Shown: positions 1 to 64,000 of the stretch, one piece after another | Numbering within the stretch: position 1 is the first letter of the stretch | Layout: every line of letters begins with the position of its first letter | Virus record (IMG/VR): IMGVR_UViG_3300035670_000143 | Coordinates: 1-64,000 of that record | From: a virus | Reading direction: 5' to 3' (one strand) | Length of the DNA: 64,000 nucleotides | Program-made: the position numbers and the translations under genes | Notes under the pieces: model-generated | Databases searched by the model: none | Told to the model about the DNA's origin: nothing | Seen by the model: the letters and a program-made list of their open reading frames with translations, nothing else

Positions 1-2
1 AG

Positions 3-911
3 AATGGTGGTGGGGCAAATGTTTTCCTTAACTACTATGTTGGTGAAGGGGTGTGGGATATTGTTCCATCTTCTTGGTATACAAATGAACCTTTAATACC
101 ACCTACAACTACAACAACTGTCCCTGATACTACGACTACTACAAGCACCACTACTTCTACTACAACTACGACGACTTCTACTACAACCACGACTACAACG
201 ACAACAACTCAGCCTCCTCCCCCTCCACCACCCCCACCCCCAGCCCCAGAGGTGGTTTCTGCGCCAACCCCTGAACCGGATCCTGAACCCACTCCAGAGC
301 CTGAACCCACTCCAGAGCCTGAACCCGAACCCAGCCCTGAGCCAGAACCTACCCCCGAACCAGAACCTGAGCCAGTGCCAGAACCTGAGCCAGAACAGCC
401 CTCAGAGGCCCCTGAGGAGCCTTCTGAGCCTTCTATAGAAGAACCAGAGCCTTCCACGCCACCTGAGGAGTCTTCTGAGCCTGAGGAGCCTGTGGAGACA
501 CCAGAGGAAGAGCCGATTTCTGAGCCAGAACAGGAAGTTACTGCTGAGGAAATCGTAGCAGAAATTGAGAATATTGAAGTTAACAATTTAACAACTGAGC
601 AAATTAATAAAGTCTTTAGTGCTGAAGTTCTTGAGCAATTAACGAATGATCAGGTAGAAGAATTGATTTCGTCTATTGATGTTGAAGAACTGTCAGATGA
701 GCAGGCTGAGGCTTTAGCAGAACAACTCTCTGCTGCCCCAGAAAATGTTAAGAAAGAATTTGAGAGTCAAATAAATATATTTGGTGGTCAGTTTGATTCG
801 TATGTCGCAATCGGATCAAAGATCACAGTTGGAGAAAGAAGAGTCATTGTTGCTGTAGCGGCGGTCACCATGATTGCGCCAGCCCCAGTGATGGCTTCAA
901 GGAGAAAATAA
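3..911 (+). CDS. Thr/Pro/Glu-rich surface-type protein, 5' end cut by window edge
   Basis: The reading frame is open to the left edge, so the gene begins outside the window; the GTG at 51 is probably not its start. The first visible residues ([16 protein letters not shown]...IVPSSWY) resemble the end of a PA14-like carbohydrate-binding domain, which is a weak match by eye. A pure threonine tract, a run of ten prolines and a long Pro-Glu repeat ([10 protein letters not shown] type) follow, which would form an extended stalk. A short acidic helical region and a C-terminal hydrophobic stretch ending in Arg-Arg-Lys come last, like a membrane-retained tail. Such linkers are typical of actinobacterial cell-surface proteins. 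It overlaps the next gene by one base (TAATG). Function unknown; virion-associated or host-surface display are both possible. Confidence 0.75.
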
Positions 912-1096
912 TGAAAAATTTAATTAAAAGATTTTTTAAAGAATCTTATGCATTGATATGGACAATTGCTGGAACCGCCTTGGTTCTTATAACAATGTCT
1001 GGAGAAGTTTTGAAATATGCTTTATGGATAAGTGGTATTGGTCTTGCTGCACATTTCATTGGACTTCTTTTTATAAAGGAGGATAGTGATGAATAA
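911..1096 (+). CDS. Small two-helix membrane protein
   Basis: This 61-residue protein has a basic N-terminus ([10 protein letters not shown]), two hydrophobic segments at about residues 14-30 and 37-55, and an acidic tail (KEDSDE). It starts in the stop codon of the preceding surface protein and overlaps the following LPXTG gene by 8 bases, so the three are translated as a unit. It is not recognised as a named family. By position, close to the holin-like and endolysin genes, it could be a lysis accessory protein, but it may instead work with the surface proteins. Confidence 0.7.
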   Translation: MKNLIKRFFKESYALIWTIAGTALVLITMSGEVLKYALWISGIGLAAHFIGLLFIKEDSDE

Positions 1097-2324
1097 AATA
1101 AAATATGCTTTGATAGCAGGTCTTCTGCTTCTCATTCCGGCATCTGTGTCTGCTGAGAATATTTCTGGAACAGATCTTGAATCAGGTGATTTTTCTGCTT
1201 GGAATATAGGTGCTCAAACCGGTTCTTTGTCATCTGTGATAACGGGCCAGGGAACTGGCGTTACGATTATTAATGGAGAAGTAACTTTTAATGCACCAGC
1301 CGGTAATGAAATTGGTGATGATAGTACAGACTACTATCAGCCGCCTACTTTACCTACTGTATGGAAATTTTCTCCATATGGTCAATACGCTGCTGCATTG
1401 CAACCAAAAAATCAATCAACTTTTGATCAAGCAATCTCTAATTTAGGCTTGTCTAGTGATGAAAATAATTCTTTAAAAACACTCATGGCATCACAGGCCG
1501 CCGCTAGTGGATGGGGTTCTGGAAGACCTGAAGATGCTGCTTGGATTACAAAAAATGTAACTCTTAGTGCTGGTGTTGTATATACAATGTCTTGGAATTA
1601 TATTGGAACTGATTATGTTCCTTTTAATGATGGTTCTATAACTTCGTTAACACCTGTTGATGCTTCTTCATCTGCAATAGTTACTGTAAATAATCAAGAA
1701 CAAAAATATGCTTTGCTTGGTTTTACCAACCCTGGTACTGGAGATTACTCGACTGGAACATATGGTTCGACCGGTTGGCAAATCTCTACTTATGAAGTTT
1801 CTGCTGATGGAGAATATCTTCTTGGTTTTGCTGTATTTAACTTAGACGATATGGCCTTATCTCCGGTCCTTTTAGTTGATAGTCAACCTGGCGGGACAAT
1901 GAAAAATGATGAACCATTTGGTGCTGTTGCTCCAAATAACCCTGATGCCCCGACTGTTCCTCCGACCACCGAGGCTCCCACTACAACCATAGAGGAGACA
2001 ACTACGCAGGCTCCTGTGACTGAACCTCCGGTTGAGGAAACGACTACTACGACAGAACCTCAGCAATCTTATACACCCCCCGTGTATATACCTGAGACTA
2101 CCTATGTGACTACTACAGTAGAAACAACTTCCACGACCTCAGCACCGAGTATTGACATGCCTGTTGAGACAACATTGCCAATAGAAGAAGAAGTTTTTGA
2201 ATTGCCCAAAACTGGATCTAGTTCTTTGAATGTATTTTTGCTTGGCATTTTATTTATCGCCATAGGCTTATTTATTCTATATGGCAGGGATACTGCTAAA
2301 GAAGATTTTAGGAGAAAGATATGA
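1089..2324 (+). CDS. Secreted LPXTG cell-wall-anchored protein
   Basis: The N-terminus is a clear signal peptide: basic MNK, a hydrophobic core and a likely cleavage after ASVSA. About 250 residues of secreted domain follow, then a Thr/Pro/Glu-rich stalk (about 290-365). The C-terminus is a complete sortase signal: LPKTG at about residues 372-376, a 20-residue hydrophobic helix and an RRK-containing tail. Host sortase would link it to peptidoglycan. I chose ATG 1089 because AAAGGAGG at 1075-1082 is well spaced for it; GTG 1086 is too close. A phage gene with a complete sortase substrate is uncommon. A superinfection-exclusion or surface-modifying role is inference only. Confidence 0.8.
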   Translation: MNKIKYALIAGLLLLIPASVSAENISGTDLESGDFSAWNIGAQTGSLSSVITGQGTGVTIINGEVTFNAPAGNEIGDDSTDYYQPPTLPTVWKFSPYGQYAAALQPKNQSTFDQAISNLGLSSDENNSLKTLMASQAAASGWGSGRPEDAAWITKNVTLSAGVVYTMSWNYIGTDYVPFNDGSITSLTPVDASSSAIVTVNNQEQKYALLGFTNPGTGDYSTGTYGSTGWQISTYEVSADGEYLLGFAVFNLDDMALSPVLLVDSQPGGTMKNDEPFGAVAPNNPDAPTVPPTTEAPTTTIEETTTQAPVTEPPVEETTTTTEPQQSYTPPVYIPETTYVTTTVETTSTTSAPSIDMPVETTLPIEEEVFELPKTGSSSLNVFLLGILFIAIGLFILYGRDTAKEDFRRKI

Positions 2325-2566
2325 GTTTATTAATGTTTAAAAAGGTTTCAACAAGAGTTTTTGCCTATTTCGTTATGACCGCCCTTGGAATGATAGGCAC
2401 TGGAACAATAGTAGGTATCAACATGTGGCAGGCCGCTTTGATGGCCGGCATTGCTGGTGTCGCAAATGTTGTTGAAGGTTTGGCTAGAGCATATGTTGGG
2501 GATGGTGTTTTAACTGTTGAAGAAGTTGATGAAGTCTTTAACGCCGCCCCTGTTAAAAAGGACTAA
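2321..2566 (+). CDS. Holin-like small membrane protein
   Basis: This 81-residue protein has two hydrophobic segments (about residues 10-32 and 36-55) joined by a short turn, then a charged C-terminus. The small glycine/alanine-rich second helix (WQAALMAGIAGVANVVEG) resembles r1t-type holins of Gram-positive and actinobacterial phages. It starts inside the stop region of the LPXTG gene (ATGA overlap) and lies directly upstream of the endolysin gene, the classic holin position. A second holin-like gene lies at 34014-34211, so which one forms the lysis pore is undecided. Confidence 0.6.
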   Translation: MSLLMFKKVSTRVFAYFVMTALGMIGTGTIVGINMWQAALMAGIAGVANVVEGLARAYVGDGVLTVEEVDEVFNAAPVKKD

Positions 2567-2568
2567 TC

Positions 2569-2602
2569 TTTACATAAAAGCCCAAAAAGCGTAAAATATA
2601 AT
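2569..2602 (+). promoter_or_regulatory. Promoter for endolysin unit
   Basis: TTTACA at 2569-2574 is followed after exactly 17 bases by TAAAAT at 2592-2597, overlapping a perfect TATAAT at 2597-2602. Either -10 gives a start about 15-20 bases before the endolysin ATG, leaving room for the GGAG Shine-Dalgarno sequence at 2611-2614. Confidence 0.6.
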
Positions 2603-2623
2603 TATATAAAGGAGTTGATAATT

Positions 2624-3373
2624 ATGGGAAGATCTTATACTGGATGGGACGGCAATGCTTCAGGAAAGCGTGCTGGGATGGAGGAATTCATCCGTCAAAC
2701 TTCTGCTCATTTTGGGAACGGAGTTTGGAATAATGGTTCATGGGTTGTTCGAAACATGAACAACAAAAATGTTAAAGCCAGACCGTCAGTTCATGGGACT
2801 GGCCGGGCTGCTGATATGTCTTGGCGTAAGTCTGGTGCGAAAGGGTTTGGTGATTATAACACAGCTCTCAAAGTCGTTGACTTTTGGGTTGCTAACGCTG
2901 AACTTTTTATGATTGAAGAAATTCATGATTATTTCCCCGGCCCATTTGGTCGTGGTTGGCGTTGTGATCGTTCGTCATGGCGTGTATACGATAAGCCGAC
3001 AATCGGCTCAGCGCCTGGCGGGGACTGGTTTCATGTAGAAATTGCGCCGGCCTATGCGGATAACGCTGATTACTATGTTCAGGCTTTTGCTGCAGCCACT
3101 AAAGGTGCTCCTGCTCCTAAGATAACTCCTGCTCCTGCAACCAAGGGTCTAGACATGTCTCCTTCTGGTGGTATGGTTTTTGCTTACCCTGGTAAGCCAG
3201 TTATTAAGGGTTCCAAGGGTGATGCTGTTAAACTGGTTCAGGCTGTTATTGGTGCTAAGCCTGATGGTGATTTCGGATCAAAAACAGAACAAGCGGTCAT
3301 GGCCTGGCAGAAGGCTAATGGGTTGAAGCCTGATGGTGTTGTTGGACCCGTTACTTGGGACAAGATGTTCTGA
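2624..3373 (+). CDS. Endolysin: M15-like peptidase plus peptidoglycan-binding domain
   Basis: This enzyme should cut host peptidoglycan at the end of infection. The N-terminal domain carries the zinc-ligand pattern of VanY/M15-type peptidases: SVHGTGRAAD (His57, Asp64) and WFHVE (His137). A Pro/Ala-rich linker (about 155-175) leads to a C-terminal PG_binding_1 domain (about 194-249; GSKGDAVKLVQ and GVVGPVTWDKMF). ATG 2624 follows GGAG by 9 bases; the in-frame TTG 2615 is too close to it. It follows a holin-like gene and its stop overlaps the SNase start (TGATG). It has no signal peptide, so it depends on a holin. The exact bond cut is not determined. Confidence 0.88.
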   Translation: MGRSYTGWDGNASGKRAGMEEFIRQTSAHFGNGVWNNGSWVVRNMNNKNVKARPSVHGTGRAADMSWRKSGAKGFGDYNTALKVVDFWVANAELFMIEEIHDYFPGPFGRGWRCDRSSWRVYDKPTIGSAPGGDWFHVEIAPAYADNADYYVQAFAAATKGAPAPKITPAPATKGLDMSPSGGMVFAYPGKPVIKGSKGDAVKLVQAVIGAKPDGDFGSKTEQAVMAWQKANGLKPDGVVGPVTWDKMF

Positions 3374-3735
3374 TGGATAGATTCTTCTATCAAGCAGATG
3401 TCTTAAAAATTGTAGATGGCGATACTCTTGACCTTATGATTGATCTTGGATTCGATGTACATCATAAGGTCAGAGTTCGTTTATATGGCCTGAATACACC
3501 AGAATCTAGAACCTCTGACGAGGAAGAGAAAAAACGTGGATTGCAAGCCAAAGATTTTACTCTTAATTGGGTAAAAGAGTCAGAAACAATATTTATACAG
3601 ACAATCAAAGATAAGACTGAAAAGTACGGCAGAATTTTAGCAAAAATTTATTCTGATGACAAGATGCAAAAATGTCTTAATGATGATCTTATTTCTAGTG
3701 GTAATGCTGTTGAATATTTTGGTGGTAAAAGATAA
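3373..3735 (+). CDS. Staphylococcal-nuclease-like (thermonuclease) protein
   Basis: The 120-residue protein has the compact SNase fold signature: DGDT at 15-18 (calcium-binding aspartates), RLYGLNTPES at 36-45 with the catalytic Arg and Glu, and YGRILA at 85-90 with the second catalytic Arg. The aspartate usually preceding TPE is Asn here, as in several bacterial homologues. No signal peptide is visible, so it acts in the cytoplasm or virion. It overlaps the endolysin stop (TGATG), so the two are co-translated. Candidate roles are host DNA degradation or post-lysis DNA clearance; neither can be chosen from sequence. Confidence 0.85.
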   Translation: MDRFFYQADVLKIVDGDTLDLMIDLGFDVHHKVRVRLYGLNTPESRTSDEEEKKRGLQAKDFTLNWVKESETIFIQTIKDKTEKYGRILAKIYSDDKMQKCLNDDLISSGNAVEYFGGKR

Positions 3736-3748
3736 TTAGCCATTTATA

Positions 3749-3759
3749 TGGTATATAAT
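3749..3759 (+). promoter_or_regulatory. Extended -10 promoter before microprotein gene
   Basis: TGGTATATAAT carries a perfect TATAAT at 3754-3759 in a short A+T-rich intergenic gap; no good -35 is visible. Expected transcription start is about 3766, ten bases before the Cys-rich microprotein ATG, with an AAGAGG ribosome-binding site between. Confidence 0.5.
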
Positions 3760-3775
3760 TAATGAAGAGGTTTAT

Positions 3776-3853
3776 ATGAGACATAAGCATTGTGACTGCG
3801 GCTGTGAATGTGAAGAGCATTGTGACTGCGGATGCGAAGAATGTGATTGCTAG
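3776..3853 (+). CDS. 25-residue cysteine-rich microprotein (metallothionein-like)
   Basis: ATG 3776 is preceded by AAGAGG (3765-3770) and a TATAAT box. The product has 25 residues, nine of them cysteine (positions 6, 8, 10, 12, 16, 18, 20, 23, 25), with His at 3, 5 and 15. The heptapeptide HCDCGCE occurs twice (5-11 and 15-21), and the DNA shows the same as a 16-base direct repeat at 3786-3801 and 3816-3831. Dense CxC motifs with acidic residues suggest soft-metal binding such as zinc, copper or cadmium, as in small metallothioneins; this is inference from composition. It ends at a TAG eight bases before the next gene. It could also be a short peptide with a structural disulfide role. Confidence 0.65.
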   Translation: MRHKHCDCGCECEEHCDCGCEECDC

Positions 3854-3861
3854 GAAACAAT

Positions 3862-4767
3862 ATGGACTCAGTAAAGATTAATAACAGCAAAACATTAACA
3901 CTAACACTCCCGTCGGATCCAGAGTCGAACGCCGTGCAGGTTGACCTTTATCATGAGTTTGGTGATACGGTATCTGCAAATACTTCTGCTACAAGAAGTA
4001 GTTCTGGTGTCTACACCGTTACATATGGTCAACAAAGTTCTGGTATCTATACTCTCAATTCTTCTGGCGTTCATAAGGCCGTGTTTAGTTATACTGTTTC
4101 AGGTACTGAATATACACAAAGTCAATATTTTAATGTGTACACTCCTTATACAACCGAAGCTCTTTTTGACGCAGAGTTTCCTGAGTTAGCAAATTCGCTA
4201 GTTACTAGTTTTGATACTTATGAGTCAAAAGCAAGAAATATTATTGATACATATTGTGGTCAAAGTTTTGGGTATTATGATGATAAATCAATTACAGTTG
4301 ATGGAAACAACCATAACATACTTCACTTACCAGTTCCAATAAGAACGCTTAGAAAGGTAACAGTTGATCCTGGTGAATCTACTGAAGAGGTTATTCACGA
4401 TTCATCCGACAGCACCCTTTTGAATATTGAAAAGGTTAGAAGTAATCTGTCGGACTCTACTTATTTTGTTCGCTTCAAGGCTGACTCTGAGCAGCCAACA
4501 AGAAAGTTTAAAGAGTATTCATCCTACAAAATAGAAGGTGACTTCGGCTGGCCCTATGTTCCAGATAATGTTGATCAAGCCTCAAGGCTACTGATCGCAG
4601 ATCTTGTAACAGATGACTCAGCCTATAGAAGGCATGGAATTTATAGTGTTGATATGGATATTATTAAATATCGCACAAAAGATTCATTCTACGAATCAAC
4701 GGGGAATATTGAAGTAGATACATTATTGATGGACTACACAATGTTTATTATGGATTATGTGGTGTGA
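3862..4767 (+). CDS. Head-tail connector (adaptor) protein
   Basis: 301 residues from ATG 3862 (the upstream TTG 3847 lies inside the microprotein gene). The first 100 residues look like an Ig-like beta domain (alternating Thr/Ser/Val strands). The rest resembles gp6/gp15-type connector proteins: a helical start (DAEFPELANSL), DTYCGQSF, and a GDFGWPYVPDNVDQASRLLI segment that matches the usual 'GWP-VP--V--A--LLA' motif of this family. It sits first in a connector-closure-terminator series, which supports the call. The N-terminal Ig-like domain is an addition to the usual short connector and may be exposed on the neck. Confidence 0.65.
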   Translation: MDSVKINNSKTLTLTLPSDPESNAVQVDLYHEFGDTVSANTSATRSSSGVYTVTYGQQSSGIYTLNSSGVHKAVFSYTVSGTEYTQSQYFNVYTPYTTEALFDAEFPELANSLVTSFDTYESKARNIIDTYCGQSFGYYDDKSITVDGNNHNILHLPVPIRTLRKVTVDPGESTEEVIHDSSDSTLLNIEKVRSNLSDSTYFVRFKADSEQPTRKFKEYSSYKIEGDFGWPYVPDNVDQASRLLIADLVTDDSAYRRHGIYSVDMDIIKYRTKDSFYESTGNIEVDTLLMDYTMFIMDYVV

Positions 4768-5165
4768 TGGCAATAGACAGATCAACATATTTGAGATGGG
4801 TTCATACTGCTGATATATATACAAGAACTACTACTGAAAACGCAGCAGGCCAGTTGTCTGTTACCTTTACTTTTAGTCAAACTGTCCCCGCCTATTTACA
4901 GATTCCAACCACTCAGTCTACCGGTGGGTCAATACGTCTTAATCCATACCAGGAAAACATGCAAGTGTTTGAGATGTTTATCCCTGGCTCATTCCAGTCC
5001 TACATAAAATTTGATAATTTAGTAAAAGATATAAAAGATAGATACGGGAATGTCCTAGAAACTGGTCCGTTTCAAATAATCGCTGTTCATCCAAAATTTG
5101 GATGGGGTGGTAAGAAGCATCATGTTTCATGCGTACTCAAGAAGGAGATTGAGAAGCGTGCCTAA
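4767..5165 (+). CDS. Head closure (head-tail joining) protein
   Basis: 132 residues, beta-rich, with features of SPP1 gp16-type stoppers: an early WVHTADIYTRTT segment, a central strand-rich core and the late phrase VLETGPFQIIAVHPKFGWG. ATG 4767 overlaps the preceding stop (TGATG), and the gene overlaps the next by 8 bases. Its place between the connector and a tail terminator-like gene is the conserved order of siphovirus neck genes. It would seal the portal channel after packaging and provide the tail docking surface. Confidence 0.6.
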   Translation: MAIDRSTYLRWVHTADIYTRTTTENAAGQLSVTFTFSQTVPAYLQIPTTQSTGGSIRLNPYQENMQVFEMFIPGSFQSYIKFDNLVKDIKDRYGNVLETGPFQIIAVHPKFGWGGKKHHVSCVLKKEIEKRA

Positions 5166-5457
5166 GTTTTCAATCAATTCTAATCATAAAGAAGGTTTAG
5201 ATTGCTTGTCTTTTATTCCAATTGATATTATTTCTAAAATGGCTAAGTCTGCGGTCGAAGTTAAAGAAGCGATGGAAGAGTTTCTTGAGCAAGATCAATA
5301 TAGTGAAGTGAATTTATCTATTGACGCAGAAGGTAGTTTTGAAGTTACAGGTACTTCTTACTCTGTTAGAGATGAATTTGGTATCGGTCAACAAGCTAAT
5401 AATATTATAAATGATAATATTAATAATATTAAGCTGGGTGATAAGTATGGCAGTTAG
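5158..5457 (+). CDS. Neck or minor tail protein, HK97 gp10-like by position
   Basis: 99 residues from GTG 5158, which has a well-spaced AAGGAG at 5142-5147 and overlaps the previous stop. It has a helical middle (AKSAVEVKEAMEEFLEQD) and a predicted disordered Asn-rich end. No family is recognised by sequence. The position between head closure and tail terminator genes is where HK97 gp10-type tail completion proteins usually lie. The next gene starts inside its 3' end. Confidence 0.5.
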   Translation: MPKFSINSNHKEGLDCLSFIPIDIISKMAKSAVEVKEAMEEFLEQDQYSEVNLSIDAEGSFEVTGTSYSVRDEFGIGQQANNIINDNINNIKLGDKYGS

Positions 5458-5863
5458 CGTCTATGACATAAATACATATGTAAAGAATCATAGTAGTGTT
5501 TCTAACGTCGCTGGCAAAGTGATGAGCTTCTTTCCCATCGTTGCAACGGGTAGTCCAGAGCCTCCCTATGTTGTGTACTACTACAGGCCAGACATAAAGA
5601 ACGTGGAGGCATACTGGCAAAGATGCGACCTAGTGCGCTACTCAGTTTTTGATTCGGATATCGACAGGATGTATCAGATATCAGAAAAGATTATAGACCT
5701 TCTTGGCTCTGGCGATCAGATCGCCCAGCCAGGGGGTGTCGCTGGCAGTAATGTCAGAATACAGTCTTCGTATATGGTTAGTTCCAGCGAAGCCCCAGCG
5801 CTAGAAAAAGACGGCATATTTAGGATCAATTTGGACTTTAAAATAATGTCGGTTTCTAGATAG
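5447..5863 (+). CDS. Tail terminator (tail completion) protein
   Basis: 138 residues from ATG 5447, overlapping the previous gene by 11 bases. The pattern (an N-terminal helix, PYVVYYYRPD, RYSVFDSDIDRMYQISEKIIDLL, then a strand pair and a C-terminal FRINLDFKIM strand) resembles lambda gpU/DUF3168-like proteins that cap the tail tube and bind the neck. The gene order connector, closure, gp10-like, terminator, major tail protein supports this. The family match is by structure-like pattern, not by strong motifs. Confidence 0.55.
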   Translation: MAVSVYDINTYVKNHSSVSNVAGKVMSFFPIVATGSPEPPYVVYYYRPDIKNVEAYWQRCDLVRYSVFDSDIDRMYQISEKIIDLLGSGDQIAQPGGVAGSNVRIQSSYMVSSSEAPALEKDGIFRINLDFKIMSVSR

Positions 5864-5866
5864 TTG

Positions 5867-5875
5867 TGGTAAAAT
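5867..5875 (+). promoter_or_regulatory. Extended -10 element, possible leaderless promoter
   Basis: TGGTAAAAT ends eight bases before ATG 5884. That spacing would put the transcription start on or beside the start codon. No Shine-Dalgarno sequence precedes ATG 5884, which agrees with leaderless expression. Confidence 0.4.
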
Positions 5876-5883
5876 TAAAAAAT

Positions 5884-6078
5884 ATGAAGTATAATAGTAT
5901 TACATACATTGGAAAGAATTCATCTTTTACTACCCGAATTGGTGGGAGGGTTTATGATTTCGAATGGCAAAAAGGTTTGGGAATAGGCAGACGAAAGGAT
6001 GAAATTCATCCTGACCATGCTAAAAAAATCGCCAAATGGCGTGATAAAAACGGAAAGAGGATGTTTATCCTCGAATAG
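5884..6078 (+). CDS. Small basic protein of unknown function
   Basis: 64 residues from ATG 5884; GTG 5866 is an alternative that adds six residues but also lacks a ribosome-binding site. It has a beta-rich first half (ITYIGKNSSFTTRIGGRVYDF) and a basic helical second half (HAKKIAKWRDKNGKRMF), suggesting a small SH3-like barrel plus helix. No family is recognised. It lies between the tail terminator and the major tail protein, so a tail assembly role is plausible by position only. Confidence 0.55.
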   Translation: MKYNSITYIGKNSSFTTRIGGRVYDFEWQKGLGIGRRKDEIHPDHAKKIAKWRDKNGKRMFILE

Positions 6079-6089
6079 GAGGAACTAAA

Positions 6090-6671
6090 ATGGCAGTTAA
6101 TGTTGCTAACATTGTGGTCGGTGAGGCTACTCTGAAGATTGGTGATTCCGCCAACGCTACAACTATTGCAGCAATGGATGCTTTCGATGATATCGGAGCT
6201 ACCCAGAACGGCGTGGAAATCACTTGGGAACCGGACATGGTGGACATTGAGATCGACCAGTACGGTGATGCTGCTAAGTTGATTCAGTCTAAGGTTAAGG
6301 TAATGGTCAAGACGACTCTTGCCGAGGCTACCCTCAACAACCTTGCTCTTGCTTGGAACTATGATTCTGTTGGGGCTACTACGACTGACATCTTGGCTAA
6401 CAACGATGGTGCAAACACTAAGACGTTCATGTTCGGTGGACAGAGCGTTTTCCCGTATGAGAAGGCTCTTGTTATTACTGGATCGGCTCCCGGTTCGGAT
6501 GCTTCAACCACCAAGACCCGTAAGTTCTACACGAAGCGAGCTGTTTCGATGGCTTCGACTGCTCTCACCATGAAGAGAGCAGAGGCTTCCGTGTTTGCTG
6601 TGGAATTCAGAATTCTCCCGAAGACTGAAGATACTGGTTACGAGTACGGTAAGATTGTCGATCAGACCTGA
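6090..6671 (+). CDS. Major tail tube protein
   Basis: 193 residues, beta-rich and Ala/Thr-rich, with a strong ribosome-binding site (TAGGAGG, 6077-6083). The profile (an early GEATLKIG strand, ITWEPDMVDIEIDQYGDAA, KVKVMVKTTLAEATL, then a C-terminal FAVEFRILP strand) matches the tube proteins of siphoviruses, including the typical 'V-I-VDQ' middle strand. Codons are noticeably more C-ending than in neighbouring genes, as expected for a highly expressed structural gene. A strong hairpin directly after it (6697-6730) would end or reduce transcription, giving it its own dosage. Confidence 0.75.
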   Translation: MAVNVANIVVGEATLKIGDSANATTIAAMDAFDDIGATQNGVEITWEPDMVDIEIDQYGDAAKLIQSKVKVMVKTTLAEATLNNLALAWNYDSVGATTTDILANNDGANTKTFMFGGQSVFPYEKALVITGSAPGSDASTTKTRKFYTKRAVSMASTALTMKRAEASVFAVEFRILPKTEDTGYEYGKIVDQT

Positions 6672-6696
6672 TCTTAATACAATTTAATTAAAATGG

Positions 6697-6735
6697 AAAC
6701 CTCAGGTGTGATAAAATACACCTGAGGTTTTCTTT
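6697..6735 (+). terminator. Terminator hairpin with -10 element in its loop
   Basis: Perfect 13-base inverted repeat AAACCTCAGGTGT (6697-6709) and ACACCTGAGGTTT (6718-6730), followed by TCTTT. The 8-base loop plus flanks spell TGTGATAAAATACA, an extended -10 (TGA-TAAAAT, 6709-6717). The 3' arm also supplies GAGG (6724-6727), eight bases before the next ATG (6736). The element therefore looks like a terminator, a promoter and a ribosome-binding site in one. Confidence 0.75.
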
Positions 6736-7482
6736 ATGATTTTATTAATTGCTGGGCTTCCTGGCGCTGGTAAAACAGCACTAGCTGAACAACTTGTATA
6801 CAAGATAAACGCAACTCATTTGAATGGCGATGAGGTTAGAGCAGGTATCAACTCTGACCTTGGTTTCTCAGAGAAAGATAGAATTGAGCAAGCCCGTCGT
6901 ATGGGTGAAATGGCTCGTCTTTTGTCACGACAGGGGCATATTGTTGTGGTTGATTTTGTTTGTCCTACTAATAAAACTAGAGATGCCTTTGGAAAAACTG
7001 ATGCTTTTATCTGGGTTGATAGAATAAAACAATCAAGATATGAAGATACAAATCAAATGTGGGAAGACCCTATCGCTGATCTAGTAATCCCAGGCGGGCT
7101 AACTATTGATAACGAAGTTGATACTGTTATTTCACATTTTGGCCTCCACGACTGGTCTCAGCCAACAGCTCTTTTGCTGGGTAGATACCAGCCTTGGCAT
7201 GAAGGTCATGGCGCGCTCAGAGACTTTGCTCTACAAGATTCACCACAGGCTGTAATCGGTGTAAGAAGCACATATGGAACTTCTAATAAAGATCCTTTAA
7301 GATATGAAGAAGTAAAGTCATATATAAAAGAAAAAGTTAATAATCCATTCATAATAAAAATGCCTAATATTACTAGAATTGTATATGGGAGAGATGTCGG
7401 CTATTCTATTGAAAAAGCCAATCTTGGTGAAGAAATTGAATTAATATCTGCAACTCAGAAAAGAAAAGAATTGGGTATATAG
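6736..7482 (+). CDS. APS-kinase-like / nucleotidyltransferase fusion
   Basis: Two domains in 248 residues. Residues 1-135 look like adenylylsulfate kinase or a close P-loop kinase: Walker A GLPGAGKT (7-14), LNGDEVRAGINSDLGFSEKD (29-48) and VVVDFVCP, the usual CysC core. Residues 143-248 look like a small NMNAT/cytidylyltransferase: LLGRYQPWHEGH (147-158, with the catalytic HxGH) and a terminal ISATQKRKEL (237-246). The order kinase then HxGH transferase recalls PAPS synthetase, but the C-terminal half is far too short for ATP sulfurylase. The substrate is unknown: sulfate, nicotinamide nucleotide or a sugar or cytidine adduct are possible. It is isolated by hairpins on both sides within the tail operon. 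Confidence 0.75.
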   Translation: MILLIAGLPGAGKTALAEQLVYKINATHLNGDEVRAGINSDLGFSEKDRIEQARRMGEMARLLSRQGHIVVVDFVCPTNKTRDAFGKTDAFIWVDRIKQSRYEDTNQMWEDPIADLVIPGGLTIDNEVDTVISHFGLHDWSQPTALLLGRYQPWHEGHGALRDFALQDSPQAVIGVRSTYGTSNKDPLRYEEVKSYIKEKVNNPFIIKMPNITRIVYGRDVGYSIEKANLGEEIELISATQKRKELGI

Positions 7483-7487
7483 ATTTT

Positions 7488-7516
7488 TTTACACATTTAT
7501 ATGATTGTGATACTAT
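7488..7516 (+). promoter_or_regulatory. Promoter TTTACA-17-TACTAT
   Basis: TTTACA (7488-7493), 17 bases, then TACTAT (7511-7516) preceded by TGA (7508-7510) as an extended -10. It lies just after the kinase fusion gene. Between it and the next hairpin (7517-7569) there is no gene; transcripts would enter that hairpin at 7570, so this may produce a short untranslated RNA or a leader. Confidence 0.6.
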
Positions 7517-7569
7517 ATTGTTAGGTCTTGTACCAAAGATCTTTAAATAATCAAAATATCGTTTACCTG

Positions 7570-7618
7570 AAAGACTCTCGGCTATTAGATGTGATATAAT
7601 CTTTAGCTGAGAGTCTTT
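7570..7618 (+). terminator. 15-bp hairpin enclosing a TGTGATATAAT promoter
   Basis: Arms 7570-7584 and 7604-7618 pair over 15 positions with one G-T wobble; the 3' side ends in TCTTTCT. The 19-base loop contains TGTGATATAAT, with TATAAT at 7595-7600. The expected start, about 7607, lies in the 3' arm, so the new transcript would lack the hairpin. It leads to the TAGGAGG (7633-7639) of the tail chaperone gene. Confidence 0.7.
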
Positions 7619-7645
7619 CTCTATTATCTAACCTAGGAGGATATT

Positions 7646-7948
7646 TTGACTAAGAATAAAGACCTTTTCGCTGGTACAGAGATTCTGTTCGCAGACGGAA
7701 AGACAAGAGTAATTAAGCCGCTGACTATTAGACAGTTAAGAAAGTTTATGAAGGCGGTTAAGGATTTGAACACTGAAGAGGGTATTTCGGATGAGGATAT
7801 CGATGTCATGATCGAAGCCGCTGCTATTGCTCTTGCAACTGTTGATCCCGAACTCGCTGAAGACCCCGATGCTCTTGAAGATATTTTAGATCTTCGTTCA
7901 TTCGGTGAACTGATGTCAGCAGCAATGGGTTCAGACCCTTCCTTGTAG
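7646..7948 (+). CDS. Tail assembly chaperone, upstream (gpG-like) protein
   Basis: 100 residues, acidic, mostly helical (KPLTIRQLRKFMKAVKDL, IDVMIEAAAIALATVDPELA). This is the typical profile of the first tail assembly chaperone, which coats the tape measure protein during tail assembly. The start is TTG 7646, decided by TAGGAGG six bases upstream. It is followed by an ORF in the -1 frame that is open from 7909, before the stop of this gene at 7946-7948, the usual arrangement for a programmed frameshift. It is directly upstream of the tape measure gene. Confidence 0.75.
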   Translation: MTKNKDLFAGTEILFADGKTRVIKPLTIRQLRKFMKAVKDLNTEEGISDEDIDVMIEAAAIALATVDPELAEDPDALEDILDLRSFGELMSAAMGSDPSL

Positions 7949-7959
7949 ACGAGGAGGGG

Positions 7960-8271
7960 GTGGATGAGGGAACCCCTTGGGAAGATCTACCCCTCCTCAA
8001 ATACGAATCAGAAATTTTTGTAAAAACTGGTGCTTGGAATAGCATAGAACATTTAGAGTCATCTCTCATTCTAAATGAACTTTTTTTACTTTATAGAGCT
8101 TGCATGAATGAAACCAGTACGGCAATGAAGATTGCTGCGGCATCTCAGGGTGCAGAAGTAGACTTTGATGACGACTGGTACAATGAGGAAGTCAAGCAGA
8201 AAACTGCTGCGTCTGCCTTCGATATCAGTCAAATACCAATAGGTCTTGGATATCAAACAACTCCTAGTTAA
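7960..8271 (+). CDS. Tail assembly chaperone, downstream (gpGT-like) part
   Basis: This 103-residue frame is likely the second chaperone segment. It has a helical core (ILNELFLLYRACMNE and MKIAAASQGAEVDFDDDWY) characteristic of actinophage chaperones. The only candidate initiation site is GTG 7960, with a purine-rich GAGGAGGGGG only 0-3 bases upstream, too close for good initiation. The frame is open back to 7909, in the -1 frame relative to the preceding gene, so expression as a frameshift fusion is more likely. I saw no perfect slippery heptamer; GGGTTCA (7927-7933) and CCCTTCC (7936-7942) are the best candidates. Confidence 0.65.
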   Translation: MDEGTPWEDLPLLKYESEIFVKTGAWNSIEHLESSLILNELFLLYRACMNETSTAMKIAAASQGAEVDFDDDWYNEEVKQKTAASAFDISQIPIGLGYQTTPS

Positions 8272-8318
8272 TATTGCTTTTATTCTGGGAATATGCAATA
8301 ATTGTATTGGTAAACGGT

Positions 8319-11300
8319 ATGGCTGAAGACATCGAATTTAAAGTTCGTGCAATACTTGAGGACGAACTATCAAACGCCCTGGCATCCATGTCCAGAAGGA
8401 CTCAGGATGCTTTTTCTACTATATCTAGGCAACTTCAGGTAACAACTGCTTCTACAAGAAATTTGAGGCAAGAAACAAAGCAGTTAAATGATGTCTTTTC
8501 AAAGACCTCATACAGCGGTCGAACTGTCGGCCAAAGTATGTCATACCTTACTAACAATATTTTTTCATTAAGAAAAAGTATTCAAGAAGCAAGATCTGCT
8601 TCTAAACTTCTTAATTCCTCTCTTGATGAAATTAAGAAAAGAAGATCAGCATTATTGTCTGTTCAAAAGATGGAACAGAAAGCTGGATCTGATGGGAATC
8701 AAGCAATTATTGCTTCTGCTAAAGCAAGTATTAAAGCCTTAAGGGATCAAGAGAGAGAGATTCGTAGAGTTAAAAATGCTTTTGATTCTATTAGTACGAA
8801 TGCATTTAGATTACAGCTATCTACTTTAAATAAAGATATTGGCTTGGTTGGCAAGTCAATGGTTGATTTTGGTAAAAATCTTAACTATGTTGGTAGAAAC
8901 CTAACATTTGCTTTAACATTGCCAATTCTGGGCTTTGTTCGTTACGGTATTGACAACTTAAGAAAACTTGATAAAGAAGTTGTTAGAACAAGAAAGATTA
9001 TAAATGATGCTTTTGCATCTGATGCTGAGTTAGATACTTTTATGAATCAGCTTAGTGATGAACTTGACAATCTCTCATATAAGGTGACTGATTCATATAC
9101 CGGTCTTGGTATCGCAAGAGAACTAGTTCAGGGGCTTGCAGCCGACTTCGCTCAGCTTGGCGTTCCAGCGGGGGAGATCTTTCCTCTTGTAAGATTAACT
9201 GCCGAACTAGAGAAGATTGGTGATGTTGATATAGGAGTTGCTAGGGAATTTATTCTTTCTCAATTCCAGCAGGCTGTTCGAATTCAAAATACTGCTGCAT
9301 CAGAAGCTGGTAAAATAATTGATACAGCAGAAACAGCTGAGCGAGCAGTCAATATGATTACTGGCTCCCTCTACCAGTTGAACTTGATTGAAAACAAAAC
9401 AGTGCTTTCTCTAAAGAGCATGGCTGATGCCTTCCCAGAAATGCAAGGTATTGCTACAACATTTGGATTAACAATTCTTGAGGCAGCATCGATGTTCGCA
9501 CCGATGGTCGCCGCTGGGTTCGAAGTTGGTGCGTCGGCTAACTCTATTAAGGTTTCTTTGCAGAGAATTGTTGCGCCTACAAAGCAAAACAAAGAAATCA
9601 TGGCAGAACTTGGCAGAGCACTTGGTAAAGATTTTCAGTTTGAGGCCGGCATTGGATTAGAAACGATCCAATATTTGGTTGATGGTTTTGATGCTTTGAA
9701 AGAAAGTTCTTATGGCACTCAGGGCGCTCTAGAATTCTTTGCTCGTTTGTTCGGAGTCCGTCAGGGGCCACGTATGGAACAGGCAATTAATCAGTTGTCT
9801 ATCTTTCAAAATCAATTGCGACAGGCTGGGAGTGATGTAAATAAAATTTTTGGTACTGTTGTAGGAAGTATTAATACAGAACTTGAAAAAATCGGTATAT
9901 CGGATAGATTCTCAGCAGATACGATACAGTCTTTAGGTGAAATTGCTAGATATAGTTCTGAAGCACAGATTGCGGGTAATGATGCTGTTGTTAAAGCAAT
10001 TACTGATGGTCAACTTAATGCTATTAAACAATTAGATGATCAGTATGAGAATTTTTATGGCTCAATTACAAACGAAGCTGGCAAGGTTCTCTTAGCCCAG
10101 GCGCTAGGACCGGAAGCGGCAAAAGACATTTATAAAAAAGAATTAGAGGCGGCTAATAATACTGTTGAAGCAAAACTTGGAAGATTGAGAGAAACTTTTA
10201 AGGCTCTATCTGCACAGGTAGTGCCAGTGTTTGTTGAAATGGCTGAAGCAATTACACCTCTTATTCAAAGATTTGTTCGTTGGTTTACCGGTTTAAGCGA
10301 TGGTGCTAAAAAATTATTTGGTATTGGTCTTGCTGCTCTAGCTCTTGCTGGTCCCTTAACAACGCTTAAGTCAATATTGGCTCAGATTGTTGGCGTTGTT
10401 CTTCAAATGACTTCAAAAATACTTCCTAAACTTTTTAAATTTCTTAAATTTCCTAAAGTAATTAGTGATGGCGCTGTTCAGGCTGCTGGTGGAATTGGCG
10501 AAATGACATCTCGAATGGGTCTTTTTGGTAAAACACTTGACGCTGTTGCTGGTAAGTTCCCAAAATTTGCAAATGCTTTGGATTATGCTTTTGGTGGTAT
10601 TGGTAGTTATAGACAGGATGTTATTCAGTTAGGTAATACAACTCTTGGAATGGGCAGGGGTAGATCTAACTTAGTAAGAATGCTTCTTGGTTCCGGTAAA
10701 TTAAGTACTGTTGCAAGAAGTGATTTGGATATTCTAGCAAATCAGATAGTTGATCAAACAACAGTTTCTGTTGGCAGACGTTCTCGCGTTAAGCAGGGTT
10801 CTGGCAATATACTTTCTTCACTTCTTGGGCTTAATAGAATAAGTGGTTGGTTTAAAAATCCTGTAAATGAAATTATTGATGGCTTGAATGGTGTCGCTAA
10901 AGCAGAGGATTACGTTTCTTCTTATATTCAGCAGGCTACTGCGTTTTTAGCAACTCAAGCTAAGACTGGTAACACTAAAGCTAGATCAATGCGTAATGTC
11001 AAGAATGCTGTTGATGGAGTTACTAAAGCAGAAAAAGAAGCAGGATATACAATTAAAAAGACTACGCAAGCGACCGCTGCTTCAACAATGCCTACTGTTA
11101 TATCTAAGCGTAGAACTGGTGACCGACCGGTTGGAACGGGTTATGGGTCTCTTGTCTCAGAAAAAGATGTAAGAGCGCAAAGATTAATACCACCGGTTAC
11201 CATTCCTGGTATCGCCAAGTTAAATCAAGAAATTGAAAAAGAATTGGAAAGGATTAAGGGTCTATCTAGAAAAGGCCCACGCTCTGTAACTGCTGGCTGG

Positions 11301-14300
11301 GAAAGACTGTTTGGTAAGGCTGGGAAACTCGGTGTCTCCCCTCAGGATGCAAGCACTGCTTTGCTTGGCTTTACTGATAGAGCAAATGCGCTAATTCAAA
11401 AACCTGGAAAGGCTGTTAGTGAGGCCGTATCAAAATCTGTCGAAACAACATTAGATAAATTAACAGGGATGATGCCTCTTACGTCAGAAGCGATACTCTC
11501 TTCTTTCTCTCAATATAATGACAGCATTACAAAGTCTGGCGGTAAAGTTAGTGATATTGTTAAGATCACCCAATCCAAGATTGCTCAAAAACTTGGCTCC
11601 GCTGGTCTCACGTTCCAGTCTGACACGTTAAAGGGAATTCTTGATGAGTTTTCAAAAGGTACAGTTTTAAATGTTGGTGGGGTCATAGACACACTTGAGG
11701 CTGGTGCTACCCCCACGAAGAAACAGTTCAAAGATTTGTTTAGGGGTTTTGGTCGTGGTACAAGTGCTAAATTGTTCCCATCAAATATTAAAGATGATAT
11801 TCAAGCAATGATTCTTGGTGATAAAGATATTATTAAAGCCATAAAAAGAGCTCCAGTGACTGCTGTTGATTACGCTGTTGAGGCAACTAAGGATTTATAT
11901 GATGATTTCGAAGAAGGCACAACAATGCAATTCTTGGATCGCGTTAAGAAGCTGGAAGAGGATGCATCAGATCCAAAGTCTCGTCGTCGTATCCGTGATT
12001 TAACTAAAGGCATTTTACAAAAAACAACAGGGCCGGCGTACTATAGCGATTATATACCTGAAAGAAAGAGAGCTCGTTTAGGGACTCTTCATTTGGAAGA
12101 AGCCTCTATAAAAGAAGCAGAATCTTTAAGAAGAAAAATTGCAGATCTTGAGGCAGCAAGAGCATCTGTGGAGAGAGCAGCAGAGCGTTCTGTTTCTGAA
12201 GCATTGAGTCAATCTTATACACCAAGAACAGTTGATGAATTTATTAATGATGCTAAAAGAGGAGTATTTGAACCTAGAGAGGGTATGAGCAAGGCTGAGG
12301 CTACAGCGGTTAAATCTGGATTTGGTGCTGGGTATCAGAGAAGACTGAAAAAGATAGATGAAGATATTTCTAAAGCAAGAGCAAGGCTCGGTCTTGTATC
12401 TAAACAAGCCCCAGGTTTTTATGCAAGAAATATGCCTTTACCAAAAACATTGGATGAACTTGAGGATATAGCATCTGGGATTGGGAGATTGGGCGATGCT
12501 CCTATTGTTGATGTTATTGGGGATAGAAGACCATCAGACTTTAGTTATGAGGCACTACAGTCGGTCAGGGGGGCGAGAATTGAAAGAGAAATGGGGATGC
12601 CTTTCAGACAAGTTGGGGAAGGCGGAATCATACGCTCAAGAGGTAGAAATGTAAGAGATCTTATCCTTCGCGGTAGGAAGAAGATGGCGGAGGAGGCAAG
12701 AAGAAAATTTGCTTTCATGAGCCGTAAGCAGTACCCAGGTCTTTGGGCTGCGGCTGACATGCTAAAGAAGAATACTGGGTTAATGTCAATGTTGCCTTTG
12801 GCTGCTCTTGGCCCTGCTCTGGCTGGTATGGCTGATGTTCCTGGTGGTTTGTTAGGAAAACTGTTTGGTGGTGGTGCTGCCGGTGCAGCAATGATGGCTG
12901 TTGGTGGTGGTATTGGTGGTGGTGGTCTTGAAGAAACTCTTCTTGATAAGTTACTAGCAAAAAGAGTTGGTGATCCTAAGAAGGCTAAGGATTTCAAAAA
13001 AGCTATTATTGCTAAATTAACTAGCCTTGGTGGTGAAGGCAAAAGCTATCTTGATATATTAACTCAACCTTTGAGTGCGCTTGGTGATCAGGTTGATGAT
13101 CTAGTTTCAGGTCTTCCTGATGTTGTTAGACCTAAGAAATCGGTCAGTAGAATTACTGATATTATTTCTAAAGGCCCAGAGGCAATTGCTAAAAATGTTA
13201 ATCATGTTGTTGATACAGCAGCTAGATCGCTTGATCAAATAATTGGTCCAGATGGTGACATTGCTAATGTCGGTTCAAATATTGATAATATGCTTAACAG
13301 AAGTATTTCTGTTTCGCAAAAAAGAAGTGCTGCTAATATCAAGGAAAGTGTTGATGAAGTTAAAAAATCCACTAAAGAGATTCGCCCTGAGCGATATTTG
13401 CAAAATATATCTGATTCAATAACTGATCCACTTGAAAAATTAAATGCTGCTAAAGATGAAGCCGTGAAGGATATTGTTAAGCAGGCTAGAACTCGCTCTA
13501 CAGAAAGAAAGCCGCGCATTGATGCTTTGAGAAGAATTGGTCAAGATCTTGGATTAAGTGACGAAGCAATTGATGGAGTGCTCAAGTCATTTAGTGATGA
13601 TATTGCTACAGTTAATAAGTCACTAGGCAGAACTCCTTCTGGTGCAAAAATACAGGGCGAGGGCAGAAAGAGCGTTCAGGCTGTAGAAGAGAAAGTAACC
13701 AAGACTCGTAAAAAGGCTAGTGAAACTGTCAAAACAGCCATTACTAAAGATATATGGGATGCGGCAGAAGAGGCAAAAGATGCTGCTATAGCAGCATCAA
13801 GAGTACCTGTTCCTTCAGCGGGTCAATTAATTTATGAAAGAGGAATGGCTCAGATTGAAGAGGCTAAGGCGAAAGCCAAGGCTGTTGTTGCTAAAGATAT
13901 TTGGGATGATGTTGCTGAGACTGCGGATGAGGCTGCTGCAGCAGTTGTTGTTGGAACACAAACAACTAGCACACCGACACCTCCACCTCCGACTCGTCAG
14001 ACCAGGCATGTAAAGAGAACCAGGCGCGTTGTTGGGGCTACGGTCGCTAAGGCGGGCTATGATTATGTTCAGATGATGCATGATGCTGCTATGGCTCATG
14101 CTCTTGCATCAATGGGTATGAGCATGGCTGGTGCTGGCGCAATTGCTGGCGCTGCTACTGGTGCTGCGCGAGGTCGTGTTGCTACTGCGATAGGTAGAGG
14201 TTTAACTACTCCGTTTACTAAACTTGGCAATAGTGTTTCTTATGCAACTATAGCATTTGGCAGGTTCTCTTCTGTGTTCCTTGGGTTCATCCCGATTTTT

Positions 14301-17300
14301 GGCAAGATGATTAGTCAAGGTCTTGTGCGTTCTGGTGTTGGTGCTTTAAATGCATCACGGGGTGTAAGCGGTGGGCTTAGGTCTCGTGTTGATGCTACAG
14401 AGTGGGGTAAAGTTGGCAAAACATTTGGTAAAATTGGTGCTGATTTTACTGGCATGCTTGTTGGTTTTGCAAGACTTCTCAACCCACTCGGTGTGATTGC
14501 TGGATTAGTTAAGTCTATAGTAACCGGTTTAAAAATTGCTCTAATGGCTTCTGGTATCGGAATTCTTATTGGATTATTAGTTGCAGCAGTTATAGCAGTT
14601 AAGTCATCGATTCAAAATTTTGAGCCTATTATTGCTAAACTAAAAGAAGCATGGGGTTACATTAAAGAAGCACTCCAGATAATTGCAAAGCCTTTGATGG
14701 ACATGATTCTTGCTTTCGCTGGCGCTTCCGCTTCTGCTAAGAATACTGGTGATTCATTGGAGGATTCAGCGAATTCCTCTAGGTCTGCATTTTCAGCAAT
14801 TGTTATCGGCATTAATTTTATTGCTAAGAAATTTAGGGAAAATGCAGATAAAATTGCAAAGTTTGTAAAGGAAAAAGTTGTTCCTGTTCTTGTATCTATT
14901 GTTAATACAGTTATTTCAATCGGTAAAGTAATCTACTTTGTGTTCACAGGTCAATTTGATAAGGCTGGCGATGCTGGTGCTGAGATGTTTATGCGTATTG
15001 GGCATGCTTTCTTAAGTCTTGTGAAGACTGTTGTTCCTATATTAAAGAGTTTACTACAAGCTGCAATTGTTGGATTTGGTAAACTAGCAGATTTCATATT
15101 TACTGCAATTACAAAAGCAATATCTGCAGCTCTTGAATGGGGTACATCTAAATTAGGTGGATGGATAGTAGGCGCTGGGAAGTGGATAGCCAATTCAATA
15201 TTCTTAACACCTGGTACATTTGATAATTCATTCTGGTCTTGGGGTGGAAGTCTTCTTGAAAAGGGTTGGGATGGTCTATGGGGTAAAGTATTTGGTGACG
15301 ACAAAGCAGAAAACGCTGGTCGTCAGGCGGGTCAAGATCTTGCAAATGGAATGTGGGAAGAGTATTATAATTCACGAATAGAAGCAGGTATGGCTGATGA
15401 ATTCACTAGTCGTCTTATGGATCAAGATGTTAATTTAGGAGACTGGCTTCTTGAGAAACTTGATTTTGATCAAGGATGGATTGAATCTATTGTCGGTGGT
15501 CTTCTTGATGGTGTTGATTGGCTAGCCAATGGTTTGATTGGTGCTATCGATAGCGCATTAGAAAGTATTGCTGAATCATTTAAAAAGAAGTTTGGTAGAG
15601 AAATTGATGTTCCTATTTCACTAACTCCAGATGGAGAAAAGAGTGAATTACAAAAAGAAATTGATGAACTTGTATCGGAGATTTCTGGTGCTCTTGAAGG
15701 AACTGGTGAGGAAATTGGTAACGCTGTCGGTGGTGCGGTCAAGGATGCGTTGAAAGATTTACAGCAGAGATTTGTCGATCTTGTTGTTGACTATCTTGGT
15801 GATAGAGTTTCTAAGTATAAGTCTCAACTTACTGAACTTCTTGAAGAACAAAAAGAGAAGCAGTTGCAGTATTTTGATGATCAACTTGCTGCATTAGATG
15901 CTCTTGAAAAGGCAGAAGAAGAATTAACAGAAACTAAAGATTATGAGACTGGTCGTCGTCGTATGATTGAGGATCGTGATCTCCAGAGAGCGAAGTATCA
16001 ACGTGAAAGAGCTCTTGCTATTTACGAGGGTCGTGTTGATGATGCTCGTACTCTTGATCTTGAAGAGGAAAAGAATACTAAGTCTTTTAGAGATGAACTT
16101 GATCAGTATGATGGTGATAGAGCTAAGCAACTTCAGAGCCGACAGAGAGAAACTGTAAAGCAGATTTTAGAACAGCAGAAGAAAGATGCTGAAAAGGCTT
16201 TCGATGAGATCATTAAGAATTACGAAAAGTTTGTTGAAGACATCGGTAAGTATGGCACATATAATCAAGAAGAACTCGCAAAGCAGTTTGAGGAAATAAG
16301 AGGAAAAGCAGCAGAGGCCACTGCTGCAATGCAGACATCGTTTAGAGAGTATTATCTTGAGATACCGAAGATTATTCAGCAGTATACTGATCCAACTGTC
16401 GGTTTCTTTTCTGAGCCTTTAGATAAATTAATTTCGATTGCTAAGACTAAGTTTGGTCTTGGTGCTGATTCCGGCGCTTCTGCTGATTCTATTCTTGGCA
16501 ATACTGCTGCTTTGATGCGTGAGATCGGCCAGACATTTATTGACATGGGGCCAACGGCGGGTCAGTCGTTTGAAACAGCATTCTCTGCTGTTATCGACAA
16601 TTACATCACACCTATTGTCGATAAGATGCAAGAAGCATTCTTTGGATTTGACATTGCAGCAATTTTCCAAGAAGCAATTGACAATGCCAACATGGTTCTG
16701 ATCAGGGAACAGCAGAAACTTATTGATGGCATGGGTTCTTTGGTTAAGGATATGATTAGTTTATTGGATCCTGCTATTGCTAAATGGTATGCGTTACAGG
16801 CTGCAATTGAGGCAGCAGCGGGTGCTGCTAAGTCTTCTGGTGGAAGCACTGGTGGCGGTGGGTTCGACCCAGGAGATGGCGCTCCTGTGGTTAATATATC
16901 ACAATCGATTACATCATTCTTTAATAAACTATTCCCAAGATCTGCTTTTGAATCTGGCAGTGAGGGTACAATAGCCAGAAATACAGTATTGACTAAACTT
17001 ATGTCAACACTGCCAGCGTTTATTAGTGATGTTAGCACTGGTAAATATACGATTAGTGCTTTATTGAATTATCTTGCTCCGAATACAGGGATAAATATGT
17101 ATTTAAGGAAGTTCTTGCAAGATTCTGGCTTCCTTAGTGCTGTTGGGGTGTCTAGATATTTTGGTGGTGTAATACCAAGCTTTGGTTATGGCGGTAAGAT
17201 GAAGAAGTATGGTCTCGGTGGATTCGCAGTCCCAGGTTTTGCTTCTACTGCTGTGCCGGCATTATTACATGGCGGTGAATATGTTGTAAATGCTAAGGCT

Positions 17301-17564
17301 GTTCAGGCAATAGGAATGTCTACACTACAGAATCTTAATAATATGAGGTTCACTTCACCAGGAAGAATGCAGTCTCCGCAAGTTACAACAATTAACGAAA
17401 CTAAGAATGTTAATATTTATGTTGATAACTTTATTGGTGAACAGCAGTGGTTTGAGTCGATGATGAAGGAGTACAATGTCAAAGTGGCTCCCAGGAATCA
17501 GAAGTCGGCTGGTCTTGAGGTGAGAACTGTGAGTTCTTACTCTGGTTTGAATAGGGGTCTGTGA
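8319..17564 (+). CDS. Tail tape measure protein (very long)
   Basis: About 3,081 residues, the largest gene of the window. The N-terminus is coiled-coil (EDELSNALASMSRRTQDAF). Residues about 190-590 resemble the TMP core: FGLTILEAASMFAPMVAAG, NSIKVSLQRIVAPTKQ and a hydrophobic FGIGLAALALAGPL. Further hydrophobic segments occur around residues 1,485, 1,925 and 2,080 (GIGILIGLLVAAVIAV). A charged coiled coil follows at about 2,500-2,650. The C-terminus has LLHGGEYVVNAKAVQ, the usual TMP end motif. I prefer ATG 8319 (MAEDIEF); TTG 8274 gives an odd hydrophobic extension. The protein sets tail length and is ejected into the host during DNA entry. It follows the chaperones and overlaps the next gene (TGATG). 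Confidence 0.93.
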   Translation: MAEDIEFKVRAILEDELSNALASMSRRTQDAFSTISRQLQVTTASTRNLRQETKQLNDVFSKTSYSGRTVGQSMSYLTNNIFSLRKSIQEARSASKLLNSSLDEIKKRRSALLSVQKMEQKAGSDGNQAIIASAKASIKALRDQEREIRRVKNAFDSISTNAFRLQLSTLNKDIGLVGKSMVDFGKNLNYVGRNLTFALTLPILGFVRYGIDNLRKLDKEVVRTRKIINDAFASDAELDTFMNQLSDELDNLSYKVTDSYTGLGIARELVQGLAADFAQLGVPAGEIFPLVRLTAELEKIGDVDIGVAREFILSQFQQAVRIQNTAASEAGKIIDTAETAERAVNMITGSLYQLNLIENKTVLSLKSMADAFPEMQGIATTFGLTILEAASMFAPMVAAGFEVGASANSIKVSLQRIVAPTKQNKEIMAELGRALGKDFQFEAGIGLETIQYLVDGFDALKESSYGTQGALEFFARLFGVRQGPRMEQAINQLSIFQNQLRQAGSDVNKIFGTVVGSINTELEKIGISDRFSADTIQSLGEIARYSSEAQIAGNDAVVKAITDGQLNAIKQLDDQYENFYGSITNEAGKVLLAQALGPEAAKDIYKKELEAANNTVEAKLGRLRETFKALSAQVVPVFVEMAEAITPLIQRFVRWFTGLSDGAKKLFGIGLAALALAGPLTTLKSILAQIVGVVLQMTSKILPKLFKFLKFPKVISDGAVQAAGGIGEMTSRMGLFGKTLDAVAGKFPKFANALDYAFGGIGSYRQDVIQLGNTTLGMGRGRSNLVRMLLGSGKLSTVARSDLDILANQIVDQTTVSVGRRSRVKQGSGNILSSLLGLNRISGWFKNPVNEIIDGLNGVAKAEDYVSSYIQQATAFLATQAKTGNTKARSMRNVKNAVDGVTKAEKEAGYTIKKTTQATAASTMPTVISKRRTGDRPVGTGYGSLVSEKDVRAQRLIPPVTIPGIAKLNQEIEKELERIKGLSRKGPRSVTAGWERLFGKAGKLGVSPQDASTALLGFTDRANALIQKPGKAVSEAVSKSVETTLDKLTGMMPLTSEAILSSFSQYNDSITKSGGKVSDIVKITQSKIAQKLGSAGLTFQSDTLKGILDEFSKGTVLNVGGVIDTLEAGATPTKKQFKDLFRGFGRGTSAKLFPSNIKDDIQAMILGDKDIIKAIKRAPVTAVDYAVEATKDLYDDFEEGTTMQFLDRVKKLEEDASDPKSRRRIRDLTKGILQKTTGPAYYSDYIPERKRARLGTLHLEEASIKEAESLRRKIADLEAARASVERAAERSVSEALSQSYTPRTVDEFINDAKRGVFEPREGMSKAEATAVKSGFGAGYQRRLKKIDEDISKARARLGLVSKQAPGFYARNMPLPKTLDELEDIASGIGRLGDAPIVDVIGDRRPSDFSYEALQSVRGARIEREMGMPFRQVGEGGIIRSRGRNVRDLILRGRKKMAEEARRKFAFMSRKQYPGLWAAADMLKKNTGLMSMLPLAALGPALAGMADVPGGLLGKLFGGGAAGAAMMAVGGGIGGGGLEETLLDKLLAKRVGDPKKAKDFKKAIIAKLTSLGGEGKSYLDILTQPLSALGDQVDDLVSGLPDVVRPKKSVSRITDIISKGPEAIAKNVNHVVDTAARSLDQIIGPDGDIANVGSNIDNMLNRSISVSQKRSAANIKESVDEVKKSTKEIRPERYLQNISDSITDPLEKLNAAKDEAVKDIVKQARTRSTERKPRIDALRRIGQDLGLSDEAIDGVLKSFSDDIATVNKSLGRTPSGAKIQGEGRKSVQAVEEKVTKTRKKASETVKTAITKDIWDAAEEAKDAAIAASRVPVPSAGQLIYERGMAQIEEAKAKAKAVVAKDIWDDVAETADEAAAAVVVGTQTTSTPTPPPPTRQTRHVKRTRRVVGATVAKAGYDYVQMMHDAAMAHALASMGMSMAGAGAIAGAATGAARGRVATAIGRGLTTPFTKLGNSVSYATIAFGRFSSVFLGFIPIFGKMISQGLVRSGVGALNASRGVSGGLRSRVDATEWGKVGKTFGKIGADFTGMLVGFARLLNPLGVIAGLVKSIVTGLKIALMASGIGILIGLLVAAVIAVKSSIQNFEPIIAKLKEAWGYIKEALQIIAKPLMDMILAFAGASASAKNTGDSLEDSANSSRSAFSAIVIGINFIAKKFRENADKIAKFVKEKVVPVLVSIVNTVISIGKVIYFVFTGQFDKAGDAGAEMFMRIGHAFLSLVKTVVPILKSLLQAAIVGFGKLADFIFTAITKAISAALEWGTSKLGGWIVGAGKWIANSIFLTPGTFDNSFWSWGGSLLEKGWDGLWGKVFGDDKAENAGRQAGQDLANGMWEEYYNSRIEAGMADEFTSRLMDQDVNLGDWLLEKLDFDQGWIESIVGGLLDGVDWLANGLIGAIDSALESIAESFKKKFGREIDVPISLTPDGEKSELQKEIDELVSEISGALEGTGEEIGNAVGGAVKDALKDLQQRFVDLVVDYLGDRVSKYKSQLTELLEEQKEKQLQYFDDQLAALDALEKAEEELTETKDYETGRRRMIEDRDLQRAKYQRERALAIYEGRVDDARTLDLEEEKNTKSFRDELDQYDGDRAKQLQSRQRETVKQILEQQKKDAEKAFDEIIKNYEKFVEDIGKYGTYNQEELAKQFEEIRGKAAEATAAMQTSFREYYLEIPKIIQQYTDPTVGFFSEPLDKLISIAKTKFGLGADSGASADSILGNTAALMREIGQTFIDMGPTAGQSFETAFSAVIDNYITPIVDKMQEAFFGFDIAAIFQEAIDNANMVLIREQQKLIDGMGSLVKDMISLLDPAIAKWYALQAAIEAAAGAAKSSGGSTGGGGFDPGDGAPVVNISQSITSFFNKLFPRSAFESGSEGTIARNTVLTKLMSTLPAFISDVSTGKYTISALLNYLAPNTGINMYLRKFLQDSGFLSAVGVSRYFGGVIPSFGYGGKMKKYGLGGFAVPGFASTAVPALLHGGEYVVNAKAVQAIGMSTLQNLNNMRFTSPGRMQSPQVTTINETKNVNIYVDNFIGEQQWFESMMKEYNVKVAPRNQKSAGLEVRTVSSYSGLNRGL

Positions 17565-17959
17565 TGTCTATTATTTCTTTTTTTTCTCTTAATGGAACAG
17601 AGATAACTGAGCATAATAGAAAGTATGACTCAGGACAGTATCAGCAACTTTCTGATGTTGAGACCGCATCGGGCCGTCTAAAAAGATTTTATAAGAACAA
17701 TAAAAAGGTGATGAAGTTTCAGTTTTCATATTTGCCATCTTTGTCTAGCAAGACTGTGGACGGTCGTGCGGGGAGAGATTTTCTTCATAATTTGGCGCTC
17801 AACAATCCTAATGTAACAGTCCAATATCAGGATGAGCCGTCAGCTCCGGTTCGACAGATCCAGGGGTTTATTTCTAACTATAGCGAGTCAATTGTGAGAA
17901 GGGATCTCCAGACTCAATGTACTTATTATGATATTGATTTTGTAATAGAGGAAAGGTAA
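17564..17959 (+). CDS. Tail tip protein, paralogous to the C-terminus of the 21385 gene
   Basis: 131 residues from ATG 17564. The whole protein aligns by eye with the last 150 residues of the 21385-23439 product: 'TEHNR', 'RFYKNN/RYYKKS', 'GRDFLHNLALNNP/GRDMINRIANDP' and 'YSESIVRRDLQ/YSEKLVRRDID', each followed by a final acidic beta strand. It comes directly after the tape measure gene, where distal tail proteins are normally encoded. The paralogue pair suggests ring or hub subunits sharing one fold. Precise function is not recognised. Confidence 0.65.
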   Translation: MSIISFFSLNGTEITEHNRKYDSGQYQQLSDVETASGRLKRFYKNNKKVMKFQFSYLPSLSSKTVDGRAGRDFLHNLALNNPNVTVQYQDEPSAPVRQIQGFISNYSESIVRRDLQTQCTYYDIDFVIEER

Positions 17960-17984
17960 GATGGGCGTTTTTATAGATAAATAT

Positions 17985-17992
17985 GATATAAT
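17985..17992 (+). promoter_or_regulatory. Extended -10 promoter TGATATAAT
   Basis: TATAAT at 17987-17992 preceded by TGA, in the short gap before the 18010 gene. The start would be about 17999, giving a minimal leader that begins at AAGGAG (17999-18004). No good -35 is visible. Confidence 0.5.
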
Positions 17993-18009
17993 TTTCATAA
18001 GGAGTCATT

Positions 18010-18237
18010 ATGGCAATTAATTTTCCGGTGTCTTTAGATACCTTAACCAACCCGCTTGGTAGTGATTCGATGGTCGCTGTCCCTCACGCTGATCAGCATG
18101 CTGATGCTAATGATGCGATTGAGGCTTTGCAGGTAAAGGTTGGAATAGATGGCTCAGAAGATGTGAATTCTTTAGACTATAAAGTTCGTAATCTATCATC
18201 TGATGTTATTGCTTTAATCGTTGCTTTAGGAGGATAA
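18010..18237 (+). CDS. Short minor tail protein, HADQHADANDAIEALQ family
   Basis: 75 residues. The pattern SLDTLTNP...HADQHADANDAIEALQVKVG is a module found at the start of many phage tail-fibre proteins. The same module begins the 19824 gene (SLDSFSNP...HAGQHANVNDAVEALQAKVG). Here it stands alone, without a fibre shaft. It may be a virion-attachment peptide or the remnant of a fibre whose distal part is now encoded by the following genes. A promoter and AAGGAG precede it. Confidence 0.65.
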   Translation: MAINFPVSLDTLTNPLGSDSMVAVPHADQHADANDAIEALQVKVGIDGSEDVNSLDYKVRNLSSDVIALIVALGG

Positions 18238-18238
18238 A

Positions 18239-18559
18239 ATGGCAAATACTTTTAAGGTTTATCGTGCTGCTCTTGGCGGATCGGCGGGTGTTGTTTATAC
18301 CACTCCGTCTGCTACTACTACTGTTGTTCTCATGATTCAAGCCGCCAATGTTGATAATACCGGAGTTGTGCCTGTAACTGCAACATGGAATGACGGAACT
18401 AACGATACACACTTAGTTAAGGGATTAGAAATTCCCAGCAAGGCTGCCGTGAATCTGATCTCAGGGAAACTTGTGCTTGAGGCAGGTGACACACTCAGTG
18501 CAAACAGTGACGCTACCAATAAAGTTGAAATTACTGTTTCACTATTGGAGATTAGTTAA
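18239..18559 (+). CDS. Minor tail or decoration protein, beta-rich
   Basis: 106 residues, almost entirely short beta strands (Val/Thr/Ala alternation), with no charged helices; Thr/Asn-rich. It starts 1 base after the preceding stop, with AGGAGG directly upstream, and its stop overlaps the next ATG (TAATG). Not recognised as a named family. Position among fibre genes suggests a small structural protein of the tail tip. Confidence 0.6.
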   Translation: MANTFKVYRAALGGSAGVVYTTPSATTTVVLMIQAANVDNTGVVPVTATWNDGTNDTHLVKGLEIPSKAAVNLISGKLVLEAGDTLSANSDATNKVEITVSLLEIS

Positions 18560-19230
18560 TGAGCGAGCCTTTTGTTGGTCCTATTCCAGTTGTATCTTCT
18601 AGTTCTGCTAGTGGAATATGGGGCGTGGGCGATGTCTATCAATATCGGTCAAAGGGTTCTTGGCCTCTTTATATATCTAACTCAGAAAGCAATCCAGCTA
18701 ATTCACCGACTGATCTAAAGGCCGCAGGACCGCCTCCTAATGGTTTTTATTGGTATCAAAGCGGATCTATGACTGCTGCAGTTAGTTTATATACAGATTT
18801 TGACCTAGTAGACAGCAAGGCATGGGTTCGTGTTTTTAGTTCTCCATATAATAGCACTGCGACAGTTAATGAAGTTGGCAAAAGCATACCTTGGAATGGT
18901 TTCCTCATACAGAGAAATGATGCTGGTTTACGTGGTTATACATATTTTGGTTCGAATCAGTTGTTTAATACAAGAAGTTCTACTGATACTTCGACAGGGG
19001 GTAATCGCAGCGGGATGCGTGTTTTTATAGGGGCTGCTGGCGGTCATGGAATTTATTCAACTGCACAAAATCCATGCAATTGGCCAGATGGCGTGAATGC
19101 AATAGGTGCTGGCTGGAATGGAAGCACTTGCGGAAGCTTCCCAGACGGTCTGCTCTGGGGAACGGGTCAAAGTGGTAACCCTGTATATTTAAATGCAAGT
19201 GGTACTTGGGAAACATGGATAACTTGGTAA
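18559..19230 (+). CDS. Tail adhesin-like protein with fibrinogen-like features
   Basis: 223 residues, rich in Ser, Gly, Trp and Tyr, with no signal peptide. The second half (PPNGFYWYQSGSMTAAVSLY, then NGSTCGSFPDGLLWGTG) resembles fibrinogen C-like or C-type adhesin domains, in which a GxYW start and a paired cysteine loop are common; Cys residues occur in NPCNWP and STCGS. It is likely a receptor- or glycan-binding virion protein. The family assignment is tentative. Confidence 0.5.
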   Translation: MSEPFVGPIPVVSSSSASGIWGVGDVYQYRSKGSWPLYISNSESNPANSPTDLKAAGPPPNGFYWYQSGSMTAAVSLYTDFDLVDSKAWVRVFSSPYNSTATVNEVGKSIPWNGFLIQRNDAGLRGYTYFGSNQLFNTRSSTDTSTGGNRSGMRVFIGAAGGHGIYSTAQNPCNWPDGVNAIGAGWNGSTCGSFPDGLLWGTGQSGNPVYLNASGTWETWITW

Positions 19231-19397
19231 CCTCCATTCTAGGCAAAAATGTTTCGGATCTGGCTATGAAAAGATTTAATATTTGCCTTAAATGTCCATA
19301 TATATCTGAATATAGATGTTCATTCAAAAATTGTGGGTGCTTCGTGTCAGTTATTGTCCAAGATATCAATAAAAAATGCCCAGATGGTAATTGGTAA
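19215..19397 (+). CDS. Small zinc-ribbon protein (DUF6171-like)
   Basis: 60 residues from ATG 19215, overlapping the preceding gene by 16 bases. Cysteines form a zinc-ribbon pattern: CLKCP, then CSFKNCGCF, then KKCPDGNW. A C-x2-C-P...C-x4-CGC...CP-x2-W arrangement is known in small phage proteins near tail genes. A metal-binding structural or assembly role is likely, but the precise function is unknown. The start is uncertain; TTG 19206 is an alternative. Confidence 0.55.
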   Translation: MDNLVTSILGKNVSDLAMKRFNICLKCPYISEYRCSFKNCGCFVSVIVQDINKKCPDGNW

Positions 19398-19399
19398 TT

Positions 19400-19428
19400 T
19401 TGATTTATACATTTTTTAATGGTATTAT
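19400..19428 (+). promoter_or_regulatory. Promoter TTGATT-17-TATTAT
   Basis: TTGATT at 19400-19405, exactly 17 bases, then TATTAT at 19423-19428 preceded by GG. The start would be about 19435, followed by GTGAGG and ATG 19447. Confidence 0.6.
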
Positions 19429-19446
19429 ATGTATGTGAGGTAAGCA

Positions 19447-19815
19447 ATGTCAATTTCAAATTATGCTGAAAATAAAATTTTAGACCATCTAGCAGGTGTT
19501 ACGTCATGGACTATGCCTTCTGCTCTATATATCCAACTGCATACTGGTGATCCTGGTGAAAATGGCACTTCATCTGCTGCTGTAGAAAACAGTCGTAAAT
19601 CAGTGTCTTGGGGCAGTGCTTCGGGGGGAAGTATATCTGCTAGTGCTGCAATTTCTTGGGTTAATGTCGCTGCTGAGGAAACTTATACTCATTGGAGTAT
19701 TTGGGATGCCTCTACTAGTGGCAACTGTTTGTGGACTGGAGCTCTTTCTTCAAGTGCATCGATGTTGGTAGGTGAGTCTTTTCAAATAACCTCTCTGTCT
19801 TTAACGCTTGATTAG
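19447..19815 (+). CDS. Minor tail protein, LHTGDPGENGT family
   Basis: 122 residues. The pattern WTMPSALYIQLHTGDPGENG followed by SRKSVSWGSASGG and THWSIWDASTSGNCLWTG is characteristic of a widespread small tail protein family in phages of actinobacteria and other bacteria. It probably forms a trimeric or jelly-roll structure at the tail tip. It has its own promoter (19400-19428). Confidence 0.7.
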   Translation: MSISNYAENKILDHLAGVTSWTMPSALYIQLHTGDPGENGTSSAAVENSRKSVSWGSASGGSISASAAISWVNVAAEETYTHWSIWDASTSGNCLWTGALSSSASMLVGESFQITSLSLTLD

Positions 19816-19823
19816 GAGGTTGC

Positions 19824-20480
19824 ATGACAACTTCGTTTCCTTCTTCGTTAGATTCTTTTAGCAATCCAACATCTATAGATAGTTTAAGCAATCCTTCACA
19901 TGCTGGACAGCACGCTAATGTTAATGATGCCGTAGAAGCTTTGCAGGCGAAAGTTGGTGTGGACAGCTCGGCTGTTGCGACTAGTCTTGACTATAAAGTT
20001 TCTCAACTTGAAACGAATAGTGTTACTTTATCTGGGTCTGCAACCTTAACAAATAAAACTTTATCTGCTCCTATTATCAATGACGCAGTTCTGAAAAGCA
20101 CAAAAGAGTCGTGGTCAATTTCAAATACAGCTATATCTGGTACTGTGAATTTGAATGTTCTTACATCTAGTGCCTGGATTTATACGAATGGGGCATCAAA
20201 CAATTGGACTTTAAATATAAGCGATGGAAACAATACGTTTGGTAATTCTCTATCTGTCGGTGACTCTATGACCGTAGTTCTTGCAGTTACTCTGGGCGGT
20301 GTTGGCTATTATTGTGATGAAGTTAGAATTGATGATCTTATAGTATATCCAGAATGGCAGGGGGATGTTACTCCATCTTCTGGTAATGCAAACTCAACTG
20401 ACGTTTATATATTCACTATTATTAAAACAAACTCTGCACCGTCATATACAATTCTTGCTTCGCAGACACAGTTTGCGTGA
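19824..20480 (+). CDS. Tail fibre-type protein with HAxQHANVNDA module
   Basis: 218 residues; AGGAGG is 6 bases upstream. Residues 1-65 are the virion-attachment-like module shared with the 18010 gene. Residues 70-95 (SGSATLTNKTLSAPIIND) are the 'TLTNKTL-aPiI' shaft motif very common in phage tail fibres. The remaining C-terminal half is beta-rich, probably the distal domain. The arrangement shows an attachment module, a short shaft and a tip. Confidence 0.7.
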   Translation: MTTSFPSSLDSFSNPTSIDSLSNPSHAGQHANVNDAVEALQAKVGVDSSAVATSLDYKVSQLETNSVTLSGSATLTNKTLSAPIINDAVLKSTKESWSISNTAISGTVNLNVLTSSAWIYTNGASNNWTLNISDGNNTFGNSLSVGDSMTVVLAVTLGGVGYYCDEVRIDDLIVYPEWQGDVTPSSGNANSTDVYIFTIIKTNSAPSYTILASQTQFA

Positions 20481-20489
20481 GGTTAATGT

Positions 20490-21329
20490 ATGCCATTAAT
20501 TACCACATTTGCATCTTCAAGCATTAGTGGATTAGGGTTCTCTGGCTCTAGGTCAGAAATCTTATTAATTGATTATTTCATTGTTGGTGGCGGTGGTGGT
20601 GGTCAAGGTGATCGTGGCGGTGGAGGCGGTGGAGGCTATACGACCTATGGAAGTGTTGTAGTTGAACCACTTGTCGATTACACAGTTGTTGTAGGTGCTG
20701 GAGGCGCTGGAGGCACTGGAGGTTTTAATATTTCCAATCCTGGCTCTAACGGTGGAACATCTCAGTTTTCTACTTTTACTTCGGCTGGTGGTGTTGGTGG
20801 TGGAAATGCCGGCGGCAAGTCTGGCGGCAATGGTGGATCTGGTGGTGGTTCTGGCAATGGTACGAATAGCGCACTGGATTTATCTGGTGGTTCTAATGGT
20901 GGCAATGGGTCTAATAGCGGTGGCACTGGCCAGGGGACAACAACGCAATCATTTGGCAATCCTCCGTTTATAAGAAATAATATTGTTTATTATGGTGCAG
21001 GTGGTGGTGGTGGTTCATATGACAGTTCTTCGATTATTACCGGTGGGGAAAGTTTTGGTGGTAATGGCGGTAGAAGATTGAATACATTAAACCCTACAAA
21101 TGGTGGACCTAACTCTGGTGGTGGAGGGGGCGGTGGAATGGAGCAGGGTAATGGCGCAAGTGGTGGATCGGGGACTGTTTGGCTTAGGCATCCGTCTGCG
21201 TATAATGGAGAATTTATTACCAGCCCAGGTTTAGTTTATAATACACAATTAACAGATGGTTATATTTATTACTTTTTTGAAGCAGGCTCTGGTACTGTAT
21301 CGTGGGCGCGCTCACTCAGCCTTTTCTGA
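20490..21329 (+). CDS. Glycine-rich tail adhesin
   Basis: 279 residues with long glycine-rich tracts ([25 protein letters not shown]) broken by Asn/Ser, and a C-terminal aromatic beta part (YIYYFFEAGSG). Gly-rich tail-tip proteins such as the gp38 adhesin of phage S16 fold as polyglycine-II sandwiches and bind receptors. The phrase VVVGAGGAGGTGG is also common in Gly-rich phage fibres. I infer a receptor-binding or adhesin role. The Gly-rich DNA is repetitive and may be a site of recombination or variation. Confidence 0.65.
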   Translation: MPLITTFASSSISGLGFSGSRSEILLIDYFIVGGGGGGQGDRGGGGGGGYTTYGSVVVEPLVDYTVVVGAGGAGGTGGFNISNPGSNGGTSQFSTFTSAGGVGGGNAGGKSGGNGGSGGGSGNGTNSALDLSGGSNGGNGSNSGGTGQGTTTQSFGNPPFIRNNIVYYGAGGGGGSYDSSSIITGGESFGGNGGRRLNTLNPTNGGPNSGGGGGGGMEQGNGASGGSGTVWLRHPSAYNGEFITSPGLVYNTQLTDGYIYYFFEAGSGTVSWARSLSLF

Positions 21330-21371
21330 TTAAGCGGGTTTTGCAGGAATTATTTAGAACACATTATAAGG

Positions 21372-21377
21372 TATAAT
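21372..21377 (+). promoter_or_regulatory. -10 box of a leaderless promoter
   Basis: GGTATAAT; TATAAT ends seven bases before ATG 21385. No Shine-Dalgarno sequence is present, so the message probably starts at the ATG. Confidence 0.55.
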
Positions 21378-21384
21378 AGTATGT

Positions 21385-23439
21385 ATGACTGCCAATTATA
21401 ATGAATCTCAGCAGTATAATAATGCTAATTATTCTTATAGTGGCACAGACCTAGTTTGGGATAATTCTTCCATATCATACGACAGCATCACGTTGTCTTA
21501 TGATGATTATCCATTAAGAACGGCTTCGGGATCGGCTGTTGGATCCTCAACTTCTTCTGGTGATAAGATCTACACCCAGAGAACAGCGACTTCTTCTGGG
21601 TCTGGATCTTCATCAAGCCAATTTGCTTATCTAAAAACCTCTAGCGTATCGGGTTCTGCTTCTGGCTCTGCTTCTTCAACCGAATCTGTGTTGATTCCAA
21701 GGGGAGCCACCGGTAGCGCTACAGGTGGTTCAAATACTGTTTATGATAAGACAAATCGACTTGAGAGGCAAGTTGTCGGTACGGGCAATGGTAGTCATGG
21801 AATTAATAGCAACAGCTTTGTTCCATCAGTGTTGCCTTGGAATGATTCATATTATTCGATAACATTTAATAGTAATGGATATAAGTTCTATGGTTTAGAT
21901 GTTGAGCCGAGCATTGCTGCAGCCGGTCTGTTTGTTGAGTCTAACCTTACTGTCTCCGCTTATGAGATTCAGTATGCTTCGGCATCCATTTCTTCAAACA
22001 CAGAAACATTTGTTTCTGCTATAGAGATACAGTATGCTCTGATCTCGGTCAGCGGCCTTTCTGTTTCTGTTGTTTTGGCTCTTGAAGAGCAACGAGCAAG
22101 AATTGCTATTGATATCGAATCTAATGCTGTAATTGACACGATGAAGGATGCTTATGCAAGAGCATCTCTTAGTGGTGATCTTACTGCTGTTTCTTCGCCA
22201 ATTGAAATCCAGTATGCAAGTTCTAGTGTTTCATTTGATGCTGAATGCACCCCAACTGCTATTGAGATTCTGTATGCGGATCCGGTGGACCAATCCATTG
22301 AATCTGAATTTACATCTAATGCAACAAGAGTACGGGTCGTTAGTTGTAGTTTGTCCATTGAAGCCAGCGTAAATGTTGGAGCGTATAAGTTTGCTAGGGC
22401 ATTGATTGATAACATAATTGACGCTCAGTTGACAGCGACTGCTTATAAGGAAACATGGATGACATCATCAATGAGTGCTGATGGTGATGTTACTCCGAGA
22501 GCGATTGAAATTCAGTATGCATACCCAGATCCTATGGTATCTGAACTTGATGCAACTATAAGAGCCATTGAAATTCTTTTGACCGGATCAGTTGTTTCAT
22601 TTGAGTCTGATGCAACAGTCACGGCATATGAAATTCAGCTTGGCAAAGCAGATCTTTCTATTGAAGGTTACACATTAACTGTAGCCCAGGAAATTCTCTA
22701 TCCAGAAATTGCTATTGATATAACTTCCGATGCTCAGGTCACGGCGTACAAGATTGCATACTCAGAGTGTAGTCTGTCAATTGAATCTGACATGTCCGTA
22801 ACAGCATATGAGATTCAGTATGCTCGTCAGGATATAAATGTTGAGTCTGAACTTGTTGCTGATGGTACAAAGATTGCTTATGCCGCCGCTGATCTTTCCG
22901 TTGAAGGATACACGGTAACTGTTGGTAAGGAAATACTGTTTGCCAGGATTTCTGTAGCATTTAGCACTAATGTCCTGTTCGTTACTCCTCTCAGGTTCAG
23001 CGATAATATTGTTGAAGATACACAGGTTATTAGGACACTCCTGTTGCTTGATGATAAACCGCTGACCGAGCACAATAGAACATTTGCTAGTTCAATAAAT
23101 CCTTCATTTATTGAGACAACTAACTGGAAAAATTCAAGAAACAGGTACTACAAGAAATCAAGCGGAAGAAAAACTTTTTCAATAACTTGGTCATATGTTC
23201 CAAACAATAGAGAGAATACAGTTGATTTAAAGTTTGGAAGGGATATGATTAATAGAATAGCAAACGATCCAGATATACATACATTGAGATACTTAAACAT
23301 CGACTCTGATGGGACGAATCCGTACTCAGAGGAGCAGTTGGATGTTGTTGTTAAGAGCTATTCAGAAAAATTAGTGAGAAGAGACATTGACAATGATGTA
23401 TACTTTTGGGACTGCGCTTTGGAGTTAGAGGAAGTATAA
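21385..23439 (+). CDS. Tail-tip protein with 17-unit repeat and tail-hub-like C-terminus
   Basis: 684 residues. Residues 1-150 are Ser/Tyr/Gly-rich and low-complexity. Residues about 188-532 are about 17 tandem units of 19-22 residues with the theme (V)TAYEIQYAxxxxSxES. Residues about 535-684 repeat the whole 17564-17959 protein (TEHNR, RYYKKS, GRDMINRIANDP, YSEKLVRRDID). The gene is probably leaderless (TATAAT seven bases upstream). A repeated beta-rod ending in a hub-attachment domain would suit a tail-tip spike or fibre, attached by its C-terminus. The reverse order, attachment at the C-terminus rather than the N-terminus, is unusual. Confidence 0.7.
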   Translation: MTANYNESQQYNNANYSYSGTDLVWDNSSISYDSITLSYDDYPLRTASGSAVGSSTSSGDKIYTQRTATSSGSGSSSSQFAYLKTSSVSGSASGSASSTESVLIPRGATGSATGGSNTVYDKTNRLERQVVGTGNGSHGINSNSFVPSVLPWNDSYYSITFNSNGYKFYGLDVEPSIAAAGLFVESNLTVSAYEIQYASASISSNTETFVSAIEIQYALISVSGLSVSVVLALEEQRARIAIDIESNAVIDTMKDAYARASLSGDLTAVSSPIEIQYASSSVSFDAECTPTAIEILYADPVDQSIESEFTSNATRVRVVSCSLSIEASVNVGAYKFARALIDNIIDAQLTATAYKETWMTSSMSADGDVTPRAIEIQYAYPDPMVSELDATIRAIEILLTGSVVSFESDATVTAYEIQLGKADLSIEGYTLTVAQEILYPEIAIDITSDAQVTAYKIAYSECSLSIESDMSVTAYEIQYARQDINVESELVADGTKIAYAAADLSVEGYTVTVGKEILFARISVAFSTNVLFVTPLRFSDNIVEDTQVIRTLLLLDDKPLTEHNRTFASSINPSFIETTNWKNSRNRYYKKSSGRKTFSITWSYVPNNRENTVDLKFGRDMINRIANDPDIHTLRYLNIDSDGTNPYSEEQLDVVVKSYSEKLVRRDIDNDVYFWDCALELEEV
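21946..22980 (+). repeat. Tandem protein-level repeat, about 17 units of 19-22 codons
   Basis: Units visible in the translation begin with a variant of AYEIQYA (also AIEIQYA, AIEILYA, AYKIAYS, AQEILYP) and continue with a strand such as SVSFES or DLSIEG. Units 5, 10 and 15 are nearly canonical, while 4, 7 and 9 are strongly diverged. DNA identity between units is modest, so the array is old rather than recently expanded. Confidence 0.75.
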
Positions 23440-23440
23440 A

Positions 23441-26400
23441 ATGATTAATGTTGATATATACAACAAGCAATTAAGTACTCAATTTAATTCTAAAATTGTA
23501 TCGTCTTCGCAAAGAATTAAACCAAAAGTTTTAATTGACTGGCTAGATACTAGACATTGTAGTAATTTATCTGTATCAACTAATGATGTATACTCTGAAA
23601 CTGGCGCTGGCACATTTGCTTATTATTTTGATCCAAAGCAAGCGTTTAATGGGTTTGAAAGACAGTCGTTTACGTGGGCTGTCTGTAACTCAAAAGATAT
23701 AAATGGTAAGACTATTACCGCTGATGGGACATGGCATGCTGTACCTAAAGATATTTCTGGTAACTATGAGTTTGGGTGGTGGTCATCTTATAAATCTAGC
23801 AATACTGCTCATGTTACATATGATGGATATGGGTTCACAACGAACCCCGTTATTACAGCCTCTTTTGACAATAGAAAATGCAACCTGATAAGAGTCTTTA
23901 CTTCAGAGTATTCTGGGCAAATAGATACATATAGAATAACAATTCGCAGTAATGACTCTGGTGTTCCTAATCCGCTTTTCTCAGAAGTGGTTAGAATATT
24001 AGATGGTAGATATTACTTCGATCACTTCCTCCCTGAATCAGTCGGTCATTCAACAATTTATCAAGTAGAGATTGAAATCTTAACTGTAAAAAACCCATCT
24101 GACCGAGCTAGGATTCAGGAGATAAACATTATCTATCAGGAGGATATGTCAGATTACGTTATTTCATATACCTCTGATAAAGCAAGAGATGTTCATGAAT
24201 CTAGCTTACCTATCGCTGGCTCTTCTTCGGGTACTGTCAAAATTGATTTTGATAATACAAATAAAGATTTTAATATTTTCGGAACATCTTCACAATTTGG
24301 TCAATACATGAAAAAAGATATCAAGATGCAAGTAACATCTGGATGGCAAATCTTTAAGCATGATGATGATGAGGTAGAGAAAATACTTCTACAAACAATT
24401 TCAAGTTCTGATTTATCAATGTCTATTAATAATACAGATGAACTTCCTGATGGCGGTGCTGGTAATTATTTTATCTTATGCATAGATCCAGATAAGTATA
24501 GTAAAGAGTATGTGCTGTGTTCAGCAAAATCCGGTACTTATGATATAACTATTGTTGAAAGAGGATATGCTAATACGATTGCAAGATCTCATCAAATCGG
24601 CTCCAAAGTAATATTTGAAACATTTGAGTACCCAGCTTACGCTGAGGTGTATGTTGATGAGTGGTCATCAAGCACAGATAGCATGTCTGTTAACGCAACT
24701 GCAACTGACTGGTCTAAATTTTTAAATGAAAAGATTATTACTGACGGGTTCTTTTTGGAAAAAGATACCGTGACATCAGCAGTGGAAAAGTTGTTGATGA
24801 CTTGTAATTTCCCTAAAAAGAAAATTCAAAGTTTAAATAGATTTGATGTAGATGCAAGAAATATGAAGGCTATTCTTCATTTTGATTTTAATGAGTCTGC
24901 CATAGATAGATCAGGTAATTCTATCTCTGTAGACAATGGATTGCGATCAAGATTCTTTGCGCTACCTTCGGGGTCTTACAACAAGGTAAAGGATATAACC
25001 GCCGATGCTTTGGACAGGAATCTAACACAATTAGAGAAGGCTCTAGGAGAGACTTCCTTCGTTTCTCCTAGTTATGTTGCTAATTCAAAAGATATCTCCA
25101 CTAATTCGCTGTGTCTGGAACTGGGGGCTTCTTCGGGCTTCTCGTTCACAGCAAATAACGGTGATAGCGTTTCTGAATACTTTAACTGTGTTTTTGATGG
25201 ATTCTATATTCCAACTGAGACTGGGGAGCAGTACATTGTTGTTGATATCGCCAATGGCGGGGTTAGAGTATATCTTGATGATAATTTAATTCTTAATGAG
25301 TGGAGACTACATCCGGTTTCTGCTGGTTCGTATTTTACTGTTGAGTCTGGTGCTCTTGATTTGACGGCAGGTAAGCCATACAAGATAAGAGTTGAGGCAT
25401 TTCATTATTCTGGTGACTTCGCTATCACGCTTAAATATGCAGTTGGGCTGTCACCCTCAGAAGATATAACTCCATCTATGACAAAAACTATTGCAGCCAT
25501 AGATTCAATTGGGTCTAGAAATGCTAGCTTTATTCCTGGTGACCCAGATAGAAATAAACAGTGTAACTACGGTTTATATCTTGGTGGAGGGAATATTGGC
25601 CTCACGGGTGGAATGGAGTCTTCTGAAGAGAATAGGGCTGTCCTGTTCGGCTCTAGTAAATATTTAAGATTGCCATATGACATATCATGGGACTTAACTA
25701 ATTCCTCTAGTGAAAATTATACAGGTGATTTTACAATAGAAATCTTAGTTAAGCCTACGGAAGCTTTTTCTAACAATGGTGAGTATCTAAGTACATGGGT
25801 AGATTCTGGTTCGTCGTCTGATGGTTTTGAATTTTATAGTAACGCATCATCTCATGGCTTTAAGATATTTACAACAGGCGGGTATCAGTCAGTATCATCC
25901 AATGTGGCTCTGTCTACGTCTGACTGGTCACATCTATGCGTTACGTATTCGTCAGGATCTTCTAGTCTTAAGTATTACGTTAATGGGGAAATAAGTAATA
26001 GTCTTGTATTGTCAAACTCTTTATCTTCCTGGTCTAATCTAGATCTGACTTTTGCCGGGAGAGGGGCATATTATGACGAGCTCTCTTTTTCAGAAGTCGC
26101 CCCATCAGATATTAGAGATATATATTTTGATGAATTTGTTCTGTACAATACAGAACTATCTAGTTCACATATTAAAAATAGATATACAGAAATTAATATG
26201 AAAGAGCTAACAATTTATCCATTTTTATATGGAAGCGAAAACTCTGTGCGCCAAATAATTGATGAGATATCTTTAGCAGATTTGGGTAGGTTCTATATCG
26301 ATGAATTAAATAATGCTAGATATGAACATTATTATAAGTTATTTGAAGAAACAATAGATCAGCATGCTAATGTTCAATCATCAATTAACGATGACAATTC

Positions 26401-27328
26401 AATCATTAGCGCTGATTACAATGTACAGTTGCAAGCAAATAAAGTAGTTGTAAAGATATCTGGCATTTCATCTAATCTAGTTGGTGTTCAACCTTTATGG
26501 CGTGCTCCTGACCCAACAACTCTTGCTGTTGTTAATTTAGATTCGTCACTTACTGCTGCAGATACTTCAATGTATGTATCGACAACGACAGATCCGCCTT
26601 TTTCTAAAGCTGGATATTTAGTTATTGATGATGAAATTATTAAATATAACGACACAACACCAAACTCTTTTTTAAACTTAGAAAGAGGATACTTTAATAC
26701 AAGTGCTACAACTCATACGGCAAATACAAAGGTGAGAGAAGTTAGATATTGGGATCTTAAATATGACAAAGCACCAGCCTTCCAAGTTAAGAATCCCTTT
26801 ATTACAGGGATACTATTTGAGTCACCAGACGAGATTCAATTAATAAGATTCATACCGTCTGCTTATGGTGCAGAATTGATTATAGCTGCTAGTGAGAATG
26901 TAGATAAAGGTGAATTTGTATTTGCGGAAGGAACAAATCCATTAACTGAAAAGGTTTCTTTTACATCTATAGCAGGCATCCCTGTTGTTGTTACAGAACA
27001 AAATAGCCAGATCAAAGAACAAGTAGCTGACTTAGAAGACAATATTAGATTATACGGTCTTAAAGAAGTTGTAATAGAAAATAGATTCATTACAGACTTT
27101 AATCACGGACAAAAAATAGCGGATTTTATAATTAGTAAAATGAGTGCTCCAGTTCCTATACTTAATATTACTACAATACCTACACCAAAAATTCAAGTTG
27201 GTGATAGAATTAGAATTACTGAACTTGATGCTTTTGATATAATTAATGGTGATTATTGGGTCATGAGTAAAAGTTATAGTTATAGCTCTAGTCCAACACA
27301 ATCAATGGTGCTTAGGAAGGTGGTGTAG
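23441..27328 (+). CDS. Large tail protein with PA14-like and LamG-like domains
   Basis: 1,295 residues. The first 450 residues resemble tail-hub proteins of actinophages (Gp37-like), including phrases such as DYVISYTSDKARDVHESSLP and IFETFEYPAYAEVYVDEW. Around 580-690 a PA14-like domain is visible (YFNCVFDGFYIPTETGEQYI, LDLTAGKPYKIRVE). Around 735-930 a LamG/concanavalin-like domain follows (FTIEILVKPTE, SDWSHLCVTYSSGSSSLKYY, DEFVLYNTELSSSHIKNRY). The last part returns to hub-like sequence (IADFIISKMSAPVPILNIT, RIRITELDAF). Both inserted domains bind glycans in other proteins, suggesting recognition of the actinobacterial cell surface. Confidence 0.75.
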   Translation: MINVDIYNKQLSTQFNSKIVSSSQRIKPKVLIDWLDTRHCSNLSVSTNDVYSETGAGTFAYYFDPKQAFNGFERQSFTWAVCNSKDINGKTITADGTWHAVPKDISGNYEFGWWSSYKSSNTAHVTYDGYGFTTNPVITASFDNRKCNLIRVFTSEYSGQIDTYRITIRSNDSGVPNPLFSEVVRILDGRYYFDHFLPESVGHSTIYQVEIEILTVKNPSDRARIQEINIIYQEDMSDYVISYTSDKARDVHESSLPIAGSSSGTVKIDFDNTNKDFNIFGTSSQFGQYMKKDIKMQVTSGWQIFKHDDDEVEKILLQTISSSDLSMSINNTDELPDGGAGNYFILCIDPDKYSKEYVLCSAKSGTYDITIVERGYANTIARSHQIGSKVIFETFEYPAYAEVYVDEWSSSTDSMSVNATATDWSKFLNEKIITDGFFLEKDTVTSAVEKLLMTCNFPKKKIQSLNRFDVDARNMKAILHFDFNESAIDRSGNSISVDNGLRSRFFALPSGSYNKVKDITADALDRNLTQLEKALGETSFVSPSYVANSKDISTNSLCLELGASSGFSFTANNGDSVSEYFNCVFDGFYIPTETGEQYIVVDIANGGVRVYLDDNLILNEWRLHPVSAGSYFTVESGALDLTAGKPYKIRVEAFHYSGDFAITLKYAVGLSPSEDITPSMTKTIAAIDSIGSRNASFIPGDPDRNKQCNYGLYLGGGNIGLTGGMESSEENRAVLFGSSKYLRLPYDISWDLTNSSSENYTGDFTIEILVKPTEAFSNNGEYLSTWVDSGSSSDGFEFYSNASSHGFKIFTTGGYQSVSSNVALSTSDWSHLCVTYSSGSSSLKYYVNGEISNSLVLSNSLSSWSNLDLTFAGRGAYYDELSFSEVAPSDIRDIYFDEFVLYNTELSSSHIKNRYTEINMKELTIYPFLYGSENSVRQIIDEISLADLGRFYIDELNNARYEHYYKLFEETIDQHANVQSSINDDNSIISADYNVQLQANKVVVKISGISSNLVGVQPLWRAPDPTTLAVVNLDSSLTAADTSMYVSTTTDPPFSKAGYLVIDDEIIKYNDTTPNSFLNLERGYFNTSATTHTANTKVREVRYWDLKYDKAPAFQVKNPFITGILFESPDEIQLIRFIPSAYGAELIIAASENVDKGEFVFAEGTNPLTEKVSFTSIAGIPVVVTEQNSQIKEQVADLEDNIRLYGLKEVVIENRFITDFNHGQKIADFIISKMSAPVPILNITTIPTPKIQVGDRIRITELDAFDIINGDYWVMSKSYSYSSSPTQSMVLRKVV

Positions 27329-27330
27329 CA

Positions 27331-28467
27331 ATGAGGGCTAGATCTAGTGCAATATCTGAAAGTGGTGTTGTCTATTTTTCTGCTGGCGGCCATAGCCATG
27401 ATGGTGTCGGGTCATCTATCATAGATACAAGTAAATACTCTATTTTTGATTTTGGATTTGGGCTAGTCGGAACTAATAACGATAGAATTAATAAACAAAC
27501 TATTAATGAAACTGCATTTAAAAACTTTATTATTAAAACAATAAACGAATCAGTGTTAGAGCCGGCAGGGATCGTCCTTCAGGAAAACATAATTAATTCT
27601 AGGAATATTATTTCTGGTTCTATCACCGGTGTGGAAATTGCTGCTAATACAATTACTGGTAATAATATTGCCGCTGGAACAATTACGGCTGATCTAATTG
27701 ATGCTAATGCATTAATTGTTAGTTCTGTTCTACTTAATAATGGTGACTATTGGAATGATGATTTTGGATTTCAATTGGGTGGTGCTAATGGAATTATTTA
27801 TTCTGGAAATACTATAACAATTGGAACTAATGTAAATATTACTGCTGAACTTGCTGCCGACAGTATCACGGTTGGTGCTGGTGGTAATATCTTAGAGATT
27901 GATGATGATCTTCAATCTGGTACAAAAGCAGGTCTTGAGATCGGTGGTGGTGCTTATAATTACTGGTACACGGATGGAACATTCCGTGTTGGTGGAGCAT
28001 TCTCTTTCATGGAGTGGGACGGTACAACCTTTAGAATTAGAGGTGGATTTGACTCAGGTGGAGAAGATTCTATTGAATTAGAAGGTCTTGTTATTTCAAG
28101 TAGACCATTGGATGATCCTAGTTTTTTAACCTATGGCGCTGTTGTCTTAGCTCCCGCTGAGTATTCCAGTACTGGTGGTAATGATGCCATCAGATTTTAC
28201 TCTGGTAGTAGTAGCGAGAACTCTAATAATACAGCCTCTATTCGCGCTTTAGACGGTGGTGATCTTCGTATATCTGGGTCTGCCGCTTCACAGTCTATAT
28301 CGCTAAGTTCTGTTTCTAATGGTGTTTCGTTTGGCGGTCCAGCTTATGCGACATCTTACTCAAACACTTCTGTTAATGAAGGTGCATATTTTAGAAATAT
28401 ATCATATGGTAATGCGACGGTTAAAAATAATCTTGTACCTATTATTGGAGATATACATTTTAGTTGA
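27331..28467 (+). CDS. Tail fibre/tip protein
   Basis: 378 residues. The N-terminus has a typical fibre segment HSHDGVGSSIID, followed by IKTINESV. A shaft follows of repeating short strands (NIISGSITGVEIAANTITGN, NIAAGTITADLIDANAL), a beta-helix-like pattern frequent in phage fibres. The C-terminal half is Gly/Ser-rich. It begins two bases after the large tail protein and is probably translated with it. Confidence 0.7.
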   Translation: MRARSSAISESGVVYFSAGGHSHDGVGSSIIDTSKYSIFDFGFGLVGTNNDRINKQTINETAFKNFIIKTINESVLEPAGIVLQENIINSRNIISGSITGVEIAANTITGNNIAAGTITADLIDANALIVSSVLLNNGDYWNDDFGFQLGGANGIIYSGNTITIGTNVNITAELAADSITVGAGGNILEIDDDLQSGTKAGLEIGGGAYNYWYTDGTFRVGGAFSFMEWDGTTFRIRGGFDSGGEDSIELEGLVISSRPLDDPSFLTYGAVVLAPAEYSSTGGNDAIRFYSGSSSENSNNTASIRALDGGDLRISGSAASQSISLSSVSNGVSFGGPAYATSYSNTSVNEGAYFRNISYGNATVKNNLVPIIGDIHFS

Positions 28468-28473
28468 GGCTTT

Positions 28474-30357
28474 ATGGGCATTGAAGTATATACAAACTCT
28501 GGATGGCAGAACTATTATGATCCTGAAATATACACCGCATCAGGATGGCAGGATATTTTATTTGGCGAGGTATACACAGGTACTGGCCCTAATAATGGTT
28601 GGGATTATTTTTATGTAAGAATTAATGTTGTTGATCCTGAAATAACAGAGGTTTCTAAAACTCAAACATCGATTACAGTAAATGTTAGTCATACCAACCC
28701 AGACTCTGACCTTGTTCGTGTTTATATATATCGTCTTGATGGTAATGGTAATCCTATTAATGGTCAGTACTTTCCAAGCCAGGCTGGTACAACTGGTACA
28801 ATTAATCAAAACTATACACAATCAAGTCTTCAGTTAGGTACTACTTATACATTCCGTGCTTATGCCGAATATTTAGATGCCAATGGTAATGTTATGATTA
28901 CTAGCGGTATTGACCAACTGTCTGTTACTACTGATGTCTATAATCTCTATACGCCAACAAATTTATCACTTGTTAAAGATGGGTATGATCTATCAGGTAG
29001 TGTGTATACAGGGAGATTGACTGCTACAGCAAGTTCTAATCCCCTGTATTCTCAGAATGGTAGCGTAGCATATATTAGGTTTGAGTTGACTGATGGATTT
29101 ACTACATATACATTAAATAGTTCTAATCTTTTTAATACCGATTCATTGCAATCAAAAAGTGTTACATTTACTGGTTTAAATTTAGGTACACAATGGATTT
29201 GTCGTGCTAGAACTATTTATACAACTATAGGTGAACAGAGTAGTTGGACTGGGTATTCTGCGCCAGCAACAACTGTTAACTGGACTAGAGTATACGTTCC
29301 ATCCCAGAATACGTATGCTCATATGCAGAATTCATCTTATTTTATATCTTTTGCATCATCTGGTACTAGTAATAAGTCAGGGAATCCAACATCCCAAGCA
29401 TCAGATGGTAATATATCAACACAATGGGTGTCTGACCCATACACAACTCAAACGACAACAACTCAGGAATCTAGGAATATATCAACAACATCATATGATG
29501 ATTTTCTTGGTATCATAACACATGATACTTCTGGTACTCATAATATAACAGCGGATGGTGTCTCTGGTACTACACAAGTAAACAGTCTTACTTTTGGACT
29601 AGCCGGTGCTGTCTTTACTGACGCATCATCTATTACATTTGAAGTTTCTGATGCCTATTCAATTATTCGTGGTAGTGGAACTATTAACGGTAGTGGTTTA
29701 GCAAATGTTGACGGCGTTCCTAGAACAATACTAACAGTTCAGCCAGTGACAAGTGGCGTGCGACAGGTTCGTTTTGCTAGGCCGTCAAATGTTGCTGAGG
29801 GTCTAAAAGCCGAACAGGGAACTCTTTTTATAGGAAGCCAAAGCACAGTGAATGGTAACTCAGTATCTAGTCTTGGTGGGTCAAGTACTGTATTTAGAGT
29901 TGATAGCAATACTTTTAATCGATTTGAAAGTAGTAATCCAGGTTCAATGCCGACAACTAGCACATCTGGCACAGTAACATACAATGTTCAAACTGAAACC
30001 CAAGTTCCCAAGGGAGCCGGGTCGGAAACTTTAACATTGTTTGCTGCGCCTGCTAACATGTCCTCTCCTAGAAGAGATGTGCAATTGGAGGCTGTAAGTT
30101 ATAGGCATGGCACATTAGGAAGTTCTAGTGCAAGCATAATAATAAATGGTAATAGTATAGGAAGTTATACTCCTAGTGCAAACTCTACATTTCTATCATC
30201 AACACCAGAATTGGCTCCCAATTATACATCTATTGGTGGGACAGGGGGGACAGGTTGGTATGTAACATGCACTGTCGCAAGAGCTTTAAGTGGTAGTTTG
30301 TATTATTCAACAACAAGCGAGGTACAATTGAGGTATAGTTATGAGGTATTACAATGA
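28474..30357 (+). CDS. Large virion adhesin with two fibronectin-III-like domains
   Basis: 627 residues. The N-terminus has tandem 'YTNSGWQNYYDPEIYTASGWQ' style short repeats, usual in phage tail proteins. Residues about 52-145 and 155-265 each look like fibronectin type III domains (SITVNVSHTNPDSDLVRVYI, TTYTFRAYAEYLDANG, then GLNLGTQWICRARTIYT). The remaining Ser/Thr-rich part is beta-rich. Fn3 domains on phage particles are thought to bind cell-surface carbohydrates weakly. It overlaps the next start (ATGA). Confidence 0.65.
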   Translation: MGIEVYTNSGWQNYYDPEIYTASGWQDILFGEVYTGTGPNNGWDYFYVRINVVDPEITEVSKTQTSITVNVSHTNPDSDLVRVYIYRLDGNGNPINGQYFPSQAGTTGTINQNYTQSSLQLGTTYTFRAYAEYLDANGNVMITSGIDQLSVTTDVYNLYTPTNLSLVKDGYDLSGSVYTGRLTATASSNPLYSQNGSVAYIRFELTDGFTTYTLNSSNLFNTDSLQSKSVTFTGLNLGTQWICRARTIYTTIGEQSSWTGYSAPATTVNWTRVYVPSQNTYAHMQNSSYFISFASSGTSNKSGNPTSQASDGNISTQWVSDPYTTQTTTTQESRNISTTSYDDFLGIITHDTSGTHNITADGVSGTTQVNSLTFGLAGAVFTDASSITFEVSDAYSIIRGSGTINGSGLANVDGVPRTILTVQPVTSGVRQVRFARPSNVAEGLKAEQGTLFIGSQSTVNGNSVSSLGGSSTVFRVDSNTFNRFESSNPGSMPTTSTSGTVTYNVQTETQVPKGAGSETLTLFAAPANMSSPRRDVQLEAVSYRHGTLGSSSASIIINGNSIGSYTPSANSTFLSSTPELAPNYTSIGGTGGTGWYVTCTVARALSGSLYYSTTSEVQLRYSYEVLQ

Positions 30358-31490
30358 ATAATTTTATTTTATTAAAAAGAAATTTAGATTTTGACTATAA
30401 TGATTATTTTCCCAACACAATTTTTGTATGCGATCTCCCTGGTGTTCTGTCTAATTTAACTCTATTGAAACCCAATGATGAATTTGATATTGAAGATATA
30501 TCTGATTTAGCAATTAATTTATTTGATGCAAAGATTGGTAATATTCTTCTTATGAAAGAATATATTGAAAATAATAGTAATTTAACTGTTGAGTACCCAT
30601 TAGATATTGACGTAGATGATATTGAAATATTTAGTGTTGTAATTCCTCCATTTGATGAACTAACCGGCCATGTAGATAAATACACTCAACCATATAATTC
30701 ATGGGTGTGGGATAAAGATGCTGGACATTGGAAACCACCAGTGCAAAAGCCAAATTTAGATCTTTCTATGAGGTTGAAATGGGATGAGTCATGGACTGAT
30801 TGGAAAGTTAGTTTTGGATCACAAAATATTGATCGTAAAAAAAGAGCCTTTCAACTATGGCTGTCTGCTGAAGCAGACGGATCAAGTATGTTTTTAAACG
30901 CTTGCTCAACAAGAGATTACATGATTAAACCATTTGAAAATATAACTCATGGGACTAGAGATATTGAAAACTTAATAAAAAAATATAATGATCTAGTAGC
31001 AGAAAATTCAGATTATGTGAGGCCGTATATGTCAATACGTAGTCATATAGTTGTTATAGATCTATCGCCAATTGCTATAATCACATATTCCGAATGCCAT
31101 GATGATGCAGTAGATATGTTTAATGAGTTGTATTCAATGCACCCTCAGTTTTTTGCTAGAACCTCGCAGGAACTATTCAGGCTTATTATTGAATGGGCAT
31201 ATTCTCATACACATCTTAATAATCAAGAACTGACAGCAGTTAGTTGTTTTAATATTTTAAAGGCAGTCCAGATGCCAAAAACAATTCGAGATGGGTTAAT
31301 TGCAATGCAACCGCAGCAAGTCGGAAAGTTTTTAGAGGGTTCTGATTTAGCCCTTGTTGAGGAAGATGAAGATCCTGAATCACCAGCCGGGTTTGATAGA
31401 TGGATCAATAAACTTTATCAGCATTACTGCCATCTCAAACCAGGTCAGGAAAGTCATATTGATATCCTGCCTGATAGTTATCCTATGTGA
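30354..31490 (+). CDS. Conserved tail-associated protein of unknown function
   Basis: 378 residues, soluble and acidic. A recognisable motif is YNSWVWDKDAGHWKPPVQKP (residues about 112-131), a Trp-rich phrase seen in tail-module proteins of several large phages. The C-terminal half is helical (SQELFRLIIEWAYSHTH, IRDGLIAMQPQQVGKFL). No catalytic motif is seen. It may be an assembly factor for the fibres it follows, or a virion protein. It starts in the stop of the Fn3 protein gene. Confidence 0.55.
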   Translation: MNNFILLKRNLDFDYNDYFPNTIFVCDLPGVLSNLTLLKPNDEFDIEDISDLAINLFDAKIGNILLMKEYIENNSNLTVEYPLDIDVDDIEIFSVVIPPFDELTGHVDKYTQPYNSWVWDKDAGHWKPPVQKPNLDLSMRLKWDESWTDWKVSFGSQNIDRKKRAFQLWLSAEADGSSMFLNACSTRDYMIKPFENITHGTRDIENLIKKYNDLVAENSDYVRPYMSIRSHIVVIDLSPIAIITYSECHDDAVDMFNELYSMHPQFFARTSQELFRLIIEWAYSHTHLNNQELTAVSCFNILKAVQMPKTIRDGLIAMQPQQVGKFLEGSDLALVEEDEDPESPAGFDRWINKLYQHYCHLKPGQESHIDILPDSYPM

Positions 31491-31496
31491 TATAAT
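31488..31496 (+). promoter_or_regulatory. Extended -10 TGATATAAT, leaderless promoter
   Basis: TATAAT at 31491-31496 ends eight bases before ATG 31505. It overlaps the end of the preceding gene. No ribosome-binding site is present. Confidence 0.5.
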
Positions 31497-31504
31497 ATTA
31501 TCCT

Positions 31505-31678
31505 ATGGAAGAATTAGATATACAGTTATTAATATCATGTTACAACGATAAAATGGGTAAATTGATAAATGAACTCGTTGTCAAAGAAGCGGTTATTAAA
31601 CAACTTGAGAGAAAAGTACAAGCTCTCATGGCTGCAAGTAAGCCTCATAAATTAGCGGCTGAAGATTTAGAAGAATAA
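31505..31678 (+). CDS. Small coiled-coil protein
   Basis: 57 residues beginning MEELDIQLLISCYNDKM and continuing with a heptad-like helix (LVVKEAVIKQLERKVQALM) and an acidic tail. It is probably one long amphipathic helix. It is bracketed by two leaderless-type -10 boxes, its own (31491-31496) and that of the next gene (31685-31690), so it is probably an independent short unit. Unknown function; short coiled-coil proteins next to fibre genes are sometimes assembly factors, but that is only positional. Confidence 0.6.
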   Translation: MEELDIQLLISCYNDKMGKLINELVVKEAVIKQLERKVQALMAASKPHKLAAEDLEE

Positions 31679-31684
31679 TTGAGG

Positions 31685-31690
31685 TATAAT
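31685..31690 (+). promoter_or_regulatory. -10 box of a leaderless promoter
   Basis: GGTATAAT; TATAAT is six bases before ATG 31697, so the start codon coincides with the expected transcription start. No Shine-Dalgarno sequence is present. Confidence 0.55.
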
Positions 31691-31696
31691 AGTTAA

Positions 31697-32353
31697 ATGG
31701 CTTACGAAAACTATAGGTTTATTTCTTGGACTGACGGAACACCGATATCCAGTGACAGACTCTCACAGATGTCAACAAATATTGAGCAAGTCAAAGATGC
31801 AACAGATGATAGGCCGCAGGGTCTAATTCAAATTAATCAGACAACTTCTGATATCCCTAGTTCTGTCGGATATTCTGATTTTTCAGAGTATGAATTAATT
31901 GCTTTAAAATTTGATTCGCCCTCTGATAGGCGTGTGAGTATAGATGGTAATAGGTATTACAGAGTTAATCTCACATTTCCTGGTTTTGTTATTAAAGGTC
32001 GTGGTGCTGAGGATTCGACATTCTTGATTAAGATATATCAGGGGATCTTTGGGTCAGCTTCGACATTACTTCATACGTGGAAAATAACGCCGCACGTGTT
32101 CTCTTTCTATGATGTTAGTTCAGGAAGTGGAACAACTACTGTTAGTCCAAAGGCTAATGGTTATCCCACCATTATTGGAGCTGGTTCTTATTCAACTGTT
32201 TTGACAACCACATCATCTGGTCTTTCATCTGAGTCTTTCTATGTTTCTTTCAAGAGAGATCAAGGAGCCAGCACAGCAAATGCCCCAGCCTATTACATAC
32301 CAGGTAGTTACAGCACTATACAGTTATATATTGAAGATATTGGCGGTATTTAA
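31697..32353 (+). CDS. Minor tail protein, FISWTDGTPISSDRLSQM family
   Basis: 218 residues. The beginning (FISWTDGTPISSDRLSQMSTNIEQVKDATDDRPQG) follows a pattern widely seen at the N-terminus of actinophage minor tail and fibre proteins. The rest is beta-rich with Ser/Thr/Gly, ending in a jelly-roll-like segment. It is the last tail gene of the cluster, probably leaderless, and it overlaps the HNH gene start (TAATG). Confidence 0.65.
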   Translation: MAYENYRFISWTDGTPISSDRLSQMSTNIEQVKDATDDRPQGLIQINQTTSDIPSSVGYSDFSEYELIALKFDSPSDRRVSIDGNRYYRVNLTFPGFVIKGRGAEDSTFLIKIYQGIFGSASTLLHTWKITPHVFSFYDVSSGSGTTTVSPKANGYPTIIGAGSYSTVLTTTSSGLSSESFYVSFKRDQGASTANAPAYYIPGSYSTIQLYIEDIGGI

Positions 32354-32796
32354 TGTCTGATGGAGGTCTTGCCTCACAAAGAAAGGATGTTAAATGGGTT
32401 GAGTCATCAACAATGGGTGAACTTAATCCTAATTACTCAGGCGGTAAATATATAGACGATAAAGGATATGTTCGTGTCCTGGCTCCTGAGCATCCGTCTA
32501 GCATTAGAGGCTATATATATGAGCATAGGGCTGTCATGGAAGAATATGTTGGTCGTTTTTTAAAACCCTGGGAAAGCGTCCATCATATTAATGAAGTAAA
32601 ATGTGATAATAGAGTGGAAAATTTATTTTTGTGTACAGCGGGTGAGCATAGCGCTATTCATCGTGAAGGCAAAAAGCCTAGCGAAAGCCATAAAGAAAAA
32701 CTTCGCGCCAATATGAGACAGAGAAATAAATTAATGAAGAAGGATTTGCCCAGGTTACAGGGGCAAATTCAAAAAAAAGGTGCAAAAGACCCGTGA
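32353..32796 (+). CDS. HNH homing-type endonuclease
   Basis: 147 residues. NPNYSGGKYIDDKGYVRV and YIYEHRAVMEEYVGR lead into VHHINEVKCDNRVENLFLC, the canonical HNH core (tandem His, Asn, and a later His in EHSAIHRE). A Lys/Arg-rich tail probably binds DNA. Free-standing HNH genes of this shape occur in many phages, some as homing elements, some aiding packaging. Its place between the tail and metallophosphoesterase genes, far from the terminase, favours the homing type. Confidence 0.85.
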   Translation: MSDGGLASQRKDVKWVESSTMGELNPNYSGGKYIDDKGYVRVLAPEHPSSIRGYIYEHRAVMEEYVGRFLKPWESVHHINEVKCDNRVENLFLCTAGEHSAIHREGKKPSESHKEKLRANMRQRNKLMKKDLPRLQGQIQKKGAKDP

Positions 32797-32804
32797 TCCT
32801 GAAA

Positions 32805-32826
32805 AAGGTCGGGTATAATAGACCTT
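32805..32826 (+). promoter_or_regulatory. Hairpin with TATAAT in its loop; leaderless promoter
   Basis: AAGGTC (32805-32810) and GACCTT (32821-32826) form a 6-bp stem around GGGTATAATA. TATAAT (32814-32819) is seven bases before ATG 32827. An upstream ACCCG can alternatively pair with CGGGT. No ribosome-binding site is present. Confidence 0.55.
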
Positions 32827-34005
32827 ATGAATATTTGTGGAGCCGAAGGTTGCTCAGTTGAATTTGAACCTAATTCTTCAAATCAAAAGTACGCAGACCC
32901 TTCTTGTAGAAAAACACTAGACTCTTTAGGTCTGTGCAGATATAGAAAAGAAAATAACCTGGTAGATATGCCAGTCGATATAGAAACGGGTAAAAAAGTG
33001 GAATCCGATGCAGAATTAAGAGTTGCTTACTCTAAATTGCTTCAAGAATACGACAAGCTTAAAACTAAAAGCACTGATCTTTCGACAGCTGTATACCAGG
33101 CTGTCGTTGACACAGTAAAAACGCAAGAGCCAATTGCTTTGTCGCCAACATTTAATATTGTTAAATCAAAAAAAGATTCTAAGAATAAAGAGGTCGCTGT
33201 AGCAATTTTGGCAGATTGGCAGTTGGCAAAAGTAACACCAGATTATAACTCGTCAGTGTGTGAAAAAAGAATTGAAACTTTTGCAAACAAAGTCATTGAT
33301 TTAACGAATATTCAGCGTGCCGATCACCCTGTTGATGAAATAAGAATCTGGGCGTTAGGTGATATTGTTGAGGGGGAATTAATATTCCCAGGCCAGAGTT
33401 TCCTGGTTGATGGTGGTTTATATCGACAAGTAACTGTCGATGGTCCAAGAATCATGCGTAAATTTATTAACACAATGCTTGAAAACTTTAAAAAAGTTAC
33501 ATTTGTTGGTGTTATTGGAAATCATGGTGCTATTGGTGGTAGATCAAGAAGAGATCACGATCCAGAGACAAATGCTGATCGAATGCTTTATCGTATAGTT
33601 GAACTCATGTATGAAAAAGAGAAGAGAATTTCATTCAATATACCAGATGGTTATGGTGAAAGAAATTGGTATGCCATAGATAAGATCGGCAATTACAGTT
33701 CTTTACTACTTCATGGCGATCAGTTCAGCGGTCTTTCTACGATGTACTCGTTCCAGAAAAAAGTATATGGTTGGAAAGTTGGGGCTATAAAAGAACATTT
33801 TGATGATGTCTATTGTGGTCATTTCCACACGCCTACAAAGATGACATTCAATACGGTTCAGTTTAGAATCTCAGGTAGCCCAGAATCTACAAACACCTAT
33901 GCTATGGAGAGTTTGGCCGCTATTGGTCACCCTTCACAGGATTTGATGTTTGTTCACCCTGATAAGGGTATTGTCACAGCCGAATACACATGTTGGCTTG
34001 ACTAG
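32827..34005 (+). CDS. Calcineurin-like metallophosphoesterase with degenerate zinc motif
   Basis: 392 residues. The phosphoesterase domain (about 120-385) has the family motifs in order: ILADWQLA, ALGDIVEGE, GVIGNHGA, LLHGDQF and CGHFHTPT, giving the expected Asp, His and Asn metal ligands. The N-terminus (CGAEGCSVEFEPNSSNQKYA, then SCRK) resembles the small zinc motif of the 47138-47461 protein, but the third cysteine is replaced by alanine (YADPSC instead of YCSAEC). A coiled segment links the two. Actinophages often carry such enzymes near the lysis or replication modules; the substrate is unknown. The gene is probably leaderless. Confidence 0.8.
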   Translation: MNICGAEGCSVEFEPNSSNQKYADPSCRKTLDSLGLCRYRKENNLVDMPVDIETGKKVESDAELRVAYSKLLQEYDKLKTKSTDLSTAVYQAVVDTVKTQEPIALSPTFNIVKSKKDSKNKEVAVAILADWQLAKVTPDYNSSVCEKRIETFANKVIDLTNIQRADHPVDEIRIWALGDIVEGELIFPGQSFLVDGGLYRQVTVDGPRIMRKFINTMLENFKKVTFVGVIGNHGAIGGRSRRDHDPETNADRMLYRIVELMYEKEKRISFNIPDGYGERNWYAIDKIGNYSSLLLHGDQFSGLSTMYSFQKKVYGWKVGAIKEHFDDVYCGHFHTPTKMTFNTVQFRISGSPESTNTYAMESLAAIGHPSQDLMFVHPDKGIVTAEYTCWLD

Positions 34006-34013
34006 GAGGAAAT

Positions 34014-34211
34014 ATGAATAAGTTATATAAAGATATTTTAGAACGAGCAATTTGGACAGCAGCGCAAGCTTTTATTGCTGTTTATACCGTTGGTGGTATT
34101 GACGAATTAAAGTCTGCATTAACTGCAGCAGTTGCTGCTGGTATTAGCGTTGTTAAGGGATTTGCCGCTACCAAGATTGGCGACAAGGAAACTGCTGCTA
34201 CATTGAAATGA
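34014..34211 (+). CDS. Second holin-like small membrane protein
   Basis: 65 residues with a good AGGAGG upstream. ERAIWTAAQAFIAVYTV and SALTAAVAAGISVVKGFAA give two short hydrophobic helices separated by a turn, with a charged tail (KIGDKETAATLK). This resembles the r1t-type holins of actinophages more closely than the 2321 gene does. It is far from the endolysin gene (31 kb). Either it is the true holin working with a dispersed lysis system, or it serves another membrane role. It overlaps the next gene (ATGA). Confidence 0.65.
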   Translation: MNKLYKDILERAIWTAAQAFIAVYTVGGIDELKSALTAAVAAGISVVKGFAATKIGDKETAATLK

Positions 34212-34408
34212 AAGTTATATCTAGTCTCTCTTTTAAATGTTCTCATTGCAAAGGCTACAAATACATTGGTGATGAATATTACGCAATGTCAAAATGGCAC
34301 GTTGATTTAACGTGTATTAATTGTGGTCATTCAAAAGACATTGAGGTGATGGATCTGTATAAATTGTGTTTAAAACTTGGTGATCAAAGTGCAAGAATTA
34401 TTGAATAA
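34208..34408 (+). CDS. Zinc-ribbon protein
   Basis: 66 residues, with CSHCKGYKYIGDEYY and CINCGHSKDIE, two CxxC knuckles forming a classic zinc ribbon. It probably binds nucleic acid or another protein. The start overlaps the holin-like stop (ATGA), and its 3' end overlaps the MerR-like gene. Unknown function. Confidence 0.7.
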   Translation: MKVISSLSFKCSHCKGYKYIGDEYYAMSKWHVDLTCINCGHSKDIEVMDLYKLCLKLGDQSARIIE

Positions 34409-34838
34409 TAAATTTATACCAAATAAATTATATAAATTTGGTAATAAAATTGTAAAACTTAAAAAAGTTCAAAAAACTAAAAAAATAATAATTGCATTTG
34501 ATGTTGAAACAAATGAAGAAATATCCTTTCATACAGATAATGCAGACCTGGTTCTTCATCGCCTTTATACAATTGGCGAAATATCGAAAATTGTAGAAAG
34601 AAGACCTGATACTATACGCAAGTACGAAAAACGAGGGCTTTTGCCGAAACCTGAATCCTTCGAGGGGTCGGGATCGTATAAAAACTGGAGGCTATATAGC
34701 GCTTCCAACGTCTACGAGATGGTAGAATTCTTCAGCAATAGAACTTCCGGCAGACCAGCGCAGACCAGCAATGGTCTGCCGGATAGAATAAAAACCCTTA
34801 ATCAAAAAGTAAAATTAATCAACAAGAACCTCAAGTAA
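34377..34838 (+). CDS. MerR-like DNA-binding protein
   Basis: Up to 153 residues; possible starts are TTG 34377, GTG 34380 and GTG 34389, none with a clear ribosome-binding site. Residues about 65-120 form a MerR-type winged helix: LYTIGEISKIVERRPDTIRK (helix-turn-helix), YEKRGLLPKPE and NWRLYSASNVYEMVEFF. The N-terminal 60 residues are beta-rich and basic. No effector domain follows, so it is a minimal MerR/excisionase-like factor. A perfect palindrome lies inside the gene at 34747-34782. It precedes the replication module and may regulate it. Confidence 0.7.
   Translation: MVIKVQELLNNKFIPNKLYKFGNKIVKLKKVQKTKKIIIAFDVETNEEISFHTDNADLVLHRLYTIGEISKIVERRPDTIRKYEKRGLLPKPESFEGSGSYKNWRLYSASNVYEMVEFFSNRTSGRPAQTSNGLPDRIKTLNQKVKLINKNLK
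34747..34782 (+). repeat. Palindrome plus direct repeat inside the MerR-like gene
   Basis: CCGGCAGACCA (34747-34757) and TGGTCTGCCGG (34772-34782) are perfect inverted repeats. The 10-mer GCAGACCAGC is directly repeated at 34750-34759 and 34760-34769. It is much more GC-rich than its surroundings. It encodes Ser-Gly-Arg-Pro-type linker residues, so protein constraint is low. It could be an intragenic operator, RNA hairpin or attenuator. Confidence 0.6.
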
Positions 34839-34847
34839 GGAGTTATT

Positions 34848-35039
34848 ATGTTAAATGACAAGGCAGAAATCTGGGCTTCAATCGGTATCACCAAAAACCT
34901 TGGCAACTATGAATCACTTAGGCTAGATGCTGGTGGAAAGATTCTTGCTGATGATCTTAATGATCCCGATGCCTGGCAGAAACTTTGGAATTCTTTGGAC
35001 GAACAGATTGAGTCCAAACTTAGAGAACTAGACAAGTGA
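34848..35039 (+). CDS. Small acidic protein, unknown
   Basis: 63 residues, helical, acidic, beginning MLNDKAEIWASIGITKNLGN. AAGGAG is well placed upstream. It overlaps the next WhiB-like gene (GTGA). No family is recognised. It heads the run of replication genes and might be co-expressed with the WhiB-like protein. Confidence 0.6.
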   Translation: MLNDKAEIWASIGITKNLGNYESLRLDAGGKILADDLNDPDAWQKLWNSLDEQIESKLRELDK

Positions 35040-35287
35040 GTGATTGGCTTAAGAAAGCAGTTTGTAAAAACGACAAACACCCTGAATACTGGGTATCATA
35101 TAATTTGGAAAAAATTGACTATGCAAAAAATGGGTGCGATAAATGCACAGTTCATATTGAATGCTTTACAAACAGTATTTCTATTGACGATGAACCTGTT
35201 GGTGTTATTGCAGGGTTATCAGAGTTTGAGCGCTTACTTGCTCGCTGGGGGGAGGTGACTGATATAAATGGCTCTAATTGGGAATGA
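35036..35287 (+). CDS. WhiB-like Cys4 protein (divergent)
   Basis: 83 residues from GTG 35036. Cysteines at 10, 34, 37 and 43 give the WhiB spacing C...CxxCxxxxxC, and GVIAGLSEFER (56-66) occupies the place of the usual G[VI]WGG turn. WhiB proteins are Fe-S cluster regulators restricted to actinobacteria and their phages; they bind the host sigma factor. The turn is altered (no Trp), and the second half is Asp/Glu-rich. It may redirect host transcription. It is the first of three such genes and lies directly before the loader and helicase genes. Confidence 0.65.
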   Translation: MSDWLKKAVCKNDKHPEYWVSYNLEKIDYAKNGCDKCTVHIECFTNSISIDDEPVGVIAGLSEFERLLARWGEVTDINGSNWE

Positions 35288-35579
35288 TGTTATAGAAGTC
35301 TTTAAGATTTATTGTAAAGAATATAGCAAGTTATTTATACCTGACTCTCCCCGTCAGGATGAAGTTGCAAATAGTCTTGCTCAACACTATGATAGCGACA
35401 CACTACTTGATGCTATCAAGTGGTATATTGAAAAAGAAGATGGCCCTATTCTCATTTTTGACTTTGCTCTGAAATCCAGGGATTATGTTGAAAAGGTTAA
35501 AAAAGAAAAGGCATCAGTGGATAGATTTAAACAGACCGTTGCGGAGACTAGAAAGCTTATAGAAAATAATGAATTATGA
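35268..35579 (+). CDS. Putative helicase-loader-like protein
   Basis: 103 residues, all helical, with an N-terminal VIEVFKIYCKEYSKLF and a middle ILIFDFALKSRDYVEKVKKE. It overlaps the WhiB-like gene and the helicase gene at both ends. Small helical proteins directly before DnaB-type helicases often load the helicase or bind the ssDNA-binding protein. No motif is diagnostic, so this is a positional inference. Confidence 0.5.
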   Translation: MALIGNDVIEVFKIYCKEYSKLFIPDSPRQDEVANSLAQHYDSDTLLDAIKWYIEKEDGPILIFDFALKSRDYVEKVKKEKASVDRFKQTVAETRKLIENNEL

Positions 35580-36789
35580 AATGCGCTTAATTAATTCGAT
35601 TGTTGAAACCGGTGATATGGTGACAGCAGTCAATCAAGGCGTTGATGGTGTATTCTCTGAATATAGAGATATTTGGAACTTTGTTCTTAGTCATTATGAT
35701 AAGCATAATAAAGCACCATCAAAAGATACCATCAAGTCACATTTTTCTGATTTTGAATTTATTAATGCAACTGAGCCTATTGAATATTATATAGATCAAG
35801 CAAAAAAGGAATCGTTATCAATACAGACTCGTCGTATTGTTGCTCAGGCGCATTCTTTACTTGGTGAAATGGGACCAAAAGAGGCACTATCTTTTTTGAT
35901 GGAAAATACGTCAAAGCTCTATAAATATTCTAGCAATCTTAAAGATACAGATCTTGTCAGTGAATGGCGTGATCGCTTCGAAGATTTGAAAGAAAGAGCT
36001 AGTAATCCAGATAAAAATACTCTAGGTATTCCTAGCGGTGTGTCTGTAATTGATAAGGTATTTGGTGGTTGGCAGCCGGGTGATTTTATTGTCTTATTAG
36101 GTTGGACCGGTGTTGGCAAATCGTTTATTGCTAGACTATTCGCTGTAAATGCCTGGCGTGCTGGATATCGCCCAATGATTATCTCATTAGAGATGAATAA
36201 ACAGCAAGAGGGGCAGAGACTTGATACCTTACTAAACAATGGTGAGGGTAACTTTACTAACACAGATTTAGTAAAAGCAAATCCAGGCATTGTTGATCGA
36301 TATGGTCAATGGGCGGAAGTTACGTTTGAAGGTAAACAACCTATTTATTTGATTACATCTGAAGGTCTTGAAACAGCCGACCAGAATATGGTTCAGGCAA
36401 AAATTGATCAGTATCAACCAGATATGGTTATTCTTGATTATCATGGGCTGTTTGATGACTCAACTGGTGCTAAGAACGAAACAGAAAAAGCTAAGAATTT
36501 GTCTAAAGCTTTTAAAAGAATAGCAGTTAAAAACAATGTGCCAATTATTGACGTTGCTGCTGTAACTATGTCTGATGGTCATAGTGAAAGACCACCTGAA
36601 CTTGAAGAAGTTGCTTGGTCAAAGCAGTTGGCTTATGATGCTGATCTTGTTCTTGCTATTCATAGAGAATATAACTCTGATGTTTTTCAAGTTGTGTCTA
36701 GAAAAGTAAGAAGAGCTACGCATTTTGGTTTTTATTTGAAATGGAACCTTGAAACAGGTAAATGGAATGAGGAATGGGATCTTACATGA
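35569..36789 (+). CDS. DnaB-type replicative helicase
   Basis: 406 residues. After a helical N-terminal domain (1-125), the RecA-like motor shows Walker A GWTGVGKS (178-185), PMIISLEMNKQQ, a Walker B-type MVILDYHGLF, and a late AYDADLVLAIHRE. IPSGVSVIDKVFGGWQPGDFI is the usual DnaB entry segment. It unwinds DNA at the phage fork, driven by ATP. It is coupled to the loader-like gene upstream and to the next gene (ATGA). Confidence 0.85.
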   Translation: MNYEMRLINSIVETGDMVTAVNQGVDGVFSEYRDIWNFVLSHYDKHNKAPSKDTIKSHFSDFEFINATEPIEYYIDQAKKESLSIQTRRIVAQAHSLLGEMGPKEALSFLMENTSKLYKYSSNLKDTDLVSEWRDRFEDLKERASNPDKNTLGIPSGVSVIDKVFGGWQPGDFIVLLGWTGVGKSFIARLFAVNAWRAGYRPMIISLEMNKQQEGQRLDTLLNNGEGNFTNTDLVKANPGIVDRYGQWAEVTFEGKQPIYLITSEGLETADQNMVQAKIDQYQPDMVILDYHGLFDDSTGAKNETEKAKNLSKAFKRIAVKNNVPIIDVAAVTMSDGHSERPPELEEVAWSKQLAYDADLVLAIHREYNSDVFQVVSRKVRRATHFGFYLKWNLETGKWNEEWDLT

Positions 36790-36983
36790 AAGTCAAATTA
36801 GATGAAAATGTTATCTATGTTCTAAATGGTATTAGTCGTGATGTAGAAACTATTGCACGGCTAAGACCCTGGATTGAAGATGAAATAAGAAATACATTTG
36901 GTGATTTTTCTTTTACAAAATTATATACTGATTATAAACCAAATAATGAAACATTCGAATACAAAATTGTCTTCTACAAGTAG
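36786..36983 (+). CDS. Small protein, unknown
   Basis: 65 residues from ATG 36786 inside the helicase stop. It has a short beta-alpha-beta layout (VIYVLNGISRDVETIARLRP, then NETFEYKIVFYK). Its 3' end overlaps the primase start by 38 bases. No known family. By position it may be a replisome accessory. Confidence 0.55.
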   Translation: MKVKLDENVIYVLNGISRDVETIARLRPWIEDEIRNTFGDFSFTKLYTDYKPNNETFEYKIVFYK

Positions 36984-37881
36984 TCTCGAATCGGAAATAA
37001 AAAAACTCTTCTCTGAATATAATGTTATTATACAAACAGAGAGTGGTAAAGAGGCAACTATATACTGCCCTTTTCACAAGAACACGCATAGCCCTGCTTT
37101 CTATATAAATTTAAAAACAGGTTTATGGCAGTGCTTTAATCCATCTTGTGATAAAAGAGGTAACTTTAGACAACTGTATAAACATTTTACAGGTAGATCT
37201 TTTGGTTATCAAAAAGCTCTAGACCCAGTAAATCTTCAACGTGAATTAGAATTAGGTCTTTCTAAAAAAGTTGAAGATAATTTAGACATTGACTCTATTG
37301 AGATTGATTATCATAGCGATGATATTAAAATGCTGGAGTCATTAATTGAAAGAGGGTTCTCCACAGAGACTCTTCAATATCTTGATATAGGTTTTTCCAA
37401 GGTAAAAGATAGAGTCGTCATACCAGTTAGAGATGTCAATTTTAAAGTTGTAGGTCTAATTGGTAGAGCTATACATGATTGGCAAGATCCTAGATACTTG
37501 TATAACAAAGGTTTTAAACGAGCCGATGTTTTGTTCAATATACAGAATGCAAAAAAGTATGATGAGTGTATAGTTGTAGAAGGCAGTCTAGACTGCGCCA
37601 AGGTAGTGCAGTCTGGGTTTAAAAATTGTGTAGCAACTCTTGGAGCTAAAATATCAGAAAATCAATCATCGATGCTCAGAAAATGGTTTGATAGAATAAT
37701 CATATTTTCTGACAATGATGAGGCTGGTCTCGCCATGAGGGATGCTATAATAAAGTCTTGCGAGGGCAAAGACATATACATTATGTCAATACCTGACGGT
37801 CTTAAAGACCCAGGCGAAATGTCTGAGCAGGAAATACAACAATCATATAATAAAAAAATTTCCATTATTGGAGGAAGGTAG
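36946..37881 (+). CDS. DnaG-type primase
   Basis: 311 residues from ATG 36946. A CHC2 zinc domain (Cys41, His44, Cys63, Cys68: CPFHKNTHSP...CFNPSC) is followed by a Toprim domain with CIVVEGSLDCAKVVQSG and IIFSDNDEAGLAMRD. The middle linker carries the usual DRVVIPVRDVNFKVVGL RNA-polymerase strand. It lacks the DnaB-binding C-terminal domain of bacterial DnaG, as most phage primases do. It lays down primers for the polymerase III at 39117. Confidence 0.85.
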   Translation: MKHSNTKLSSTSSLESEIKKLFSEYNVIIQTESGKEATIYCPFHKNTHSPAFYINLKTGLWQCFNPSCDKRGNFRQLYKHFTGRSFGYQKALDPVNLQRELELGLSKKVEDNLDIDSIEIDYHSDDIKMLESLIERGFSTETLQYLDIGFSKVKDRVVIPVRDVNFKVVGLIGRAIHDWQDPRYLYNKGFKRADVLFNIQNAKKYDECIVVEGSLDCAKVVQSGFKNCVATLGAKISENQSSMLRKWFDRIIIFSDNDEAGLAMRDAIIKSCEGKDIYIMSIPDGLKDPGEMSEQEIQQSYNKKISIIGGR

Positions 37882-37886
37882 GATAC

Positions 37887-38528
37887 ATGTTTGATTCATT
37901 AAAAACACTAAAAGATTTGGAAAAGAATATTCCAACAAAGGCCGGGGGGGCAGGAGTTAAGAAGTTCTTCTCCATATCTTCCGGTGAAACATTTAAAATT
38001 AGATTCCGTCAGGAATTAACTGAGGATTCTAAGAATTTTGACGAAGATATGGGTACAGCAATTACTGTTCCTGTTGTTACTTCGCCTATCAATTGGAAGT
38101 GGCGTGCTGCTTCTACTGCGGGGCTTGAGAAGTTCAATTATCGTTGTTGGGCAAGTGAGCAGATTTCCAAGGATACTCGTTGGAAGCCGAAGCCTCATTT
38201 GTTGATTAATGTTGCTGTTGAAACTGAGCCTGGTACTTGGGAGCCTCGTATCATTGATACTACGTTTAATCAGCGGCATATTGGTTTAACACTCATTGAA
38301 TATGCTAAGGAGTTTGGAACGATTACTGATCGTTATTACAAGTACAGCCGTACTGGTTCTGGCGCTCAGGATACTAACTACACGCTTATTCCTCTGGACC
38401 AATCACCAATGCCAGACAATATTAGATCATTGCCTACGCATGATCTTAATACTGTTTACATGACGCTTCCTTATGCGAAGCAAGAATCTTTCTTTACCAC
38501 TGGCGAGTTGTCGAAAGACGAGTGGTGA
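37887..38528 (+). CDS. ssDNA-binding protein (phage type)
   Basis: 213 residues. The pattern KKFFSISSGETFKIRFRQEL, FNYRCWASEQISKDTRWKPK and HLLINVAVETE, with a mostly OB-like beta profile and an acidic C-terminus (SKDEW), resembles the ssDNA-binding proteins of actinophages. It lies between primase and polymerase. Codons are more GC-ending than in neighbours, in line with high expression. A GC-rich hairpin follows at 38539-38566. It would coat replication-fork DNA. Confidence 0.7.
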   Translation: MFDSLKTLKDLEKNIPTKAGGAGVKKFFSISSGETFKIRFRQELTEDSKNFDEDMGTAITVPVVTSPINWKWRAASTAGLEKFNYRCWASEQISKDTRWKPKPHLLINVAVETEPGTWEPRIIDTTFNQRHIGLTLIEYAKEFGTITDRYYKYSRTGSGAQDTNYTLIPLDQSPMPDNIRSLPTHDLNTVYMTLPYAKQESFFTTGELSKDEW

Positions 38529-38538
38529 GAAACTGCGT

Positions 38539-38566
38539 TGCCGGCAGGGAGAGATCCCTGCCGGCA
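38539..38566 (+). terminator. GC-rich hairpin after the ssDNA-binding gene
   Basis: TGCCGGCAGGGA (38539-38550) and TCCCTGCCGGCA (38555-38566) form a perfect 12-bp stem with a 4-base loop. No U tract follows, so it is more likely a transcript-stabilising or attenuating element than a full terminator; it ends 11 bases before the next ATG. Confidence 0.6.
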
Positions 38567-38577
38567 GGGGCATTACC

Positions 38578-39117
38578 ATGAATAAAAATATATGTCTTGA
38601 TCTTGATGGTGTTATTACTGACATTGGTGCAAGTTTAAAATCTTGTGCTGAAAAAGATCTTATTGACTTTGATGCCTCACATATAGGTGAAGCTTTGCTA
38701 ACACCAGATGGTGTTGATTATCTTGAGTTTATATTTGAAGATCCTCTTTTTTGGAGGAATCTTAAGCCAATTCAAAGTTCATGGCATGCAATCAATGATT
38801 GGTTCATGTCAGGCTATGACATCATATTTGTAACAGCCAGACGTTCCGAAGCATCTATTGGAGAAATAACTCCTTGGCTAGATGGTTGGCGTGTCATGTA
38901 TTCTGATATTATTGTGTGCGATATGGGATATAAGTACGAGCATTTAGTTAAATTAAATCCTATTTTTTACATAGATGACAACCCTTCTGAAATTAAAACC
39001 ATAAACAAAAAGACTAGTATCAATTCATTTGTTATTAAACATTGGTATAATGAACATTTACTTGATAAGTCTACTAACTGGATTAACGACATTTCTCACA
39101 TACAGGTTCAAAAATAG
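38578..39117 (+). CDS. HAD-family phosphatase (5'-nucleotidase-like)
   Basis: 179 residues from ATG 38578 (GGGG spaced 7 bases upstream). ICLDLDGVITD holds the DxDG nucleophile motif, IIFVTARRSE is the second HAD motif and FYIDDNPSEI the acidic third motif, so all three are present. It probably dephosphorylates a nucleotide or sugar phosphate. The gene lies between replication genes and overlaps polymerase by one base. The substrate is unknown. Confidence 0.75.
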   Translation: MNKNICLDLDGVITDIGASLKSCAEKDLIDFDASHIGEALLTPDGVDYLEFIFEDPLFWRNLKPIQSSWHAINDWFMSGYDIIFVTARRSEASIGEITPWLDGWRVMYSDIIVCDMGYKYEHLVKLNPIFYIDDNPSEIKTINKKTSINSFVIKHWYNEHLLDKSTNWINDISHIQVQK

Positions 39118-42100
39118 TGACTGATTTTGTTCACCTACACTGCCATTCTGAGTATTCACTTTTGGATGGTATGTCTACTCCACTTGATATAGCAACTATT
39201 GCATCTACTAATGGTCAATATGCTGCTTCTATCACAGATCACGGTACAATGGGGGGTGTATTAAAGTTTCAAAATGCCTGTAAAAATACGGGTGTAAAGC
39301 CAATATTTGGTATTGAAGCATACTTTGTTGACTCTGTTGATAGAGATGGTGATGGTCGCCATGAGCGTTTTCATTTAATTTTGCTTGCTAAAAACAATGA
39401 GGGGCTACAAAAGTTATTCAAAGCAAGCCAGGTCGGTTGGACAAATAATTTTTATTATAAGCCTCGCATGGATTTTAATCTACTAGAAGATCTAGTAGAC
39501 AATGATATTGTTGCACTATCTGGTTGTCTTGGTGGTGCTATTTGTAAGGCAATTGAGGCCGGTAATACGGCGAGGGCAGAACAATTGTCTGAGCGTTTCA
39601 TCAAGATTTTCGGTGATGATTTTTATTATGAAGTCCAAGCCTGGAATCCTGCTCATATAAACAAAGGTTTATTTGATTTAGCAGCTTCGTTTGGTAAGAA
39701 ACCGGTCGCTACTGCTGATTGTCACTTCCCAACTTATGAAGATCATGGCCATGAAGAAGTTCTACTAATGATCTCTCAGTATCCTTCTCTTAATGCTGGT
39801 GATCTTCGTAAGGCTAGGGAGAATATTCGTCATGATGGTAGCATCATCGACAAAATGAATTCTATGTACCCTGATCGCTTTCTGCGATTTGATGAGATTA
39901 ATCCTTATATTGCTTCTGCTTCTGAGATTCAGTCTTGGTTTCAGGAGGTTGGGGTTGATAGGATTGACATCCTCGAAAATACTATGGAAGTGGCTGAGAA
40001 GTGTAGTGCGGAGATTCCGACTAAGCAGAGGCTTCTTCCTAAGTTTATGAAGTCGCTTGATTCGGATGAGTATTTGAGGGAGGTTGCTACTTTTGAGTTG
40101 AAACAGCGTGGCCTCGGTCAAGACTATGCAGATCGTTTGGATGAGGAGTTGGGGATTATTTCTCGTCTTGGTTTTAGTGACTATTTTTTGATGGTGTGGG
40201 ATTTGGTGAAGTGGGCTGACAATAATCATGTTGGTCGTGGGCCTGGTCGTGGTTCTGTTGGTGGTAGTTTGTTGGCGTTTTTGTTGGATATTTCTAAGGT
40301 TGATCCGATCAAGTATGGTTTGTTGTTTTCTCGGTTTTTGAATCCTGAGAGAAATGACTATCCTGATATTGATTTGGATTTTGAAGATAAGCAACGTGAT
40401 CGTGTTAAAGAGTATTTAAAGGAGAGGTGGGGTAGTGACAATGTTGCGGCGATTTCGATTTATGGTACGTTTAAGGCCAAGAGTGTGGTCAAGGACATAT
40501 CCCGTGTATATCAAGTACCGTTCGAGGAAATCAATAATATTACGCCGTTTTTTGAAACGCTAGATGAACTTGAGCAGTCGCCTAAGGGTAAGGTTTTTAA
40601 TTCTAAGTATCCTGATGTTTTGCCGATTGCTCGTAAGTTGGAGAATCGTATTCGTACTGCTGGTATTCATGCTGCTGGTATGGTTGTTTCTTCTGTGCCT
40701 TTGAGTGATGTTTGTCCGGTGGAGAGTCGTAAGAATTCTGGTGGTGATGCTAGGGCGCTTGTTACGGCTTTTGATATGGAGGACGCTGAGGCTGTTGGGT
40801 TGATTAAGGTTGATGTTCTTGGTCTTCGTATGGTTTCTGTGGTTAAGGATTGTTTGCAAAAGATTCGTGAGCGCCACGGTGTTGATGTAACGGATTTGTC
40901 TCTTCAACTTGATGATGAGGTTGTGTTCAAGAACTTTAATGACGGTAATACGGTCGGTATTTTTCAGGTTGATGCTGCTGCTTATCGTAATTTGATTGAG
41001 CGTATGGGTATTTCTGATTTTAATGATCTTGCTGTGAGTAATGCTCTTGTTCGTCCGGGTGCTTTGCTTTCTCAGGGTCAGCGTTATATTGATTGTAAGA
41101 AGGGTGTGGAGAAGCCTAAGTATCCTCATCCGTCTGTTGAGGGTATTTTAAAGGAAACTTATGGCACGGTGATCTTTCAGGAGCAGTTGATGCAAATGGC
41201 TGTGAGTATTTCTGGTTTCTCTTGGGCTGATGCTGACAAGCTTCGTAAGATTATTGGTAAGAAGCGTGATGCTGCTGAGTTTGAGCAGTTCAAGGATAAG
41301 TTTATTAATAATGCTATTATTGATAAGTCTGCTGCTAAGAAGATGTGGGCTGAGTTTGAGTTAGCGGCTTTGTATATGTTTAATAAGTCGCATGCTGTCG
41401 CTTATTCTATGTTGTCTTATCAGACAATGTGGTTGAAGGTTCATTATCCGATGGAGTTCATATGGTCGTTATTGTATAACGAAGAAGCTCAGGATCGTAT
41501 TACTGCTTATCTTATGGAAGCGAATAGACTTGGAATTGTAGTTAATCCGCCAGATGTTAATTTGTCTGATGAGTCTTTTTCTATTGATGACGATGGTATT
41601 CGTTTTGGTCTGAGGAATGTTGCTAATTGTGGTACGAGTGCCATCACTGAGATTATGGCGAAGCGTCCTTTTAGTTCCTTTGAAGAGTTTTCTGCTAAAT
41701 GTAGTAAAAGAGCTATCAACTCTAAGTTGAGGGATAACCTTGATAAGGTTGGTGCTTATAGTAGTATGAATTATGTTTCTTCTTATGATCATGAGAAGTA
41801 TTATCTTCCTGTTCTTGGTTTTGCTATTAATCTTAATCAAGAGGAGAATGAGATTGATAAGTATGTTCAGCCTTTAGCCGGTTTCCACGAGATCAATTCT
41901 CCTTTGACGTTTGTGAAGGCCGTGGTGCGTTCTACGAAGAAAACACCACAATATCTCCGTGTGGAAATAGAAGACCAATCTGGATCTACCACGATCTTTT
42001 GTGATCGCAATGCTGAAATTGCTAACCGTGATCTCATTTATGCTCTGATTGGAGACAGAACATTACATATGTTCTGTAATGCATATGAATATGCTTCGTC

Positions 42101-42488
42101 TGAGATCATTGATTTGATTGACTTGATGGATAAAGGCAGGGACCATGACTATTCATGGTTGTATGAAGAAGAACTTGGTACGTCTGAGTCAGACAAGAGC
42201 CTTGTCTACATTTTCAGTATTAGATCATTTGTTACATCTAAAGGCAAGAATATGTCTAATATTTATGCTTGGGATGGTGAAAAGATTATTAAGATCGTTG
42301 TCTTCCCAGCAGTTCACAGTAAAGTAAAGCCAATTATTAAAGAAAATCAGTGGTTTGCTGTTAAGATGTCAAAAATCATTGAAAAAGAGTCGCTTACACG
42401 GCTTGATTCATATAAACTTGCTAGTGACACCTCAATTATATCTATTGAGAATTACATTGAAAGAAAGGGTTTGACGGTCCCAGCGTAA
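39117..42488 (+). CDS. dnaE: DNA polymerase III alpha subunit (replicative)
   Basis: 1,123 residues, close to bacterial DnaE length. The N-terminal PHP domain starts HLHCHSEYSLLDG. The palm carries GRGPGRGSVGGSL and PDIDLDFED at about 416-424 with catalytic aspartates, then a helix-hairpin-helix and a C-terminal OB region. No beta-clamp gene is seen nearby; host clamp use is likely. Start is GTG 39117 in the preceding stop. Between about 39,800 and 41,460 the codon use differs from the flanks. It is co-transcribed with primase and helicase. Confidence 0.92.
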   Translation: MTDFVHLHCHSEYSLLDGMSTPLDIATIASTNGQYAASITDHGTMGGVLKFQNACKNTGVKPIFGIEAYFVDSVDRDGDGRHERFHLILLAKNNEGLQKLFKASQVGWTNNFYYKPRMDFNLLEDLVDNDIVALSGCLGGAICKAIEAGNTARAEQLSERFIKIFGDDFYYEVQAWNPAHINKGLFDLAASFGKKPVATADCHFPTYEDHGHEEVLLMISQYPSLNAGDLRKARENIRHDGSIIDKMNSMYPDRFLRFDEINPYIASASEIQSWFQEVGVDRIDILENTMEVAEKCSAEIPTKQRLLPKFMKSLDSDEYLREVATFELKQRGLGQDYADRLDEELGIISRLGFSDYFLMVWDLVKWADNNHVGRGPGRGSVGGSLLAFLLDISKVDPIKYGLLFSRFLNPERNDYPDIDLDFEDKQRDRVKEYLKERWGSDNVAAISIYGTFKAKSVVKDISRVYQVPFEEINNITPFFETLDELEQSPKGKVFNSKYPDVLPIARKLENRIRTAGIHAAGMVVSSVPLSDVCPVESRKNSGGDARALVTAFDMEDAEAVGLIKVDVLGLRMVSVVKDCLQKIRERHGVDVTDLSLQLDDEVVFKNFNDGNTVGIFQVDAAAYRNLIERMGISDFNDLAVSNALVRPGALLSQGQRYIDCKKGVEKPKYPHPSVEGILKETYGTVIFQEQLMQMAVSISGFSWADADKLRKIIGKKRDAAEFEQFKDKFINNAIIDKSAAKKMWAEFELAALYMFNKSHAVAYSMLSYQTMWLKVHYPMEFIWSLLYNEEAQDRITAYLMEANRLGIVVNPPDVNLSDESFSIDDDGIRFGLRNVANCGTSAITEIMAKRPFSSFEEFSAKCSKRAINSKLRDNLDKVGAYSSMNYVSSYDHEKYYLPVLGFAINLNQEENEIDKYVQPLAGFHEINSPLTFVKAVVRSTKKTPQYLRVEIEDQSGSTTIFCDRNAEIANRDLIYALIGDRTLHMFCNAYEYASSEIIDLIDLMDKGRDHDYSWLYEEELGTSESDKSLVYIFSIRSFVTSKGKNMSNIYAWDGEKIIKIVVFPAVHSKVKPIIKENQWFAVKMSKIIEKESLTRLDSYKLASDTSIISIENYIERKGLTVPA

Positions 42489-43186
42489 TGTATATAGATG
42501 CTTATAGTGAGTACGGTGTAGTAAGATACTATAATAATGATGAGCATATGATTGAACAGGCGTTCAATCAAAAAATATTCGAAGAAGAATATATTATTGA
42601 TCACCTAACTCAGTATGTAGTTAAATCTAAATTTATACTTGATATTGGCGCTCATGTTGGTTCACACTCTGTTATATATAAAAATCTAAATCCAGATGCT
42701 ATCGTTTTTTCGTTTGAACCACAAAAGCATCTATATAAACTATTAACATATAATATTTCTACTAATAATCTTGATAGAATATATTCTTATAACTGTGCTA
42801 TAAGTAACTATGTAGGAAGATCAAATATGATGCCTTATGCATCTGACGGTAGAAATGCTGGGAAGCCAGTTCAGTATGGTGGAGACCATGTATTTAACTT
42901 GGCCGGCCTGTCTTTAGGCGAAGGAGGAGAGTCTGTTCAAGTTGTTTCTGTTGACTCTCTAAAATTTTCAGGGTGTGATTTTATTAAGATAGATGTTGAG
43001 GGATATGAGCCTCATGTTCTTGTCGGTGCTCTTTCAACAATCTCGTCGTTCAGACCCGTTATTAGTTTTGAATTCAATGAAAAAATGAATTATGATCTTG
43101 GAATGTCTTCGTTTGATGTCTTAGATAAGTTAGGATATACATACTATAACGCATGGCAAGATAACTGGATAGCTTACAAAAGATAG
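42488..43186 (+). CDS. FkbM-family methyltransferase
   Basis: 232 residues. The SAM-binding motif FILDIGAHVGSHS, FSFEPQKHLYKLL and the later CDFIKIDVEGYEPHVLVGAL are those of the FkbM O-methyltransferase family. Such enzymes methylate hydroxyls on sugars or small molecules. It overlaps the polymerase stop by one base. With two glycosyltransferases elsewhere in the window, it may modify a virion- or surface-linked glycan; this is inference. Confidence 0.85.
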   Translation: MYIDAYSEYGVVRYYNNDEHMIEQAFNQKIFEEEYIIDHLTQYVVKSKFILDIGAHVGSHSVIYKNLNPDAIVFSFEPQKHLYKLLTYNISTNNLDRIYSYNCAISNYVGRSNMMPYASDGRNAGKPVQYGGDHVFNLAGLSLGEGGESVQVVSVDSLKFSGCDFIKIDVEGYEPHVLVGALSTISSFRPVISFEFNEKMNYDLGMSSFDVLDKLGYTYYNAWQDNWIAYKR

Positions 43187-43194
43187 GAGATTAA

Positions 43195-44112
43195 ATGCTA
43201 TTTGTAGATAAAAGAAAGGGAGATAGGATGCCTACGCATCAGATTATCCCGACACCAAGTTTGGGTTTGAATAAAGCTCTTGGTGGTGGTTTGAATACTG
43301 GGGCAACACACTTATTCTGGGGTACACCATCTGTTGGTAAAACAACGATGTGCTTCAGAATTCTTGCTGAAGCCCAAAAGATGGGATTCAGGCCCATCAT
43401 TATTGATTCAGAATATTCATATTCTGATGAGTATGCCAGGAAGTGTGGTATTGATACTGACGACATTGTTGTTGTACAATCAACAATTGTTGAGGATATT
43501 TTAAAGCATCTTATTGGATATCTGAATCATCCTGATGAGAAGCACATCTTCTTGTTTGATAGTTTATCAAATATTATCAAGGAAGAGTTTTATGATAAAC
43601 CTGATGGTGGTAAGGCAATGGGGCTTCAAGCAAGGTCGCAAGGGTATTTTCTTCAGAAATTAGTTAACCACCTTCATAAGGAAAAGAATATCATGCTCTT
43701 TATTGCTCATCAGACTATTGACTTAAGCGGCATGTACGCTGTTACTAAGGCTAAAATGGGTAATACAGTGCATCACAATATGCATAATATTGTAAAATTA
43801 TTTTTATCTATGTCACAAAAAGAAATGGAGAGAGATGAGAGTAGTAGGATTACTAGTCAGAGAGCGACATGGACAATCGAAAAGACCAAACAACTCCCGA
43901 CAATTGGAACAACAGGATATTACTATGTCCTGCCAGAAGTTGGATCGATTGATCAGAGTAGAGAACTCATTGACATGGCTATTGAAAGTAGCATTATTGA
44001 GCGTCGTGGTGCTTGGTATAATTACGGTGATAGTAAGTGGAATGGGCTGAGCGCCATCGATCTGACAGAAGATCAGCAAGAAGAAATTTATAAACTAATC
44101 ATGGAAAAATAA
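43195..44112 (+). CDS. RecA-like recombinase
   Basis: 305 residues from ATG 43195 (TAGGAG upstream; ATG 43228 is a second option with AAAGGGAG). The core shows Walker A GTPSVGKTT (43-51), IIIDSEYSYSDEYARKCGID (typical of RecA 'DaEhAldp-YA-kLGvd'), IFLFDSLSNI as Walker B, and MLFIAHQTID. It lacks the large C-terminal domain of bacterial RecA. It should promote strand exchange in phage recombination. Confidence 0.8.
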   Translation: MLFVDKRKGDRMPTHQIIPTPSLGLNKALGGGLNTGATHLFWGTPSVGKTTMCFRILAEAQKMGFRPIIIDSEYSYSDEYARKCGIDTDDIVVVQSTIVEDILKHLIGYLNHPDEKHIFLFDSLSNIIKEEFYDKPDGGKAMGLQARSQGYFLQKLVNHLHKEKNIMLFIAHQTIDLSGMYAVTKAKMGNTVHHNMHNIVKLFLSMSQKEMERDESSRITSQRATWTIEKTKQLPTIGTTGYYYVLPEVGSIDQSRELIDMAIESSIIERRGAWYNYGDSKWNGLSAIDLTEDQQEEIYKLIMEK

Positions 44113-44146
44113 CTTCTTTTCACCCAATCTTTACGAGATCTCATGC

Positions 44147-44152
44147 TATGCT
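44147..44152 (+). promoter_or_regulatory. Weak extended -10 (TGC-TATGCT)
   Basis: In the 67-base gap after the RecA-like gene, TGCTATGCT precedes AGGAGG and ATG 44180. No -35 at proper distance is visible. Listed as a possible internal promoter only. Confidence 0.3.
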
Positions 44153-44179
44153 CAGATCAATTCAAGCATAGGAGGGTTC

Positions 44180-44584
44180 ATGCAAACATTTTTACCGCTA
44201 CCTGATTTCAAGCAATCTATTGAAGTTCTGGATTATCGCAGGCTAGGCAAGCAGCGTGTTGAGACTTACCAGGTTCTCAATATTCTCCTTGGTCGCACAG
44301 ATACTAAAGGCTGGGTTAATCATCCTGTCACTAGGATGTGGAGAGGTTTTGAAGAGGCGTTAAAGATCTATCAGAATTTCACCATTGGTGAGTGGGTTCG
44401 TCGTGGTTACAATAATAATATGGCTTTTGAAGATGTAGATGAGTCTAATATTGTCATGCCGTTCTGGTTCGGTGATGATAGAATACATAGATCACACAGA
44501 TCTAATCTGCTTCGCAAAGATTTCGGTTACTATTCACAGTACTTCGATGAGCCAACAGATTTAGAATATTATTGGGCGGTTTAA
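44180..44584 (+). CDS. Pyrimidine-dimer DNA glycosylase-like protein
   Basis: 134 residues. The start MQTFLPLPDFKQSIEVLDYR followed by RLGKQRVETYQVLNIL, and HPVTRMWRGFEEALKIY, are the signature of the small proteins annotated as pyrimidine-dimer DNA glycosylases (Pyr_excise) in actinobacteria and their phages. It has an AGGAGG ribosome-binding site. It would excise UV-damaged bases, useful for phages in surface waters. It overlaps the next gene by one base. Confidence 0.65.
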   Translation: MQTFLPLPDFKQSIEVLDYRRLGKQRVETYQVLNILLGRTDTKGWVNHPVTRMWRGFEEALKIYQNFTIGEWVRRGYNNNMAFEDVDESNIVMPFWFGDDRIHRSHRSNLLRKDFGYYSQYFDEPTDLEYYWAV

Positions 44585-44883
44585 TGAAAAGAGATGAAAA
44601 ACAAGAAGCAAAACGTGATGGGGCTAAGACAGTTAAAAACTCTGGTCGTGGTCTTAAGAAGGGTGATGCAACTTTGAATAAGTTTTTGCTTGATTATAAA
44701 CATAATGCATCAACATTTACTTTATCTAATGATGCTTGGGTTAAGATGAGAAAGGACGCATGGCGATCCAATTACAGGTATCCATGTATATCTGTTGTTC
44801 TAGGTGAGAACTCAGAAAACAAAGTAGCCATTATTGACTGGGATGTTTTCAAGGATCTCATCGAAGGTTCAGATTATGAGTAA
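44584..44883 (+). CDS. PD-(D/E)XK nuclease, Holliday junction resolvase-like
   Basis: 99 residues. The order NSGRGLKKGDATLNKFLLDY, then YKHNASTFTL, then DAWVKMRKDA resembles phage PD-(D/E)XK resolvases: an early 'SGRG--KGDA' with acidic residues and a DYK catalytic motif. It lies among recombination genes (RecA-like, Cas4-like, RuvC-like). A second resolvase gene exists at 47451. The match is partial. It overlaps the next small membrane gene. Confidence 0.55.
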   Translation: MKRDEKQEAKRDGAKTVKNSGRGLKKGDATLNKFLLDYKHNASTFTLSNDAWVKMRKDAWRSNYRYPCISVVLGENSENKVAIIDWDVFKDLIEGSDYE

Positions 44884-44992
44884 TTTTATTATTATTGTAG
44901 CAACATTCTATGTTGTATTTATTGTTGCATCTAGAATGATACTGAAATCAATTAAAGAAATAGACGAAAAGGATCCTTTTGATGAAACCTAG
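44876..44992 (+). CDS. 38-residue single-helix membrane protein
   Basis: ATG 44876 lies inside the end of the preceding gene; the ORF runs to TAG 44992, and the next ATG is at 44982, so three genes interlock. Residues 4-18 (FIIIVATFYVVFIVA) form one transmembrane helix, followed by a charged tail (KEIDEKDPFDET). This is a small-ORF type often missed. Function unknown; a membrane tether is possible. Confidence 0.6.
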   Translation: MSNFIIIVATFYVVFIVASRMILKSIKEIDEKDPFDET

Positions 44993-46070
44993 TTTTGGTT
45001 CTTTATTTGCTGGTGCTGGTGGTTTTGACATTGGTTTTGAGCAAGCCGGATGGGAGTGCTCATGGCAGGTTGAATGGGATAAAAATTGTCAAAAAGTTTT
45101 ATCTCATAAATGGCCGGATGTCCCGAAATATCTTGATGTTCAGACGGTTAGTGGATATCAGTTGACACCAGTAGACACGATCATATTTGGTTCACCATGC
45201 CAAGATCTATCAGTAGCAGGTCGCCGTGCTGGTCTAATTGGTGAGAAATCATCAATGTTTTTTGAAGCAACAAGAATTATCAAGGAGATGAGAAATGCAA
45301 CAGGAAATCAATACCCAAGAGTCGCTGTTTGGGAAAACGTCCCAGGCTCCCTCACAAGTAATAAAGGAGCAGACTTTGCAGCAGTCCTTGACGAAATGGC
45401 CAACATCGGGGCATTGGCAATCGAATGGCATGTGCTGGACGCACAATGGTTCGGAGTCCCCCAGCGTAGAAGAAGAGTCTTCCTCATCGCTTCTTTCGAT
45501 CCTGCAATCGTCAGAAGAAGTGGACAACAAATACTTCCTATCGCAGAAAACAGCGCAGGGGATATTAAGAAGATCAGGGCGAAAAGAGGGGTTGATTCCA
45601 CCTCTTTTGAAGAAGGCTCTCGTGATAGCCTCAGAGAGTTAGATGTTTTTGTAAAAGCAAGAAGAGCTCAAAGTTCAGAGGATTATGAAACATGGGAATC
45701 TGGGAGGCCATCGCCTACATTGAATGCTTTTGATAATGCTAGTGAATCAAGGGCTACTGTTTTAATCGTTGACGGAACCAGAACTAACGATTTTCGAGTG
45801 TATGATGATGGTACGGTTCCAACATTAAAGGCTAGAATGGGTACTGGGGGAGGACAAGTTCCACTGGTCTCACGGTCAGATCAGGGCTACCGACTCAGGA
45901 GGTTAACGCCCTTGGAGTGTGAAAGACTTATGGGTTTCCCTGATGACCATACAAAATATGGCAATGATGGTAAGGTTATATCTGACACTAATAGATATAA
46001 AATGATAGGAAATGCTGTTGCTGTGCCTGTTTCTAAATGGGTAGCAAATAATCTAAAACAATTAATCTAA
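44982..46070 (+). CDS. DNA cytosine-C5 methyltransferase
   Basis: 362 residues with the motifs in order: FGSLFAGAGGFDIGFEQAGW (motif I), GSPCQDLSVAGRRAGL (motif IV with the catalytic Cys), VAVWENVPG (motif VI), VPQRRRRVFLIA (motif VIII), RRLTPLECERLMGFPDDHT (IX) and YKMIGNAVAVPV (X). It methylates cytosine in a sequence set by the target-recognition region at about 200-300. No partner restriction enzyme is seen, so protection against host restriction is the likely role. ATG 44982 is chosen over TTG 44979. Confidence 0.9.
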   Translation: MKPSFGSLFAGAGGFDIGFEQAGWECSWQVEWDKNCQKVLSHKWPDVPKYLDVQTVSGYQLTPVDTIIFGSPCQDLSVAGRRAGLIGEKSSMFFEATRIIKEMRNATGNQYPRVAVWENVPGSLTSNKGADFAAVLDEMANIGALAIEWHVLDAQWFGVPQRRRRVFLIASFDPAIVRRSGQQILPIAENSAGDIKKIRAKRGVDSTSFEEGSRDSLRELDVFVKARRAQSSEDYETWESGRPSPTLNAFDNASESRATVLIVDGTRTNDFRVYDDGTVPTLKARMGTGGGQVPLVSRSDQGYRLRRLTPLECERLMGFPDDHTKYGNDGKVISDTNRYKMIGNAVAVPVSKWVANNLKQLI

Positions 46071-46072
46071 TA

Positions 46073-46081
46073 TGATATTAT
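46073..46081 (+). promoter_or_regulatory. Extended -10 TGATATTAT
   Basis: TATTAT at 46076-46081 preceded by TGA, three bases after the methyltransferase stop. The start, about 46088, gives a short leader with AAGGCGG before ATG 46097. No -35 is clear. Confidence 0.5.
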
Positions 46082-46096
46082 ATACAAGGCGGTTTT

Positions 46097-46414
46097 ATGG
46101 CTGATATTATTGTTGACCCAGACTGGCTGGCTGAGCAGATGGGTGATAAGGCAACAGAATTTCTTGAATGCATGAGAATTGTTCAAGATATTATTGAGAA
46201 CCCTGACTCTTATGTTGGTATTCAGGCATTAAAATATGCCAATGTTTTGGCTGCATATAGAACTCAAATGATCATTAAATCACAAGCATATAAAAGAAGA
46301 TCGCAGATCATGTCAGAAAATGATAAACTTACAAACGATATTTGGAAAACAATGTATGAATCGTTAGTAGAGAATATCAATGTTCTTAAGTTAATAGGAA
46401 GAGGTGTTCATTGA
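46097..46414 (+). CDS. Helical protein, unknown
   Basis: 105 residues, nearly all helix (GDKATEFLECMRIVQDIIEN, GIQALKYANVLAAYRTQM). Basic patches suggest nucleic-acid or partner binding. It overlaps the Cas4-like gene start (TGATG). It is probably a recombination-associated accessory by position only. Confidence 0.55.
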   Translation: MADIIVDPDWLAEQMGDKATEFLECMRIVQDIIENPDSYVGIQALKYANVLAAYRTQMIIKSQAYKRRSQIMSENDKLTNDIWKTMYESLVENINVLKLIGRGVH

Positions 46415-47157
46415 TGAAAGCGCTAAACTACCTAAAAAAGGGTCCAGACATAAAGCAGGCTGTTGTTGAAGATGAGATGACGAATGCTGATATTGAGAAT
46501 GAACTTATTGAAAAAATAGATAAGTCTTTCGTAGTGAGAAATGACAAGCAGTTTAAAAAAGTAGGGGGCTTTCATCCTAGTTATACAAACCAATGCTCCA
46601 GATTTTGGTTTTATCTATTTGAAGGAGTAGAAATGGAAACAAGTTTCTCCCCTCAAACATATAGGATTTTTGACAACGGTCATGCTGTGCATGAAAGAAT
46701 TTACGGGTACTTCCGTGACATGGGTATCCTCGTAGCAGAAGAAATACCTGTGACTTATTCCGACCCCCCGATTGAGGGTACTGCCGACGGTATCATTGAT
46801 TTTCATGGCAATAAACTTATTGAACTAAAATCAATATCCAATGAAGGCTTTGAGTACAGAAGAATATATAAGAAGCCGAAAGACGATCACTTTAGACAGG
46901 CTCAAATATATATGAGATGCCTTGATCTTGATCAAGCATTTGTTATTTATGAAAATAAAAATAATCAACAAATACTTCCTCTGTTGATCGACAGAGATGA
47001 TGCATTTATTGACAAGTTGTTTGTTAAATATCGTAAGTTTTATAAAAACTTTACCGACAATACTATCCCAGCTCGTCCATATAAAATGACATCTAAAAAT
47101 TGTAGCAATTGTGATCTTGCTTCAATGTGTTGGAACGATGAAAGAAGTGGTGAATAA
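46414..47157 (+). CDS. Cas4-like PD-(D/E)XK exonuclease with Fe-S cysteines
   Basis: 247 residues. Catalytic core: EGTADGIIDFHGNKLIELKS (the D...ELK pattern) and DHFRQAQIYMRCLD. One Cys at about 60 (NQCSRFWFYL) plus a C-terminal CSNCDLASMCW supply four cysteines for an Fe-S cluster, as in Cas4 and AddB-type nucleases. No CRISPR genes are nearby. It is probably the nuclease partner of the recombinase, used for end resection. Confidence 0.75.
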   Translation: MKALNYLKKGPDIKQAVVEDEMTNADIENELIEKIDKSFVVRNDKQFKKVGGFHPSYTNQCSRFWFYLFEGVEMETSFSPQTYRIFDNGHAVHERIYGYFRDMGILVAEEIPVTYSDPPIEGTADGIIDFHGNKLIELKSISNEGFEYRRIYKKPKDDHFRQAQIYMRCLDLDQAFVIYENKNNQQILPLLIDRDDAFIDKLFVKYRKFYKNFTDNTIPARPYKMTSKNCSNCDLASMCWNDERSGE

Positions 47158-47461
47158 TTTTGAAAAGATTATATGCAAAAATGAAGAGTGTAATCGCCTC
47201 TTTGAACCAAAGACTTATAACTCTATATATTGCAGCGCAGAATGTAGAAAAAAAGTAACCAATAAAAGATTACTTGATAAATATCATTCTAACAAAATAA
47301 ACTCTAAATTAAAAAGAGTATGCAAAACTAAGAGTTGCGACACCATTCTATCTAGATATAATAAAGAAAATATTTGTGAAAAGTGTAAAGAAGAAAGGTT
47401 GGTGAAAAGACTACTCCAGTGGGGTTGGAGTGAGGAGAGAGCCAGAGGCAGTGAGTATTAA
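47138..47461 (+). CDS. Two-zinc-motif small protein
   Basis: 107 residues from ATG 47138 (GTG 47147 or 47150 are alternatives). The first motif is CKNEECNRLFEPKTYNSIYC (with SAECRKK after it), followed by CKTKSCDTILSRYNKENICE and KC. Two four-cysteine sites are visible. The first one is shared, with one Cys lost, by the phosphoesterase at 32827. A Lys/Arg-rich tail ends WGWSEERAR. It is probably nucleic-acid-binding and overlaps the RuvC-like gene. Confidence 0.6.
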   Translation: MKEVVNNFEKIICKNEECNRLFEPKTYNSIYCSAECRKKVTNKRLLDKYHSNKINSKLKRVCKTKSCDTILSRYNKENICEKCKEERLVKRLLQWGWSEERARGSEY

Positions 47462-48023
47462 AAAACTTGTAGGTTATAAAAACTGTATATCAATTGACCC
47501 TTCATCAAATTCTTTGGCCTGGGCAGTCATAAATTATGACAATAAACTTATCGGGACAGGAAAAATATCTCTTGGTAAAGGGTCTTCAATGTCAGCAAAG
47601 TTACAGTCTATAAATGATCAACTACCTGAAATATTAAGCAAATATAAAGTTGATAGAGCTGTTATTGAGCAGTCAGTTTATATTCAAAACTTTCAATCAA
47701 GTAGGATATTATCTTATATAATTGGCCATACTTTTGGTGAGATAATAAGATGTAACATTCAATGTGAAGATGTTTCTCCTTTATCTTGGAAGCCTGGCAT
47801 TGGATATAAAAATCTTTCAAAAAGAGAAGTTGAAGAACTAAAAAAACAAGGAATTGATTTAAGCAATCAAGCTAAACTTAAGACCGAAAGAAAAGATCGT
47901 GTTAGAAGAATTATTATGATGGCTTATGGGAAAGATATAGAAAATATTGAAGATGATGATATTGTAGACGCAATTGGTATTGGTTTATGGTATCATCTAA
48001 AGTATGCCGCTAGAGCCATATAA
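47451..48023 (+). CDS. RuvC-like Holliday junction resolvase
   Basis: About 190 residues from GTG 47451 (GTG 47430 is an alternative). The RNase H-fold motifs are present: ISIDPSSNSLAWAVI with the first Asp, AVIEQSVYIQNFQS with the Glu, and DIVDAIGIGLWYH with the two last Asp residues. It should cut recombination or packaging intermediates. It is next to a second nuclease (44584) with overlapping proposed roles. Confidence 0.75.
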   Translation: MSIKKLVGYKNCISIDPSSNSLAWAVINYDNKLIGTGKISLGKGSSMSAKLQSINDQLPEILSKYKVDRAVIEQSVYIQNFQSSRILSYIIGHTFGEIIRCNIQCEDVSPLSWKPGIGYKNLSKREVEELKKQGIDLSNQAKLKTERKDRVRRIIMMAYGKDIENIEDDDIVDAIGIGLWYHLKYAARAI

Positions 48024-48300
48024 AGATAAGTCCTGGCTGTATGAACACTATGTCAAAAAGAGAATGAATCTTACTGACATATGTAAATTACTAAAGCAGA
48101 GTTATAACATTACTGTTACACCTCAGGCAGTCTATAACTGGGCTAAGAAGTTTGATTTGCTAAAGTATCGTGGTAAGGGTCGCAATCTCTCTAGTACCGC
48201 CATGCGCAGACCAAAATCGCCAATGCAGGAGCGTGTTGAAAAACAAAGAAGAGAGATGCAAAAAAGGAACAAAATGAGAAGAAAGAAGATGGGACGATGA
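48004..48300 (+). CDS. Basic helix-turn-helix DNA-binding protein
   Basis: 98 residues. LTDICKLLKQSYNITVTPQA followed by VYNWAKKFDLLKYRGKG reads as a helix-turn-helix of resolvase/terminase type. The last 40 residues are extremely basic (RREMQKRNKMRRKKMGR). It could be a transcription factor or a nucleoid protein. It overlaps both neighbours and is translated with the RuvC-like gene. Confidence 0.65.
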   Translation: MPLEPYKDKSWLYEHYVKKRMNLTDICKLLKQSYNITVTPQAVYNWAKKFDLLKYRGKGRNLSSTAMRRPKSPMQERVEKQRREMQKRNKMRRKKMGR

Positions 48301-49079
48301 GAAGAAGTGTGACAAAAAAAGATATATCAACATTTGCTCATCTTGATATGATATATAATCATATTAGAGTGTTAGAAGCTCAGCAAAATACTACTAAGTT
48401 TAAATGTCTTGGGTCTGGCGAGTGTTGCAAAATAGGTTTGGTTATACCAATGGCTGAATGTGCTCATATTGCATTCAGATTAAACAAAGAGTATTATCTT
48501 AAACTTGAAGATCTTGGGGAGAATGCTGCAAATGAATGGCTGAACTCTGTAATCCAGTCTCTGAAAGAGGCGATGTTTGATGAAGACTGGCAGGAGGGCG
48601 GGGAAACAACTCGCCATTGCGCCTTCTACAAGGGTGGATGTACTATCTATGGATTTAGGCCGATGGTGTGTCGTACATTTGGAACTATTACGAATGTAGA
48701 TAACTACTGCCCTAGAATTCGTAATGCTGAGAATGGCATTGATTTTTACGGTGGTGAGCCAGTCCAGGCAATCATTAAAGAATATCAGAGTCTTCTAAAA
48801 GAATATGCTTCTGACAAAGACCATAACTATGACATGACAGTGTATATGGCAACTGGTGTTTTAAGCTTCATGCTTCCTATTGAAGAATTGCAGGAACTCC
48901 ACGAAAAGACCCCCGAAAAATTCTGGAAGGGGGTCAAGGGGTGGTACAATTACCGTGTGGAATTTACCAGACTTCACGGCTATGATTACAATCATTTGCT
49001 TGCTTGCTCCGAAGAGGACGGCATCCCGTTGGTCTTTCCAGATTCTGCACCACTATCTTTTAATGAAAGCGAGGGTTAA
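48297..49079 (+). CDS. YkgJ-like cysteine cluster protein
   Basis: 260 residues. FKCLGSGECCKIGLVIPM, then CAFYKGGCTIYGFRPMVCRT and YCPRIR, match the CxxxxxCC...C-x6-C-x7-RP-x2-C-R pattern of YkgJ/CxxCxxCC proteins, thought to bind zinc or an Fe-S cluster. Its biological role is unknown. It overlaps the previous stop (ATGA), and a 31-residue ORF follows. Confidence 0.7.
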   Translation: MRRSVTKKDISTFAHLDMIYNHIRVLEAQQNTTKFKCLGSGECCKIGLVIPMAECAHIAFRLNKEYYLKLEDLGENAANEWLNSVIQSLKEAMFDEDWQEGGETTRHCAFYKGGCTIYGFRPMVCRTFGTITNVDNYCPRIRNAENGIDFYGGEPVQAIIKEYQSLLKEYASDKDHNYDMTVYMATGVLSFMLPIEELQELHEKTPEKFWKGVKGWYNYRVEFTRLHGYDYNHLLACSEEDGIPLVFPDSAPLSFNESEG

Positions 49080-49174
49080 TGGTAATTAAAGAAGTTCGAG
49101 AAGTTAGAAATAAGATTTTTGACAATGGGAAGATCAGAATCTTTGAAATAACTTCTGAAAAGTTAGCAAAGTAG
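49079..49174 (+). CDS. 31-residue ORF, unknown
   Basis: ATG 49079 overlaps the preceding stop (TAATG), and the ORF ends at TAG 49174, one base before a strong terminator. The product begins MVIKEVREVRNKIF and is basic with alternating strands. Its tight spacing between the YkgJ-like gene and a terminator suggests it is translated, but it is short. Confidence 0.45.
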   Translation: MVIKEVREVRNKIFDNGKIRIFEITSEKLAK

Positions 49175-49207
49175 TCAAACAGGGAGGGATTTTCCCTCCC
49201 TGTTTGA
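49175..49207 (+). terminator. Perfect 15-bp terminator hairpin
   Basis: TCAAACAGGGAGGGA (49175-49189) pairs perfectly with TCCCTCCCTGTTTGA (49193-49207), loop TTT. It ends the recombination-region transcript. The last bases of the 3' arm (TTTGA) run directly into a TATAAT. Confidence 0.8.
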
Positions 49208-49213
49208 TATAAT
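49205..49213 (+). promoter_or_regulatory. TGATATAAT abutting the terminator; leaderless promoter
   Basis: TATAAT (49208-49213) immediately follows the hairpin, its TGA coming from the hairpin's last bases. GTG 49220 is six bases downstream, at the expected transcription start. No ribosome-binding site exists. Confidence 0.6.
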
Positions 49214-49219
49214 TTGTAT

Positions 49220-50260
49220 GTGAAAAAACTGGTGTGGTTGACCCACTCTCATTTAAAATTGGGTGATGGCTATGGATACGCTGCCGATAACATACTTAGT
49301 AGGCTAAAAAAAACATTCACGTTTGCGTACCCACCTAGCTCCCCATCTGACTTAGAATTACCTCCTGGCGTTGGCTATTCTGTTGAGTGTAAATGCCCAG
49401 AAAGCATAACATTTCAGAATGGTCTGCCCCCATATTTTAATAATCATGGTAAATATAATGTAGGTTTTTGTTATTGGGAAACAGATAAAGTGCCAGATGG
49501 ATGGATTCCTCATATGCAAAGAATGGACGAAATTTGGACTACATCTGATTTTGTATATAACGTATTCAAATCTTGCAATGTAAATGAAAATATTTATAAA
49601 TTCAATCTCGGATTTGATAATAATGTTTTTACAAAAACAGAGTCTACTCCCAATGGCCCGTTTACGTTCTTGTCTATCGGATCCCCCTCAACCAGGAAGA
49701 ATAGTCAGATTGCTGTTGATGCTTTTGTAAAAGTCAAAAGCAAGTACAAAGATATTAGATTAATATATAAGTCCAGTGGCCCCCCTGACGCTCGTTTATA
49801 TCATGGCAATATGAGGCAAGCTTTGTATAACGTGCCATATATAAATGTTATTGACACAATTCTTTCTGAGCAAGAATATGCTGATATGTATAGAAAGGCT
49901 CATTGTCTTATATATCCAACAAGTGGTGAAGGCTGGGGTATGATACCATTTCAAGCTATTGCTATGGGTATTCCTACAATATGTACAAATGCTACTTCAT
50001 GCACTGAGTATTCTGATTTGTCTATTCCTTTAAATTTTGAATGGTCACCTGTGCAAATGGGTGGTGTGTATAGTAATACAGGGAATTGGGCTATGCCGAG
50101 CTTAGATGACTTATGTGATAAAATGATATATGCAATTGAAAATTATGAATATGAAAAAGATAGAGCTTTGTCTGCCGCAGATTTTCTACATGAAAATTAC
50201 ACTTGGGACATAGTTTCAAAGGACTATAAAGATAGAATATGGGAAATATTGAAAAAGTAG
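49220..50260 (+). CDS. Glycosyltransferase (GT4-like)
   Basis: 346 residues from GTG 49220 (TTG 49214 would lie upstream of the probable transcript start). The C-terminal half has the GT-B signatures: FLSIGSPSTRKNSQIAVDAF, LYHGNMRQALYNV, and YPTSGEGWGMIPFQAIAMG with the nucleotide-sugar-binding Glu, followed by TICTNATSCTEY. It transfers a sugar from a nucleotide donor. It lies directly before the terminase genes. Possible acceptors are virion proteins, phage DNA or host surface polymer; none can be chosen here. Confidence 0.8.
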   Translation: MKKLVWLTHSHLKLGDGYGYAADNILSRLKKTFTFAYPPSSPSDLELPPGVGYSVECKCPESITFQNGLPPYFNNHGKYNVGFCYWETDKVPDGWIPHMQRMDEIWTTSDFVYNVFKSCNVNENIYKFNLGFDNNVFTKTESTPNGPFTFLSIGSPSTRKNSQIAVDAFVKVKSKYKDIRLIYKSSGPPDARLYHGNMRQALYNVPYINVIDTILSEQEYADMYRKAHCLIYPTSGEGWGMIPFQAIAMGIPTICTNATSCTEYSDLSIPLNFEWSPVQMGGVYSNTGNWAMPSLDDLCDKMIYAIENYEYEKDRALSAADFLHENYTWDIVSKDYKDRIWEILKK

Positions 50261-50793
50261 AAGAAAAAAGCATTTTTGATAAATTAAAAGATATTGAAAA
50301 TGTCGGTTTGCTACATGTAAAAGGCTACTCCAATTCGGAAATTGGATCTTTGATGGCTCTTAAACCTGCTGATGTAAAAGATTATATCGCTGAGTACAAG
50401 AAGATACTGCAACAGCAAGTTGATTCTGATCCGTACTTCTTGGAGAGAGTCCAGTTCAATACTGTTAAGTCACTTCAGGAGTTTGATGAATTATCAAAGG
50501 AAGCATGGGAAACTATATCCATTGCTACCGAGCACGGCATGGTTGCTGCAAGGATCCAGGCTATTAAGTTAGCCGGCGAGATTGCTTCTAAAAAGGCTCA
50601 ACTTCATAAACTACTAGGTGCTTCCACCACCGACACAGAATTTGTTGCTCGAATGCAAAAGGCAGAAAGCGTGAACCAGATTCTGTCAAGAGTCCTCAGA
50701 GATGTAATTGGCCGCTACCCAGAAATCGCTGATGAGGTAAGAAAAGAACTTGAAATAGCATTTGAAATAATGAGTTCTTCAAATGCCTCATAA
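50239..50793 (+). CDS. Putative terminase small subunit
   Basis: 184 residues. The N-terminus holds a helix-turn-helix-like segment (VKGYSNSEIGSLMALKPADV), with a long helical middle (FDELSKEAWETISIATEHGM) and a helical C-terminus. This fits small terminase subunits, which bind the packaging site and recruit the large subunit. It lies one small ORF before the large subunit. It overlaps the glycosyltransferase stop. Assignment is by position and helix pattern. Confidence 0.65.
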   Translation: MGNIEKVEEKSIFDKLKDIENVGLLHVKGYSNSEIGSLMALKPADVKDYIAEYKKILQQQVDSDPYFLERVQFNTVKSLQEFDELSKEAWETISIATEHGMVAARIQAIKLAGEIASKKAQLHKLLGASTTDTEFVARMQKAESVNQILSRVLRDVIGRYPEIADEVRKELEIAFEIMSSSNAS

Positions 50794-50908
50794 CAAGGAA
50801 CGGAAAAAAATCGCATTATATATGAAAAAATCATTATACCAAGTAAGTACAAGGAGGCCCATTTACATGTATGTTTTTGGTGACACAAAGGTAATTACCC
50901 ATGTCTGA
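50783..50908 (+). CDS. 41-residue basic ORF bridging the terminase genes
   Basis: ATG 50783 lies inside the small-terminase gene and the TGA at 50906-50908 lies inside terL, so the ORF overlaps both. The product begins MPHNKERKKIALYMKKSLYQ and is strongly basic. An AAGGAGG at 50851-50857 sits inside it, and an in-frame ATG (50867) follows by 9 bases, allowing a 13-residue form. It may couple translation to terL. Whether a stable protein is made is unknown. Confidence 0.5.
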   Translation: MPHNKERKKIALYMKKSLYQVSTRRPIYMYVFGDTKVITHV

Positions 50909-52637
50909 CTATCTCGGCCTAAATCTAGAATACAAAGATTTTGATCGTCTTCTTCGTCAAGAAGAACTTGTCGAAGAACCGGTGTCTATTCAAACCTTTG
51001 TTCAGGACAAGAAGTACTTGGGGCTTCCACCATTATCCCCTATCCAGCTCGAAATTGTACGTCATTCTACACAAATCTTTAAAAAACATACGTTAATTAA
51101 GTTAATGGGTGAACAAGAAGGTGAGGAGTGGTATAACAAGTATACAGATAATGAAGTTATTTGCATGTTAGGAAAAGGTAGTGGTAAAGACCATTGTGCA
51201 AGAATATCCGTAGCTTATACAGCGTATCTTCTTCACTGCTTAAGAGATCCGTTAAATTACTATGGCAAAGCTACTGGTGTTTATGTTGATCTTCTTAACC
51301 TAGCCGTCAACGCTCAGCAAGCTCAAAGAGTGTTCTTTGAGCCTTTAAAAAACTTGCTTCTTTCTTCTCCATATTTTAATGAAGTAGGTTTTGAGCCGAG
51401 AGTGTCTGAAATCTTTTTCTTTTCTAGACCAGTTAGATGTTTCTCTGGTCACTCTGAGAGTGAAGGATGGGAAGGTTATGAAGTGCTTACTATCATTCTT
51501 GACGAGATCTCTGCTTTTAAAACCGACGCTGAACTTCGTGGTGAAACAAGAGCCAAAGGTTCAGCTTCTGCAATTTATAACATGAGTAAGTTATCTGTTA
51601 TGTCTCGTTTCCCTGAGGTTGGCAAAGTCATCCTTCTATCATTCCCTAGATATAAGGGCGACTTTATTCAGCAAAGATATTTCTCTGCTAATGATAAGAT
51701 GGAACCAAAAACCTGGACGGTTAAAGCGGCAACATGGGAAGTTAATCCAACAATTAAAAGAGAAGATCTTGAGTCAGAGTTTATTAGAAATCCTATTGAA
51801 GCAAGAGCTCGTTTTGAATGTGAGCCTCCCAACATGGAAGATGCTTTCTTTAGAGATCCAGATCTTGTAAGAGCAGCATTTTCTTATGCTGATGATCCTC
51901 TTAATGAGGATGGCACTTACAAAAAATGGTTCAATAATCAGGACAACCATGTTCGTTTTATTCATGTCGATCTTGGTTTGAAGAGGGACCGCGCTGCTTT
52001 AGCCATGTCTCACTGCTCTGGATTTACAGAAGTTAAGACGGGGATTGGTGTTGAAACATTGCCAATTATTAATGTTGATTTTGTAACGTCATGGGAAGCA
52101 GCTCACGGTCAAGAAATTAACTTTGCTTCAATTAGAAGTATGATCGTAGAACTGTGTAGAAAATTTGATGTTGGACTAGTAACTTTTGACAGGTGGCAGT
52201 CTGTAGAAATGATACAGTCGCTTAGATCTCAAAATATTAATGCAGACTTTAGATCTGTTAAGAAGTCAGACTACGACAGCTTAATGACTGCTATTTACGA
52301 TAGACGATTGAGAGGTTATTGGAATGAGTTACTTGTTGAAGAGGAACTGTTAAAGCTCAGGCTTTTTGCTAATAATAAGATTGATCACCCGGCTGAGGGT
52401 TCAAAGGATCTTGCTGACGCTGTTGCTGGATCTGTTGCTTGTTGTATCGATAACATCGCTATCGAATCGGAAATGGATATTGAAATCTTGCGTCCTGGTA
52501 TTGATTGGGAGAATGACGAAGAAGAACTCGGCTACGGCACGGTTAGAATTTATGATGGTAATGTCAATGAGTTTATCCCTGGTTACAGCAAATCCTCTCC
52601 GCAAGGCTTGGAAGACTTGTGGTTGGAAAACTTATAG
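50901..52637 (+). CDS. terL: Terminase large subunit
   Basis: 578 residues. The ATPase domain has Walker A MLGKGSGKD (89-97) and Walker B LTIILDEISAF (196-206). The nuclease domain begins FIHVDLGLKRDRAALAMSH with its first acidic residue at Asp357, and a late SKDLADAVAGS provides the third. It pumps DNA into the prohead and cuts it. Portal and capsid genes, normally next, are absent downstream. The gene has only a weak AAAGG of its own. Confidence 0.9.
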   Translation: MSDYLGLNLEYKDFDRLLRQEELVEEPVSIQTFVQDKKYLGLPPLSPIQLEIVRHSTQIFKKHTLIKLMGEQEGEEWYNKYTDNEVICMLGKGSGKDHCARISVAYTAYLLHCLRDPLNYYGKATGVYVDLLNLAVNAQQAQRVFFEPLKNLLLSSPYFNEVGFEPRVSEIFFFSRPVRCFSGHSESEGWEGYEVLTIILDEISAFKTDAELRGETRAKGSASAIYNMSKLSVMSRFPEVGKVILLSFPRYKGDFIQQRYFSANDKMEPKTWTVKAATWEVNPTIKREDLESEFIRNPIEARARFECEPPNMEDAFFRDPDLVRAAFSYADDPLNEDGTYKKWFNNQDNHVRFIHVDLGLKRDRAALAMSHCSGFTEVKTGIGVETLPIINVDFVTSWEAAHGQEINFASIRSMIVELCRKFDVGLVTFDRWQSVEMIQSLRSQNINADFRSVKKSDYDSLMTAIYDRRLRGYWNELLVEEELLKLRLFANNKIDHPAEGSKDLADAVAGSVACCIDNIAIESEMDIEILRPGIDWENDEEELGYGTVRIYDGNVNEFIPGYSKSSPQGLEDLWLENL

Positions 52638-52690
52638 GCTTTTCCGCTACAACAAATTTTTTTTTAAAAAAGTCGTTTTTCTGTAGCAAG

Positions 52691-52729
52691 GCCCCGTTGG
52701 GCGAGATACTATGTCTTTCGACAACGGGG
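52691..52729 (+). terminator. GC-rich hairpin with TACTAT in its loop
   Basis: The gap after terL (52638-52762) starts with a long T tract and an A tract flanked by GCTACA/TGTAGC. Then GCCCCGTTG (52691-52699) pairs with CAACGGGGC (52721-52729). The loop contains GATACTAT (TACTAT, 52707-52712). No U-run follows. It is read as a combined hairpin and possible promoter for the 52763 gene, which has AGGAAA before its ATG. Confidence 0.5.
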
Positions 52730-52762
52730 CGACCGACCCCACCACACAGATAGGAAATACAA

Positions 52763-53080
52763 ATGCTTTCAATCAAGGAAACAGAAAACTTTCCGGCAAT
52801 CACTCGCAGTGGCCGTGTCTCGGCTGAATTGCAAATGATTATCGACTGCCTTATTGAGTCATCGAATACCGACAAGTCCTATGTTATCGAAGGAGTTGAT
52901 CATGGTAATTCGTATAACTCAATGCAGCAGAGAATCCGCACTCAGGCTAAGAAGTTAGGCTTGACTGTTAAGATCTCTCATGATCGTAACAATAGCGAGC
53001 TTTATTTCAAGGCTTCTCGTCCGGTTGATTCTGTTGTTAGCACAAAGAGCAAGTCGAAGAAGTCTTCGGACACAATCTAA
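52763..53080 (+). CDS. Conserved hypothetical protein, basic C-terminus
   Basis: 105 residues. The pattern FPAITRSGRVSAELQMIIDC, then YNSMQQRIRTQAKKLGL and ELYFKASR resembles a small conserved phage protein. The C-terminus is Ser/Lys-rich and disordered. It lies in its own unit between two hairpins, suggesting high or separate expression. The function is not recognised; a nucleic-acid-binding role is possible from the MQQRIRTQAKK helix. Confidence 0.6.
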   Translation: MLSIKETENFPAITRSGRVSAELQMIIDCLIESSNTDKSYVIEGVDHGNSYNSMQQRIRTQAKKLGLTVKISHDRNNSELYFKASRPVDSVVSTKSKSKKSSDTI

Positions 53081-53094
53081 TTTTAAACAATTAC

Positions 53095-53131
53095 AAAAAA
53101 GCGCCGGCTCGCAATGAGCCGGCGCTTTTTT
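53095..53131 (+). terminator. Strong bidirectional-looking terminator
   Basis: GCGCCGGCTC (53101-53110) and GAGCCGGCGC (53116-53125) with loop GCAAT, flanked by six A and at least ten T, extending the stem to 16 bp. The T tract makes it the most typical intrinsic terminator in the window. Confidence 0.85.
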
Positions 53132-53137
53132 TTTTGC

Positions 53138-53143
53138 TATAAT
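53138..53143 (+). promoter_or_regulatory. TATAAT directly after the terminator; leaderless promoter
   Basis: TATAAT begins two bases after the terminator T-run and ends six bases before ATG 53150. The expected start is the A of the ATG. No Shine-Dalgarno sequence is present. Confidence 0.6.
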
Positions 53144-53149
53144 GCTTGT

Positions 53150-53986
53150 ATGCTTTCTACTGAAGAAATTAAAATTGAAATTGATAAAGATCAAATTAAC
53201 ACATGGTATCCGATGTTTGCTTTGCCATGTTATGACCGTCAAATTACTGAGCCGTTCTTTATGTCTATGATGAGAACTGCTATGAGATTTAGAGAACTTG
53301 GCTTGAGATTTGCTGTTAGTACAATCAGTGATTCTCTAATAAATAGAGGTAGAAATCAACTTGTTGCTAAATTTATGGCTAATCCTGATTTCACACACCT
53401 AATGTTTATTGATGTTGATCTTGGATTTGATGCTGATGATATCCTAAAGCTCCTTTGGCATGATAAGGATATTATGACTGGTGCTTATCCGATTAAAGAA
53501 ATTAATTGGGAAAAAGTCAAAGAGAAGGCTGCATACTTAGAGCCGGATCAATTGATGGAAACATCTCTTAGATACGTGGTTAATCCTGCTTATCACGGTG
53601 AGAATCGTGTAAAGGTTAATAATGGTGCTCTCTCTATTTATGATGCTGGCACTGGCTTTATGTTGATTAAAAGGTCTGTATTTGAAAAAATGTTTGAGCA
53701 TTATCCTGAACTGAAGTACCGTGATGATACGGGTTCTTTGAAGGGTGAAGAACTGAATAACTCATATGCTCTGTTTAATAGTTATGTCGATGAAACTGGC
53801 CGCTTCCTGTCAGAAGATTATGGCTTTGGCCGCTACTGGCAAAAAATAGGTGGTGAGGTATGGGTGGATCCATCTATTAAACTAACTCATCTCGGCAGAA
53901 TGGAATACACAGGAACTCTTGTTAACTGGCTGGTTGAAAATGCTAGAGCTAATCCTGTTAAGTCCTCAGACCCAGAGACAGAGTAG
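53150..53986 (+). CDS. Glycosyltransferase (GT-A type, DxD)
   Basis: 278 residues. The N-terminal part (YPMFALPCYDRQITEPFFMS, INRGRNQLVAKFM, then THLMFIDVDLGFDADDILKL) gives a GT-A fold, with DVD as the metal-binding DxD motif. DIMTGAYPIKEINWEK and a late EDYGFGRYWQKIGGEVW (the catalytic-acid region) complete the pattern. It transfers a sugar. It follows the terminase unit and ends in the long non-coding region. With the GT at 49220 it brackets the packaging genes. Confidence 0.75.
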   Translation: MLSTEEIKIEIDKDQINTWYPMFALPCYDRQITEPFFMSMMRTAMRFRELGLRFAVSTISDSLINRGRNQLVAKFMANPDFTHLMFIDVDLGFDADDILKLLWHDKDIMTGAYPIKEINWEKVKEKAAYLEPDQLMETSLRYVVNPAYHGENRVKVNNGALSIYDAGTGFMLIKRSVFEKMFEHYPELKYRDDTGSLKGEELNNSYALFNSYVDETGRFLSEDYGFGRYWQKIGGEVWVDPSIKLTHLGRMEYTGTLVNWLVENARANPVKSSDPETE

Positions 53987-54323
53987 CCCCTATTACATAT
54001 AGCATTACTGGTCTCCTAAAAATTTGAAAATGATCTGGGAACCGACTCGTCCTGTATTTCGTCGTATGCGCCAAAAATTTGTACTAAAATTTGCAAAAAA
54101 CATTTACAAACACAGCCCCGTTCGCAAAGTCTTTTGTTTTGAGTTTGCCAATGTGTTTCGTGCTTAGCTTTGTGCTAAATCTCGAGCTTGATTGTAAAAC
54201 CATTGCGGCCTGACATTTACAAACTGCGGCGAAGCTCTGGCGTGTGAGATGATCTAACTCTTTCGCAAACTCTTAACGATTCATTGCGGAATTAAATTTT
54301 TCTAGACTTTGTTGAGTTACGAC
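53987..54323 (+). other. Long non-coding, repeat-containing control region
   Basis: No gene is supported here. It holds (A)AAAATTTG three times (54018-54026, 54073-54081, 54086-54093), CATTTACAAAC twice (54101-54111, 54214-54224), and TTCGCAAAGTCTT / TTCGCAAACTCTT (54121-54133, 54262-54274). GCGGAA occurs at 54286 and again beyond the region at 54330 and 54386. A short TTAGC-TTTGT-GCTAA hairpin is also present. This repeat density, at the junction of late and early genes, fits a regulator-binding or origin-type region; no tRNA-like fold was seen. Confidence 0.55.
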
Positions 54324-54352
54324 TTGACAGCGGAATTTCCATGACCTAAACT
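54324..54352 (+). promoter_or_regulatory. Strong early-type promoter TTGACA-17-TAAACT
   Basis: TTGACA (54324-54329), 17 bases, TAAACT (54347-54352): the closest match to the sigma-70 consensus -35 in the window. Expected start is about 54359, leaving a leader of about 90 bases before ATG 54451. It probably drives the long right-hand cluster of small genes. Confidence 0.7.
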
Positions 54353-54450
54353 TGCGGTATGTTATCAGATTTCTCTCAAAGACCAGCGGAAATCTTATGC
54401 TTATTTCTTTGCCCAAACTTTATCCAAATACAAAGCGAAAGGTAATGGTA

Positions 54451-54741
54451 ATGTCAAATCCCGATGTTATTCGTCTATCTTCTGTGGACTCTCAGCGCAG
54501 ATCAAATCGTAAGCGCAAGCCAAAGTATTCCACTAAGCCCTGGGAATACAAAGACGAAGAGGGTCGTATTGCTTATGTCTCAGCCCTTGTTCGTTCAAAC
54601 ATTCGTCGTCAAGAAAGGCTAAACGGGGCTTACAACCCAGACAAAGATCCTTTCCTTCCTTTGCTCAATACTGACGACATTTACAAACTTCAACTCAATG
54701 CCATTCTTCCTCTCAACTATCAAGGAGATACCAATGTCTGA
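54451..54741 (+). CDS. Basic protein, first gene of the right-hand early cluster
   Basis: 96 residues from ATG 54451, with AAAGG 8 bases upstream (ATG 54445 is too close). It is strongly basic (RRSNRKRKPKYSTKPWEYKD) with an IRRQERLNG helix. It is the first gene behind the strongest promoter and has a long leader, so it is probably made early and abundantly. No family is recognised; nucleic-acid binding or host takeover are possibilities. Confidence 0.6.
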   Translation: MSNPDVIRLSSVDSQRRSNRKRKPKYSTKPWEYKDEEGRIAYVSALVRSNIRRQERLNGAYNPDKDPFLPLLNTDDIYKLQLNAILPLNYQGDTNV

Positions 54742-55111
54742 TCATCTGCCGCAGAAAATACAAAACCTTATCGGTGTCGAAGTGTGTGACGGTGACAAAG
54801 ATTATGGCACTGTTGTTGATGCTGTTGCTGTTGTTAGTGGTGGTAATACGAGCTGGGAAGTTGTAACTAATCGTGGTTACAGTATTTCAGCAAATCAGTT
54901 GCTCAATCTTCTTGCTCAGATCAACTATCTCGAAAAGTTAGAGCAAGTCGATGAGTATGCTCAACATCAAGTTCTGCCCCCTGTTCTTCCTTATTCGCAA
55001 GACAAAAAGTTTAGCTGGGGTGGTGCTAAGCCTTATAGCAATGGTGGTATTAGTAATGTTGCCATTGTGAATGGTGAGCGTATCAACATTTCAAATCGTT
55101 TCGAAAAATAA
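54734..55111 (+). CDS. Hypothetical protein
   Basis: 125 residues from ATG 54734, with AAGGAG upstream, overlapping the preceding stop by 8 bases. The first half is a small barrel-like domain (IGVEVCDGDKDYGTVVDAVAVV); the second is Asn/Gly-rich. Unknown. Confidence 0.6.
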   Translation: MSDHLPQKIQNLIGVEVCDGDKDYGTVVDAVAVVSGGNTSWEVVTNRGYSISANQLLNLLAQINYLEKLEQVDEYAQHQVLPPVLPYSQDKKFSWGGAKPYSNGGISNVAIVNGERINISNRFEK

Positions 55112-55130
55112 CAACTGAAAGGATAAGTCA

Positions 55131-55526
55131 ATGAATGAGTCTCAACTTGAAAAAGTAAGGCATGAGCTTTACGAACTCAAAATGTGTCACATGAAATTAC
55201 AAAATGCCATCCTTCATGCTCATAGAAATATTGAAGCTGTTGGTAGTATCTTGAAAAACTGTGGTATTGATGAAAAAGTAATTCAAGATATGAGTAGCAT
55301 TTTGTCTAATGAATGCGAAGTAATTGAAATGGAACTTGGTGAAATGGGAATTCGTAGATTTGGTGTTTATGGAAACATCATGACTGACGCACCTGGTTGG
55401 TTTCAAACTAATGCTCCATTTATGGTTCTTGAACCTGCTTGGGTTTATGATAAGAATGGTGAATGTGAGTTACTCATGTTTGGTGTTGGTATACATGCCA
55501 ATAGTCAGAAAGGTGTTAATCTGTAA
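55131..55526 (+). CDS. Hypothetical protein with helical N-terminus
   Basis: 131 residues. An N-terminal helix bundle (ESQLEKVRHELYELKMCHMK, AILHAHRNIEAVGSILKN) is followed by a beta part (VYDKNGECELLMFGVGI). It has GAAAGGA upstream. No family is recognised. It overlaps the next gene (TAATG). Confidence 0.6.
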   Translation: MNESQLEKVRHELYELKMCHMKLQNAILHAHRNIEAVGSILKNCGIDEKVIQDMSSILSNECEVIEMELGEMGIRRFGVYGNIMTDAPGWFQTNAPFMVLEPAWVYDKNGECELLMFGVGIHANSQKGVNL

Positions 55527-55738
55527 TGATTAGCGAACTTCATTTTTATACAGATGGCAGTTTCTTTGCCAAAGATATAAGCGGTTCAAAGACTGCTATT
55601 CAAGTTCTTCATTGTGGTTGTGAGATAAATACTCATCAACCAATGAGGTTATTCAGAGTAGAGAAAGGCTCTACGACTCCATGCCCAAATGGTCATGGTA
55701 ATCAAAAGACAAAGCAAGTTATGTCGAAAGGTTTCTAG
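55526..55738 (+). CDS. Small protein with possible zinc site
   Basis: 70 residues, with CGCEIN and CPNGHGN giving a potential CxC...CxxxH zinc site. Its start lies in the preceding stop. Unknown function. Confidence 0.55.
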   Translation: MISELHFYTDGSFFAKDISGSKTAIQVLHCGCEINTHQPMRLFRVEKGSTTPCPNGHGNQKTKQVMSKGF

Positions 55739-55741
55739 TCT

Positions 55742-55930
55742 ATGAGAAAAAAAAGAAAGTGCTCAGATAAATCTCAATGGTCAGATGATTTCTTCTCTGC
55801 TTTTGTGAATGAGTCTTTTTCTATCGGTACTGGTAATAACTGGCAAGCATTTGAAAATGCAAAAAGAAAAGTTGGTGACAACTTGTCACCAGAATCAAAT
55901 CCGTATGATCAATGGTGGAAAGGAAAGTAA
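55742..55930 (+). CDS. Small hypothetical protein
   Basis: 62 residues, basic at the start (MRKKRKCSDKSQW), acidic and aromatic later (NPYDQWWKGK). Its last base is shared with the next ATG (TAATG). Unknown. Confidence 0.5.
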   Translation: MRKKRKCSDKSQWSDDFFSAFVNESFSIGTGNNWQAFENAKRKVGDNLSPESNPYDQWWKGK

Positions 55931-56157
55931 TGAAAGATTTCGATTGTTTCTTCATTGAAACTCTGAGTGAATACATCTCAGAAAAGCCAGCAAATACTCC
56001 ATTTGGAAAGTTCTTGTTTGTTCAAATCAATCAGAATAATCCAGATTGTGCTGCTGACATTATTGCTACTGAAAACGATCCGTATTATTGTGCTGGTTCG
56101 ATTTCACAAGAATTGTACGATGGTATGAAGAAAGCGTGGGTTGCTAATGCATCGTGA
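55930..56157 (+). CDS. Small hypothetical protein
   Basis: 75 residues from ATG 55930 (TAATG overlap). CFFIETLSEYISEKPANTPF and GKFLFVQINQNNPD suggest an alpha-beta fold. Unknown function. Its end overlaps the next small gene by 11 bases. Confidence 0.55.
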   Translation: MKDFDCFFIETLSEYISEKPANTPFGKFLFVQINQNNPDCAADIIATENDPYYCAGSISQELYDGMKKAWVANAS

Positions 56158-56317
56158 ACTTCTTATTCTTAGAGCTATGAATCAGTTTGGCTGGACAAAG
56201 CCATTTGCTACAGAATATATCATGGAAAGAACATACAATGGTCTTTCTCATGCCTCAGCTTACTCTGCTGCAATGAATTCAACTTACGTTTCTCAAAAAG
56301 ATAAGCCGAGGGGGTGA
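56147..56317 (+). CDS. Small hypothetical protein
   Basis: 56 residues; starts MHRELLILRAMNQFGWTKPF and is helical throughout. It begins inside the preceding gene and ends at TGA 56315-56317, four bases before the next start. The length and tight packing suggest it is real. Unknown. Confidence 0.5.
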   Translation: MHRELLILRAMNQFGWTKPFATEYIMERTYNGLSHASAYSAAMNSTYVSQKDKPRG

Positions 56318-56320
56318 GTT

Positions 56321-56491
56321 ATGTTTGATGATGAATTTGTTCATGATTACATGGAAAGACTTAAAGAAGCAATGAATGATATTAAAAGCATCTCTGAGAT
56401 TCAGTTTTGTCAATCCATCATGAAATCAGATGATGGGTGGTTTATCTATGTATTAGATGAAAATGGAGAGGCTAACTGGGAAGGATTCTAG
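56321..56491 (+). CDS. Small acidic hypothetical protein
   Basis: 56 residues: MFDDEFVHDYMERLKEAMND, then a short strand (GWFIYVLDENGEANWEG). The GGGGTGAG before ATG 56321 is an acceptable ribosome-binding site. Unknown; fits the series of small acidic early proteins. Confidence 0.5.
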   Translation: MFDDEFVHDYMERLKEAMNDIKSISEIQFCQSIMKSDDGWFIYVLDENGEANWEGF

Positions 56492-56494
56492 ATT

Positions 56495-56725
56495 ATGGCA
56501 ACTTGTGTCTATTGCCTGTCAGATTATTCTGATGAGCGATCAGAACTTGGTTATGACTATTGTTTAGAAAAAGAATGTCAACATAAAGGATTAGGAAAGA
56601 GCAGGAGTGAGTTCTTAGATGAATACACCCCTGCTCTTTTGCATAAGTGCAACTATTTCTGGGTCAAGAAATCTGAGCTCAAGCAAGTTAATACAAGATC
56701 AGATCTTGACTCATTCGAATACTAG
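56495..56725 (+). CDS. Small zinc-finger-like protein
   Basis: 76 residues, with CVYCLSDYSDERSELGYDYC followed by LEKECQHKG: a CxxC...C-x4-C pattern with a nearby His, fitting a small zinc finger. Unknown partner. Starts four bases after the preceding stop. Confidence 0.6.
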   Translation: MATCVYCLSDYSDERSELGYDYCLEKECQHKGLGKSRSEFLDEYTPALLHKCNYFWVKKSELKQVNTRSDLDSFEY

Positions 56726-56736
56726 AAAGATTGATT

Positions 56737-56910
56737 ATGAATTACACTAATATTAAAAAGGGGGCTATTGTAAGAAACTTATCTTCACCTGAGCAGATCC
56801 TTCTTGTTTTACAGGAAGCAGATGAGTTTGGTAATTTCAAAGCCCTTATTGTTGGAACAGATACTGTTATTGAAGAAAGTATTGAACAAAAAGAACTCGT
56901 TCTTGTTTGA
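56737..56910 (+). CDS. Small hypothetical protein
   Basis: 57 residues with an SH3-like strand pattern (IKKGAIVRNLSSPEQILLVL, NFKALIVG) and an acidic tail. ATG 56737 is preceded by GAAAGA. Small 'IKKGAIV' proteins of this type are common in phage early regions. Unknown. Confidence 0.5.
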   Translation: MNYTNIKKGAIVRNLSSPEQILLVLQEADEFGNFKALIVGTDTVIEESIEQKELVLV

Positions 56911-56922
56911 TGAAAGGATTGT

Positions 56923-57198
56923 ATGCCTAATAAATTTAAACCTGGCGACTATGTAAAGTCGAAGCGTTTTAGTGGTATTGCTATGTATATTTATCGCAAT
57001 ACAACTATTCATCGTGATCTTGATGATGACGGATTTCTTGAAGAAATTGTTGCTGATGACTGTTACGATTGTGTAATGGTTGGTGATGACATGATTCATA
57101 AGATTGATGAAGAAGATTTGGAGTTGCTTCCCATAAGTGACTTCTGTTATGAGTGTGGTCAAATTGGTTGTAAACACAGTGTTATGGAGGAAGAATGA
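56923..57198 (+). CDS. KOW/SH3-like protein with zinc knuckle
   Basis: 91 residues. The first half (FKPGDYVKSKRFSGIAMYIY) is a KOW/SH3-like barrel. The C-terminus has CYECGQIGCKHS, a CxxCGxxxCxH knuckle. GAAAGGA precedes ATG 56923. It overlaps the next gene start (ATGA). Unknown; may bind RNA or a polymerase partner. Confidence 0.6.
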   Translation: MPNKFKPGDYVKSKRFSGIAMYIYRNTTIHRDLDDDGFLEEIVADDCYDCVMVGDDMIHKIDEEDLELLPISDFCYECGQIGCKHSVMEEE

Positions 57199-57704
57199 AT
57201 AAGCAAAAGATGCTGGAATTGGCTGACTTTATTGAAAATCTTGACCGTTGGAGATTCAATATTGGATTCTGGGCCTCAGACTTTAGTAAAGGATATTACA
57301 CCCCAACATCTAATCTTGACGTTAACATTTGCAATACAGCAGGATGTATTGCTGGCTGGGCTATGGCGATGGAGAATGGTGGGGAAGTAACTATGCCTAC
57401 TATTATTAGTCCAGAAATGGCTAACTACAACGTCTTTAGTGGGGCAAGGATTCTTGGTCTAACATTTGCTCAGGCTTCTCGTTTGTTTTATGTTGATCCT
57501 GATTCTATTTGGGTTCAATATTGGGAGATGTATAAGCATCTGATTGATGTTGAAGATATTGAAGAAATTGAAGCATTCTCTGACTACCACGGCAGTATTG
57601 ATTCAGAGAAGCTTGGTGAAAAAATTACAAATAGTGTAGCAGCTTTTATGCTGCGTCAGATTGCTAATGGTGAGTTTGATCTTTCTAATGAATGGAGGCC
57701 GTGA
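57195..57704 (+). CDS. AGCIAGWA-family phage protein, copy 1
   Basis: 169 residues. The motif CNTAGCIAGWAMAMENGG (about 51-68) and LTFAQASRLFYVD are characteristic of a phage protein family of unknown function that appears in many early regions. It is paralogous to the next gene over its whole length (WRFNIGFW / SRFNMNYW; AGCIAGWA in both; AQASRLFY / SQADQLFY). Residual identity is moderate, so the duplication is not recent. Confidence 0.7.
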   Translation: MNKQKMLELADFIENLDRWRFNIGFWASDFSKGYYTPTSNLDVNICNTAGCIAGWAMAMENGGEVTMPTIISPEMANYNVFSGARILGLTFAQASRLFYVDPDSIWVQYWEMYKHLIDVEDIEEIEAFSDYHGSIDSEKLGEKITNSVAAFMLRQIANGEFDLSNEWRP

Positions 57705-57705
57705 A

Positions 57706-58224
57706 ATGATTAATCGTGAAAATATGATGAAGCTTGCTCTTCATCTTGAAGATATTGATAAGAGTCGTTTTAATATGAACTATTGGGTTAGCTCATATCA
57801 AGATGAGTATCAAGAACACATGGAGGGTGAGCGTTTAGATATTAATGATTGTGGTACTGCTGGTTGTATTGCTGGTTGGGCTGTTGCTTTGGCAAATAAT
57901 GGAAAATTCAATGCCATTGATGCTGATGAATATGAAGGATTAGAATTAGACGACGAAGAACTTCTTCTGGGTGATGTTAGGCATTATGCCGCTGAATGGC
58001 TTGGCCTTTCTATGAGTCAAGCAGATCAGTTGTTTTATTTCGGTGAAGATTCTGTTTGGAATCGGTATATCAATGACTACGGTTTTGATAGCCATAAAAC
58101 TCTTGGTAATCCGAATAAAAAGAAAATTGATGCCGATAGTATTCACCCTAAGCATGCTGCTGACATGCTTTATCGTATTCTTAGCGGTGAAGATGTGTTT
58201 GTACAATATGGGAAGTTCTTGTGA
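57706..58224 (+). CDS. AGCIAGWA-family phage protein, copy 2
   Basis: 172 residues from ATG 57706, one base after the preceding stop, with GGAGG upstream. CGTAGCIAGWAVALANNG and LSMSQADQLFYFGEDSVWNR mark the same family as its neighbour. The C-terminal half is more acidic than copy 1 (LELDDEELLLGD). Function unknown. Confidence 0.7.
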   Translation: MINRENMMKLALHLEDIDKSRFNMNYWVSSYQDEYQEHMEGERLDINDCGTAGCIAGWAVALANNGKFNAIDADEYEGLELDDEELLLGDVRHYAAEWLGLSMSQADQLFYFGEDSVWNRYINDYGFDSHKTLGNPNKKKIDADSIHPKHAADMLYRILSGEDVFVQYGKFL

Positions 58225-58352
58225 CTTCTTATATTTGTAGAAGTTGCGGTTCTGAATATCCTGAGCAACCTGAAGATAATTTTTGTAGAGTTTGCCATGA
58301 GAATGAGGTATTTCCCTCAGATGAATATTCCTATTACGATTGGGAGGATTAA
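58221..58352 (+). CDS. 43-residue zinc-ribbon protein
   Basis: GTG 58221 overlaps the previous stop (GTGA). The product contains ICRSCGSEYPEQPEDNFCRV followed by CHE: two CxxC knuckles 14 residues apart, a complete mini zinc ribbon, plus an acidic aromatic tail (YSYYDWED). It is too short to be noticed by standard length cut-offs but has a convincing motif. Confidence 0.6.
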   Translation: MTSYICRSCGSEYPEQPEDNFCRVCHENEVFPSDEYSYYDWED

Positions 58353-58354
58353 AT

Positions 58355-58756
58355 ATGAATCACATAATTAAAATGAATCCAAAAGTTAAAGCCATGTGGA
58401 TTGAAGCTCTTCTTTCTGGTGATTACCAGCAGGGTCAACATTATCTTTGTCAAGATAATAATGATGGCTCTAAGTCATGGTGTTGTCTAGGTGTTCTTAC
58501 AGATCTTGCCATGAAAAATGGTGTCGATATTGATATGGAAAGATCCCTGTCTGAATCTAATGTATACGCCTTTGATAATGAATCAGAAACAGTTCCTGCT
58601 ACTGTAAAAAGTTGGGCTGGTTTGGAAACGGCTTCTGGTGGATACTCTTGTCCTAATATTGATGACGGAGATGAGTTGACTTGTTCACTTGCTGAAGATA
58701 ATGATAATGGTCTCACGTTTGAAGAACTTGTAGACATAATTAGAGAGTATTTCTGA
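58355..58756 (+). CDS. Conserved phage protein, KAMWIEALLSG / CCLGVLTDLA family
   Basis: 133 residues from ATG 58355. KAMWIEALLSGDYQQG, then WCCLGVLTDLAMKNG and FEELVDIIREYF match a family widespread in phages of many hosts, of unknown function. GGGAGG precedes the start. Belongs to the same early set as the AGCIAGWA genes. Confidence 0.65.
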   Translation: MNHIIKMNPKVKAMWIEALLSGDYQQGQHYLCQDNNDGSKSWCCLGVLTDLAMKNGVDIDMERSLSESNVYAFDNESETVPATVKSWAGLETASGGYSCPNIDDGDELTCSLAEDNDNGLTFEELVDIIREYF

Positions 58757-58771
58757 AAATAAGGAGGAATC

Positions 58772-59107
58772 ATGTTTGACGATTATCTAAATATTGGGCC
58801 TACTCCGCCTGAGGAAGATTGTGTTCAGGTTGGTAGCGAGGATTACCTTAGGAAAACAAAGATCGAAGTCAATGCTTTTATCAATCAGCTTGAGCGTGAG
58901 TTTTCTCTTTGGGTGGAAAATGATTGGGTTCTTTTTGATAAGAAGTGGTTCAATCATGATTTTGGTCGATACTGTGAAGTAGTTGTGTATTACAAAACTG
59001 ATGATGAAACATCTAGGGGTTGTGCTCTTTCTGTTGAGCGTTCTCATTATCATTATTGGGATGAAGAAGCCAGAAAGGAACTAAAGGAGGCTGGGTATTG
59101 GGTATGA
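58772..59107 (+). CDS. Hypothetical protein
   Basis: 111 residues, acidic, aromatic (SLWVENDWVLFDKKWFNHDF). AAGGAGG ribosome-binding site at 58761-58767. Alpha-beta pattern. It overlaps the next gene (ATGA). Not recognised. Confidence 0.6.
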   Translation: MFDDYLNIGPTPPEEDCVQVGSEDYLRKTKIEVNAFINQLEREFSLWVENDWVLFDKKWFNHDFGRYCEVVVYYKTDDETSRGCALSVERSHYHYWDEEARKELKEAGYWV

Positions 59108-59856
59108 GTGATGTTTTGTATAAAGGCTTAACTCTTGTTGAACTTGCTCAGCAAGCTTTACAAAAGCCTGAAGATTTCGGCTGGTGGGGTAGTGATGAAA
59201 TGTTTGATACTTGGGGTTGGTCAGGTATTGATGTTCACAATGCTTCTGATTCTGTTCAGATCGTCAATTTCGATCTGATTAAAAAAGATTTGATGGAGAA
59301 GTTTCCTGACGATTTTGAAGTTGTTGGTTTGAGGCATTGGGCTGTAGGTCATGTTGATAGATTGACTTGCCGTATTCTCAAAGATAGTATCAGTCATGAT
59401 AGTATCACTGATGATAGTATTACTGATGCTTTTAAAGCTGCTATGGATTGGCTTGTTCAATTGGATGACTATCCTATTGTTGATGATGATGCTCTTTATG
59501 AGTATTGTTATAATCAGGAATTGGAGTGGATTACTCAAGAGTTGCCGGCTGAAATTTATGTTGCTAATTCGAAAGAAGAAACGGCAGCCTTAATTCTTGA
59601 AGAACTTAGTCAACTTGATGATTATGATGTTGTTGGTTACAACCTTGACGGTGCTTCTGTTACTGAACATCTTATGCGTTATGCTGCTTATGATCTAAGT
59701 TTGTGCGATGCCAGATATCGTGAGTTTTGGGATGAGTGGGTAGAAGAAGAAGGTTTGCCCATTATCTTCTGGGGTGACAACTTTGGTGCGCCGGCAAATG
59801 TTGTGCATAAGTTAGATGGTCAATTGAATCTTTTTGATGAGGAGAATGATGCCTGA
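59104..59856 (+). CDS. Acidic hypothetical protein with DSITD repeat
   Basis: 250 residues from ATG 59104. It is very acidic and Trp-rich at its start (FGWWGSDEMFDTWGWSG). In the middle, DSISHDSITDDSITD results from a 15-base tandem repeat. The end has IIFWGDNFGAPANV and an acidic tail. No family is recognised; highly acidic proteins of this kind can mimic DNA and inhibit host nucleases, but that is only a composition-based idea. Confidence 0.6.
   Translation: MSDVLYKGLTLVELAQQALQKPEDFGWWGSDEMFDTWGWSGIDVHNASDSVQIVNFDLIKKDLMEKFPDDFEVVGLRHWAVGHVDRLTCRILKDSISHDSITDDSITDAFKAAMDWLVQLDDYPIVDDDALYEYCYNQELEWITQELPAEIYVANSKEETAALILEELSQLDDYDVVGYNLDGASVTEHLMRYAAYDLSLCDARYREFWDEWVEEEGLPIIFWGDNFGAPANVVHKLDGQLNLFDEENDA
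59383..59427 (+). repeat. Three tandem 15-base repeats
   Basis: GATAGTATCAGTCAT (59383-59397), GATAGTATCACTGAT (59398-59412) and GATAGTATTACTGAT (59413-59427), in frame, encode DSISH-DSITD-DSITD. A few base differences separate the units, so it is a recent but not brand-new expansion. Confidence 0.8.
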
Positions 59857-60061
59857 AGTTAATGAGTTTAAGATTACAAATCCGAGAGCACCTTTCTTTA
59901 TTCTTCAGGAACTTCTTGAGCATACAGATGTTCCTATCAATAAGCGTGGTGATTTGAAATGGATTAAGGACAATCTTGATTCCGTTTCTGTTCCAGAAGA
60001 TGTCATTATTGAACTGACTAATGTTGTTAATGATCTTTGTTTTGTAAAGGATGGTGAGTAA
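59849..60061 (+). CDS. Small hypothetical protein
   Basis: 70 residues from ATG 59849 (ATG 59846 also possible; GAGGAG upstream). Helical with a conserved-looking APFFILQELLEHTDVPINKR segment. The last base is shared with the next ATG (TAATG). Unknown. Confidence 0.55.
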   Translation: MPEVNEFKITNPRAPFFILQELLEHTDVPINKRGDLKWIKDNLDSVSVPEDVIIELTNVVNDLCFVKDGE

Positions 60062-60387
60062 TGAGTTTTGATAAAGAAGCTCTTGATCGTTGGCTTACGG
60101 AAGAACCTGATTGGAGAAGCGGTCCAATTTTTCATTCGTATGAATTAATTAAAGAAGCTGTAAGTTATGCTACATACGATGAACCGTATCCGCCTTATGA
60201 TCTGGCTTTTAATAATTTTGATGAACTGAGATGCCGTGATTGTAAAAAGCCTGTCGGATTTCTTTTACATGATGATCACATTCCTGCTACGGATTCAATT
60301 ACCGAATTTTGGCAAATTGATGAAGATGGTGAAGAACTTCTTTGTGAAGGTTGTTACGAAAAAATCATTGAAGAGATTGGAGAATGA
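60061..60387 (+). CDS. Zinc-binding hypothetical protein
   Basis: 108 residues. ELRCRDCKKPVGFLLHDDH and ELLCEGCYEKIIEE provide two CxxC pairs with a His nearby, forming a zinc-ribbon C-terminal domain. The N-terminal 50 residues are helical and acidic. Overlaps both neighbours. Unknown. Confidence 0.6.
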   Translation: MSFDKEALDRWLTEEPDWRSGPIFHSYELIKEAVSYATYDEPYPPYDLAFNNFDELRCRDCKKPVGFLLHDDHIPATDSITEFWQIDEDGEELLCEGCYEKIIEEIGE

Positions 60388-60752
60388 TGGCTGATTATTG
60401 GATGAAATTGATTGGACATGTAGCAGTTGATAGTGGTCAGCTTATGCTTTGTGATCCCTGCTACATTAAGTCTAAGGATTGGGAAGATGGTCCATTTGAA
60501 AGAGCAAAACCTGATAACTCTGGTTATTATCCGTTTAATTATAACGGTGTCTGTGGTGCTACTCTTTCTAATTCGCAAGCTGGAAGCATGGCTTTTGAAT
60601 CTGGATTTGAAGGTGTAGCGGTTGCTTTTAGTTCTGGATTCGGTGATGGTTTCTATCCCGTTTATGCTACTTATGTAGATGATCCAGACTTTGGTACGAG
60701 GATTGCCAAAGTTGAAGTTGTAATGATTGATATTGACGAGGAGGAAGAATAA
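60387..60752 (+). CDS. DUF4241-like protein
   Basis: 121 residues from ATG 60387 (overlapping the previous TGA; ATG 60384 is possible). GHVAVDSGQLMLCDPCYIKS, FEGVAVAFSSGFGDGFYPVY and TRIAKVEVVMIDI follow the DUF4241-like pattern 'VDSGqlml-DP-y ... GDG-YPV', widespread in phages and bacteria, role unknown. It overlaps the preceding gene stop. Confidence 0.65.
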   Translation: MADYWMKLIGHVAVDSGQLMLCDPCYIKSKDWEDGPFERAKPDNSGYYPFNYNGVCGATLSNSQAGSMAFESGFEGVAVAFSSGFGDGFYPVYATYVDDPDFGTRIAKVEVVMIDIDEEEE

Positions 60753-60753
60753 A

Positions 60754-61308
60754 ATGCCTAATTGGTGTGAAAATGAGTTTGCTATTGCGGCAAAGAAAGA
60801 TAATACTAATATTGATACCCTGTCTCAGTATCTTGATGCTGATGATGGTTTCTTTGAGAAGTTAATTCCAACTCCGAAAGAACTTTTGGATCTTGGTTCT
60901 CCTAATCTTAATGAAGCACAAAAACTTGAGATGATGTCTAAGTATGGGTCTGCTGATTGGTACTGGTGGAGAGTGAATAACTGGGGTACTAAGTGGGATC
61001 TTCATGATATTAATAATCTTCAAATAACGATTGAGGGTGAGTATAAGATTATTACTTTCACTTGTGATACTGCTTGGTCGCCTCCTGAAGAAGGTTTCCA
61101 AAGAATCTCTGCTATGCCTGAGTTTAGGAATGTTTATTTCTATGCGCAGTACCATGAGCCTGGTATGGGGTTTGAAGGTTTCTTTTCATTTGTGAATGGT
61201 GAAAGCCGTGGTGCTGAATGTGTTCAATCTTATGTCAAGCTCGATGACATTCTTGCTGATGTTGAGTTTTATCTTGGAGAAATTGAGCAATTAGATGACA
61301 GTATCTAA
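60754..61308 (+). CDS. PNWCxN-family protein (Api92-like ferredoxin-fold)
   Basis: 184 residues from ATG 60754. MPNWCENEFAIAAK is the hallmark start of this phage family; WYWWRVNNWGTKWDLHD and FTCDTAWSPPEEGFQRIS are its other conserved blocks. It is often found in phage early regions; function unknown. ATG 60754 follows GAGGAAG. Overlaps the WhiB gene start. Confidence 0.75.
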   Translation: MPNWCENEFAIAAKKDNTNIDTLSQYLDADDGFFEKLIPTPKELLDLGSPNLNEAQKLEMMSKYGSADWYWWRVNNWGTKWDLHDINNLQITIEGEYKIITFTCDTAWSPPEEGFQRISAMPEFRNVYFYAQYHEPGMGFEGFFSFVNGESRGAECVQSYVKLDDILADVEFYLGEIEQLDDSI

Positions 61309-61570
61309 CAATGAAACCCCCTGGTATGAACGAGGTGCGTGTAAAGATAAAAGTGAATACTTTTTTACTGAGCATCTTCCTCTTCGTGAATCAAGAAAAC
61401 TTGACACGATAGCAAAGTCAATATGCGCTTCTTGCTCTGTCTCTGGTGAGTGTTTACAGTATGCCATTGATAACAATGAAGAGTATGGAATTTGGGGTGG
61501 TATTAAAGCAAAAGATTTGAAGAAGATGTCGATCAGCATTAAGAGAATGGATGAAAATGTCAAGCACTGA
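61295..61570 (+). CDS. WhiB-family transcription factor 1
   Basis: 91 residues with cysteines at 16, 44, 47 and 53 and the YGIWGGI turn at 64-70, a complete WhiB domain (GACKDKSEYFF, AKSICASCSVSGECLQYAID). Known WhiB proteins carry a 4Fe-4S cluster and bind region 4 of the principal host sigma factor. Phage WhiB genes include TM4 WhiBTM4, which inhibits host WhiB2 and causes filamentation and superinfection resistance. A basic C-terminus (KKMSISIKR) could contact DNA. It is followed by a second WhiB gene two genes later. Confidence 0.85.
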   Translation: MTVSNNETPWYERGACKDKSEYFFTEHLPLRESRKLDTIAKSICASCSVSGECLQYAIDNNEEYGIWGGIKAKDLKKMSISIKRMDENVKH

Positions 61571-61901
61571 AGATATTGAACAACTAATTAAGACTGAGAT
61601 GATTGCATCATATATTGACAAATATTATGAATATGCTGATCAAGAGGATTTTAGCAAACAGTTTATAGATAACTTTTTTTATATTCTTCACGAAATGCTA
61701 GGTGATGTTGACTCATTGGATTTTGAAGGTCTTTTGACTAAGACAGTCGATATTACAGTCAGCATGATGTTTAATCTAGCCGTGATGATTAAGACAATTA
61801 ATAAATTTAATCACGATGTTCTTAACGAATCTATGGAATTTATTAGAGACAATGTTATTGAGAGTATACGGGAATCGATCAAACGAGGTGCAGATGAGTA
61901 A
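61557..61901 (+). CDS. Helical hypothetical protein between two WhiB genes
   Basis: 114 residues from ATG 61557 (ATG 61551 is possible), overlapping the WhiB stop. Entirely helical and acidic (EQLIKTEMIASYIDKYYEYA, MMFNLAVMIKTINKF). Its 3' end overlaps the next WhiB start. Its placement between two WhiB genes suggests shared regulation. Unknown. Confidence 0.6.
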   Translation: MSSTEDIEQLIKTEMIASYIDKYYEYADQEDFSKQFIDNFFYILHEMLGDVDSLDFEGLLTKTVDITVSMMFNLAVMIKTINKFNHDVLNESMEFIRDNVIESIRESIKRGADE

Positions 61902-62226
61902 TGAATTTCTGACGATTTTTTCTAAACCAGAGTGGCAGTCTTCTGCCAACTGTAAAGGTCAGACAGAAATTTTGTATGCTATTCATACACCCTCTGCTCG
62001 CAGAGGCAAAAGAAAGATTTTGATTAAGATTGCCAACATGTGTGAGAAATGCCCTGTATCAACAGAGTGTTTACTTTACGCCTGTGAGACAAATCAAGAG
62101 TTTGGTGTGTGGGCTTCCTTTACACCAGATCAAATCAAAAAACTTTCTTCAACCCTTATTGATGTTTCCAAAGTGGAGGCATTAATTGTTCACAATATTC
62201 AACAACTCAAGGAGGTTGTTTCATGA
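61894..62226 (+). CDS. WhiB-family transcription factor 2 (altered turn)
   Basis: 110 residues from ATG 61894, overlapping the preceding stop. Cysteines at 20, 50, 53 and 59 (ANCKGQTE, MCEKCPVSTECLLYACETN) give the full Cys4 set. The usual GVWGG turn is GVWAS (71-75), losing one glycine pair, which may affect sigma binding. The C-terminal 30 residues form a helix lacking the usual basic AT-hook-like tail. A regulator or dominant-negative WhiB is possible. Confidence 0.8.
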   Translation: MSNEFLTIFSKPEWQSSANCKGQTEILYAIHTPSARRGKRKILIKIANMCEKCPVSTECLLYACETNQEFGVWASFTPDQIKKLSSTLIDVSKVEALIVHNIQQLKEVVS

Positions 62227-63167
62227 GCAAGGAAACCGGGAAATTAGATCTTGGTTTTGACGAAGTTACTTCTCTTAGAGAACTTCGTAATAGAGGTATT
62301 GGCGTACCAATGGTCACAGCAAGCTTTTCTCCTGATATTGTCAAGATTGCTAGTCCTTCTAAGCATGCTCTTACTTCAGTTGTAAAAGTTAGTGATCTTT
62401 TAATAGACTACTCTTACCAGAGACAGCAGAGTAAGGCAAAAGTCGCAAAAATTGCGAGAAATTTCAACTATGATGCTCTTGGAGTTATCATTGTTTCTAT
62501 TCGTGAGTCTGGTGATATGTTCATTCTTGACGGTGGACATAGAGTTGCTGCAATGAATCTTCTTGGCAAGGGTGATGAAAATATCAATGCTCTTGTCTAT
62601 TTTGATTTGACACTGAAGCAAGAAGCATCTTTGTTCATTTCATTGAATGAAGAAAGAACAAAGCCGAAGCGTTTCGACATTCATACAGCATCTTCTTCCG
62701 CTGGAGAGACAACTGCTGTTGAGATGGATTTACTTCTTGAGAATAACAACCTTAGATTCTCTGATGTGAATGGATATGGTTGTGTTCGTGCGGTAGGAAC
62801 TGTGCGAAAGATGATTGAGAAGATTGGATCAAACAAACTTGATCGTGTTATTAAGGTTCTTATCCTTGCTAACGGTAATCATTCAAAGTTTTTGTGTAGT
62901 GAATACATCATTGCTTGCTCTGCGATCATCTGTCAGTACCCAAACATCAAAGATGACAGGCTTGCAAAAGCATTCAATTCGCTAGGTGAACCTTCAATTG
63001 CTGTGATGAAGTCAAACGCTATGTCTTCTGGTAAGTCAGCCTTCTCAAAGGTTCAGTCTCTTTGTTCTGTTATCGTTGATAATTACAACTACAAGATGAC
63101 AAAGAACCGTCTTGATAAGAACATCATTCTTTTGAGTGATGCAAGAACTTGCTTTTACAAGGGGTGA
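62223..63167 (+). CDS. ParB/DGQHR-like domain protein
   Basis: 314 residues. The ParB-type core is recognisable: VKVSDLLIDYSYQRQQSKAK, FNYDALGVIIVSIRESGDMF, ILDGGHRVAAMNLLG (matching the DGQHR/GEHR-type motif) and FISLNEERTKPKRFD. Such proteins can be nucleases or CTP-dependent DNA-binding proteins; some phage members protect DNA from restriction. The C-terminal 150 residues are helical. It overlaps the WhiB stop (ATGA). Confidence 0.7.
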   Translation: MSKETGKLDLGFDEVTSLRELRNRGIGVPMVTASFSPDIVKIASPSKHALTSVVKVSDLLIDYSYQRQQSKAKVAKIARNFNYDALGVIIVSIRESGDMFILDGGHRVAAMNLLGKGDENINALVYFDLTLKQEASLFISLNEERTKPKRFDIHTASSSAGETTAVEMDLLLENNNLRFSDVNGYGCVRAVGTVRKMIEKIGSNKLDRVIKVLILANGNHSKFLCSEYIIACSAIICQYPNIKDDRLAKAFNSLGEPSIAVMKSNAMSSGKSAFSKVQSLCSVIVDNYNYKMTKNRLDKNIILLSDARTCFYKG

Positions 63168-63168
63168 T

Positions 63169-63381
63169 TTGAAGTTGGGTAAAAAGAAAGCAAGATCTTC
63201 TGAAAAGTACTGGTTTGCCACCGGATACTATTGCGGAATGACTGATAACTATGATCCACCTAGTAGACAACTACATGATATTGCAATGGAAAGCATTGGA
63301 TTGGATATCACTAAAGAGTGGGAAGATGGTTGGGAAACCGGAGTTCATGATAGAGAAATAGGAGGTTATAGTGACAACTGA
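63169..63381 (+). CDS. Small hypothetical protein
   Basis: About 70 residues; TTG 63169 or TTG 63175 are supported by AAGGGG at 63159-63164, while ATG 63139 has no ribosome-binding site. Basic start (KLGKKKARSSEKYW), acidic end (ITKEWEDGWETGVHDREIGG). Unknown. The next gene overlaps its end by 11 bases. Confidence 0.5.
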   Translation: MKLGKKKARSSEKYWFATGYYCGMTDNYDPPSRQLHDIAMESIGLDITKEWEDGWETGVHDREIGGYSDN

Positions 63382-63733
63382 AGAAAAGAAGACATGCGAA
63401 CAAAGAATTTATGATCATCTTAGAAGTCGTGAAGCAAGTATTGCGGAAATTTTTGAGGCTTGTGATACAGATTCGCCTGTTGATGGTTATCATGATCCTT
63501 ATGAAGCTCTGAATAACTTTGCGCTCGGCTATACAGAATGGAAGACTGCTAAGATTGATCTTTCATGGGGTGGTCCTGCTGATTACCTTACAGCTCTTAT
63601 TGACCATGAGAATGGCAATAAGATTGTCAGACTTGACTATCACTTTGCTGATTGGTTTGATCATGCTCAAAAGCCAGTTGATAGAGATACACCTTTGTTT
63701 CGTTATGCTGAATACGTTATTGGTACATACTAA
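63371..63733 (+). CDS. Conserved phage protein, LSWGGPADYLTALID family
   Basis: 120 residues from GTG 63371 (AGGAGG upstream). KIDLSWGGPADYLTALIDHE, IVRLDYHFADWFDHAQKPV and a final FRYAEYVIGTY follow a small protein family found in many phages and plasmids, unknown function. It is one of the early-cluster genes. Confidence 0.65.
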   Translation: MTTEEKKTCEQRIYDHLRSREASIAEIFEACDTDSPVDGYHDPYEALNNFALGYTEWKTAKIDLSWGGPADYLTALIDHENGNKIVRLDYHFADWFDHAQKPVDRDTPLFRYAEYVIGTY

Positions 63734-63747
63734 AAGGGAGAATAATA

Positions 63748-64000
63748 ATGCAGGAATACATTACACTACGTTTGCCAACTGACCAGTTGGATGAAATGAT
63801 TGATGAACTTAAGGCTAATCTTTCTGATGAAGTATCTGAGAACATCAAGAATGACATTATTGAAGAAATTCAGAAGGATATCGAAAAAAATATTGATGAT
63901 TATATCGACTTAGACGATATCGCTGATACTCTTCATAGAGACTACCTTGATTATGATCAAATCGCTAGTGAGATTGAAAATCGTAATGAATCCTTTTCTA
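63748..64000 (+). CDS. Very acidic helical protein, 3' end cut by window edge
   Basis: At least 84 residues from ATG 63748 (AAAGGGAG upstream), open at the window edge. After MQEYITLRLPTDQLDEMIDE the sequence is a long acidic helix of Asp/Glu/Ile repeats (DIEKNIDDYIDLDDIADTLH). Such sequences can mimic DNA or bind a basic partner, but no family is recognised. Confidence 0.55.
   Translation, partial: MQEYITLRLPTDQLDEMIDELKANLSDEVSENIKNDIIEEIQKDIEKNIDDYIDLDDIADTLHRDYLDYDQIASEIENRNESFS

Follow-up and report, generated by a model that had tools for sequence, protein, structure and literature searches.

Hairpins with a putative promoter box at the loop in a phage tail operon

Terminators usually form modules distinct from promoters, and the locus analysed here raises the question of whether a single phage hairpin can carry both, ending one transcript and beginning the next. 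The window, that is, the whole stretch of 64,000 nucleotides under analysis, comprises positions 1–64,000 of a 75-kb virus record (GC ~38%) and contains a siphovirus tail operon. This operon consists of a major tail protein (MTP) gene (6090–6671, + strand, as for the other genes, elements and boxes given with coordinates up to 7948 and for the sites at 49175 and 53095), identified by PHROG major-tail and Ig-domain matches and by tblastn to annotated Streptomyces phage major tail proteins, an inserted moron-like gene of the phage kinase family phrog_10255 (6736–7482), a tail assembly chaperone gene (7646–7948; tblastn to annotated tail assembly chaperones) with the Shine–Dalgarno sequence AGGAGG immediately upstream, a second short gene and a reading frame of 3096 amino acids at the tape-measure position. 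A near-identity search among annotated phages gave no match. Because the MTP alignment, scanned against one genome per bacterial or archaeal species, found no relative, no host is named from that scan; we infer an actinobacterial host solely from the phage's relatives, and GC content together with general knowledge seemingly points to lakes as its habitat and that of the large phage group around it.

Transcription of the MTP gene seems to be driven separately. Upstream of it lies TGGTAAAAT (5867–5875), which resembles an extended −10 and is the likely promoter of the MTP unit, and a TGGTAnnnT match was present 223–229 nt 5' of the MTP start in all 11 relatives inspected. A nested element downstream would thus close a separately controlled unit of the most abundant tail protein.

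Downstream of the MTP gene, an earlier note had described two terminator-like inverted repeats with a −10 box at the loop, and both proved to be among the four strongest hairpins of the window (those at 53095, 49175, 7569 and 6695), with pairing that is perfect or nearly so. Element 2 (7569–7619), the clade-wide element of the MTP/chaperone boundary, has a 16-bp stem and a 19-nt loop and folds as RNA at −30.0 kcal/mol (z −8.0 against shuffles). Its loop contains all of TGTGATATAAT (7590–7600), including the extended −10 match TGATATAAT (7592–7600). Counting seven bases from the hexamer, transcription is predicted to start at ~7607, inside the 3' arm, as had been proposed. Element 1 (6695–6732), also recovered by a terminator scan, is a 15-bp hairpin with a T-rich 3' side (−25.2 kcal/mol, z −7.9) and the extended −10 match TGATAAAAT (6709–6717). 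Here the placement in the loop holds for the hexamer side only: the loop reads gataaaat, with TAAAAT at 6712–6717, and the preceding TGTG belongs to the stem. The start predicted by the same rule, ~6724, again falls inside the 3' arm (6718–6732). That arm also includes GAGG (6724–6727), a putative ribosome-binding site 8 nt before the ATG of the inserted gene at 6736, in agreement with the claim that the first repeat supplies this signal to the next gene. The arms of the two elements are unrelated in sequence. As the window shows no more than a mild excess of the extended −10 motif by itself, the weight rests on hairpin and box together, plus their conservation.

The inserted gene encodes an N-terminal P-loop kinase and a C-terminal nucleotidyltransferase-like part. 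It is not present at the MTP/chaperone boundary of a close relative (L004/L054), which has a plain terminator 3' of the MTP gene and then a box-bearing hairpin 5' of the chaperone gene that matches element 2. Another relative (L115/L145) carries a homologue of the inserted gene at the same place, preceded by one nested hairpin resembling element 1. These layouts mark element 2 as the boundary element of the clade and suggest that element 1 probably arrived with the gene. The gene at 6736–7482 resembles morons with their own promoter and terminator in that it is an extra gene between conserved neighbours, breaking conserved gene order and flanked by both signals, as predicted from sequence only. 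It differs from them in that terminator and promoter form a single nested element on either side.

Conservation of box, pairing and geometry

To follow the element beyond the window, we gathered viral contigs that encode a relative of the MTP or of the chaperone. In 40 of 43 distinct MTP 3' regions, TGnTAnnnT lay in the loop of a strong hairpin (0.01 expected from dinucleotide shuffles), related sequences in these and the following counts not being independent of each other. Three regions initially scored negative carry the element on inspection: in L093 and L107 it has bulged stems or a long loop, and in L118 the MTP gene is frameshifted and the element lies further along. A later, separately fetched sample gave the box in the hairpin loop in 26 of 27 new regions under the same strict rule, and in the remaining one (L445) the box lies one step into the arm. 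Since a hairpin on one strand is also a hairpin on the other, the non-coding strand can serve as an unbiased control. Among unique strong hairpins the box was in the loop in 34/46 on the coding strand and in 0/46 on the opposite strand; over 2.9 Mb and all loci, 69 box-in-loop hairpins on the coding strand, nearly all at the MTP/chaperone boundary, compare with 2 on the other. A search of Rfam gave no match.

At less than 75% identity, the elements group into 28 clusters. That T, G, T, A and T are constant across these follows from the search pattern, so that support for the box comes from the shuffle and strand controls. Across the clusters the 3' arms are 40% identical, whereas arms pair to 98.5% with their own partners and to 44% with swapped ones; the arms were picked as the best hairpin per region, which makes pairing partly a matter of construction, a bias covered by the shuffle test. 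Comparable element pairs showed 77 compensatory double changes against 4 broken pairs, counts in which pairs share sequences and events are not independent. Two of the checks that had been proposed, a scan of related genomes for such repeats and covariation of the arms with the loop box kept, thus came out in favour of the element. Loops that lose the −10 box while stems stay, named beforehand as grounds for refutation, were looked for in related phages and not seen. On the MTP tree all nested cases fall in one clade, bar the second hairpins of L332 and L384 in the tandem clade described below; these two are weak and not the main terminator, and we did not accept them as nested.

Nested elements measure ~45 bases and sit ~15–40 nt past the MTP stop codon, with stems of 8–24 bp, loops of 3–36 nt and, in several elements, a box that is partly stem. 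Despite the variable loop and stem lengths, the hexamer keeps a tight spacing to the T-rich window, measured to the end of that window (median 20 nt, interquartile range 19–22). Relative to where the 3' arm begins, predicted starts range from −6 to +9 nt (median +4), so that transcripts from the loop promoter would lack the 5' arm and hence the hairpin. In one subgroup (L402, L403, L411, L413 and L469) the loop holds an inner palindrome, AGTAT-N3-ATACT, and the −10 hexamer can pair at the apex.

With a stable hairpin, conserved pairing and a U-rich tract, the elements are predicted intrinsic terminators. A T-rich tail (at least 5 of 8) follows the stem in 24/28 clusters compared with 24% of random places, and the two elements of the window have 7/8 and 5/8 T. 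Four clusters have a poor T-run (3 of 8 in L077, L106 and L099, 4 of 8 in L054), which makes intrinsic termination doubtful there. TGnTAnnnT likewise marks a predicted promoter of the extended −10, sigma-70/sigma-A type. No signal of a −35 hexamer was detected at 16–18 bp (mean match 2.71, against 2.58 in shuffles); the −35 is dispensable for an extended −10 promoter with TGn.

Separate signals in relatives and elsewhere in the window

MTP relatives at ~35–40% identity include isolated Streptomyces phages of the Stanwilliamsviridae and Rhodococcus phages. At the MTP/chaperone boundary, Stanwilliamsviridae and Trinavirus have a short-loop hairpin with a T-run, followed by a separate extended −10 promoter. 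This tandem layout was present in the members examined (L128–L133 and L136–L142) and in nearly all related contigs, with promoters of the TTGATATAAT, TGCTATAAT or TGGTAAACT type, usually 13–35 nt 3' of the stem; some −10-like boxes of the tandem clade depart from the extended motif in its strict form. In two more distant phages, Francesca (L135) and OscarSo (L134), no separate promoter was seen at this boundary. A single long branch of the MTP tree separates the nested from the tandem clade. The two systems (tandem: L128–L142 and L315–L394) share the gene boundary, the order of signals, the extended −10 and the spacer length, and differ in that the loop of the tandem hairpin is short, for example a tetraloop, and the promoter usually lies outside and downstream of that hairpin. 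The order of terminator and then promoter in these relatives independently supports a stop-then-restart function. Intergenic spacers measure 105 nt with nested and 108.5 nt with separate signals, which rules out compactness as the reason for nesting; any economy in fitting both signals into about 40 bases, the length given in the earlier note, therefore falls away.

Two further observations concern the region just 5' of the MTP gene in these phages. Rhodococcus phage Trina (L132), an isolated phage, has a box-in-loop repeat at this different boundary, AATCCTACC-acaaaaTGATATAATataacaca-GGTAGGATT at ~1243–1283, which is not conserved in NiceHouse. The Streptomyces relatives (L128–L142) carry a conserved GAGGAAGTG...CTAGCCA...(CACTTTTTCA), unlike any recognised promoter.

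Four other sites in the window had been put forward as related, of which two stood, in a different form. At 49175–49213 a hairpin (49175–49207, z −7.9) is directly followed by TGATATAAT and a leaderless GTG at 49220, a layout also found in relative L267. At 53095–53143 the U-tract of a hairpin (53095–53131, z −5.6) runs into TGCTATAAT, with an ATG at 53150; terminator, U-tract, extended −10 and leaderless start thus lie within ~55 bp (53095–53150), 5' of a phrog_1574 gene. The latter layout recurs upstream of many divergent homologues of the 53114 gene (L224–L265), with 6–8 nt between hexamer and start. In both sites the box is just 3' of the stem, outside the loop, and the start codon is 6 nt past the hexamer, as in a leaderless start. 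They are fused tandem versions, cousins of the nested elements and not nested themselves. The other two sites were rejected: 32805–32826 folds no better than shuffles (z −0.33), and 52691–52730 is a modest hairpin (z −2.9) with neither an extended −10 nor a T-run after it.

Gene starts 6–8 nt past a TATAAT hexamer were seen at 31485–31507, 31685–31699, 32814–32829, 49208–49222 and 53138–53152, which suggests that leaderless transcripts are common in this phage. Separately, an HNH endonuclease gene (32353–32796) lies just 5' of a recombination-type exonuclease gene (32827–34005) and may represent a homing insertion.

Comparison with the tandem clade also bears on other readings of the hairpin. 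It could mainly serve RNA stability or processing, shielding the abundant MTP mRNA at its 3' end or being cut by an RNase, and cause little termination, with the loop promoter separately supplying the genes downstream. Its position shortly past the MTP stop codon would suit 3'-end protection, and the four clusters with a poor T-run would fit as well; we nevertheless hold this to be unlikely, because the T-rich tail of the other clusters is far over background and relatives have, at the corresponding place, short-loop terminators of textbook form. The inverted repeat could also act as DNA, as an operator that spans the −10 and is recognised by a regulator of the phage, with the RNA hairpin incidental. 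Repressor sites typically place a palindrome around a −10, and the inner palindrome of one subgroup adds to the resemblance. Yet arm sequences show no relationship from phage to phage, or from one element of the window to the other, so no single protein would read both, the symmetry goes with a coding-strand T-run, and the homologues in relatives are terminators, all of which makes an operator very improbable. Barely credible, finally, is a hairpin formed by the DNA itself, as a cruciform or on a single strand, that exposes the −10 as in single-stranded-DNA or N4 virion-RNA-polymerase promoters. The box is at the apex of almost every element and loops of about 8–20 nt look like a melted promoter, but loop length and box position vary as described above, the ~29 proteins scanned, a subset of the genes, included neither an RNA polymerase nor a sigma factor of the phage, and in relatives the promoter is outside the hairpin.

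A putative stop-and-restart boundary

We therefore return to the reading that the earlier note had offered, a stop-and-restart element at the gene boundary that would combine a terminator of intrinsic type with an extended −10 promoter nested in it. We consider it probable: stems that are replaced and still pair, together with the tandem signals of relatives, support it well. In the model, whose termination, initiation, start site, sigma factor and expression logic we infer, polymerase reading the highly expressed MTP gene would make both arms, and the folded RNA would halt transcription at the T-rich 3' side. Without a −35, the primary sigma factor of the host would read the −10 box of the loop, and the new transcript would begin ~7 bases past the box, at the beginning of the 3' arm. 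Without the 5' arm, the restarted transcript would form no hairpin and would run into the chaperone and tape-measure genes at a level of its own. The moron-like gene of the window, with a nested element on either side, would be insulated.

Nesting might itself be functional if the terminating polymerase were handed over, sliding back a dozen bases to restart at the loop promoter; chaperone and tape-measure output would in that case follow MTP transcription at a fixed ratio. The tight 20-nt distance between −10 and U-tract is compatible with such a hand-over, which we regard as doubtful. In vitro, the RNA polymerase of E. coli remains bound to the template once it has terminated and can restart at promoters in both directions, with downstream reinitiation of 37%, or 55% with sigma added (Kang et al. 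2020, PMC6978380); the retained enzyme could, according to a proposal by Harden et al. 2020 (PMC6978322), be used by a nearby promoter in sense orientation. The templates of this termination-coupled reinitiation were synthetic and their signals separated (PMC6978380, PMC6978322), and for the phage elements it is a candidate mechanism.

In the literature searched, with subscription journals mostly outside its coverage, we found no precedent for a promoter inside a terminator loop. In phage phiC31, intergenic stem-loops of the early region lie near early promoters. They reportedly act as terminators, some of them without a U-tail (Ingham, Hunter and Smith, 1995). These are likewise intergenic stem-loop terminators of an actinophage, in another phage and at other genes.

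The nested elements may serve as a candidate compact, insulated boundary part for actinobacterial genetics. They also make testable the proposal from single-molecule work that a polymerase retained on its template once it has terminated begins again at a promoter close by, and the sister phages with tandem parts offer a natural control pair. As the whole clade keeps the nesting despite a nearly complete turnover of stem sequence, selection appears to act on the arrangement itself in these phages.
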